Positions 1 to 31,687 of a stretch of 31,687 bases of DNA are shown one piece after another; the first letter of the stretch is position 1; each line of letters opens with the position of its first letter. This DNA is from a virus. Both the position numbers and the translations under genes were made by a program. Below the pieces are notes generated by a model. The model made no database searches. It was given only the letters and a program-made list of their open reading frames with translations, and was not told the DNA's origin. The stretch lies in IMG/VR virus record IMGVR_UViG_3300008417_000021, positions 1-31,687 of that record. One strand, given 5' to 3'.

Positions 1-393
1 GATATATACAATGCAGGATCTGGAAGTTTAGTGTCTTGGATTATGACGATAGCTATTAATAATGCAAGAGACTTCTTTAGAAGAAATAAAAAGTATCTAC
101 TATTAACAGACGAGTTAATTGAATCGTCAGAAGAAGATGCACCAACTAATATTCCTCATTATGAGGTTTTAATAGATGACAATACATGTGACTTGGCTGA
201 GATAAAGAGAGCCTACAATGATATTGGACAACTTCCAGAGAAGCTTAGATCTGTAATCAAGATGTATGCTATTGGTAATATGGATTACAAGGAGATAGCA
301 GACAAACTTAATATCCCATTAGGAACTGTAAAGGGCAGAATACATAGAGCCAGGATCAGACTAAAAAGCCAAAGGGAGAACAATGAGCAATGA
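1..393 (+). CDS. ECF-type sigma factor, 5' end outside window
   Basis: The reading frame is open to base 1, so the start lies upstream and about 130 residues are visible. The first part reads GSLVSWIMTIAINNARDFFRR, the WL-x-x-IA-x-N-x-x-x-D-x-x-RR signature at the end of sigma region 2. After a short acidic linker, region 4 follows (LPEKLRSVI, then YKEIADKLNIPLGTVKGRIHRAR), a classical helix-turn-helix with the GTVKxRxHRAR recognition helix. This is the two-domain ECF layout, expected to direct host RNA polymerase to particular promoters. The stop overlaps the next start by 11 bases, so the genes are co-transcribed. A GTG at 31 could be mistaken for a start, but it would remove most of region 2. 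A phage-encoded sigma suggests control of middle or late genes; its target promoters are not known. Confidence 0.85.
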   Translation, partial: DIYNAGSGSLVSWIMTIAINNARDFFRRNKKYLLLTDELIESSEEDAPTNIPHYEVLIDDNTCDLAEIKRAYNDIGQLPEKLRSVIKMYAIGNMDYKEIADKLNIPLGTVKGRIHRARIRLKSQRENNEQ

Positions 394-1588
394 GCGAGTA
401 TTACCTGACTGGATTGATAGCTACCTCAAATACGACCACAACTCTGAACCGCCTGAATCTTTCAAACTGTGGTCAGCCATTAGTACCATTGCTGCTTGTC
501 TTCAACGTAAGTGTTATTTCAATTGGTCTGGAGTGTTGTATCCTAACCTCTATATAGTCCTCGTTGGGCCTAGTAGTTCCCGCAAAGGGACAGCTATGAA
601 ACCTGCTCAGCAATTCCTCCGGACTCTTGGTATCAAGATGGCTGCTGATGAAACTTCCAGACAAAAATTAATCCAACGTCTGAAGACTGTCGGAGGTCAT
701 AGTATTGAGAAGAGCATTATCATACATAGTTCATTGACAATCTTCAGTAAGGAACTTACTGTCTTCCTCGGCTACAAGAACCAGGAACTAATGTCTAACC
801 TCTGCGACTGGTATGACTGTGATCCTAACTGGACTTATGCTACGATTGGTCGTGGAGATGAAACAATCACTAACGTCTGGGTAAATCTATTCGGAGCTAC
901 AACTCCTGAACTAATTCAACTCAGCCTGCCAGTAGCAGCAGTTGGCGGTGGCTTGACAAGTCGAATTATCTTCATCAACGAGGATGCGAAGGGCAAACTA
1001 GTTCTCGTCCCCAGGAAGACTAATGAAGAGATAGCTATGGAACATGATCTCCTGAATGACCTCGGTAAGATCCAACTCATGTCTGGAGAATTTAGCATCA
1101 CTGATGAGTGGCTAGTCAAATGGATGGATTGGTATAAGTATCAGGATACCCACCCACCATTCCGTGACAAGCGCCTGGAGGGGTATCTAGGCAGACGTGG
1201 AACGCACGTGATGAAATTGTGCATGGTCATGAATGCTAGCCGTATTGACGGTAATATGGTCATGGATTCGTGTGATTTCGACAGGGCATTGTTTGCATTA
1301 CAAAATGCTGAAAGAAAGATGCCTCAAGTGTTTGGAGGCTTTGGAAGGATGGAATACTCAGACGTCTTGAATGATGTTATGTTGACAGTGACGAGGGAGA
1401 AAGAGATTAAATTCAACGAACTATTAGCGTTGCATTATAGGGATACAGATGCAGACATATTACATAAGATGGTAGTGACAATGGAGAAGATTGGATTCGC
1501 TAAGAAGAACATGGCAACTAATGTTATTACTTACATAAAGAAGGAGGAGACAAATGAAGAAGCAAGGAACGATAACGATAACAACTAA
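383..1588 (+). CDS. P-loop ATPase, DUF3987/primase-helicase type
   Basis: The 401-residue protein starts at an ATG behind GGGAGAA, overlapping the sigma gene. Its N-terminus (WIDSYLKYDHNSEPPESFKLW) and the block IYPNLYIVLVGPSSSRKGT-like at residues 52-70 are typical of phage ATPases with a DUF3987 or D5-like helicase core. The Walker A loop is a variant, GPSSSRKGT (62-70), with lysine 68. A beta strand followed by SKEL at about 116-125 fits Walker B, GATTPE at about 171-176 fits a sensor motif, and GGGLTSRIIFI at about 188-198 carries a likely arginine finger (R194). The probable role is DNA unwinding or replication initiation in the host cytoplasm. I see no primase zinc finger or catalytic primase motif, so it may act with a separate primase outside the window. 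Confidence 0.7.
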   Translation: MSNERVLPDWIDSYLKYDHNSEPPESFKLWSAISTIAACLQRKCYFNWSGVLYPNLYIVLVGPSSSRKGTAMKPAQQFLRTLGIKMAADETSRQKLIQRLKTVGGHSIEKSIIIHSSLTIFSKELTVFLGYKNQELMSNLCDWYDCDPNWTYATIGRGDETITNVWVNLFGATTPELIQLSLPVAAVGGGLTSRIIFINEDAKGKLVLVPRKTNEEIAMEHDLLNDLGKIQLMSGEFSITDEWLVKWMDWYKYQDTHPPFRDKRLEGYLGRRGTHVMKLCMVMNASRIDGNMVMDSCDFDRALFALQNAERKMPQVFGGFGRMEYSDVLNDVMLTVTREKEIKFNELLALHYRDTDADILHKMVVTMEKIGFAKKNMATNVITYIKKEETNEEARNDNDNN

Positions 1589-1739
1589 GAGATGTAGTGA
1601 TGGTATAGTTCGATCAGAAACTACATATAGAGGACATGATAGTCATGAAGTAGTTGGTATACTATACTCTGTACTTAATGGATATGTAAAAGAAACATTG
1701 AACTATACATATGAGGAGACAAACAATGAACCTAACTAA
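1554..1739 (+). CDS. small unknown protein, 61 aa
   Basis: The ATG follows a strong AAGGAGGAG ribosome binding site and overlaps the end of the ATPase gene by 35 bases, so translation is probably coupled. The product begins with a beta-strand-like run (MKKQGTITITTKRC) followed by a mixed polar region, with no membrane segment or known motif. It overlaps the next gene by 14 bases. The protein is not recognised; operon position suggests an accessory early protein. Confidence 0.6.
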   Translation: MKKQGTITITTKRCSDGIVRSETTYRGHDSHEVVGILYSVLNGYVKETLNYTYEETNNEPN

Positions 1740-2109
1740 CGAAGCCTCTGCAGTCGTCCTGCAGAAGATGCTTGAAGAAGGGAAGATAACTGAGGAAGAG
1801 ATTGAAAGGATAGCTAGTGAATTTCCCAGTGATACTCTATGTCAATCTGTTGATATTATTCATGGCTTGATTTGCACAGATGATAACTGTGACTATGGAC
1901 GAGAAGAATCTGAATGTGATAACCCTTGGATGGAACATCATCATAGAAGGTGGCTGAATATAATGAGGGATTTTATGGATGAAAGATGTATTGGCGAAAC
2001 AGAACTATTCCCAGCTATCGAAGGCTTCAAGAATCTTTACAATGCTTATGAACTGAATAGAGATTCAGGCGGCTCTGCACTGTTTGATTTATGGAGGGAG
2101 GGATTATAA
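1726..2109 (+). CDS. unknown Cys/His-containing protein, 127 aa
   Basis: An in-frame ATG exists at 1711, but the GAGGAG ribosome binding site at 1713-1718 serves the ATG at 1726, which is taken as the start. The N-terminal 35 residues are acidic and helical. The middle holds C-x4-C (CTDDNC), a further Cys and then a His triplet (HHH) before RRW, so metal binding is possible but not shown. It is the last plus-strand gene before the convergent late operon, with only 40 bases between the two stops, and those hold a copy of the 27-bp palindrome. The family is not recognised. Confidence 0.6.
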   Translation: MNLTNEASAVVLQKMLEEGKITEEEIERIASEFPSDTLCQSVDIIHGLICTDDNCDYGREESECDNPWMEHHHRRWLNIMRDFMDERCIGETELFPAIEGFKNLYNAYELNRDSGGSALFDLWREGL

Positions 2110-2114
2110 TTTCC

Positions 2115-2141
2115 AGAACCTATCAGTTTCTGAATGGATCT
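2115..2141. repeat. 27-bp palindrome, copy 1
   Basis: Left half AGAACCTATCAGT, central T, right half TCTGAATGGATCT. It fills the gap between the convergent stops at 2109 and 2152. It is the most degenerate left half (T at its position 13), but the right half is intact. No T-tract follows, so it is not an ordinary terminator. Confidence 0.8.
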
Positions 2142-2149
2142 TAACATTA

Positions 2150-5100
2150 TCAAAACCCCTCACTCTTATCTTCCCGCCTAATGACATCAAGCGGACTCCT
2201 CGGTATCTGTCTTTCAGCAAGCTTTCCAATCTCACCCTGACTAATATACTGTGCACTCTCACTTACCTGCCCAGCTGTAGGTCCAAATATAAACTCTAAT
2301 GGTCTCCCCCAGATTACAGCCTGATAAGCGTCATACCACAATCCCAGCGTGCCTGCATACATAATGTCTTCAAGGACTCTCTCCAGCAAATTCTCTGGTC
2401 TATCCTTTCCTTTTATCAGCCCTTGCCTAATGAATGTAATAGCCTCTCCAGATCCCATAGTAGCAGATGCAAATGTGAGCAATGGAATCACAGTCCCTTC
2501 TCTCCCGCCTGTCGCTGCAAACTTCAATGCAGGTTTTAAAAAGTGATCCTTCGCTAATCTTGCTATATTAAATGAGAACGTCTTGAATTGTGTAAACAAT
2601 CTTCCATGAGCACTATTCCAGTACAATGGTAGATCAAGCACACCTCCTCTAAACTGCGTCAACCTTGCCATTCTCCAAGCTGCAGTTCCCAAGTTTGCCT
2701 CGGTCAACACACCAGCTTCAACAGCAGCTTTAGGTATTCCAAACTCTTGCAGCTCCTTCGCTGCTAGTTTCTGTATCCTTGCAGATCCTTCTTTATTCAC
2801 AACTGTTTTAAATACTTTCTGTATATAAGACCTACCAACAGTTGCAGCTATAATATTATTAGCACTCTCAGTTCCACTGAATCCTACAAGCCTCAGCCAC
2901 TCAGTAGCAACCTTACCACTATAGCCCCTGCTCGACAGCCCTACAACCTCACGCATATGCTGAGATGCATTGGCTCCAATTTCTCTGGCAAACTCTCTCC
3001 CTTCCTTACTAATAGCATCTTTGAATCCTCCCGCAACTGATGTGAGTCCTCTCCTAATTCCAAGTGTCATAGCTTTCGGCATGACTGTGATTGCGCTCTG
3101 AAACGCATTAGGTATCTGTGCCAGACCTAACAGTCTCACGATCTGATAATTCCTAATGGCAGAGAAGAATGGTCTCTCCATTTCAGGAGGATCTAGTCCA
3201 CGTATCTTTTTCATTATAACTGATAAGACCTTCTGATTATTCAGGCTGCTGTCCTCAGCTATTAACTCATTGATACTCTTCCATCCTTCTCCAACTATAT
3301 TTTTGCCATTAGAATCAAAGAATGTTGCTTCACCTAGACGCCTATAAGACTCCATGAAGTATCTCTCAAGTCCTAACAAAGATTCTTTCTTGGAAAACTT
3401 CTTCGCAGTATGATCTCCCATCCATCCACCAGCATCAAACTCCCTTGAAAATTCTAGGTTCCCTGATCTCTTAACCTTTCTCTGCTGAGCTAAGTATTCA
3501 AGTCGTTTCATTGCCTCAGCTCTTGGAAGTTTATTCTTCTTCATTATAGATTGTAATATTTGTTCTGCTTTTTTGGCTGACTTTCCCCAGTCTGCATCAA
3601 ACATATGAGGCCAGAACTTATCTCCAAGTCCTGTATATGGAACTTTCTTCCCGCTCATCCTCTTCACTTCAAGTTTCAAAGCCTTTGCACTGTCATCTAT
3701 ATGCTTAAAGAACTCTCCTACTTTCGTAAACGCATCTTGAACATGTTGAGGTTGCTTAGACATAGTTCCTTCAGCCACAGCCTTAGACATACCTTGAACT
3801 TCCTTACTTGTCAAACCCTTATATGCATCCCTAGCTGCAGTGTTAGCTCTCTCACCAAAGCTCTCTGAGTATTCCAGCATGGTTAATGTTCTCTCTCTAA
3901 CTTGCCTTCCAGTAGCTCCCATATTCCTCAGCACACTATCAGTACTCTGCAACCATCCTCTACCAGTGGCTTTGATTGACTCCCACATAGGAGATCCAAT
4001 TTCAGACATAGGCATGACTTCTCCAAAGTCTTTCGCAGGAACATCTCCATGCATTAAAAATTGCATCTTGTCTGAGTCAGTCCAATCCTTCTTGATTCTC
4101 CTTAGACGTGTGAGGAATCCTGCAGCTTGCTCTTCTGTAATAGCCGTAGGTCCACTGAACTTTATATCCTTAACTCCAAGAGCTTCCTGCAGTGCATACT
4201 TCACACTTGTATTATCTATTCCCTTTGCTCTAGCTGTTCCGAAGATGCGGTTGTTCAAACTAGCCTTCTTGCCAGACGTCTTCAGACCTTCCTTAACTTC
4301 AGTCACCACATCAGCAACTACTTTCTCAGGAGTCTTAGCAATCAATGGAGCTATCTCTGACAGCTGCTCCTCATTATATCCTGAACCTTTCAATGCTTCA
4401 TATGCTTTATCGAGTTGCTTCCTAGTGTATTTGGTAGCTGAGGTTATCTTCCCATCAACGAGATTAAATGGCATAGCCTTCTCAACAACGCCTCCAAGCT
4501 CAGCCTCACTCATACCTACACCTCTCAATGCAGGTATCACATCAGCATGGAAACCTTTACCAGCTATCGTTAGACCAGACTCTTCATTGACAATTATAAT
4601 AGGGTAGTCGGCTAGCCTCTCTCCAGACTCAAGACCACTCTTCATGTTAGTTGTGATCTGTCCTGTTTCTTTATTGACACTCTTGCTAGCAATGAAGAGG
4701 GGATTCTTTGTAGTAGCTTCTGCAGCTGCAGCTGTCTCCTTCGTTACAACTTCAGGAGTCTCCTTCGCCACATCAAACAACTCATCTGCAGTCTTTACTG
4801 GCTTGGCTCTCCTCAACCTTTTCATAATCGCTGCTCCAGCAGTTCCAGCAACTATCTCTATTCCTGCAAACCAGGCGGCTTGTTCAGGATCTATATTCTT
4901 CGCTCTCATTACGTCGAACAAGAATGAAGTCAACACTCCATGTTCACCTCTCTTTAACATTGCCTTACCAATACTTTCAGCAGTCTTCTTTGTAACCTTT
5001 CCAGCAACACTCCTAGCTACTCCAGACGCTCCTAACAATGCTGGAGTCTCTCCAATCAAGTCAGCTGCATAGTCTGTCCAGTCTTCAGCAGGCTCTGCCT

Positions 5101-5443
5101 CAATTGCCTCAGCTGCTCTTTCAAAAGGATCTTTAATGCCTGCAGCTTTCTTTGCAGCATAAGCTGGAAGTCCACCTGGCTCGAATATAACTCCGAGAGC
5201 TCCAACAGTTCCAAGAGCAGCTTGACCAGCAGACCTCGCCACACGTTCTCCGAATGACTGTCTGGTGTCAACAGGAAACTTCTTAACAACGTCAGCCTTA
5301 CCAGCATCAACTCCAACCACTGCATCTATCTCTCCCCAGACGTCTTTCTTTTCCGTAGCAGTTTGTTCAATGAGAGCTTGTCCAGATTTCCTCTTACTAA
5401 GACTCTGATCTATGTTTCCCCAGACGTCTTTCTCCTGAGCCAT
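2150..5443 (-). CDS. large internal virion (ejection) protein, 1097 aa
   Basis: This is the last and largest gene of the late operon, starting at an ATG behind GGAGGTAGATA and overlapping the previous stop as TAATG. The N-terminus repeats a short DVWGxID motif twice (about residues 6-12 and 34-40). Alanine/glycine-rich helical stretches follow at about 90-200, then a long charged helical body, and a hydrophobic C-terminal third with segments around 740-780 and 940-1030. Size, last position after nozzle and two other internal proteins, and the helix-rich, partly hydrophobic make-up match podovirus internal proteins that are ejected to form a channel across the cell envelope. No lysozyme or transglycosylase catalytic motif was seen. 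The function is inferred mainly from position. Confidence 0.65.
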   Translation of the reverse strand: MAQEKDVWGNIDQSLSKRKSGQALIEQTATEKKDVWGEIDAVVGVDAGKADVVKKFPVDTRQSFGERVARSAGQAALGTVGALGVIFEPGGLPAYAAKKAAGIKDPFERAAEAIEAEPAEDWTDYAADLIGETPALLGASGVARSVAGKVTKKTAESIGKAMLKRGEHGVLTSFLFDVMRAKNIDPEQAAWFAGIEIVAGTAGAAIMKRLRRAKPVKTADELFDVAKETPEVVTKETAAAAEATTKNPLFIASKSVNKETGQITTNMKSGLESGERLADYPIIIVNEESGLTIAGKGFHADVIPALRGVGMSEAELGGVVEKAMPFNLVDGKITSATKYTRKQLDKAYEALKGSGYNEEQLSEIAPLIAKTPEKVVADVVTEVKEGLKTSGKKASLNNRIFGTARAKGIDNTSVKYALQEALGVKDIKFSGPTAITEEQAAGFLTRLRRIKKDWTDSDKMQFLMHGDVPAKDFGEVMPMSEIGSPMWESIKATGRGWLQSTDSVLRNMGATGRQVRERTLTMLEYSESFGERANTAARDAYKGLTSKEVQGMSKAVAEGTMSKQPQHVQDAFTKVGEFFKHIDDSAKALKLEVKRMSGKKVPYTGLGDKFWPHMFDADWGKSAKKAEQILQSIMKKNKLPRAEAMKRLEYLAQQRKVKRSGNLEFSREFDAGGWMGDHTAKKFSKKESLLGLERYFMESYRRLGEATFFDSNGKNIVGEGWKSINELIAEDSSLNNQKVLSVIMKKIRGLDPPEMERPFFSAIRNYQIVRLLGLAQIPNAFQSAITVMPKAMTLGIRRGLTSVAGGFKDAISKEGREFAREIGANASQHMREVVGLSSRGYSGKVATEWLRLVGFSGTESANNIIAATVGRSYIQKVFKTVVNKEGSARIQKLAAKELQEFGIPKAAVEAGVLTEANLGTAAWRMARLTQFRGGVLDLPLYWNSAHGRLFTQFKTFSFNIARLAKDHFLKPALKFAATGGREGTVIPLLTFASATMGSGEAITFIRQGLIKGKDRPENLLERVLEDIMYAGTLGLWYDAYQAVIWGRPLEFIFGPTAGQVSESAQYISQGEIGKLAERQIPRSPLDVIRREDKSEGF

Positions 5444-6714
5444 TATCTACCTCCAGTAGACTGCCTAAACAATGTCAACAACTCTCCAGGATCTGCACCA
5501 TCTTGAACTCTCTTAGAATACTGTGCATAGTCTTCATCCGATAAATCTCTAAGTGTATCAATGTTATTCTGTATATCAAGAAGCCTTTTCCCCTCAGCCT
5601 CTGTAACATCAGCCTTATCCTTTACATCTTCAAGTGCTAACATCAGATCCATGTAAGGTCTAGCTGTCTCAAATCTTGTCCACTTATCTGTTCCCTCATC
5701 AAATGGATTAGACTTCTTCTGAGCATGCTTAATTAGAGCGCCTTTCTCCCAATTATCATCTACCCAGAATCCAGGCTGTTCTGCTCCACCAGCTGCTAGA
5801 AATCTATTAGCCTCACCAGTTACATTTTCAAGTCTGGTCTTCCTCTCCTCAATCGTGAGAGGTTTGAATCTTTCCACTTCCTTTCCTGCTCCAGCAGTCC
5901 CAGCTCCAGGCTCAAGCTTAGGCCCTACATACTTATCAAACTTACCAGTTGCAGAATTCCACTCGTATGTGTGTAGTCTATCTGAAAGAGTTCCATCCTG
6001 ATTGATGGCTACATCTACAAGTTTACCTGGACCTCCAGGCTGATTCAGTTTAGCATACTCCAGATCTAATCTATCCTTACCCGATATGGACTCCTTCGCA
6101 CTGACAGCTGAAGCCAGCTCTGCAGCTCCTGCAGTTGTCTCGGCTGCTCCAACCTGTCTCTCTTGCAAAGACTCCCTTACAATACTTGCTCTCTCTTGTG
6201 GACTAAGACCGAAGCTTCCGATTCCAGATAACTCTTTACCTTCCCTCAACAACTCAGCTTGCTTTCCTGCAGATGATTCTATCCCAGCTCTTGACAATTG
6301 ATGCTGGAAGCTCTGCGGCTCTACTGCTGACAGGGAAGCTCCTATTGTTCCAAGCAGCCTTGACAACCCAGGACTCTGTTCAGGATCATCTGCAACTTCA
6401 ACGAACTTTTTCGCAGCTCCTCCTAATGATCTTCCTACAACCTTAGCTCCCCCTCCTACTGACGTAGATACATTCTTCAATGCTCCAAGAACTTGCTTAA
6501 CTCTATCAAGCCCAGGAATTTTAGTGAAAGATCCAGATCCAATATCAGGCTCAGCTTCAGTCTCAGCTTTAGGTTCAACTGTCTTCTTCTCCTGATCACT
6601 ACCTAACAAAGACTTCATAAGATCTGTATCATCCTGAAACTCTATCGTCCCGTCAGTCAGTTTCTTCTTTATGTTCTTATTTAATAGCGCTGATAAAATT
6701 TCCAAATTAGGCAT
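5443..6714 (-). CDS. internal virion protein, 423 aa
   Basis: A TTG at 6726 would add four residues, but the GGAGG at about 6720-6724 is placed for the ATG at 6714, so that start is chosen. The product is low in cysteine, rich in Ala, Gly, Glu and Lys, with an acidic N-terminal 75 residues, an Ala/Gly/Ser-rich middle and a helical, strongly charged C-terminus. It lies between two other putative ejection proteins and is translationally coupled to the 1097-residue gene. It is probably a structural or ejected component inside the capsid; no enzymatic motif is visible. Confidence 0.55.
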   Translation of the reverse strand: MPNLEILSALLNKNIKKKLTDGTIEFQDDTDLMKSLLGSDQEKKTVEPKAETEAEPDIGSGSFTKIPGLDRVKQVLGALKNVSTSVGGGAKVVGRSLGGAAKKFVEVADDPEQSPGLSRLLGTIGASLSAVEPQSFQHQLSRAGIESSAGKQAELLREGKELSGIGSFGLSPQERASIVRESLQERQVGAAETTAGAAELASAVSAKESISGKDRLDLEYAKLNQPGGPGKLVDVAINQDGTLSDRLHTYEWNSATGKFDKYVGPKLEPGAGTAGAGKEVERFKPLTIEERKTRLENVTGEANRFLAAGGAEQPGFWVDDNWEKGALIKHAQKKSNPFDEGTDKWTRFETARPYMDLMLALEDVKDKADVTEAEGKRLLDIQNNIDTLRDLSDEDYAQYSKRVQDGADPGELLTLFRQSTGGR

Positions 6715-6730
6715 CTTATCCTCCAATTAC

Positions 6731-6757
6731 AGTTCCATTCAGATTCTGATGGGTACT
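6731..6757. repeat. 27-bp palindrome, copy 2
   Basis: On the plus strand: AGTTCCATTCAGA, T, TCTGATGGGTACT. On the minus strand it aligns with the common orientation of the family. It starts within the stop codon of the upstream gene (6757-6759) and ends just before the ribosome binding site of the next gene, so it makes up almost the whole intergenic gap. Confidence 0.85.
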
Positions 6758-7980
6758 TATTGATCCTGGAAGCCTAGGATTCCACCAAGCACAGCTCCAA
6801 CTCCTGCACCTACAGGTCCACCAACTTCCATACCTACCCCAGCTCCAGCAGACATACCAGATATAGTACTCTGTGTCTTACTCATCTTAGCCGGCATCAT
6901 AGTAGCGCCACCAGCTGTAGCTAACATATTCCCAGTCATTACTGCAAACTGATGAGCAAACATTACATCTGACTCGTCTATAGCAAGTTGATTCTGATGT
7001 TCCTCAACCTTGCTCGCATGACGTATTCTGTTTATCTCAGACTGCATTTGCACAGCTATACTATTAGCTTGCAGTTTCATTCCAAGCATCTGAGATATAT
7101 CTTTGACTCCACCAAGAATCATCAGGTCTCTATTGCTCTTCCTCAGCACATTCATCCTGCTGTGTAAGCCAAGATGCCCAGCAAACGTAGACCTAAATGT
7201 ATTCATGTACTCTGTGAAGCCTGACTTATATGCTTCTATATCAAGCTGAGCATCGTAGCGATCTACATCTTCAATCATTTGTCTCTCTATACTAGCCAAG
7301 GCAAACACATACGCACTGCTGTTCACAGCATTAATATCTGCAAAGCCTGCAGATATTCTACTCATGGCTCTGATATATTGTTTCCTTATTCTAATCTCAT
7401 ATGCAGTAACCATAGCTGCTATTGGAGTCCCTGCCACAACAGCGGCTGCAGCTGTAAGAGCAGATGTCAAAGCACTTCCAACATCTGTCCTTTCAGCAGT
7501 ATGGATAGCATCAATGTCGCTAGCTACATCAACGGCTGGAAACATAGTTGCCTCATCTGCCTTAGCCAGAGCAGCATCTGCATATGTTCCGAAGTCGTCA
7601 TCTTCATCAATAGCATCTACTATCGCTAAGTTTGTATCCATTCTAGCCTGACTCTGAGTCCCAGTAGCTGCCATATATAAGTCTGGATCTGGCGACTCTT
7701 CACCAGTAAACGGAGTGTCTGCTCCACCTCCAGGATTCGCTCCAACAACACCAGTGTCTGGATAGTATGTACTATACATATCCTTCAATGCTTCCACAAC
7801 CATTGAGTAGTTCTCCGTCGGCTTAAATACATCTCCAGAAGCAACCCCTGGGAAATCAAAAGAACCGGAGGTGCCACCTCCCCCACACATCATCATAGGC
7901 CCCTCATAGTCGTAACTGACTTCATCAGTGACCTCTCCGGTATCTATATCTATTCTAATATATTCATAAATCTTTGCCAT
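6757..7980 (-). CDS. internal virion protein with C-terminal glycine zipper, 407 aa
   Basis: The start ATG follows GGAGGTGAGTAATA. The N-terminal third is acidic and Gly-rich with a cluster of methionines and glycines (GPMMMCGGGG). The middle is predominantly helical with an Ala/Val-rich segment at about 170-195 (ALTSALTAAAAVVAGTPIAA). The C-terminus is a clear glycine zipper (GMSAGAGVGMEVGGPVGAG and onward to GGILGF), a motif used for membrane insertion. Position behind nozzle and GNAT-like genes and before two other internal proteins fits a membrane-active ejection protein. The family is not named from sequence alone. Confidence 0.6.
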   Translation of the reverse strand: MAKIYEYIRIDIDTGEVTDEVSYDYEGPMMMCGGGGTSGSFDFPGVASGDVFKPTENYSMVVEALKDMYSTYYPDTGVVGANPGGGADTPFTGEESPDPDLYMAATGTQSQARMDTNLAIVDAIDEDDDFGTYADAALAKADEATMFPAVDVASDIDAIHTAERTDVGSALTSALTAAAAVVAGTPIAAMVTAYEIRIRKQYIRAMSRISAGFADINAVNSSAYVFALASIERQMIEDVDRYDAQLDIEAYKSGFTEYMNTFRSTFAGHLGLHSRMNVLRKSNRDLMILGGVKDISQMLGMKLQANSIAVQMQSEINRIRHASKVEEHQNQLAIDESDVMFAHQFAVMTGNMLATAGGATMMPAKMSKTQSTISGMSAGAGVGMEVGGPVGAGVGAVLGGILGFQDQ

Positions 7981-8416
7981 TATTACTCACCTCCAAACTG
8001 ACTACAACCTGTTGAACGTTCCCTCCAATGTTCTCCACTATATCCATGACTCTCTTATTATCTGTAAAGGCTAGCACATTGGAGCATCCCTTTGATGAAG
8101 CCCACTTCTGAAGACCTTTGAATCCTTCTATCCAGAGATCCATAGGTATGGGCTTGTAGCCATAAAGTGAATAGACAAACAAACTCACAGCCCCAATAGG
8201 ATCTACAAGGAATGATGTAGTTGCAAGAGCATAAGGTTCACTCTCATCAACATCAGTCAGAATCCAACAGTGCATCTTTCCAGATACAAGACTCTTCAGC
8301 AGATTATTCATTCCAACTTCTGATCCAACAGTATTGCTGGGAAGACTAGCTTCAATAGCTGGTTTCAATATATCCCACTGACTAGCGATTTGATCTGGCA
8401 ACATTCTCAAGAGCAT
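7964..8416 (-). CDS. GNAT-fold acetyltransferase-like protein, 150 aa
   Basis: The ATG at 8416 follows AGAGGA. The layout resembles a degenerate GNAT domain: an N-terminal helical part, then KMHCWILTDV (strand), PYALATTSFLVD (strand), a central strand VSLFVYSLYG, the helix LWIEGFKGLQKWASSKGCSNV, and LAFTDNKRVMDIVENIGG near the C-terminus, where GNATs have xxxNxxxxxxxxxxGF. The usual Q/RxxGxG/A acetyl-CoA loop is not obvious, so catalysis is uncertain. Similar GNAT-like genes occur between tail and internal-protein genes in many podoviruses. It overlaps the upstream gene by 35 bases and the downstream one by 17. Confidence 0.55.
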   Translation of the reverse strand: MLLRMLPDQIASQWDILKPAIEASLPSNTVGSEVGMNNLLKSLVSGKMHCWILTDVDESEPYALATTSFLVDPIGAVSLFVYSLYGYKPIPMDLWIEGFKGLQKWASSKGCSNVLAFTDNKRVMDIVENIGGNVQQVVVSLEVSNNGKDL

Positions 8417-9992
8417 ACGTTCCTCTCAATTCCCTTTTATCAGTTGTTTTAAAATGAACTATAATATCGTCAATGTCAAGCGTGGTCAATGTCAGACACC
8501 TGACAACCATCCTGAACTCGATTCCAGAAACTGGAAAGTGTGCTTCGCCCTCATCATTGATGTCACTGTATAGCGTCCTCGTCCAGCTGTCACTTGTCTT
8601 ATATCTCCAATCAATAGCCACACTTACATCAGTCGTATTAGTGCAATGCACAGACACTCGTTCAATAGTCTTGAGCATATTCAACTGCATATTAAATACG
8701 TCTGTCACAAGTATCGCATAGGCGTCATCTGCGTCTCCCACTGCGTCTGCAACCCAGACAGTTCCTCCAAGTGACGCTAATACAGATGTAGGCAAGTCAT
8801 TAACTTCAAACAGTCCACCCTTCGTCAAGACAAATGTCTCACTTCCATCTGAAATGTAATAGTCCTCCTCAATAGGATCATGAGTTATGACTATGTCTGA
8901 TGCATCGAGCATGTTTTCAAAGTACTCTCTATAGCCTAGGTTCTCAACCTGTTCTCCAATCTTTACTCTCCTCAACCATCCCGCCTCGTCGAGAAACACA
9001 TGCTCTGTTCCCATCATATTAGACCCAACTGCACTCCTATTCGCAACTCCTATCGGCAAGACCTCTTGTAGTCCAAACGTGCTGACTCCATCCACCTGAG
9101 TTAGTGGCATGTAAGAGATTCCATTATCTCCATATACCATCATACCTTTTCCAAGTGGCTTAGTGTTCAACACGTTACCTTGCCATTGCATAGGCATGAA
9201 TCCCATCCCACCACTTTCCATCAACTCCAGCAATTTGGTCTTATCCCAAGTGTGAGGTATATTATCACCTTCACTTACAAGACCCAGCAATGTATCCTCA
9301 GGATATATAACCCAGAAAGCATCACTTCCAACTGGACTCCACCAGACAAAATTAGTCCCTAGCATATCTGGAAAAGTCATACCAAAGCCGAGATCAAACT
9401 TGTCTCTCAGGAAGTTCTCCCAGGCATTGTTGAAGAAGTCTGTAGTTGAGAATCCTCCCATTACCATTCTGCCGTTGAAAGCACAGCCTGTCTGGACAGT
9501 TATGTCATCTACGACCAGAGTTGGATCAGTATTGCCAAACATACCTTCACTGAACCTCTTGAACACTATACAGCTTCCATTAAACAAAGCATATGTCTTG
9601 CCGAAGTCTGCAATATGCCAAGCGTTTCCAGTTGTGATAGCCTTAGCAGTTCCAGGAGCGTATGCATCGTAAGTTGTGACAGATGCGATAGTCCAGTTAG
9701 CTCCCTCAGTAGCTGTGTATAGAGTTGTATCATCAGCCAGCCAGGAACTCTCTCTCCCTTTAATAAGTTGAGGAAAAGGAAACGACAGACTCACACCCTG
9801 TCCAGCAAGATATCCAGCTGCAAATGGACTTGTGGGAGCTGTATACTTCGTGAGATCCCTACTTCCCCCTGGCAAGATGGCTGGTCTAATCCCCTGACAC
9901 TTCGTTAAGAAGCCAGAGTTCCTCGGCTGTCTATCATCAGGTCTGAGACCTCCAACAATTTCTTTCTTCAGTGAAAAGGAAAACTCTCTCAT
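8382..9992 (-). CDS. tail nozzle-like / tail structural protein, 536 aa
   Basis: The start overlaps the previous stop as ATGA, behind AGGAAATGGCAA. The protein is almost entirely beta-strand-like with repeated aromatic/Gly turns (WHIADFGKTYALFNG, NGRMVMGGF, GMMVYGDNGI, TEHVFLDEAGWLRRV), the pattern of a beta-propeller, and ends with a strand-rich domain (LDIDDIIVHFKTTDKRELRGTY, here cited in parts). This composition and its place after the adaptor and before the internal proteins match podovirus nozzle or tail tubular B proteins, which close the short tail. The role is inferred from fold pattern and gene order. Confidence 0.65.
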   Translation of the reverse strand: MREFSFSLKKEIVGGLRPDDRQPRNSGFLTKCQGIRPAILPGGSRDLTKYTAPTSPFAAGYLAGQGVSLSFPFPQLIKGRESSWLADDTTLYTATEGANWTIASVTTYDAYAPGTAKAITTGNAWHIADFGKTYALFNGSCIVFKRFSEGMFGNTDPTLVVDDITVQTGCAFNGRMVMGGFSTTDFFNNAWENFLRDKFDLGFGMTFPDMLGTNFVWWSPVGSDAFWVIYPEDTLLGLVSEGDNIPHTWDKTKLLELMESGGMGFMPMQWQGNVLNTKPLGKGMMVYGDNGISYMPLTQVDGVSTFGLQEVLPIGVANRSAVGSNMMGTEHVFLDEAGWLRRVKIGEQVENLGYREYFENMLDASDIVITHDPIEEDYYISDGSETFVLTKGGLFEVNDLPTSVLASLGGTVWVADAVGDADDAYAILVTDVFNMQLNMLKTIERVSVHCTNTTDVSVAIDWRYKTSDSWTRTLYSDINDEGEAHFPVSGIEFRMVVRCLTLTTLDIDDIIVHFKTTDKRELRGTYALENVARSNR

Positions 9993-10246
9993 TTGCCATT
10001 TCCTATCTCTACAACTCTAAACGCTTCAACTAATTTCTGCCTATCTAATGACCCAAAGATATTCTCAATCATCTTGTATTCCATAGGTTCCTGATTCTTC
10101 TTAAACGTATCCAAATACTGCCACATTTCCAAGAAAGCCCTAGCAACCTTAGGACGTATATCGTCAATTAGGCTATCCTTACGCTTCTGTTTACTCTCCA
10201 TAACTTTCTTCATAGCCACTCTAACGTCCTCGCCTCTCTGAGCCAT
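9989..10246 (-). CDS. small helical phage protein, 85 aa
   Basis: The first of two nearby ATGs would be at 10252, but GGAGGTTGATA is spaced for the ATG at 10246. The product is wholly helical and rich in Lys, Arg, Met and Glu (VAMKKVMESKQKRKDSLIDD, then WQYLDTFKKNQ). It lies between the head-tail adaptor and the nozzle-like gene and overlaps the latter by four bases. It may be a connector accessory or chaperone; no family is recognised. Confidence 0.55.
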   Translation of the reverse strand: MAQRGEDVRVAMKKVMESKQKRKDSLIDDIRPKVARAFLEMWQYLDTFKKNQEPMEYKMIENIFGSLDRQKLVEAFRVVEIGNGK

Positions 10247-10248
10247 TA

Positions 10249-11004
10249 TCAACCTCCCATCTGATCGAGATCTTGCACATCTTCCTCGACCACGTTCTTG
10301 TCAATATCATTAAGGGAATCTATAATCTCCACTTTATAATCATTTACTCCCTGTGTGTTTCTGTAGAACCTCTCCAGCATCATACAGCTCGCAAGTACAA
10401 GTATATCTTCATGAACTTCAGTCCAGAATGTCTTACTCGTATCTGTCGACAGTCGCAGAGAATACCACTTACCAAGGATTGAAACTGTAAAAGCTGCATC
10501 AGCTGGCGGAGCTATCAAGATCCCATTATAGCGCCAATGGTCTCCAAATGTCAAATCCTCAAAGTCATAGGTGAACTCATCAGTGTAAGGACTAGCTCCT
10601 CCTACAGCTGTCAACGTAGCCTGCTCTGGTGCCAGTCCAATTACAGCTGGAGAGTAATAAGCAGGATCGCCAGTAGTCAGGTCAGCCATTGCATCAGCAT
10701 AGTTTGCTCTCATGACTTCAAGATCCATCTTTTCCAACTTTACTCTCCCGTCAGCATCTTGCACCCAGACTTCCTTGATAGCTTGACAATCTTGAAACGT
10801 AACCTTGTAAGCACTAGCAGCAATATCTTTCCTTAGCCAAGCATAGTTCTTTAGGAAACTTCCTTTGTTGTCTAGATATCTCTGAGCTGCATTAATGAAT
10901 CTGTTGGCTCCATTGTCTGTGTAATCACCGCCTGCGAAATCTGTGCAGAGATCAAGTCTCCCTGATCGTCTGCAGAACTCTTCTCTAGTCGCTATCAGAG
11001 TCAT
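10249..11004 (-). CDS. head-tail connector / adaptor-like protein, 251 aa
   Basis: A longer frame begins at 11058, but its first residues are simply the translated 27-bp palindrome. The ATG at 11004 has a TGGAGA site at the right distance and opens with MTLIATREEFCRRSGR, a normal adaptor-type N-terminus. A helical N-terminal region (ANRFINAAQRYLDNKG) precedes a beta-rich middle (about 70-190) and a C-terminal helical region (FWTEVHEDILVLASCMMLER) ending in an acidic tail. Position directly after the capsid gene and before the nozzle fits the adaptor ring below the portal. Confidence 0.6.
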   Translation of the reverse strand: MTLIATREEFCRRSGRLDLCTDFAGGDYTDNGANRFINAAQRYLDNKGSFLKNYAWLRKDIAASAYKVTFQDCQAIKEVWVQDADGRVKLEKMDLEVMRANYADAMADLTTGDPAYYSPAVIGLAPEQATLTAVGGASPYTDEFTYDFEDLTFGDHWRYNGILIAPPADAAFTVSILGKWYSLRLSTDTSKTFWTEVHEDILVLASCMMLERFYRNTQGVNDYKVEIIDSLNDIDKNVVEEDVQDLDQMGG

Positions 11005-11028
11005 CTTTGTATCTCCATTAAATAATCG

Positions 11029-11055
11029 AGATCCACCCAGAATCTGAATGGATCT
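11029..11055. repeat. 27-bp palindrome, copy 3
   Basis: AGATCCACCCAGA, A, TCTGAATGGATCT on the plus strand. It lies in the 63-base gap between the capsid stop (11068) and the adaptor start (11004). The left half differs at two inner positions, but the distal CC and terminal AGA/TCT are kept. Confidence 0.85.
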
Positions 11056-11067
11056 CAAATAACCACG

Positions 11068-12396
11068 TTACACTCCAGGATTGTCTCGACCTACACCATC
11101 GAGGAACAAGAATTGCTGAGGATGAAAGAACTCAAAAGTTCCTTCAGTTAAATATCCCTCAACCATTCCATCAATACCCTTCGCCTCTTGGTCAGTCTGA
11201 TACTGGGTATCACGAGTTCGCAGAGGACGAAAGCGTGTATTCCTCGGATGCAGTCCAAGCATTGAATAGCGTGTGCTATCACGATGCGAAAACAGCGGAT
11301 GAGTTTTCAGGTGGACTTTGCCGAAGTTAGTTTGCCACGTCACCAGCTCAATACCATAAGTCTTGCTGGGACCTGAGGTTAACTGAATATTACCGTGAGT
11401 CTTCGCAAGCTTATTCAAGCCAAGCATAGCTCCATCACCAACTACGAAGAACGCTTCTCCACCAGACAGATATCTGAACAACAGCGCCAGATACTCATCA
11501 AACCAGTCTTCCCCACCGTCTAACCAGTCAAGCGTGGAGTAGTCTGAGTTCAGTCTGTAATCATTGTGATTACTGGTTGCGTAGGTCTTGATAAACCACA
11601 GCAGACCACCAGCCATTCTCTCAGGCTTACTATTTGCACCGAGTGAAGATCCATCACGAAGACCAAAAATGGTAGACATTTCCATCTCGATACTGTGCAG
11701 CTCCAGACATTCACGCTTCGCTTCTTTGTAACCATCCCCAGTACGGAGATTGGTTGCCTTAGCTGTTCCGGTTATTTCGAGTGGTGTTCTCCATATCTGT
11801 GTGTAATTGGTATACTGTACAGGATCATACGCAACTGCCCGAGGCATAGCTCCACCCTCAGGATTCACGTTACCAGTGATTAGAATAGTAGTAACAGTTC
11901 CAAGATTATATGTTGCAGAAGCAGAATCATTATCATCAGCTTCCTTCAGCTGCAGAGCAATGTATGAACTATCTCCATTGCTATTGATAGCTGTAACCTT
12001 TGCAACCACATCAACTGTATACCTATCATCATCTTTCAATACAACAGTGTGACCGATTCTGAACTCATTCACCAATGCAGCTGTAGTTTTAGCATACAGT
12101 GTAGCACCAGATATTCCATGTGTAGCCTGATGCGTTGCATAGACGTATGGAGTTGCAAGTCCTACATCTATATATAAAAACGCTCCAGCAGTTCCTGTAA
12201 TCTCCTGAGTCGGTAGGGTCTTCGTCCACCAGTTATGAGCGTAACTGTCAACTGACTCAGATTTAAACATGCTCATCATTGCTGTTAGAGGGGCTGTGCC
12301 ATTCGGATACTGATAAAGTATCGCCTCACGCCAGGATTCTGGGACTTGATTGTCAGCCCAGTCTCCATTCCCTCGCATTCCCATGAAGGCAGCCAT
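11068..12396 (-). CDS. major capsid protein, 442 aa
   Basis: The ATG follows AGGAGAAGTATT. The protein has the length and gene position of a podovirus major capsid protein: after scaffold and decoration genes, before the adaptor. The N-terminus (ESWREAILYQYPNGTAPLTAMMSM) is followed by WWTKTLPTQEITG, like capsid proteins of the DUF5309 type, and then by a beta-rich insertion (about 90-185). The helical spine continues (YKEAKRECLELHSIEMEMSTIFG, cited in parts), with C-terminal strands to residue 442. The HK97-like fold is inferred, not shown by a single motif. Confidence 0.75.
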   Translation of the reverse strand: MAAFMGMRGNGDWADNQVPESWREAILYQYPNGTAPLTAMMSMFKSESVDSYAHNWWTKTLPTQEITGTAGAFLYIDVGLATPYVYATHQATHGISGATLYAKTTAALVNEFRIGHTVVLKDDDRYTVDVVAKVTAINSNGDSSYIALQLKEADDNDSASATYNLGTVTTILITGNVNPEGGAMPRAVAYDPVQYTNYTQIWRTPLEITGTAKATNLRTGDGYKEAKRECLELHSIEMEMSTIFGLRDGSSLGANSKPERMAGGLLWFIKTYATSNHNDYRLNSDYSTLDWLDGGEDWFDEYLALLFRYLSGGEAFFVVGDGAMLGLNKLAKTHGNIQLTSGPSKTYGIELVTWQTNFGKVHLKTHPLFSHRDSTRYSMLGLHPRNTRFRPLRTRDTQYQTDQEAKGIDGMVEGYLTEGTFEFFHPQQFLFLDGVGRDNPGV

Positions 12397-12410
12397 AATA
12401 CTTCTCCTAT

Positions 12411-12620
12411 TTAGTTAATGTTTCTATTCCGAGGTTTAGCGAGTACTTTGAAGCCAGCCTGCTCAACACCCATTCCACTTATCATAATAAAAGGTATAAT
12501 ATCACAGTCGAAGAATACACAAGCTTCCTGTATCTTCTTCAGACACTTCTGTTCACGTGTCTTATCGTCAGCTTCAATTGCCTTAGCCCCAGCTAGATTA
12601 ATTCTACTTTGATTGCTCAA
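12411..12620 (-). CDS. small unknown protein, 69 aa
   Basis: The only plausible start is a TTG at 12620, eight bases behind GGAG; the frame ends 14 bases before the capsid start. An N-terminal polar helix (AGAKAIEADDKTREQKCLKKIQEA) leads to a hydrophobic strand (CVFFDCDIIPFIMISG) and a basic tail. No family is recognised. Its place in the tightly packed head cassette supports a real gene. Confidence 0.5.
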   Translation of the reverse strand: MSNQSRINLAGAKAIEADDKTREQKCLKKIQEACVFFDCDIIPFIMISGMGVEQAGFKVLAKPRNRNIN

Positions 12621-12631
12621 AACTCTGTCTC

Positions 12632-12802
12632 CTATTTCTTCTTCGCTTTAGATATTCCCATTGATTTAGGAACAGGATCAAATGGAGGTCTTCCATCTAC
12701 AAAGTTACCTTTGCTAGTAACCTCCATAATCACGCCTTCCTTCGCTTCAACCTTAATTACATTTCCATCATTAAGGCAGAAGTCAAATTTCTTTGCAGCC
12801 AT
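12632..12802 (-). CDS. small head-cassette protein, 56 aa
   Basis: The frame starts at the ATG at 12802, four bases after a textbook AGGAGG. It reads MAAKKFDFCLNDGNVIKVEA and ends GRPPFDPVPKSMGISKAKKK. Short beta strands precede a Pro-rich loop and a basic tail. Comparable small proteins with a DGRPPFDP-like motif sit beside capsid genes in phages, but I cannot name a function. It fills the gap that would otherwise separate the genes on each side. Confidence 0.6.
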   Translation of the reverse strand: MAAKKFDFCLNDGNVIKVEAKEGVIMEVTSKGNFVDGRPPFDPVPKSMGISKAKKK

Positions 12803-12810
12803 AATTCCTC

Positions 12811-13068
12811 CTATTCATTCAACTTATCCATGACATCATTGCATCTAGTCATAACATCGTCAACCTTATCAATAATATCATCGAAATATTTTCTAATGTC
12901 TCCATCCATAAAGTGAGTAGCTATCCTACCAGTTCCATCACAATTTGGACAGTCGCCTGTACTCTCTGGTTGAGTTAGCTCTCCCTGATAGTTCAAATAA
13001 GCATTCGGAAACTGTCCATCTCCCCAACACTTACCACAGGTTCTGTATAATATAATAGGATCAGCCAT
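12811..13068 (-). CDS. DnaJ-type zinc-finger protein, 85 aa
   Basis: The ATG follows GAGGTGAATC. Two CxxCxGxG units are visible: CGKCWGDGQ (residues about 11-19) and CPNCDGTGR (about 40-48), the same repeat that binds zinc in the DnaJ cysteine-rich domain. The C-terminal 30 residues form an amphipathic, acidic helix (YFDDIIDKVDDVMTRCNDVM). With two units it should bind one zinc ion. It may be a capsid assembly helper, given its location between a beta-helix protein and the capsid gene; this role is inference. Confidence 0.65.
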   Translation of the reverse strand: MADPIILYRTCGKCWGDGQFPNAYLNYQGELTQPESTGDCPNCDGTGRIATHFMDGDIRKYFDDIIDKVDDVMTRCNDVMDKLNE

Positions 13069-13081
13069 GATTCACCTCTTA

Positions 13082-13978
13082 TCATGTTACAGTATCTATC
13101 AACGAACCACCATCAGCATCTGCAGCATAGTTATTAACACCGCCATGAGCAGCGATTGTAGTAATATCTACATCGAAAGTTCCTGTTAAATAGTTACGTG
13201 CACAGATGATAGTACCATCGCTTGGAGCTCCTGTGAATTTAATGGCTGTGGTTGTAGAACTAGTTGCTCCACTGAACAGATTATCAATATACACATTGTC
13301 AGGTCTGTTGCCTCCAGCTGGAACGTGTTCAATACCTACCTTTGCTGCAACCACATGAAAGATATTATCCCTAACCATAGTCCGAGTTGAATTGACATAC
13401 AGTGCAGCTGTATTGAAGCTCCTAAACAGATTGTTCTCAATTACAGTGTCAGGAGACTCATTCAAATATACACCATACTCTCCACTCCATCCATCCAGTC
13501 TGCAATATGCAACTCTACATTTGTATGATGCAGATGACCCAGATATCACAATCGCACTCTTCGTATCAGGAATAACAGAGAATGCCAACCCAATAATCTC
13601 TACATGGTGTGCATTGATAGTCATTAGATCATATGATCCAGATGTACTATAGAGCATAGATACATTTCGATATTGATCTCCATGCCCGATAATCTTTAGG
13701 CCTTCAGTCGTGATGTCCAGAACTCCACCTTCATCATAGTCACCTGGAGCAACAAGAATCTTATCAAAGGCAGACGCAGCGTCCACGGCTTCTGATATGG
13801 TCTTCTTCGCCAATGTCCATGATCTTCCATTTCCACTGGTTGTCACAGAATCATCAACATACCAGACAGTTCCAATACTATCCATAAGGTTTCTAGCCTG
13901 AATATTCCCCTTAAGAATTAAACTCCCCTGGCTAGTTATGTTAGCTCCAAACTTCTGTAATTTTCCAAGCATACTCAT
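13082..13978 (-). CDS. right-handed beta-helix (pectate-lyase-like) protein, 298 aa
   Basis: The ATG follows GGAGGAAATTGGA. After a 35-residue N-terminal anchor, the sequence has WYVDDSVTTSGNGRSWTLAKKTISEAV and FDKILVAPGDYDE, typical entry turns of phage parallel beta-helices. Repeated strand/turn units with N ladders follow (GLKIIGHG, VEIIGLAFS, CRVAYCRLDGWSG, TVIENNLFRSFN, TMVRDNIFHVV). It lies between head decoration and capsid genes, so it may be a head spike or receptor-contact protein rather than a tail spike. Catalytic residues cannot be assigned. Confidence 0.65.
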   Translation of the reverse strand: MSMLGKLQKFGANITSQGSLILKGNIQARNLMDSIGTVWYVDDSVTTSGNGRSWTLAKKTISEAVDAASAFDKILVAPGDYDEGGVLDITTEGLKIIGHGDQYRNVSMLYSTSGSYDLMTINAHHVEIIGLAFSVIPDTKSAIVISGSSASYKCRVAYCRLDGWSGEYGVYLNESPDTVIENNLFRSFNTAALYVNSTRTMVRDNIFHVVAAKVGIEHVPAGGNRPDNVYIDNLFSGATSSTTTAIKFTGAPSDGTIICARNYLTGTFDVDITTIAAHGGVNNYAADADGGSLIDTVT

Positions 13979-14061
13979 TCCAATTTCCTCCTAGTTCCCT
14001 ATCCACCCGACACGCAGAATGAGAACGATAAAGCTCGATTCCTGTCGATAGCTCACTGTTT

Positions 14062-14424
14062 CTACGAAATCCGATTCTCATTGACAATCCAACCTCTACC
14101 ATCACTCGTAAGTGATATAACGTCTTCAGCGGCGTCAAGCGTAAAGTCGCCAGTCCAGTCTATGGAATCATTATAACTCGTTCCACCGAAATCAGTTAAT
14201 GTAACTGCAGCTGTTGCATTCACGGTGCTGATTGTGAAAGTAAGACCAGCAGCCTCTGCTACACCTGGCAGGCTGAGTGTGAAGGCAAAGTTGTTAGTGA
14301 TTCTGATAACTCTATCCACAACTGTCATCTGCACTGCAGTAGTATCAGTAGGCGTGTAAAAGTAGGTCTTATCATGCTCAGTGGCAATCTCCTGATTCTG
14401 TCGCATTGCTCTTTCTAAAGGCAT
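14062..14424 (-). CDS. small structural protein (decoration or fibre module), 120 aa
   Basis: The ATG follows GGGAGGTG. Residues 1-25 are helical and polar; the rest is beta-rich: VIRITNNFAFTLSLPGVAEA, then AGLTFTISTVNATAAVTLTD, and SDGRGWIVNENR at the end. The LP-x-x-x-AGLTFT ... DGxxW layout also occurs at the C-termini of two other proteins here (23098-23463 and 26829-27989), a small module common in phage fibres and head decorations. Position after scaffold suggests a capsid decoration role. Confidence 0.55.
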   Translation of the reverse strand: MPLERAMRQNQEIATEHDKTYFYTPTDTTAVQMTVVDRVIRITNNFAFTLSLPGVAEAAGLTFTISTVNATAAVTLTDFGGTSYNDSIDWTGDFTLDAAEDVISLTSDGRGWIVNENRIS

Positions 14425-14439
14425 CTTACACCTCCCTAG

Positions 14440-15402
14440 TTAATTAATATCAAACGTTTCAGCTATCTCAGCCTTAATCCCAGTCACCACAGGTTGCTGA
14501 ATAGTCCTTGTGCTTGTCTTATTTACAAACGCAGGCTTCCCCCCAGTTTTGACGTTAGGTTGCGTGGTGACAGCGCCCTTGTCCATCTTCAGTTTCTTCC
14601 TTACCTCCTCTCCTGTCTTATTAAATCCCTCTTCCAAGTCTATTCCTGGATTTGCACTGAATACTTTATCTGCTTCCATAGCTACAACAGCCTTAAATGG
14701 AATCAGATCTTCATTATCTCTGTAAAAGTCACTCGCTGCAAGTTGTATTGTTACTCGCTCATCTACAGTATCAGTAATAACTTTCGGAATCGCCTTTAAG
14801 ATTTCAGTCAGTCTGCCCTCAACAATCGCCTGAGCTTTCGACTCACTAATCTTCTCCAAGACTTTCTGAAGACCTTCCTCACTCTCCATCGCACTGTCAA
14901 ACTCGTCCTTGGTGATAACGACCTTAGCTGCAGGAGTCTGAACAGTTTGAACCTCAAGAGCCTTAGTTTCTTCAACCTTAGGTTTAGTTTCTGTTTCAAC
15001 TTTCTTCTCCTCGGGAACTATCCCCTGAGCTTTCTTAGCCATCTCATTTATCTGATTTCTCCAGTGAGCATCAGTTTCAACAGCAGGAGTTTCCTCAACA
15101 GTCTTGGTCTCCTCAGCCTTCGTCTCTTCAACTTTCTTCTCTGGCTCCACAGCAGGCGTCTCAACAGCTGGCTTCCCTTCTACCTTTTCAATCTCCTTTT
15201 CAACCTTAACCTCTTCTACCACCTTGACAACAGGCTTCTCTGTCTCAACAGGTGCAGCCGCAGGTGTCTCAACAACCTTCGTCTCCTCAACAGCAGGAGC
15301 AGGATTCAGAAGCAGCTCTTGAATCTGGTCAATCTGATTTGCATTACTCTCTTCAACTGCAGGTTTAGTTTTCTCAGTCGTTGTCTTCTTCTCTTCGTTC
15401 AT
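14440..15402 (-). CDS. scaffolding protein candidate, 320 aa
   Basis: The ATG follows GGAGG at usual distance. The first 170 residues are a low-complexity region of Val, Glu, Lys, Pro and Thr (units such as VEETK, TPAVE, PAVEP), likely disordered. Residues about 175-275 are helical and charged (VITKDEFDSAMESEEGLQKV, ASDFYRDNEDLIPFKAVVA), and the C-terminus is basic and Thr/Val-rich. Disorder plus a helical core, placed between portal and capsid, matches phage scaffolds. The repeat tract gives long spurious frames on the other strand. Confidence 0.65.
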   Translation of the reverse strand: MNEEKKTTTEKTKPAVEESNANQIDQIQELLLNPAPAVEETKVVETPAAAPVETEKPVVKVVEEVKVEKEIEKVEGKPAVETPAVEPEKKVEETKAEETKTVEETPAVETDAHWRNQINEMAKKAQGIVPEEKKVETETKPKVEETKALEVQTVQTPAAKVVITKDEFDSAMESEEGLQKVLEKISESKAQAIVEGRLTEILKAIPKVITDTVDERVTIQLAASDFYRDNEDLIPFKAVVAMEADKVFSANPGIDLEEGFNKTGEEVRKKLKMDKGAVTTQPNVKTGGKPAFVNKTSTRTIQQPVVTGIKAEIAETFDIN

Positions 15403-15682
15403 CTTTAACGTCCTCCATATCTTTTAGTTCTGCTATCATCATGTCAGGGAGAGCAAGGATATGCCTCAAGATTGAAGCAGCTCCTTGCAGTTTCCTAACG
15501 CCTCTTACTGTATCTACATTTCCGTCCTTATCCGCTGGTAAAATAACATCGTCTATTGGAGCCTCTTCCAAATCGTCTCTGATAATATCCCTCATATTAT
15601 TCAGGTCTCCAAGAATAACTTGCCAGACAGAATGCTCTTTGAAATCTTCTATATCTCTTGGTGATAAACTTTCAAGATTCAT
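15374..15682 (-). CDS. portal-downstream helical phage protein, 102 aa
   Basis: The ATG follows GAGGAATGAATA; the previous stop overlaps it by one base. The protein is helical and acidic (SPRDIEDFKEHSVWQVILGD, RDIIRDDLEEAPIDD), with a conserved-looking GVRKLQGAASILRHILALPD core and a charged tail. Small proteins with a FKEHxxW-like start commonly follow portal genes in podoviruses, but the role is unknown. It overlaps the scaffold gene by 29 bases. Confidence 0.6.
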   Translation of the reverse strand: MNLESLSPRDIEDFKEHSVWQVILGDLNNMRDIIRDDLEEAPIDDVILPADKDGNVDTVRGVRKLQGAASILRHILALPDMMIAELKDMEDVKDERREEDND

Positions 15683-15894
15683 TATTCATTCCTCGCTATA
15701 CTTGCATTAGCCCAGAATACAGCTTCCTCAAGCTTCGTGAAGGCTAAAGATAGTTCACGAGTTTGTGTAGGACAGTTAGCAGCCAAGAAGTGAGCAAAAT
15801 CTTTAGCCATATCTCTTATATCTTCATACCTTTCTGCTTGTCCATCCTTTAGTGCATGATAAGTGAAATTATTTTCAATCCGATCTGTTGTCAT
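15682..15894 (-). CDS. acb2: Acb2/Tad1-type cyclic-nucleotide sponge (anti-CBASS/anti-Thoeris)
   Basis: The 70-residue protein starts at an ATG behind AGGAGGAAATA. It matches the small Acb2/Tad1 hairpin family: FTYHALKDGQAERYEDIRD at residues 10-28, an NCP turn at 40-42, and the very conserved C-terminus SLAFTKLEEAVFWANASIAR (49-68). Family members assemble into hexamers that sequester cyclic di- and trinucleotides made by CBASS, and in some cases Thoeris signals, so host effectors are not switched on. Tyr12 in FTYH aligns with the base-stacking tyrosine of characterised Acb2 proteins, as far as I recall. It sits in the head operon, between a membrane micro-protein and a portal-downstream gene, and would be made late unless it has its own promoter. 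Function is assigned by family resemblance. Confidence 0.85.
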   Translation of the reverse strand: MTTDRIENNFTYHALKDGQAERYEDIRDMAKDFAHFLAANCPTQTRELSLAFTKLEEAVFWANASIARNE

Positions 15895-15903
15895 TATTTC
15901 CTC

Positions 15904-16002
15904 CTATTCAGGCCAGACTTTCCACATGACAATTACAGCAGCGCCAACCACTGCAAGCACGTGAACAATCACTAGCCATGTTATCCAAAGTACTTTCTTC
16001 AT
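15904..16002 (-). CDS. single-pass membrane micro-protein, 32 aa
   Basis: A short frame begins at the ATG at 16002, behind AAAGGAGGAGAGACG, one of the strongest ribosome binding sites in the window. It reads MKKVLWITWLVIVHVLAVVG then AAVIVMWKVWPE: one transmembrane helix flanked by Lys and Trp. It ends 10 bases before the Acb2-like start, so both are probably co-expressed. No family is recognised. It could be a membrane partner of neighbouring proteins or a small holin-like peptide, both speculative. Confidence 0.6.
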   Translation of the reverse strand: MKKVLWITWLVIVHVLAVVGAAVIVMWKVWPE

Positions 16003-16024
16003 TTTCGTCTCTCCTCCTTTATCC

Positions 16025-16051
16025 AGAACCCATCAGAATCTGAATGGTACT
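16025..16051. repeat. 27-bp palindrome, copy 4
   Basis: AGAACCCATCAGA, A, TCTGAATGGTACT. It begins right behind the portal stop codon (16051-16053) and ends just before the ribosome binding site of the 32-residue gene. Position relative to the stop is the same as for copy 2. Confidence 0.85.
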
Positions 16052-18054
16052 TAAATATTCGGAACAGCTTCAAGTTGTCCACTCTCCACTCCCTCCAACA
16101 CTTCCTCGTCAGGCCTAACTTCAGTATTCACCTGTCCACCATCTATCACGAAGTCATTTATATTCTTAGCTCCAGACATTCTAGCTGCGTGCTTGAAAAT
16201 TCTCACAACATCTAACGACTGGGCTAGATGCGGGTTTGTGGCTATAATACGAAACAGTTCTATAAAAACATCAGGACTTCCAGAACTCGGAACTGTTCCA
16301 TCGTGGGGCACTATGTCAAAATCTATATCAAGATCCTTAGGCCTTACAGCAATACGCCCTCTATTCTCCAGCGTCTTAAGATCCTCACTCAACACTTTCT
16401 CCCAGTCTCCAACCATCTTCACATATACATCATCTTTCAACAGCTGCCTCGTATTCCAAGCCATCTGATATGCTATGTCATAGTGTGCCTGCATTGAGGT
16501 GATCTTGGCAGTTTTCTCAAGTCTTGAAAGTGCTCCCATCATTGTGTCCTTAGCCTCAGTTGCACTAACCCTTTCACTCGTTCTCCGTCTAATCCCACTC
16601 ACGACATCTTGAGCTCCACTCACACTTCTAATAATATCCTGCACATATTGAGTGTCTGGAATATTCTGCCTTGTAATGTCATTAACTTGCAACTGCATTA
16701 CAGCATCCTTCACTCCTCTTCCCCAGGCACTTCTCCTCATCCTGATCAGCTTCCCTGGTTTAGGATCAGCAAGATCATGTATGTTAATCAGCTGAGGATC
16801 AACTATCAGCATGTCATTGATAGCCTTTCTTACATTAGCTATATGAGAATCAAACTGCCAATCAATAGTCTGCTGCAGACCATATATTGTCTCCAGACGG
16901 GAAATGGGAGTGGTTGTGTGACCATCGTAGTCAGGGGCATTTACTGTAACTGGAAACATATTATGATCGAGGTTCAGAGGCTGTGCTCTGATCACGACCT
17001 GATCTGCAGCGAGACTAAACAGCCATATCTCTGGATACTCACTTTCACCGAGTCCAGCTTGTTTAGGTATAATCTTTACATACATATTAATGATGTCGAT
17101 AGGTTTATTTATTCCAAAGCTCTGCTCTGTAGTCCCATATTTCTCATATCTTCCAGTATCATCCTTATTCATCAAGATGCTCCAGCCATTACCAGCAACT
17201 GCCTCAAGGTATCTCACATTGAAGTACTGATCAGGATTGTCTCTCTCCATCATCAAAAGGTTCATGTAGCTAGTCCTCTCTACCCATCCAACGAACTCGC
17301 TCTCTTGCACCTTCTCTATCGGAGTGTCAGGATCTGGCAGGTAGGTATAAGGATCAATGTTCCTAAGTGTGGAGCCACTGTATATCTCAGTGAGCTTCTT
17401 CACTGTCCTTGTATCTCCATTCTTCCTGTCCTCGAATATACCTTTCAGCCTTGAAAACACACTTTCCCTTTTCTCCTCAACAGTTCTATATCCTTGAACA
17501 CTCTTCCATCCAATATGGATTGGGCCTACTCCATACCCATAACCATCCCTCCACATCGTGTGCATGTCGAGACCAACTTTCCCTCTCCTGCACTGCTGCG
17601 CTACAGCCATCTCCATCATCTTAGCTCCGAGCACGTCCTCAGGCCCAAATCCATCATAGCGAAAATACGGCTCTTCAAGGAAAGCCGCACTATTGTATGT
17701 TAATAGAGTTTCAAGTACTGCATAGGTGATAGGGACTACTACCCTAATGGGCTTCCTATTGTCAGCATCCTTTATTGCCTTCTCCTTCTTATCCTTTACA
17801 ATATATGTGTTCAAGGTTTTGTCAATATCTCTCCAGCCACTAAACCTTCCTTGCAATGCACGTCTACTCCCCATTGCCTTGAACAGCAAGTCGTCTTTGA
17901 TGCTCTGATGCAAAGGAGTTCCAGGTCTAACATCTAAGCCCTCAGGATAATCATAATCAAAAGGTTTATTAGTCGCCATACTTATAACATTCATACCTTG
18001 ACTATTCAGCTCTGACATTAATGAAGCTGCATTTGGATTTAATATACTTGGCAT
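16051..18054 (-). CDS. portal protein, 667 aa
   Basis: The length, all-phage context and features fit a podovirus-type portal: an N-terminal helical region with FSGWRDIDKTLNTYI (about 70-85), KPIRVVVPITYAVLETLLTY (about 100-120), a long helical stem, IINMYVKIIPKQAG and ISRLETIYGLQQTIDWQFDS (about 395-415), and a C-terminal crown part. The dodecameric portal forms the DNA entry pore and docks the terminase. The gene lies 3.5 kb downstream of the large terminase. The ATG at 18054 has only an AAGGG-like site, weaker than its neighbours. Confidence 0.8.
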   Translation of the reverse strand: MPSILNPNAASLMSELNSQGMNVISMATNKPFDYDYPEGLDVRPGTPLHQSIKDDLLFKAMGSRRALQGRFSGWRDIDKTLNTYIVKDKKEKAIKDADNRKPIRVVVPITYAVLETLLTYNSAAFLEEPYFRYDGFGPEDVLGAKMMEMAVAQQCRRGKVGLDMHTMWRDGYGYGVGPIHIGWKSVQGYRTVEEKRESVFSRLKGIFEDRKNGDTRTVKKLTEIYSGSTLRNIDPYTYLPDPDTPIEKVQESEFVGWVERTSYMNLLMMERDNPDQYFNVRYLEAVAGNGWSILMNKDDTGRYEKYGTTEQSFGINKPIDIINMYVKIIPKQAGLGESEYPEIWLFSLAADQVVIRAQPLNLDHNMFPVTVNAPDYDGHTTTPISRLETIYGLQQTIDWQFDSHIANVRKAINDMLIVDPQLINIHDLADPKPGKLIRMRRSAWGRGVKDAVMQLQVNDITRQNIPDTQYVQDIIRSVSGAQDVVSGIRRRTSERVSATEAKDTMMGALSRLEKTAKITSMQAHYDIAYQMAWNTRQLLKDDVYVKMVGDWEKVLSEDLKTLENRGRIAVRPKDLDIDFDIVPHDGTVPSSGSPDVFIELFRIIATNPHLAQSLDVVRIFKHAARMSGAKNINDFVIDGGQVNTEVRPDEEVLEGVESGQLEAVPNI

Positions 18055-18057
18055 AAC

Positions 18058-18693
18058 TTAACCCTTATTTGTATGTTCATACCAATCTAAGTGTATCTCA
18101 TGAAGATTAACACTAGCTCCAACATTCTGTATCCATACTCCATACTTCAAACCTTGCTTCAGTATCCACTCTTGATCTGACCTTGCAGTTCCTCCAATAG
18201 CTTTAGGTCCAGCTCCAGCAACAAGTTGAACATGATCAAGGATAGTTACATAAGAGAAATTGGCTGCTGCTAACTCTGCCTCAAGCATCCATGTTACTGA
18301 TCCAGCAGTTGGAGTAGATTCCAAAGACAATACAGTACTTGTATTGGCTGTGTTTCTATTCCTATCTAGTGTTACTAGCTCAGTCCCCTCATCATCATCT
18401 ATTGTTACATTCTCTACTAAGAATGCCTCAGCAGCACCAGAGGCAGCTATCATTATAGTAAAGTGAAACCATTTTGTAGTGTTAGGACACTCAAATCCAA
18501 TAAAGGTTCTATGGTCATCTGTATTGGCAGTGATATTATCTATATGAATTGAAAAGGAACTTCCTCCATGCACTTCATGGTGAGCATGGTCTATCACATT
18601 AAAAGCGTGAGTGCTAGCATCAAGTCGAGGAACCCTAACAACAGTATCACTAATCTTTCCCCAGATCATTTCAGGAGTAATAACCCTTCCCAC
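18058..18693 (-). CDS. phage structural protein with HHEVH motif, 211 aa
   Basis: The start is GTG behind GAGGAGT, overlapping the previous stop by one base. NVIDHAHHEVHGGSSFSIHI (about 32-51) is a signature of a common small phage virion protein whose members begin with a HHEVHxGxxF strand pair, followed by PNTTKWFHFTIMIAASGAAE and NRNR-like turns. The rest is beta-rich. It is probably a virion surface or tail component; its exact role is unknown. It is the last of four small structural genes before the portal. Confidence 0.6.
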   Translation of the reverse strand: MGRVITPEMIWGKISDTVVRVPRLDASTHAFNVIDHAHHEVHGGSSFSIHIDNITANTDDHRTFIGFECPNTTKWFHFTIMIAASGAAEAFLVENVTIDDDEGTELVTLDRNRNTANTSTVLSLESTPTAGSVTWMLEAELAAANFSYVTILDHVQLVAGAGPKAIGGTARSDQEWILKQGLKYGVWIQNVGASVNLHEIHLDWYEHTNKG

Positions 18694-19016
18694 TATGCAC
18701 TCCTCTCAAGTCCATGCACTTGCACACTAACATTAGCTGTATCTGAATAAGCTCCTATCACATGTGTAGCAGCCATTACAATACCTGTTCTTTCCAGCAT
18801 TCCATTCGCAGGGATAACAACATCATATTCTATATAATCCTCAACAGCCAAAGTTCCAATAGCTCCATTGAGGTGCATCAATCTTATTACAACTTCACTA
18901 GCATTTCTATTAGCCACACTCACATTTACCACTGCCACTGTACTCGCAGGAACAGCATATACAGATGTGTTAGTTGTTGCAGCTAAATCAACAGCTGCCA
19001 ATCTTCCACTAGCCAT
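18693..19016 (-). CDS. small beta-sandwich structural protein, 107 aa
   Basis: The ATG follows GGAGGCTTTTA, overlapping the previous stop (TAATG). The sequence (SGRLAAVDLAATTNTSVYAV, then VAVVNVSVANRNASEVVIRL) matches a widespread phage structural family with a DLAA-x-TNTxVY-x-VP start and a single immunoglobulin-like beta fold. It probably decorates virion or tail. It is translationally coupled to the gene at 18058-18693. Confidence 0.6.
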   Translation of the reverse strand: MASGRLAAVDLAATTNTSVYAVPASTVAVVNVSVANRNASEVVIRLMHLNGAIGTLAVEDYIEYDVVIPANGMLERTGIVMAATHVIGAYSDTANVSVQVHGLERSA

Positions 19017-19600
19017 TAAAAGCCTCCTGCGAAGTATGCAAACTGTTCCACATCAACACCCTTTATCTCTAACGGCACAGTTATTACAACTCCATCACCA
19101 TCTATTGTAATCCTATCAGTTCCACCAGTCTTCCCCCTTAAAGTATCATCGTCAGCTGTGCGTTCAGTCTCCCAGCTTGTATCATTGTCACTGTCTGATA
19201 TAGTAGTCTCATCACTCGACCCTAGAGTTCCATCTAGTCCCCTATATGCAGCTTGCGTAGGAGTGCTAATTGTAACAGCTCCAGCACTCGGAGTCTCATT
19301 TGTGAAGTCTGTCAGCTCATGCACCTGAATAGTTCCAGCTGCTACAGATGCCACAAGATAATAGCCATCATTATCGTCAGAACCCCTAATCTCTATCACA
19401 GCGTTCTCATACAGATCAGCTGAGACAAAGCCATTACCTGAATCAGTTATATATGGAGCAGATGTGTTGGCTACAGCTGCGTAAAACCTAATAGTTCCAC
19501 CTGACGTATAGTCAGATATAGGAGTCTGATTCCTGTAATCCTTAGCTGGATCATAGACGAAAGGTCCAGTAACTCCCAGCATGAAACCTTTATTGCTCAT
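19016..19600 (-). CDS. structural protein, 194 aa
   Basis: The start ATG lies 11 bases inside the upstream gene. The sequence is beta-rich and acidic, with YRNQTPISDYTSGGTIRFYA, NAVIEIRGSDDNDGYYLVAS and an Asp/Thr/Ser-rich C-terminal half (SDNDTSWETERTADDDTLRG). It ends in a hydrophobic aromatic tail (EQFAYFAGGF). No family is recognised with confidence; gene order suggests a virion component. Confidence 0.5.
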   Translation of the reverse strand: MSNKGFMLGVTGPFVYDPAKDYRNQTPISDYTSGGTIRFYAAVANTSAPYITDSGNGFVSADLYENAVIEIRGSDDNDGYYLVASVAAGTIQVHELTDFTNETPSAGAVTISTPTQAAYRGLDGTLGSSDETTISDSDNDTSWETERTADDDTLRGKTGGTDRITIDGDGVVITVPLEIKGVDVEQFAYFAGGF

Positions 19601-19841
19601 GACTAGACCTTAAAGGATTGTCCACCATCAGCTTTATTGGCTGTAGTGGCTGATTAAAGTTTAGAATATTAATCCAGAGTTTCCCTGTAAACAACATCTT
19701 AAATCGTTCCTTGATACTTATTTGCCAACAGTGAAAAACTCTCCCGCCCTGCTCATCATCCTGATATACTGGCAAAGGTATATACGGAGGTTGATTCTCT
19801 GCAAAGACAGTATTACACTCTTTAAATTGTATTGGTATCAT
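19590..19841 (-). CDS. small conserved phage protein, 83 aa
   Basis: The ATG follows TTGGAGGACTAA. The core VFHCWQISIKERFKMLFTGK followed by LWINILNFNQPLQPIKLMV is the hallmark of a common phage protein with a CWxxSxxERxxxLxTGKxW motif, found near terminase genes. Its function is unknown. It sits directly after the large terminase gene. Confidence 0.65.
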   Translation of the reverse strand: MIPIQFKECNTVFAENQPPYIPLPVYQDDEQGGRVFHCWQISIKERFKMLFTGKLWINILNFNQPLQPIKLMVDNPLRSSHEQ

Positions 19842-19854
19842 TTAGTCCTCCAAT

Positions 19855-21513
19855 TCACGGTGCGTCCCTCCAATCTTCCATCGGAGCTTCTTCAAGATCG
19901 TCTTCCTCCAGCACTGCATATTCTTTCTCTACATCTTCCTTACTTTCATTATTCATATCTTTAATGAAAAAGAATCTCCCACCCTTGTCAAGCATCTCAG
20001 TTATATATCCTGCTGCATCAATCATATCCCAGCGTTTCGGACGAGGGAAGCTGAGTAGTTGCATTTCATATCCTTCGCAACCAGTCTCATTATGGTATAC
20101 AACTCCACGTCTATAATATGAAACCATAGACGCTACACGCATCTTCTTACCACCACCTATTCCAGCAAACTCACCTTGACCCTTCTTCGCATTTAAAGGT
20201 ATAACCTCAATACTCTTTCCAGTACTCACAATCCTGTTCATGAAAGGATAGGTTACAAATTCAGCTGATCCAGTCTGCTCTACTCCAAGCACTCTTGCAT
20301 TGTATTGATCACAGAGTTCAATAGCTCTATCCTCCACCTCATCAGGATGCATCTTCTCACCAGCTGCATAGCGTAAATACAGAGCATTGCCAGTCAGACT
20401 AACTCCCCAAATAATAAAGCCAGTCTCTGCACTATGCCTCTTCGCAGTCTTAGCTGGGTCAACTATCACAACGTTGATGAGGTTGGGCAAGACATTCTTG
20501 ATAAAATCCTCACTACTTTCTGAATAATCATGAAACATATCCTGCTTAAATATTGCATCATCTCTGGAAATCGGCTGAGACATGATCTCCCTTGCAAATA
20601 CATCTAGCAAGCCTTGTCTCTTATATTCCTCATACTCTTCCTTTATCTCCTTATCACTCATGAAGTCAGGAGCCAGACTCTTCAAATCTTCTCCACAAAT
20701 ACTAAGCTGCTCATGTTCCCAATCTGGCGAATCGAGCAAATCCACAATCAGCGCATCTTCATGCTTCACAGTGTCTATGTAAATAAACTTCCAGTCTTTC
20801 ACATACTTCGGAAACACTTGTCTCACAGCTCCGAAGAACCATATCTTCCTCTTCCTTCTAATCTCCTCATTCTCTATCGTGAGATCGTCCTCAAGATCAT
20901 CGCTTATTACAAAGTCCGGTCTTATATTATCGCCATTAGGTGCTTTCCACACTAACCCACGCATCTGTTGTCCATCACCCCTAGGCAGAATAAGTGTAAA
21001 GTGCATATCACCAAAAGTTCCGCAATACATACACTTTCCATTTGAAGTCTTCTGACATTCGCAGGGAACTCCAACACTAGCCATCCAGGTCTTCCTACTC
21101 CAACTCTCCTCAATCTCGCTCTGATAACCAGTCTTCACGTTTCCAAAGATGCTTCTCACCAGCGGACTATACATCAAATCCTTCTTCAGATTCTCAGTCT
21201 GCTGTTCAGCATGTGTGGCGCTTGTGCTCAGATAGACAAGAAACTTACTCTCCGCATACAGGATAGCCTTTGCAGCTCTCGCCCTACACAGAGTAGTCTT
21301 TCCCAACCCTCTTGTTGCAGCTATAACAACTTTACTCTTCTGCTCCCTCGTATCCATCTTATTGATAATCTTATCATGGAGACTAGTGAAGGGAGAGTAA
21401 AAGTTCTCCTTCAAGAATGTAGAACAGAAAGGCTTCAGATTGACACATTCATCAAGTATATCTTGAACGTCTTCACTCTGATTAGCCTGAATTAATTCTT
21501 CATTTTCCATCAT
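19855..21513 (-). CDS. terL: terminase large subunit, 552 aa
   Basis: ATPase domain: Walker A ATRGLGKT at residues 66-73 and Walker B FVISDD at 201-206. Nuclease domain of RNase H type: VVIVDPAK with D352, VLGVEQTG with E412 and RWDMIDA with D496/D499, spaced as in other phage TerL nucleases. These form the DNA-packaging motor and headful or site-specific cutter. Between Walker A and B lies CECQKTSNGKCMYC (C151, C153, C161, C164), a probable zinc knuckle insertion that is unusual. The C-terminus after about 520 is acidic and ends EEDDLEEAPMEDWRD. It is separated from the small-subunit candidate by about 6.8 kb of fibre and lysis genes. Confidence 0.92.
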   Translation of the reverse strand: MMENEELIQANQSEDVQDILDECVNLKPFCSTFLKENFYSPFTSLHDKIINKMDTREQKSKVVIAATRGLGKTTLCRARAAKAILYAESKFLVYLSTSATHAEQQTENLKKDLMYSPLVRSIFGNVKTGYQSEIEESWSRKTWMASVGVPCECQKTSNGKCMYCGTFGDMHFTLILPRGDGQQMRGLVWKAPNGDNIRPDFVISDDLEDDLTIENEEIRRKRKIWFFGAVRQVFPKYVKDWKFIYIDTVKHEDALIVDLLDSPDWEHEQLSICGEDLKSLAPDFMSDKEIKEEYEEYKRQGLLDVFAREIMSQPISRDDAIFKQDMFHDYSESSEDFIKNVLPNLINVVIVDPAKTAKRHSAETGFIIWGVSLTGNALYLRYAAGEKMHPDEVEDRAIELCDQYNARVLGVEQTGSAEFVTYPFMNRIVSTGKSIEVIPLNAKKGQGEFAGIGGGKKMRVASMVSYYRRGVVYHNETGCEGYEMQLLSFPRPKRWDMIDAAGYITEMLDKGGRFFFIKDMNNESKEDVEKEYAVLEEDDLEEAPMEDWRDAP

Positions 21514-21517
21514 TATC

Positions 21518-23098
21518 TCAGTTTATTACACTCGTATCTTTAGCTGCATAGAACCAACTACCGTCAGGCAATAGTATCCTCATCCACCTTACAGCTCCAC
21601 TTGGAGTACTTATGGTATCTATCCCAGCAATCCAAAGACTGTCAGAGTGATCATACGTACTCCTTCCAACCATATTATGAAAGGTCTTATTCTTCAGCCT
21701 GCTAATGTTTGTGACTCCAAGACGTATATCTTTCCCGAGTCCAAATCTTATAACATTGTTTAATATAATGTTTAGCTTACAAGAGTCAGCAAGTGCAGCT
21801 GGTGTTGCTCCTACATAGTATTGAGTATAGCCATCGTAGTTAGCGTCACTTGTGCTATGAAGATTGTTAGTGATTATCACGCCTCTTGGATATGCAGTGT
21901 TTACACCGAAAGAGTTCTCAAACTTAATGATCGCCAGTGTGGAATCAGCTATCTTATCCACTCCAAGATGGCTATTATCAGCCCAGACATTCAGCGTGCT
22001 ATTATTGCTGAATATACCTATACAGTTTCCACTGAATATTGCAGCCGGTCCTGCACCCTCAGATATGGTGTTATCTGTGACGCTGAACCAGTTAGAATAG
22101 TCAAGATATATTCCACAGCTATCATACTCTTCGATTCGATTGTGAGAGAATGTATTCCCACCAGTTCCATTATACAAAGCACAGGCAACGTTCCTGAAAG
22201 TGTTGTCACTAATAGTCCTCACACCATTCCACAAGTTCGCAATTGCAGGTCCACCTCTGATTGCCCTGAACTGACAGTTGATAATCTGTCCACCTTCAAC
22301 ACTTCCAGAATACGTGCCGAGCTCATAATATGGTCTAACTCTAATTGCTCCATAAAAACTACTATCAAATGAGCACTCTGTAATGTTTAGATTAAATATC
22401 CTACCTATCGTCATGAGGATTAGACCTTGTGAGTCAGCCCACAAGACCTGTCCATCGAGAGTGGTATCTCCAGCCGCTCCAGGATTATATCTATCCCAAT
22501 CGTCATCTCTATATGACCTCAAAGCGTGCCACGCAGAGTCACTTCCAGCCAGAGCCCAAGGCCTAAACGTTCCACCTTCTCCAGCAAAGTTAAATATTAT
22601 GCCTGTGATGTTCAGGTTAGATATCACTGTATCTGTACTTGATGTAGCTCCTCTTGTAACCACGTTGAGCATATTCTTCAACGAATCAAAGTATGTAGGT
22701 ACTGCTCTAATCACAGTTGCACCAGGCTCACCTACTATCCCATAGAATGCTTTGCCTGCTCTTTTAAACGTCAAGCTCAGCGAATCTCTAATGTGATATG
22801 TGCCTGCAGGAATATATAAGATAGCGGTGTCAAGAGCAGACATTGCATCAAAGGCAGCGCCAAGACTGTCATAATTTGTAGCTACCAGAAAGTTAGCCTC
22901 GTCCTTAATCTTCCTCACTAGCGTCCCATCAACATCTAACATCCGTTCCAGCAACTGCATAGTGTCACTAACAACTATCCTATTCCCAGCCAGGGAGCCA
23001 AGCGTATCCAGCTTCACATGCTTAAATGGAACAAACCTTGTCTGACTATTAACAGACACAGCCAAGAGCATCAATATTAGTGTGAGCAATCTCTTCAT
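21518..23098 (-). CDS. tailspike-like right-handed beta-helix protein with signal peptide, 526 aa
   Basis: A longer frame from 23128 lacks a ribosome binding site; the ATG at 23098 overlaps the previous stop (TGATG) behind AAGGAAGGATGG and opens with MKRLLTLILMLLAVSVNSQ, a Sec signal peptide. The body has the coils of a pectate-lyase-like beta-helix: NYDSLGAAFDAMSALDTAIL, YIPAGTYHIRDSLSLTF, and many N/S/G turns (VISNLNITGIIFN, LNITECSFDSSFYGAIRV, NTFSHNRIEEYDSCGIYLDY). It is a candidate receptor-binding depolymerase, but an exported form is unusual for a tailspike. Active-site acidic residues cannot be assigned. Confidence 0.65.
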   Translation of the reverse strand: MKRLLTLILMLLAVSVNSQTRFVPFKHVKLDTLGSLAGNRIVVSDTMQLLERMLDVDGTLVRKIKDEANFLVATNYDSLGAAFDAMSALDTAILYIPAGTYHIRDSLSLTFKRAGKAFYGIVGEPGATVIRAVPTYFDSLKNMLNVVTRGATSSTDTVISNLNITGIIFNFAGEGGTFRPWALAGSDSAWHALRSYRDDDWDRYNPGAAGDTTLDGQVLWADSQGLILMTIGRIFNLNITECSFDSSFYGAIRVRPYYELGTYSGSVEGGQIINCQFRAIRGGPAIANLWNGVRTISDNTFRNVACALYNGTGGNTFSHNRIEEYDSCGIYLDYSNWFSVTDNTISEGAGPAAIFSGNCIGIFSNNSTLNVWADNSHLGVDKIADSTLAIIKFENSFGVNTAYPRGVIITNNLHSTSDANYDGYTQYYVGATPAALADSCKLNIILNNVIRFGLGKDIRLGVTNISRLKNKTFHNMVGRSTYDHSDSLWIAGIDTISTPSGAVRWMRILLPDGSWFYAAKDTSVIN

Positions 23099-23463
23099 CA
23101 ATCCATCCTTCCTTCCTGTGCATACCAAGTTCCATTATAATAAGTAAACCTCATCATATCATTTGTGAGGAAGTTTCTATTCACTGCACTTGGCATATCA
23201 ATATTTGAACTATGCGCTACAGTTGTATAATCATCACCGAACATTACAAGAATCTCATAGCCGTCAGTTGTAACTCCATCAAAGTTTGTGATAGTCTTCG
23301 CACTCGTATTGCCAGTTCTAAACTTCCTACCAGCACTAACATCAGGAGTAACATCACCGTCAGTGAATGTGACAAAGCCAGTTACGGTTGCATTACTACT
23401 ATCATTGATAGTTATAATACCTTCACTCCTTGTTGCAGTTCTTCCAGTATCTCCGGTGCTCAT
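23098..23463 (-). CDS. fibre-module structural protein, 121 aa
   Basis: The ATG overlaps the upstream stop as ATGA, behind AGGAGTAACGTC. The sequence is Thr/Asp-rich and beta-stranded, ending GDDYTTVAHSSNI ... FTYYNGTWYAQEGR. The C-terminal half is the small module common in phage fibres (strand, NDMMRF-like strand, NGxW turn), related in pattern to 14062-14424 and 26829-27989. It is coupled to the beta-helix gene that follows. Confidence 0.55.
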   Translation of the reverse strand: MSTGDTGRTATRSEGIITINDSSNATVTGFVTFTDGDVTPDVSAGRKFRTGNTSAKTITNFDGVTTDGYEILVMFGDDYTTVAHSSNIDMPSAVNRNFLTNDMMRFTYYNGTWYAQEGRMD

Positions 23464-24089
23464 GACGTTACTCCTAGATTTCTGTATATAGCTCCTTCGA
23501 TCAAACGAATAGCATTTTCATTACTCAACTCTTGAATGGAAATAGCAGTGTCAGCAGCGTTGTCAGTTCCAGACAACGTCTCCGTCAACGTAAGTATTGT
23601 ATTGGTAACACTGTAGATCTTAAATACCCCTTCATGACCATTCTCACTCAGCGTGATTGCAACATAGTCGTCAGCACTCAATACAGAAAATGGAGTTCCA
23701 CCATCTGCAGTAATGACAGATCTATCATTTCCATCATCCACATCTACAGTCGCACTAGTGTAACTACCAGCTGCAACAATAGCGCTCCCTACATGAGGAA
23801 ACATCATGAGATCATACACTGCTCTTGTGAACGCTGTAATGTCTCGAGTCCTTTCCCCACTCATGTCAAGCTGAATAGTTCCTGCTCCACCGCCAAGAGT
23901 AATATCTCCAAAGGCACTAGACATAGTTTCCAACGCAGAGCTTGCAGACTTCGTTGCTCTAATCTGCAGCTTAGCAGCATATGAAGTTATATCTACAGGA
24001 TCTCCGTCTGAGTCATTCCAGAGAATAACATCAGGATACCATCTGGAACCTTGCTCCATTGTGAAATCTACTCTTGCGGCTAAAGCCAT
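23460..24089 (-). CDS. structural protein with EQGS N-terminus, 209 aa
   Basis: The ATG follows GGGAGGAAAGA. RVDFTMEQGSRWYPDVILWN followed by DPVDITSYAAKLQIR (about 6-46) is a widespread phage N-terminal domain (xQGxxxxxxxxWxDxxGxPxDLTxYxAxxQIR), seen in tail or baseplate accessory proteins. The middle and C-terminus are beta-rich with DxDDGNDRS and DYVAITLSENGH. It is probably a tail-attached structural protein. It follows a palindrome copy and may start a sub-operon. Confidence 0.6.
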   Translation of the reverse strand: MALAARVDFTMEQGSRWYPDVILWNDSDGDPVDITSYAAKLQIRATKSASSALETMSSAFGDITLGGGAGTIQLDMSGERTRDITAFTRAVYDLMMFPHVGSAIVAAGSYTSATVDVDDGNDRSVITADGGTPFSVLSADDYVAITLSENGHEGVFKIYSVTNTILTLTETLSGTDNAADTAISIQELSNENAIRLIEGAIYRNLGVTS

Positions 24090-24107
24090 TCTTTCCTCCC
24101 AATATCA

Positions 24108-24134
24108 AGAACCCGTCAGATTCTGAATGGATCT
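24108..24134. repeat. 27-bp palindrome, copy 5
   Basis: AGAACCCGTCAGA, T, TCTGAATGGATCT, followed by GAC. It lies between the holin-like stop (24137) and the ribosome binding site of the structural gene that starts at 24089. Confidence 0.85.
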
Positions 24135-24136
24135 GA

Positions 24137-24424
24137 CTATTTCTTTACAGCCAATGCTTTGATCGCAGCTATGACTTCATCCCATTCTTTCTTGAACAAC
24201 GCAGTGTGGGCAATTAACTCATCGACCTCAGCTTGTGTAAACTTACGATCTTCGCTGAACTTTCCAATCTTCACGAAGAACTCACCCACAACTTGAGTCA
24301 CATCGAAGAATTCAGTAATGACCTTCACGCCTCCAGAGATGTATTTGAACACTCCGAGGAATCCGGCTCCCACTGTCAACATAGTGAGAATAGTTGCTAA
24401 GTTGTTACTAATTAAATCAGGCAT
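24137..24424 (-). CDS. holin-like membrane protein, 95 aa
   Basis: The ATG follows GGAGGCTAAA and lies two bases after the endolysin stop. The N-terminal part has a hydrophobic helix (ATILTMLTVGAGFLGVFKYI, about 10-29) followed by an amphipathic segment (VKVITEFFDVTQVVGEFFVKI) and a charged C-terminus. Size, one or two membrane helices, and the position directly after the endolysin suggest a holin or pinholin. It has no family-specific motif. Confidence 0.55.
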   Translation of the reverse strand: MPDLISNNLATILTMLTVGAGFLGVFKYISGGVKVITEFFDVTQVVGEFFVKIGKFSEDRKFTQAEVDELIAHTALFKKEWDEVIAAIKALAVKK

Positions 24425-24425
24425 T

Positions 24426-25028
24426 TTAGCCTCCCTTTAGTTTAGTTAAGATTAACTCAAGAATCTCCCGGACTCTGTCCAGGAGAGATTTCTTCTTCCC
24501 TTTCTTAAATAACTCCACTCCAGCATAATGTCTGCCAGCTATGTTGGCAGTAACCTTAAAGACGTCATAGCTCTTATTCACAACTTTCCTAAACGCGCTC
24601 TCAAATTTCAATGCAGGAATCTCAACAACCTGCATCTCACGTTTCAACGTAAGACCTTTCTTGCGCTTCTTCATCCTGATTGTGACAGCGTCACGTATGA
24701 TTTCAGGATCAAACTCTATATGAATATGTGTAGTGTGCTGCACAATGTCAAACTTCAAAGGCCTGAATATCTCATTCAAGCCACTAAAGAAAGCCTTCTT
24801 TCCAGTGTTGCTAAGAGTTCGAATCTTCCAATCTCTGACATCTATCGCCTCACCAGTGAAATGCTTGCTTCCAACCATGTGAGGAGCCTTAAGCTCACTC
24901 CCACTTGTGATGATAGCATCTTCGCCAGTATACTTCATCATGAGCTTATCGAGCAAGATTCGTCTTGCAAGAATACTCTTGCAGAGATTCAGTTCAACTG
25001 GCGGGATACTGTCAAGTTTGATTCTCAT
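24426..25028 (-). CDS. endolysin, M15-type zinc peptidase, 200 aa
   Basis: The catalytic signature of D-Ala-D-Ala carboxypeptidase/VanY-type enzymes is complete: SKHFTGEAID (residues 54-63; ligands H56 and D63) and HIHIEFD (101-107; ligand H103). These enzymes cut the peptide stems of peptidoglycan. Residues 1-50 form the N-terminal helical part; residues about 112-200 are a strongly basic extension (IRMKKRKKGLTLKREM, FKKGKKKSLLDRVREILELI) that may bind the wall or membrane. There is no signal peptide, so it needs the nearby holin-like protein for release. The gene is preceded by the structured RNA element at 25046-25138. Confidence 0.8.
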   Translation of the reverse strand: MRIKLDSIPPVELNLCKSILARRILLDKLMMKYTGEDAIITSGSELKAPHMVGSKHFTGEAIDVRDWKIRTLSNTGKKAFFSGLNEIFRPLKFDIVQHTTHIHIEFDPEIIRDAVTIRMKKRKKGLTLKREMQVVEIPALKFESAFRKVVNKSYDVFKVTANIAGRHYAGVELFKKGKKKSLLDRVREILELILTKLKGG

Positions 25029-25045
25029 CTTTCATTCCCTATTTA

Positions 25046-25138
25046 ATATCAGCGGCCAGGTCGTCAACCTGTTACCTTGCACCCACAGAAGCACAAGGTC
25101 GTTGGAGACTAACCCAACTTTAGGAACCGCTGACATCT
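25046..25138 (-). ncRNA. predicted cloverleaf-like structured RNA in lysis cassette
   Basis: The only long gap inside the lysis genes folds into a four-helix junction on the transcribed (minus) strand. The closing helix pairs 25128-25138 with 25046-25056: seven Watson-Crick pairs (TCAGCGG/CCGCTGA), then G-U, U-A, A-U and G-U. Three hairpins lie inside: GUUGGG/UCCAAC, CCUUGUGCUU/GGGUGCAAGG with loop CUGU, and CAGGUU/GACCUG. Every helix is extended by G-U pairs that would be A-C mismatches on the other strand, which points to an RNA in this orientation. Loop lengths and arm order do not fit a tRNA. It may control endolysin translation, be processed to a small RNA, or serve packaging; no known family was recognised. 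Confidence 0.55.
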
Positions 25139-25499
25139 ATTTCTTCCTCAACTCTTCAAGAATTAAATTACCTTGTTTCTTCAGATCCCCAACCTGTGTA
25201 TTGATAGCATCAACCTTTCCTGACAACTCAACGACAGCTTGAATCATTCCATCATTTAAGCCTTCGCCATACATTACCTTGTTTATCTTCTCACTTGATT
25301 TTTCCAGCGAACCTACCCTAATCTCCACTGCGTTAAGCTCAGCCTCATGAGTCGCCTTTTCCATCCCTGTCAATTCTGCCTCGTCTATTCTAGTTGCAGC
25401 TCTATCTACCACTGTAAAATAGAATATAATAACAGCTATAAAAGTTGTAACAGATAATCCACTCAACCACTTCAGCTTCTTTCCTTTTGTGTCTGGCAT
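25137..25499 (-). CDS. membrane-anchored coiled-coil protein, spanin-like, 120 aa
   Basis: A GTG at 25511 is in frame, but the GGAG at about 25505 is spaced for the ATG at 25499. A basic N-terminus (PDTKGKKLKWL) leads to one transmembrane helix (SVTTFIAVIIFYFTVV, about 15-31). The rest is charged, heptad-like helix (IDEAELTGMEKATHEAEL, VDAINTQVGDLKKQGNLILE). This is the topology of an inner-membrane spanin (Rz-like), and it lies next to the endolysin. A holin accessory or tail-fibre assembly role are alternatives. Confidence 0.55.
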   Translation of the reverse strand: MPDTKGKKLKWLSGLSVTTFIAVIIFYFTVVDRAATRIDEAELTGMEKATHEAELNAVEIRVGSLEKSSEKINKVMYGEGLNDGMIQAVVELSGKVDAINTQVGDLKKQGNLILEELRKK

Positions 25500-25510
25500 T
25501 TCAGTCTCCA

Positions 25511-25636
25511 CTATTTCATACTGAGTAACTGCTTCGTTTTCTTTCCGATAGCATTTATACTACCATTAACTACATGAAATCCATACAGCAAGACTACCAC
25601 TAACAGCGCAAGAAATACAATAACTATCTCAGCCAT
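25511..25636 (-). CDS. single-pass membrane micro-protein, 41 aa
   Basis: The frame is open upstream to 25693, but the ATG at 25636 opens directly into a transmembrane helix (MAEIVIVFLALLVVVLLYGF) followed by a short basic tail ending LSMK. The upstream site (AAGGGG) is moderate. It sits just after another membrane micro-protein and before the spanin-like gene, so it is likely part of the lysis set, for instance an antiholin or pinholin. No family is recognised. Confidence 0.5.
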   Translation of the reverse strand: MAEIVIVFLALLVVVLLYGFHVVNGSINAIGKKTKQLLSMK

Positions 25637-25638
25637 AA

Positions 25639-25755
25639 TTACCCCTTCCCTATTCTTCGCCAGTCGAATACCCAACTCCAGAAGGGTTTCCAACCAAACT
25701 TGACAATCAACACTACAACAACTAGTGTCACTATAACAGTGATTACAGTGTCCAT
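25639..25755 (-). CDS. single-pass membrane micro-protein, 38 aa
   Basis: The start ATG at 25755 overlaps the end of the VanZ-like gene, behind GAGGTTAGG. It reads MDTVITVIVTLVVVVLIVKF then GWKPFWSWVFDWRRIGKG: one long hydrophobic helix followed by a tryptophan-rich, basic C-terminus. This matches the shape of a small holin or membrane-active peptide. It ends three bases before the next gene's start, so the pair is co-translated. Confidence 0.5.
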   Translation of the reverse strand: MDTVITVIVTLVVVVLIVKFGWKPFWSWVFDWRRIGKG

Positions 25756-25976
25756 CCTAACCTCATTCTAATAAATGTTCCAACTACTATTCCAAACGCA
25801 TCGAACACGAGATCAAGAATTGTATCTCCCCACCAATATGTCTTCAGCGTTCCATGAGCTCTCCAAAAGTCCTCTGCCTGCGTGGCTTCGACTGTGAGAC
25901 CTACAGTTGTGCCAATCTTCCAGCCAAACAAAGTTGTTGTTGCAAGACACAAGAGGAAATGATACAGTTTATCCAT
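25743..25976 (-). CDS. small VanZ-like integral membrane protein, 77 aa
   Basis: The frame extends to 26018, but that part is a run of Arg/Lys codons read out of frame from the gene before. The ATG at 25976 has GAAGGAG and overlaps the upstream stop by eight bases. MDKLYHFLLCLATTTLFGWK, an EATQAEDFW turn and DTILDLVFDAFGIVVGTFIR resemble the DK-x-xHF, E-x-x-Q and D-x-x-x-N/D-x-x-G-x-x-x-G blocks of VanZ-like proteins, in shortened form. It has two or three membrane helices. It could be a holin or a surface-modifying moron; VanZ similarity is by eye only. Confidence 0.5.
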   Translation of the reverse strand: MDKLYHFLLCLATTTLFGWKIGTTVGLTVEATQAEDFWRAHGTLKTYWWGDTILDLVFDAFGIVVGTFIRMRLGWTL

Positions 25977-26523
25977 TTTTCTTCTCCTTCTTCTCTTTAG
26001 CTTCCTTCGCCTTATCATTCAAATCACTCTTATGTTTCGCAGGCTTGAAGCCATTGCTAAGATTATGATATATAAAGTCATTGTTATTCTGTTTCTTCTT
26101 CCTGAACTTCCTGACAGCTTTCTCTGAAAATGTCCACTCTTCATAATATAACGAGTCAGGTATGATAGCTTCCATCGTTGGCAACTCATAGACCAATAAA
26201 TCCTTAGTTAATATATTACCTGAGATATCAATAATTGCACTATCGAAGTATTCTGGCAGGTCAGTCCACACAGCTCTCGTCGGCACATACAGCAAATAGT
26301 GCCACTCTCCACCATGAAAAACTGTGTCTATTAAGCCAGCTCTTGACCAGGTTTGCAACTTGTATTTAGTTACGAGCTCTCCACTATCATTCCCTATTCC
26401 GAAGCCATCATAGGTTGCGACTATTTTTTGAGCTGTCTGGCAGAGCACTTGGCAGTTCAGCAGGCTTAGTAGTAAGCCCAAAGCCAAGACGATTGAAAGC
26501 TTCAATATCTTTGATCTCTCCAT
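25969..26523 (-). CDS. exported protein of unknown function, 184 aa
   Basis: The ATG follows GGAGAGTAAATA inside the 3' end of the upstream lipoprotein gene (116 bases overlap). ERSKILKLSIVLALGLLLSL followed by LNCQVLCQ is a signal peptide or anchor. The middle is beta-rich and aromatic (FHGGEWHYLLYVPTRAVWTD); the last 55 residues are very rich in Lys, Asn and Asp (KFRKKKQNNNDF, KEAKEKKEKKNG). A lipoprotein with the LNC box is possible (Cys24). With its partner it might form an envelope pair such as a two-component spanin; this is not demonstrated. Confidence 0.5.
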   Translation of the reverse strand: MERSKILKLSIVLALGLLLSLLNCQVLCQTAQKIVATYDGFGIGNDSGELVTKYKLQTWSRAGLIDTVFHGGEWHYLLYVPTRAVWTDLPEYFDSAIIDISGNILTKDLLVYELPTMEAIIPDSLYYEEWTFSEKAVRKFRKKKQNNNDFIYHNLSNGFKPAKHKSDLNDKAKEAKEKKEKKNG

Positions 26524-26758
26524 TATTTACTCTCCTTTGTAATTCACTCTTTGTTGCATTGAACACTTGAATAAGCTTGTCAGCATTTGCCTTCTGATCA
26601 ATTGCATTCATCTCTGCATTTGTTGCCTTGCTGTCTATCCACTCGAACAGTTCAAGCGCCGTTACGCTTTGCAGTTCTGGCTTGGCTTGAAAAGCTGCAC
26701 AGCTAGTCATGAACATCATGACACTTCCCATCAGAATCTGAATGGATCTATGTTTCAT
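26408..26758 (-). CDS. predicted lipoprotein, 116 aa
   Basis: The ATG follows AAGGAGTTAAC. The N-terminus MKHRSIQILMGSVMMFMTSC is a type II signal peptide with Cys20 as the likely lipidated residue, although the -3 position is Met rather than Leu. The mature part is helical (TALELFEWIDSKATNAEMNA, VFNATKSELQRRVNNGEIKD) with a Pro/Ser tail. Residues 4-12 are encoded by palindrome copy 6, so that element lies inside the gene. The 3' end overlaps the next gene by 116 bases. It may be an outer-membrane spanin or a surface-exclusion protein. Confidence 0.55.
   Translation of the reverse strand: MKHRSIQILMGSVMMFMTSCAAFQAKPELQSVTALELFEWIDSKATNAEMNAIDQKANADKLIQVFNATKSELQRRVNNGEIKDIEAFNRLGFGLTTKPAELPSALPDSSKNSRNL
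26723..26749. repeat. 27-bp palindrome, copy 6 (inside a coding region)
   Basis: ACTTCCCATCAGA, A, TCTGAATGGATCT. It is the only copy that clearly falls within a gene: it encodes part of the lipoprotein signal peptide. Its distal left half (ACT instead of AGA) departs from the family, perhaps to satisfy the protein. Confidence 0.8.
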
Positions 26759-26828
26759 GTTAACTCCTTATTTTGATTTCGACTCTTTGCCGAGGGCATG
26801 ATGCCGAGGGTTCCGCAAGCTCCACGAC
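26759..26828. other. 70-base intergenic gap with short repeat
   Basis: The gap between the fibre-like gene and the lipoprotein gene holds two direct copies of TGCCGAGGG (26788-26796 and 26802-26810) surrounding the small palindrome GGCATGATGCC (26795-26805). On the transcribed strand this could form a weak hairpin without a U-tract. A processing or attenuation role is possible but unsupported. Confidence 0.3.
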
Positions 26829-27989
26829 TTAGTTTGCAACTGGACTCACCATCTGCCAGTTACTACCATCAAACACAACTGTTACAACACTTCCTGCTTC
26901 TATATCATTTGTAGCCAGTGTCTGATCGTTCATCTTCAATATTGCATCAAGGTCACCCACACTAGTTATCTCAAGAGTAGCTCCATCTGTATTTGCAGTA
27001 TTTGCTGTGAAGGTAACTGTTAGACCTGCTACTAATGCTGAAATTGAAGGTAAAGCAATTTCATAATCATCATCTCCCTGAGAATCAGCAGCAAAATTTA
27101 CAGTTCCATTATGTGTAGTATTACCAATAACAACAAATAAATCACTGTCACCACCAACACCAATAGTTGTAGTTCCCGCACCAGCACCATAAGGATCAAG
27201 GTTTATACTCGAGGACGCCTTTACTGTTTCTATTGAAAATACGCCGGTACTATAAGTCCAGCCTATTAGAGTCCCAAGATTAGAACCAGGACTCCCAAAT
27301 CCCAAATATCCAGTAGCGGCATCAGTGCTGAGAATGCTTATTCCGTGTGTGCCTGAATGTTCAATAATTAGGGAATTTAGACTAGTGTGCGCTGTGACTG
27401 ACCCTGCCGTGGCTCTCCAAACATGAACAGAGCCGCTGGAACCATCGGGTGCGGCAATTCCAAAACCAGTACCACTAAATCCATCAACGTTGAATATATC
27501 TCCGGTGGTTATGTTTAGGTTACCTTGATCGTTATCACTCGCAATGAAATTAATCTGTCCAGACGTTCCACTATTCGCACCGGTAGACATTGTAGACAAA
27601 GCGACCACTGTGGCATCGGAAGTATATGAGCTTGCCGTGCTGGCTCCATCAATATCAACCCCTCCACTAAAGTCAGCAAACGTCAGCTTATCACTTGCTA
27701 TTGTAGCATTTCCAGTCCCACCACCTGCATCAACCCAAGCTACAATTCCATTCTTATTCAAAGCATCACTACCAACTGTCACACTTGTAGTCGCCGTGAG
27801 AGTTGTGAATGAGATTGTTGAAACCGTTACACTTCCTGCCAGAACAATATTCGTCTTCGTGATCGTATACGTAGTTGCAGTCTCAGTAACAGCTGGACTT
27901 CCTCCAGCACTCTTCGCTACAATTCCCTGTCCGTATGCCTGAAATGAAAAAAGCAGACACAAGGACAATAATATTATTATTCTCTTCAT
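26829..27989 (-). CDS. secreted fibre-like protein, 386 aa
   Basis: The ATG follows AGGAGGCAGAG. It opens with a signal peptide (MKRIIILLSLCLLFSFQAYG, cleavage probably before Gln21). The body is Gly/Thr/Ser/Asn-rich repeated strand with many GxxT and NxxG turns, typical of fibre shafts and phage repeat proteins. The C-terminal 70 residues form the small fibre module (ALPSISALVAGLTVTFT ... DGSNWQMVS). No chaperone or intramolecular-peptidase motif was seen. It is unusual that a virion-type protein carries an export signal; it may instead be a secreted cell-surface factor. Confidence 0.55.
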   Translation of the reverse strand: MKRIIILLSLCLLFSFQAYGQGIVAKSAGGSPAVTETATTYTITKTNIVLAGSVTVSTISFTTLTATTSVTVGSDALNKNGIVAWVDAGGGTGNATIASDKLTFADFSGGVDIDGASTASSYTSDATVVALSTMSTGANSGTSGQINFIASDNDQGNLNITTGDIFNVDGFSGTGFGIAAPDGSSGSVHVWRATAGSVTAHTSLNSLIIEHSGTHGISILSTDAATGYLGFGSPGSNLGTLIGWTYSTGVFSIETVKASSSINLDPYGAGAGTTTIGVGGDSDLFVVIGNTTHNGTVNFAADSQGDDDYEIALPSISALVAGLTVTFTANTANTDGATLEITSVGDLDAILKMNDQTLATNDIEAGSVVTVVFDGSNWQMVSPVAN

Positions 27990-27998
27990 CTCTGCCTC

Positions 27999-28391
27999 CT
28001 ACTCTTCATAGACATTTGTATTTCTCGTTCCTGTTATAAACAACGCTCCTGTCCCACTCGCACATTTATATTCCAATCTGTAAAGTCCAGCAACTCCAAG
28101 CTCTCTACTTTTTGCAACTATTAAGATCTCATTAGCTGTCATAGTATACCACTTGCGAGTACTCCAACTTGTAGTATCATTGATCCAAGTTGCATACCTA
28201 ATCAAGCCAGTGCAGCCAACAAACTTAATGTTTGCAATCTCCCAGTTGTTAGCAAACACTGTATCAACTGCGGCAGTGGTAACGGTTAGACTATCTGTGT
28301 CAGCATCCTTATACGTCTGACTCCAACTTGTCGACATCGCTGACAGCAGAATCACCATTGCCATTGCTGCCATTACTATCATCTTCCTCAT
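27999..28391 (-). CDS. exported small protein, 130 aa
   Basis: The ATG follows GGGAGGTAAAGG and lies 83 bases inside the upstream gene. MRKMIVMAAMAMVILLSAMS followed by TSWSQ is a signal peptide. The mature part (about 105 residues) is beta-rich with two cysteines (VGCTGLIRYATW, LEYKCASGTG) that could form a disulphide outside the cytoplasm. No family is recognised. The overlap with the terminase-like gene suggests the gene was added or extended over its tail. Confidence 0.55.
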   Translation of the reverse strand: MRKMIVMAAMAMVILLSAMSTSWSQTYKDADTDSLTVTTAAVDTVFANNWEIANIKFVGCTGLIRYATWINDTTSWSTRKWYTMTANEILIVAKSRELGVAGLYRLEYKCASGTGALFITGTRNTNVYEE

Positions 28392-28941
28392 CCTTTACCT
28401 CCCGTTTGATTTCTTTGAAATCAGCATCTTCAATTTTATCTCCTGCAAAAGCTCCTCCTTCAATTGCTCTCTTCTTCGCTTCCCTCACTTGTTCCATTGT
28501 GACAAAGCCGACAATATGCTCACCCTTGACTTCCTTGGGATGAGCGTGGTCTGTTACAATCTTTGCAGACGTAATAGCATCACGACGAAGGTCTTTATCT
28601 GTCACAAACGCATCATCCTCAAGCGCAGTCTCCATTACCTCTTCAAACACTCTCACAGCTTTCGGCGCTAGAGCTTTGATTCTGTCAGCAACTTCAATAG
28701 CATCATTGTCTCTCGCACTCGACATCAAAAACAATTTCCTCTTCATCTGAGGACTATTCCTCACGTTTGAAATAGTCTGAGGTGTGAGACCTAAGGCAGA
28801 TGCTATCTTCTTATTATTATATCCAAGCAAGAGCAGCCTCGAGATCTCATGATGATGATTCCAGAGCTCTTTGATCCCATAGTGCTGATTCCCGTTGGGA
28901 TTACGTCTCTTGTCAGTATTATTTAGATCGTCGAAGCTCAC
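28309..28941 (-). CDS. terS: terminase small subunit-like HTH protein, about 210 aa
   Basis: The frame is open to a GTG at 28980, but that codon touches a TATAAT box. The GTG at 28941 has AGAGGA nine bases upstream and is preferred. A helix-turn-helix (ISRLLLLGYNNKKIASALGL then TPQTISNVRNSPQMKRKL, about 32-67) has the NxxIAxxLGLTPQTISNVR layout of phage small terminases. A helical oligomerisation region (about 75-120) and a long acidic tail (DEEDDSNGSNGNGDSAVSD) follow. It is the first gene of the late operon. Small terminases bind the packaging site and recruit the large subunit. A transcription regulator is the main alternative. Confidence 0.6.
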   Translation of the reverse strand: MSFDDLNNTDKRRNPNGNQHYGIKELWNHHHEISRLLLLGYNNKKIASALGLTPQTISNVRNSPQMKRKLFLMSSARDNDAIEVADRIKALAPKAVRVFEEVMETALEDDAFVTDKDLRRDAITSAKIVTDHAHPKEVKGEHIVGFVTMEQVREAKKRAIEGGAFAGDKIEDADFKEIKREVKDEEDDSNGSNGNGDSAVSDVDKLESDV

Positions 28942-28980
28942 CCTTAAATTTCCTCTGTTATTTGAAGAATGAAAATTCAC

Positions 28981-29019
28981 ATTATAATGTAATATACTAA
29001 TTATCTAGGACAAATGCAA
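28981..29019 (-). promoter_or_regulatory. candidate late-operon promoter
   Basis: On the minus strand TTGCAT (29019-29014) is separated by 17 bases from TATATT (28996-28991); a second box, TATAAT (28986-28981), follows four bases later. Either could serve as -10. The second box lies next to the GTG at 28980, which is an argument that translation begins further on at 28941. The -35 match is poor, so it may need the phage sigma factor or an activator. Confidence 0.4.
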
Positions 29020-29138
29020 GAGTAAAATATGATCAAATGTTAATACTCTTCCTCCAAGTAGTCTCCACGTCGTGCAGAGACATACATATATGTTAGATGT
29101 GTCACAGTTGGACGTTCATCCTGGAACGCATTTGACAT

Positions 29139-29165
29139 AGATCCAATCAGATTCTGATGGGTTCT
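29139..29165. repeat. 27-bp palindrome, copy 7
   Basis: AGATCCAATCAGA, T, TCTGATGGGTTCT followed by GAC; on the minus strand it aligns with the common orientation. It lies about 200 bases upstream of the late operon, 17 bases from the CRP-like site. Confidence 0.85.
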
Positions 29166-29181
29166 GACCATTTATATTTCG

Positions 29182-29197
29182 TGTGACGCTAGTCACA
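29182..29197. promoter_or_regulatory. CRP/FNR-type operator, exact TGTGA-N6-TCACA
   Basis: TGTGACGCTAGTCACA matches the consensus of CRP-family activators in both half-sites. It lies 17 bases from palindrome copy 7 and about 190 bases from the candidate late promoter, which is farther than the usual activating distance. It may act with an unrecognised promoter or be a repressor site. Chance occurrence of all ten fixed bases in a 715-base stretch is small, but the function is inferred. Confidence 0.5.
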
Positions 29198-29259
29198 TTC
29201 CAACAAAAGTGATCATTTAGTTAAGGGAAATTTGGAGAAGATGTAGGTATCAGTAGAAT

Positions 29260-29325
29260 GGAACCCACGACAGCGGTTCCCCCTAGGGGCACCTTTGTTC
29301 ACGTGAACAGATGAGCACGTGCTCA
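29260..29325. promoter_or_regulatory. cluster of inverted repeats and perfect palindromes
   Basis: Four symmetrical elements lie within 66 bases: GGAACC/GGTTCC separated by nine bases (29260-29280), CCCCTAGGGG (29280-29289), GTTCACGTGAAC (29297-29308) and TGAGCACGTGCTCA (29312-29325). The last two share a CACGTG core and are four bases apart, as expected for cooperative binding of two dimers. No regulator gene was recognised in the window. Confidence 0.5.
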
Positions 29326-29501
29326 CACCACAGCGGGACGAGGTGAACATCTGTACACCACATTGTGATCGCTATATGTATGGTGCGTAAGTTCAATATA
29401 AACAGTAGCTTATAACTGTGCTCGGTGGTGAACACTGCATGACACATTGTAAGTTCAATATTTACATGTACTTACACACCATTGTGTTCATTATCGAACA
29501 G

Positions 29502-29524
29502 TTGTGCTCGGTGGCGTAGCACAA
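29502..29524. repeat. inverted repeat TTGTGCT/AGCACAA
   Basis: Seven-base arms at 29502-29508 and 29518-29524 flank nine bases. The left arm overlaps one of the TGTGCTCGGTGG direct repeats. It lies about 60 bases upstream of the candidate rightward -10 box and may be an operator or an RNA hairpin of a divergent transcript. Confidence 0.4.
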
Positions 29525-29559
29525 ATTGTTAATGTGTGTCTAGATCCATGCGGGGACTA

Positions 29560-29587
29560 TTGTGGCACACCATTTGCATGCTATAAT
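29560..29587 (+). promoter_or_regulatory. candidate early rightward promoter
   Basis: TTGTGG (29560-29565) and TATAAT (29582-29587) are separated by 16 bases, and TGC directly before the -10 makes an extended -10. It would start transcription about 60 bases upstream of the first plus-strand early gene. A TTGACA at 29601-29606 has no matching -10. Confidence 0.45.
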
Positions 29588-29656
29588 GTAAATTTGTTCA
29601 TTGACAATTTCAGCCGAGCACTTCAACAAACAAACTATTAATGATTGAGGTGCAAT

Positions 29657-30139
29657 ATGGATACTAAAACAATGTTAGAACTTCCGATTGATGGAATGAT
29701 ACTGACTATGACAACAGTTGTCACTGGTAAAACTTGTGATGAGAATAAAGTAGGTTCTCATCCATTGACGAAAACCGACAAAGACGGAAATGTTAGTCCA
29801 GTGATGAAAGATAACAAACAGGTCTATGTGGAGTTTCCGCCTACAACTGTATCACTGAAATGTGACATGGCTGGGAACAAATTACATCACCTTGTGAATG
29901 GAGTAGCCGCTCCGCAAGTTGCTATTAAATGGGCTAACAAAGCAAGACCTAGAGGGAAACAATACTGCTTAGACAATCAAACCTTTGTCTACAGTGACTT
30001 CTTTGTTCGTGAAGCCGGCTTCGGTGGTGATCCTACAACTCGTGCAAATAATGCAGTCGACAAAATTGATGAACTTGACGACTTGCAAGCATTGATGGAA
30101 AAAGTTCAGGCGAAGATCAAACTAAAAAAAAGTGCTTAG
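29657..30139 (+). CDS. unknown early protein, 160 aa
   Basis: The frame is open from a TTG at 29645, but GAGGTG is spaced for the ATG at 29657. The N-terminal half is beta-rich (TMLELPIDGMILTMTTVVTG, QVYVEFPPTTVSLKCDM); the middle has basic KWANKARPRGKQYC and an aromatic strand (TFVYSDFFVREAGFGGD). The C-terminus is a helix with alternating charge (KIDELDDLQALMEKVQAKIK) ending in lysines. No family is recognised. As the first gene of the rightward operon it could be a host-takeover or DNA-binding protein; this is a guess from position. Confidence 0.6.
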   Translation: MDTKTMLELPIDGMILTMTTVVTGKTCDENKVGSHPLTKTDKDGNVSPVMKDNKQVYVEFPPTTVSLKCDMAGNKLHHLVNGVAAPQVAIKWANKARPRGKQYCLDNQTFVYSDFFVREAGFGGDPTTRANNAVDKIDELDDLQALMEKVQAKIKLKKSA

Positions 30140-30284
30140 TAAATCATAAGTGTTCGACTGAAATTCAAATCCCTGAAAGCGTAACTGTGAACTCGCAACA
30201 CAGCAGGGACTAATGTGAATATAGTTTATTGAAATGATCAAATCCTACAACCATACGAGCAAACATAACTATTAAATTTGTCTC

Positions 30285-30534
30285 GTAGGCCTGTAGTTCC
30301 ATACTGCCATATTACAAATGTCTGATGGGATCTGGAATATGTATTTGAGTTAGTAGGTCTTTGTATGGTAGTGTAGGTCGGTTTCTGATATAAAAAAAAA
30401 TTTATAATAATAATAGAGAGACTAACTACAAACCCTCTTACTACTAACAATACCTCAACGTGATGTATAGACGGAGAGTAAATGTAGTTCCGTTCAGACA
30501 TTCGGAAAATGGGGGAATGGAACTACAGGCCTAC
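30285..30534. repeat. 18-bp perfect inverted repeat, arms 214 bases apart
   Basis: Arms are 30285-30302 and 30517-30534. The left arm is GTAGGCCTGTAGTTCCAT and the right arm its exact reverse complement. A shorter AGTTCCATAC match links the left arm to the 24-base repeats near 31071. It could be a binding site present twice in opposite orientation. Confidence 0.75.
30321..30333. repeat. isolated half-site of the 27-bp palindrome family
   Basis: TCTGATGGGATCT fits the half-site rule TCTGAnnGGnTCT exactly, but the other half is absent. It overlaps the ACAAATGTCTG repeat of the non-coding region. It may be a decayed or a monomer site. Confidence 0.45.
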
Positions 30535-30595
30535 AATACAACCAGACATTTGTATGGTTTCGGGGAATACATACAACCCTACAAAGTGAAATAAT

Positions 30596-30610
30596 GTTGA
30601 CTCTGTCAAC
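30596..30610 (+). promoter_or_regulatory. operator-like inverted repeat GTTGAC-TCT-GTCAAC
   Basis: Perfect six-base arms around TCT lie 30 bases upstream of the start at 30640. The left arm includes TTGACT, a possible -35 box, but no good -10 follows at 16-18 bases. A related GTTGACAATG occurs before the gene at 31139. Confidence 0.45.
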
Positions 30611-30639
30611 GATGAAATAATGATTGGAGGTGATGCAAG

Positions 30640-31687: not shown

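What the first reader, a model, noticed from the sequence alone, without database searches (positions are those of the whole stretch)
25046..25138. Candidate new structured RNA in the lysis cassette
A four-helix junction is supported by a 7-bp closing helix and three hairpins, and all four are lengthened by G-U pairs only on the transcribed strand. It is the only sizable gap among the lysis genes and lies just before the endolysin. It does not fit a tRNA. Possible roles are timing of endolysin translation, a processed small RNA, or a packaging RNA.
Basis: partly seen in the sequence, partly recalled or inferred. Interest (0 to 1): 0.75.

Follow-up and report, generated by a model that had tools for sequence, protein, structure and literature searches.

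The report
Orphan cloverleaf RNA before phage endolysin
The gap between two lysis genes of this uncultured phage can fold, on the transcribed strand, into an unusually stable four-armed RNA that may influence how the cell-wall-cutting enzyme is translated; it was found in no other sequence we could search, so its function is unproven.

Summary
The fold is real at the level of prediction. The minus (coding) strand at 25137-25045 folds into a four-way junction of 35 pairs (9 G-U) with no bulge or internal loop: -42.0 kcal/mol for the stated 93 nt, the most stable 93-nt stretch of the window on either strand. Five of 50,000 dinucleotide shuffles reach -42; the plus strand gives only -27.4. The fold fills the 108-nt gap between the stop codon of an upstream small membrane-protein gene and the ribosome-binding site of an M15-peptidase-like endolysin gene. 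A 34-codon ORF also fits the gap, but its codon usage is that of a wrong frame, so a small protein is unlikely. No Rfam family, tRNA, or relative in phage, plasmid, IMG/VR or genome collections was found. Endolysin homologues and syntenic relatives lack the element, so covariation could not be tested. The nested fold leaves the endolysin Shine-Dalgarno (SD) free; the only long single strand of the junction (UUCCUA) can pair with it, but only weakly above chance. Best reading: a lineage-specific, cis-acting mRNA structure that tunes endolysin translation, perhaps by a pseudoknot. A processed RNA, or a structure without function, remain open.

The parts
25045..25137 (-). Whole structured element (four-way junction)
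25126..25137 (-). P1 5' strand, pairs with 25056-25045 (12 bp, closing helix)
25045..25056 (-). P1 3' strand
25119..25125 (-). J1/2 single strand UCCUAAA; with U25126 it can pair with the endolysin SD (UUCCUA/UAGGGA)
25101..25118 (-). P2 hairpin, 6 bp, 6-nt loop
25074..25099 (-). P3 hairpin, 11 bp, 4-nt loop
25057..25071 (-). P4 hairpin, 6 bp, 3-nt loop
25036..25041 (-). SD region UAGGGA of the endolysin gene, unpaired in the nested fold
24426..25028 (-). Downstream gene, M15-peptidase-like (probable endolysin)
25137..25511 (-). Upstream gene, small membrane/coiled-coil protein with weak holin match; ends at the first base of the element
25032..25136 (-). 34-codon ORF filling the gap, probably not a gene

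Best explanation
The gap is a cis-acting structured segment of the polycistronic lysis mRNA. Shown by prediction: on the minus strand it forms one dominant, rigid four-way junction that starts at the stop codon of the upstream gene and ends a few nucleotides before the endolysin SD. Inferred: by filling the spacer it separates the endolysin ribosome-binding site from ribosomes finishing the upstream gene and so sets the level or timing of endolysin translation. Possibly the junction strand UUCCUA also pairs with UAGGGA of the SD as a pseudoknot that opens when the junction is opened. The pseudoknot step is the least supported.
For: Fold far better than shuffles, on the coding strand only, and the most stable 93-mer in the window. 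All 35 pairs are without bulges, and near-binary pairing probabilities persist in a 211-nt context. The fold occupies the gap from stop codon to RBS. The gap does not look coding. Among 180 intergenic gaps of 87 records no other gave an equally clean four-way junction; the one of lower energy, from L085, has irregular helices. J1/2 to SD complementarity of -4.7 to -6.0 kcal/mol. Precedent: a leader structure on T4 lysozyme gene e mRNA lowers early translation about 100-fold, and the T4 gene 32 leader carries a pseudoknot upstream of its RBS (PMC3014915).
Against: No homologue, hence no covariation. Six endolysin homologues at 31-35% identity have no such element upstream. In the nested fold the SD is open, so simple occlusion is not predicted. 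Complementarity of comparable strength within 100 nt upstream of an RBS is common in this genome. Genome-wide significance of the energy alone is modest.
Confidence: 0.42

Rival explanations
1. A stable fold without function: an intergenic spacer that happens to fold well, kept or recently acquired together with the endolysin gene.
For: Not present in any relative. Whole-window shuffles reach z -5.0, similar to this element's -4.81. 5 of 50,000 shuffles of the same composition reach its energy, with thousands of overlapping windows examined.
Against: Most stable 93-mer of the window, 35 pairs without interruption, placed exactly in the gap and on the transcribed strand. Relatives in hand are too distant to expect sequence conservation of a spacer.
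Confidence: 0.28
2. A processed stable RNA: the junction is cut out of the lysis mRNA (for example by RNase III-type cleavage) and acts in trans, or the cut itself matures the endolysin mRNA.
For: Compact, self-closed fold with long helices and free flanks.
Against: No promoter-like site directly upstream on the minus strand and no terminator-like site at its end. No single helix approaches two helical turns (12 and 11 bp at most). No transcript data.
Confidence: 0.15
3. A small protein gene of 34 codons (MSAVPKVGLVSNDLVLLWVQGNRLTTWPLILNRE) or a leader peptide, the fold being secondary or coupled to its translation.
For: ATG overlaps the upstream stop, GAGG lies 9 nt upstream, and the stop falls just before the endolysin ATG.
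Against: Codon score at wrong-frame level: below 99.2% of gene windows and below every held-out lysis gene, including one of 41 aa. No PHROG or tblastn match, and a degenerate peptide pattern in IMG/VR found only an unrelated frame.
Confidence: 0.09
4. Packaging RNA, tRNA-like molecule or member of a known RNA family.
For: Cloverleaf-like outline only.
Against: No Rfam match and no tRNA; the phage encodes a TerL-type packaging motor, for which no packaging RNA is known to me.
Confidence: 0.03

Closest known systems
T4 gene e (lysozyme) mRNA leader structure
   Same: RNA structure immediately upstream of a phage endolysin start, where premature translation would be harmful (PMC3014915)
   Different: T4 e uses a stem-loop that pairs with the RBS itself in long early transcripts, with late promoters just upstream of the RBS; here a four-way junction leaves the SD unpaired and no promoter-like site lies in it
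T4/T2/RB69 gene 32 leader pseudoknot
   Same: Compact structured RNA upstream of an RBS; a pseudoknot is conceivable here (PMC3014915)
   Different: The gene 32 pseudoknot is a protein-binding autoregulatory site with relatives; here the pseudoknot is only a -4.7 to -6.0 kcal/mol complementarity and no relative or binding protein is known
Rfam RF03084 DUF2815 RNA
   Same: Chance-level alignment over the region just before the endolysin ATG (12.9 bits, E 8.6)
   Different: Far below the gathering score of 41.2 bits and of different architecture; not a member

Membership tests
Any Rfam 15 family | Score at or above the curated gathering threshold | tested here: not met
   none; best 12.9 bits against a threshold of 41.2
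tRNA | Recognisable acceptor, D, anticodon and T arms | tested here: not met
   ARAGORN 0 genes; helices 12, 6, 11, 6 bp with loops of 6, 4, 3 nt
T4 gene e-type RBS-sequestering leader | SD and/or AUG inside a helix of the predicted fold | tested here: inconclusive
   SD 92-98% unpaired in the 211-nt context; start codon partly in a small downstream hairpin; in a 181-nt context the mean RBS accessibility is average for this genome (0.45)
Conserved structured RNA (general) | Compensatory base changes across homologues | not testable with these tools
   no homologue in phages, plasmids, IMG/VR pattern scan, about 60 further related virus records, or genome contigs pattern
Conserved structured RNA (general) | Folding energy well below dinucleotide shuffles, on one strand | tested here: met
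Small protein-coding gene | Codon usage like the genome's genes | tested here: not met
Small protein-coding gene | Start, SD and stop fitting the gap | tested here: met

The most novel reading that the evidence does not exclude
A new class of phage mRNA element: a rigid four-way-junction RNA whose junction strand reaches out as a pseudoknot to the Shine-Dalgarno of the endolysin gene, gating lysis-enzyme translation.
Probability: 0.1. Interest if true: 0.6.

Novelty: new variant of a known kind. Interest (0 to 1): 0.3.

Why it matters
If the element works as proposed, lysis timing would be set here by a complex mRNA structure rather than by a simple hairpin or by holin and antiholin alone, in a group of uncultured SU10-like podoviruses. 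As it stands it is a well-defined single-genome candidate that one close relative could confirm or refute.

Tried and rejected
Rfam at gathering and permissive thresholds. ARAGORN. DNA and peptide searches of phages and plasmids. Relatives through the endolysin, the upstream gene, TerL, MCP and the adjacent 23460 protein; the nearest are 54% (TerL, L006), about 50% (MCP) and 58% (23460 protein, L009), none with the element. A covariance model of the single sequence (R1) over 68 sources and 63 whole records, own record included, found only itself; such a model is insensitive to diverged members. A P1+J1/2 pattern in IMG/VR gave four hits (L170-L173), antisense to a structural gene (checked for L170) and without the arms; a similar pattern in genome contigs gave none, MCP in genome contigs none. 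A degenerate LWVQGNRL pattern gave one unrelated short frame. In one search the strand labelled J1/2 25125-25119 was really 25126-25120; one search corrects this.

Full report
OBSERVATION. The genes around the finding run on the minus strand. The minus-strand sequence 25138-25046 folds at -42.0 kcal/mol (z -5.1, none of 200 shuffles), against -27.4 for the plus strand. With one further G-U pair the 96-nt segment has 35 pairs, 9 of them G-U, no bulge and no internal loop. In a 211-nt context the same pairs have near-binary probabilities, so there is one dominant nested fold and no sign of a two-state switch.

SIGNIFICANCE. Of 50,000 dinucleotide shuffles 5 reach -42. Over all 93-nt windows of both strands this is the most stable (next -37.4) and second in composition-corrected z, behind a perfect inverted repeat at 30854-30886. 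Three whole-window shuffles gave best energies of -33.8 to -37.0 and best z of -4.2 to -5.0. The energy alone is therefore noteworthy but not decisive genome-wide; that the fold fills a gap from stop codon to RBS is the additional argument.

IS THE GAP A GENE? A 34-codon ORF (25136-25032) overlaps the upstream stop, has GAGG 9 nt upstream and ends just before the endolysin ATG. Its codon score is that of wrong frames: below 99.2% of 33-codon windows of the window's genes and, with lysis-region genes held out, below all eight of those genes, including one of 41 aa. The ORF is probably incidental, although a short ORF constrained by structure could be atypical.

SURROUNDINGS. The window is a SU10-like podovirus-type genome (capsid and portal; TerL), part of a 36,196-base virus record. 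The nearest named phage is Desulfofustis phage LS06-2018-MD01 (MCP 40%, TerL 38%), whose lysis region carries another endolysin and no such fold. The downstream gene resembles M15-type peptidases by conserved H, D and HxH residues shared with homologues and by weak M15 matches among those homologues. The window protein itself matches no Pfam family, so 'endolysin' is an inference.

RELATIVES. Loci sharing TerL (54% at best), MCP (about 50%) or the adjacent 23460 protein (58%) were fetched. Some keep the gene order but carry a lysozyme-type endolysin instead (L007, L013). Six homologues of the window's endolysin have no comparable element upstream; one of them (L086) has only 46 nt of upstream sequence. 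A covariance model of the element finds only itself. Absence is limited evidence, because a single-sequence model is insensitive and no close relative is held. Among 180 intergenic gaps of 87 records only this one gave a clean four-way junction.

MECHANISM. Shown by prediction: fold, strand, place, non-coding character. Inferred: action in cis on endolysin translation. The nested fold leaves the SD open in the 211-nt context. The junction strand UUCCUA can pair with UAGGGA of the SD (-6.0 kcal/mol with U25126, -4.7 without; 1.7% and 3.0% of k-mers do as well), but other genes also have similar complementarity somewhere in the 100 nt upstream, so the pseudoknot is only a suggestion. Precedents are the T4 gene e leader and the T4 gene 32 pseudoknot (PMC3014915); membership in either kind is not shown.

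VERDICT. A real, unusually clean predicted RNA fold, an orphan in all searched data. Moderate support for a lineage-specific cis-acting mRNA structure; no support for a packaging RNA or tRNA; a small gene is unlikely; a functionless fold is not excluded.

Noticed in passing
window 30854-30886: Perfect 13-bp inverted repeat with 7-nt loop (ATGCTAGGTGAGG...CCTCACCTAGCAT) between two plus-strand ORFs (ending 30843, starting 30919), without a T-run; the strongest composition-adjusted fold of the window (z -5.69). Possible operator or processing hairpin.
   Followed up: partly
window 24426-25028; L007:2073-2576; L013:327-746; L005:35119-35511: The endolysin slot holds different enzyme types in relatives with similar gene order (M15-like here, lysozyme-like in L007 and L013, another type in L005), suggesting modular exchange of the lysis gene.
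   Followed up: partly
window 24426-24695: The M15-like protein has a basic C-terminal extension of about 90 aa that is absent from the homologues aligned.
   Followed up: no
window 12397-13081, 15683-16050, 9993-10248, 19601-19854: Large gaps without ORFs of 100 aa or more in the otherwise compact late block; not examined for small genes or RNAs.
   Followed up: no
L021:766-1338: An intergenic stretch of a related phage contains a long near-perfect hairpin (about -41 kcal/mol for 97 nt).
   Followed up: no
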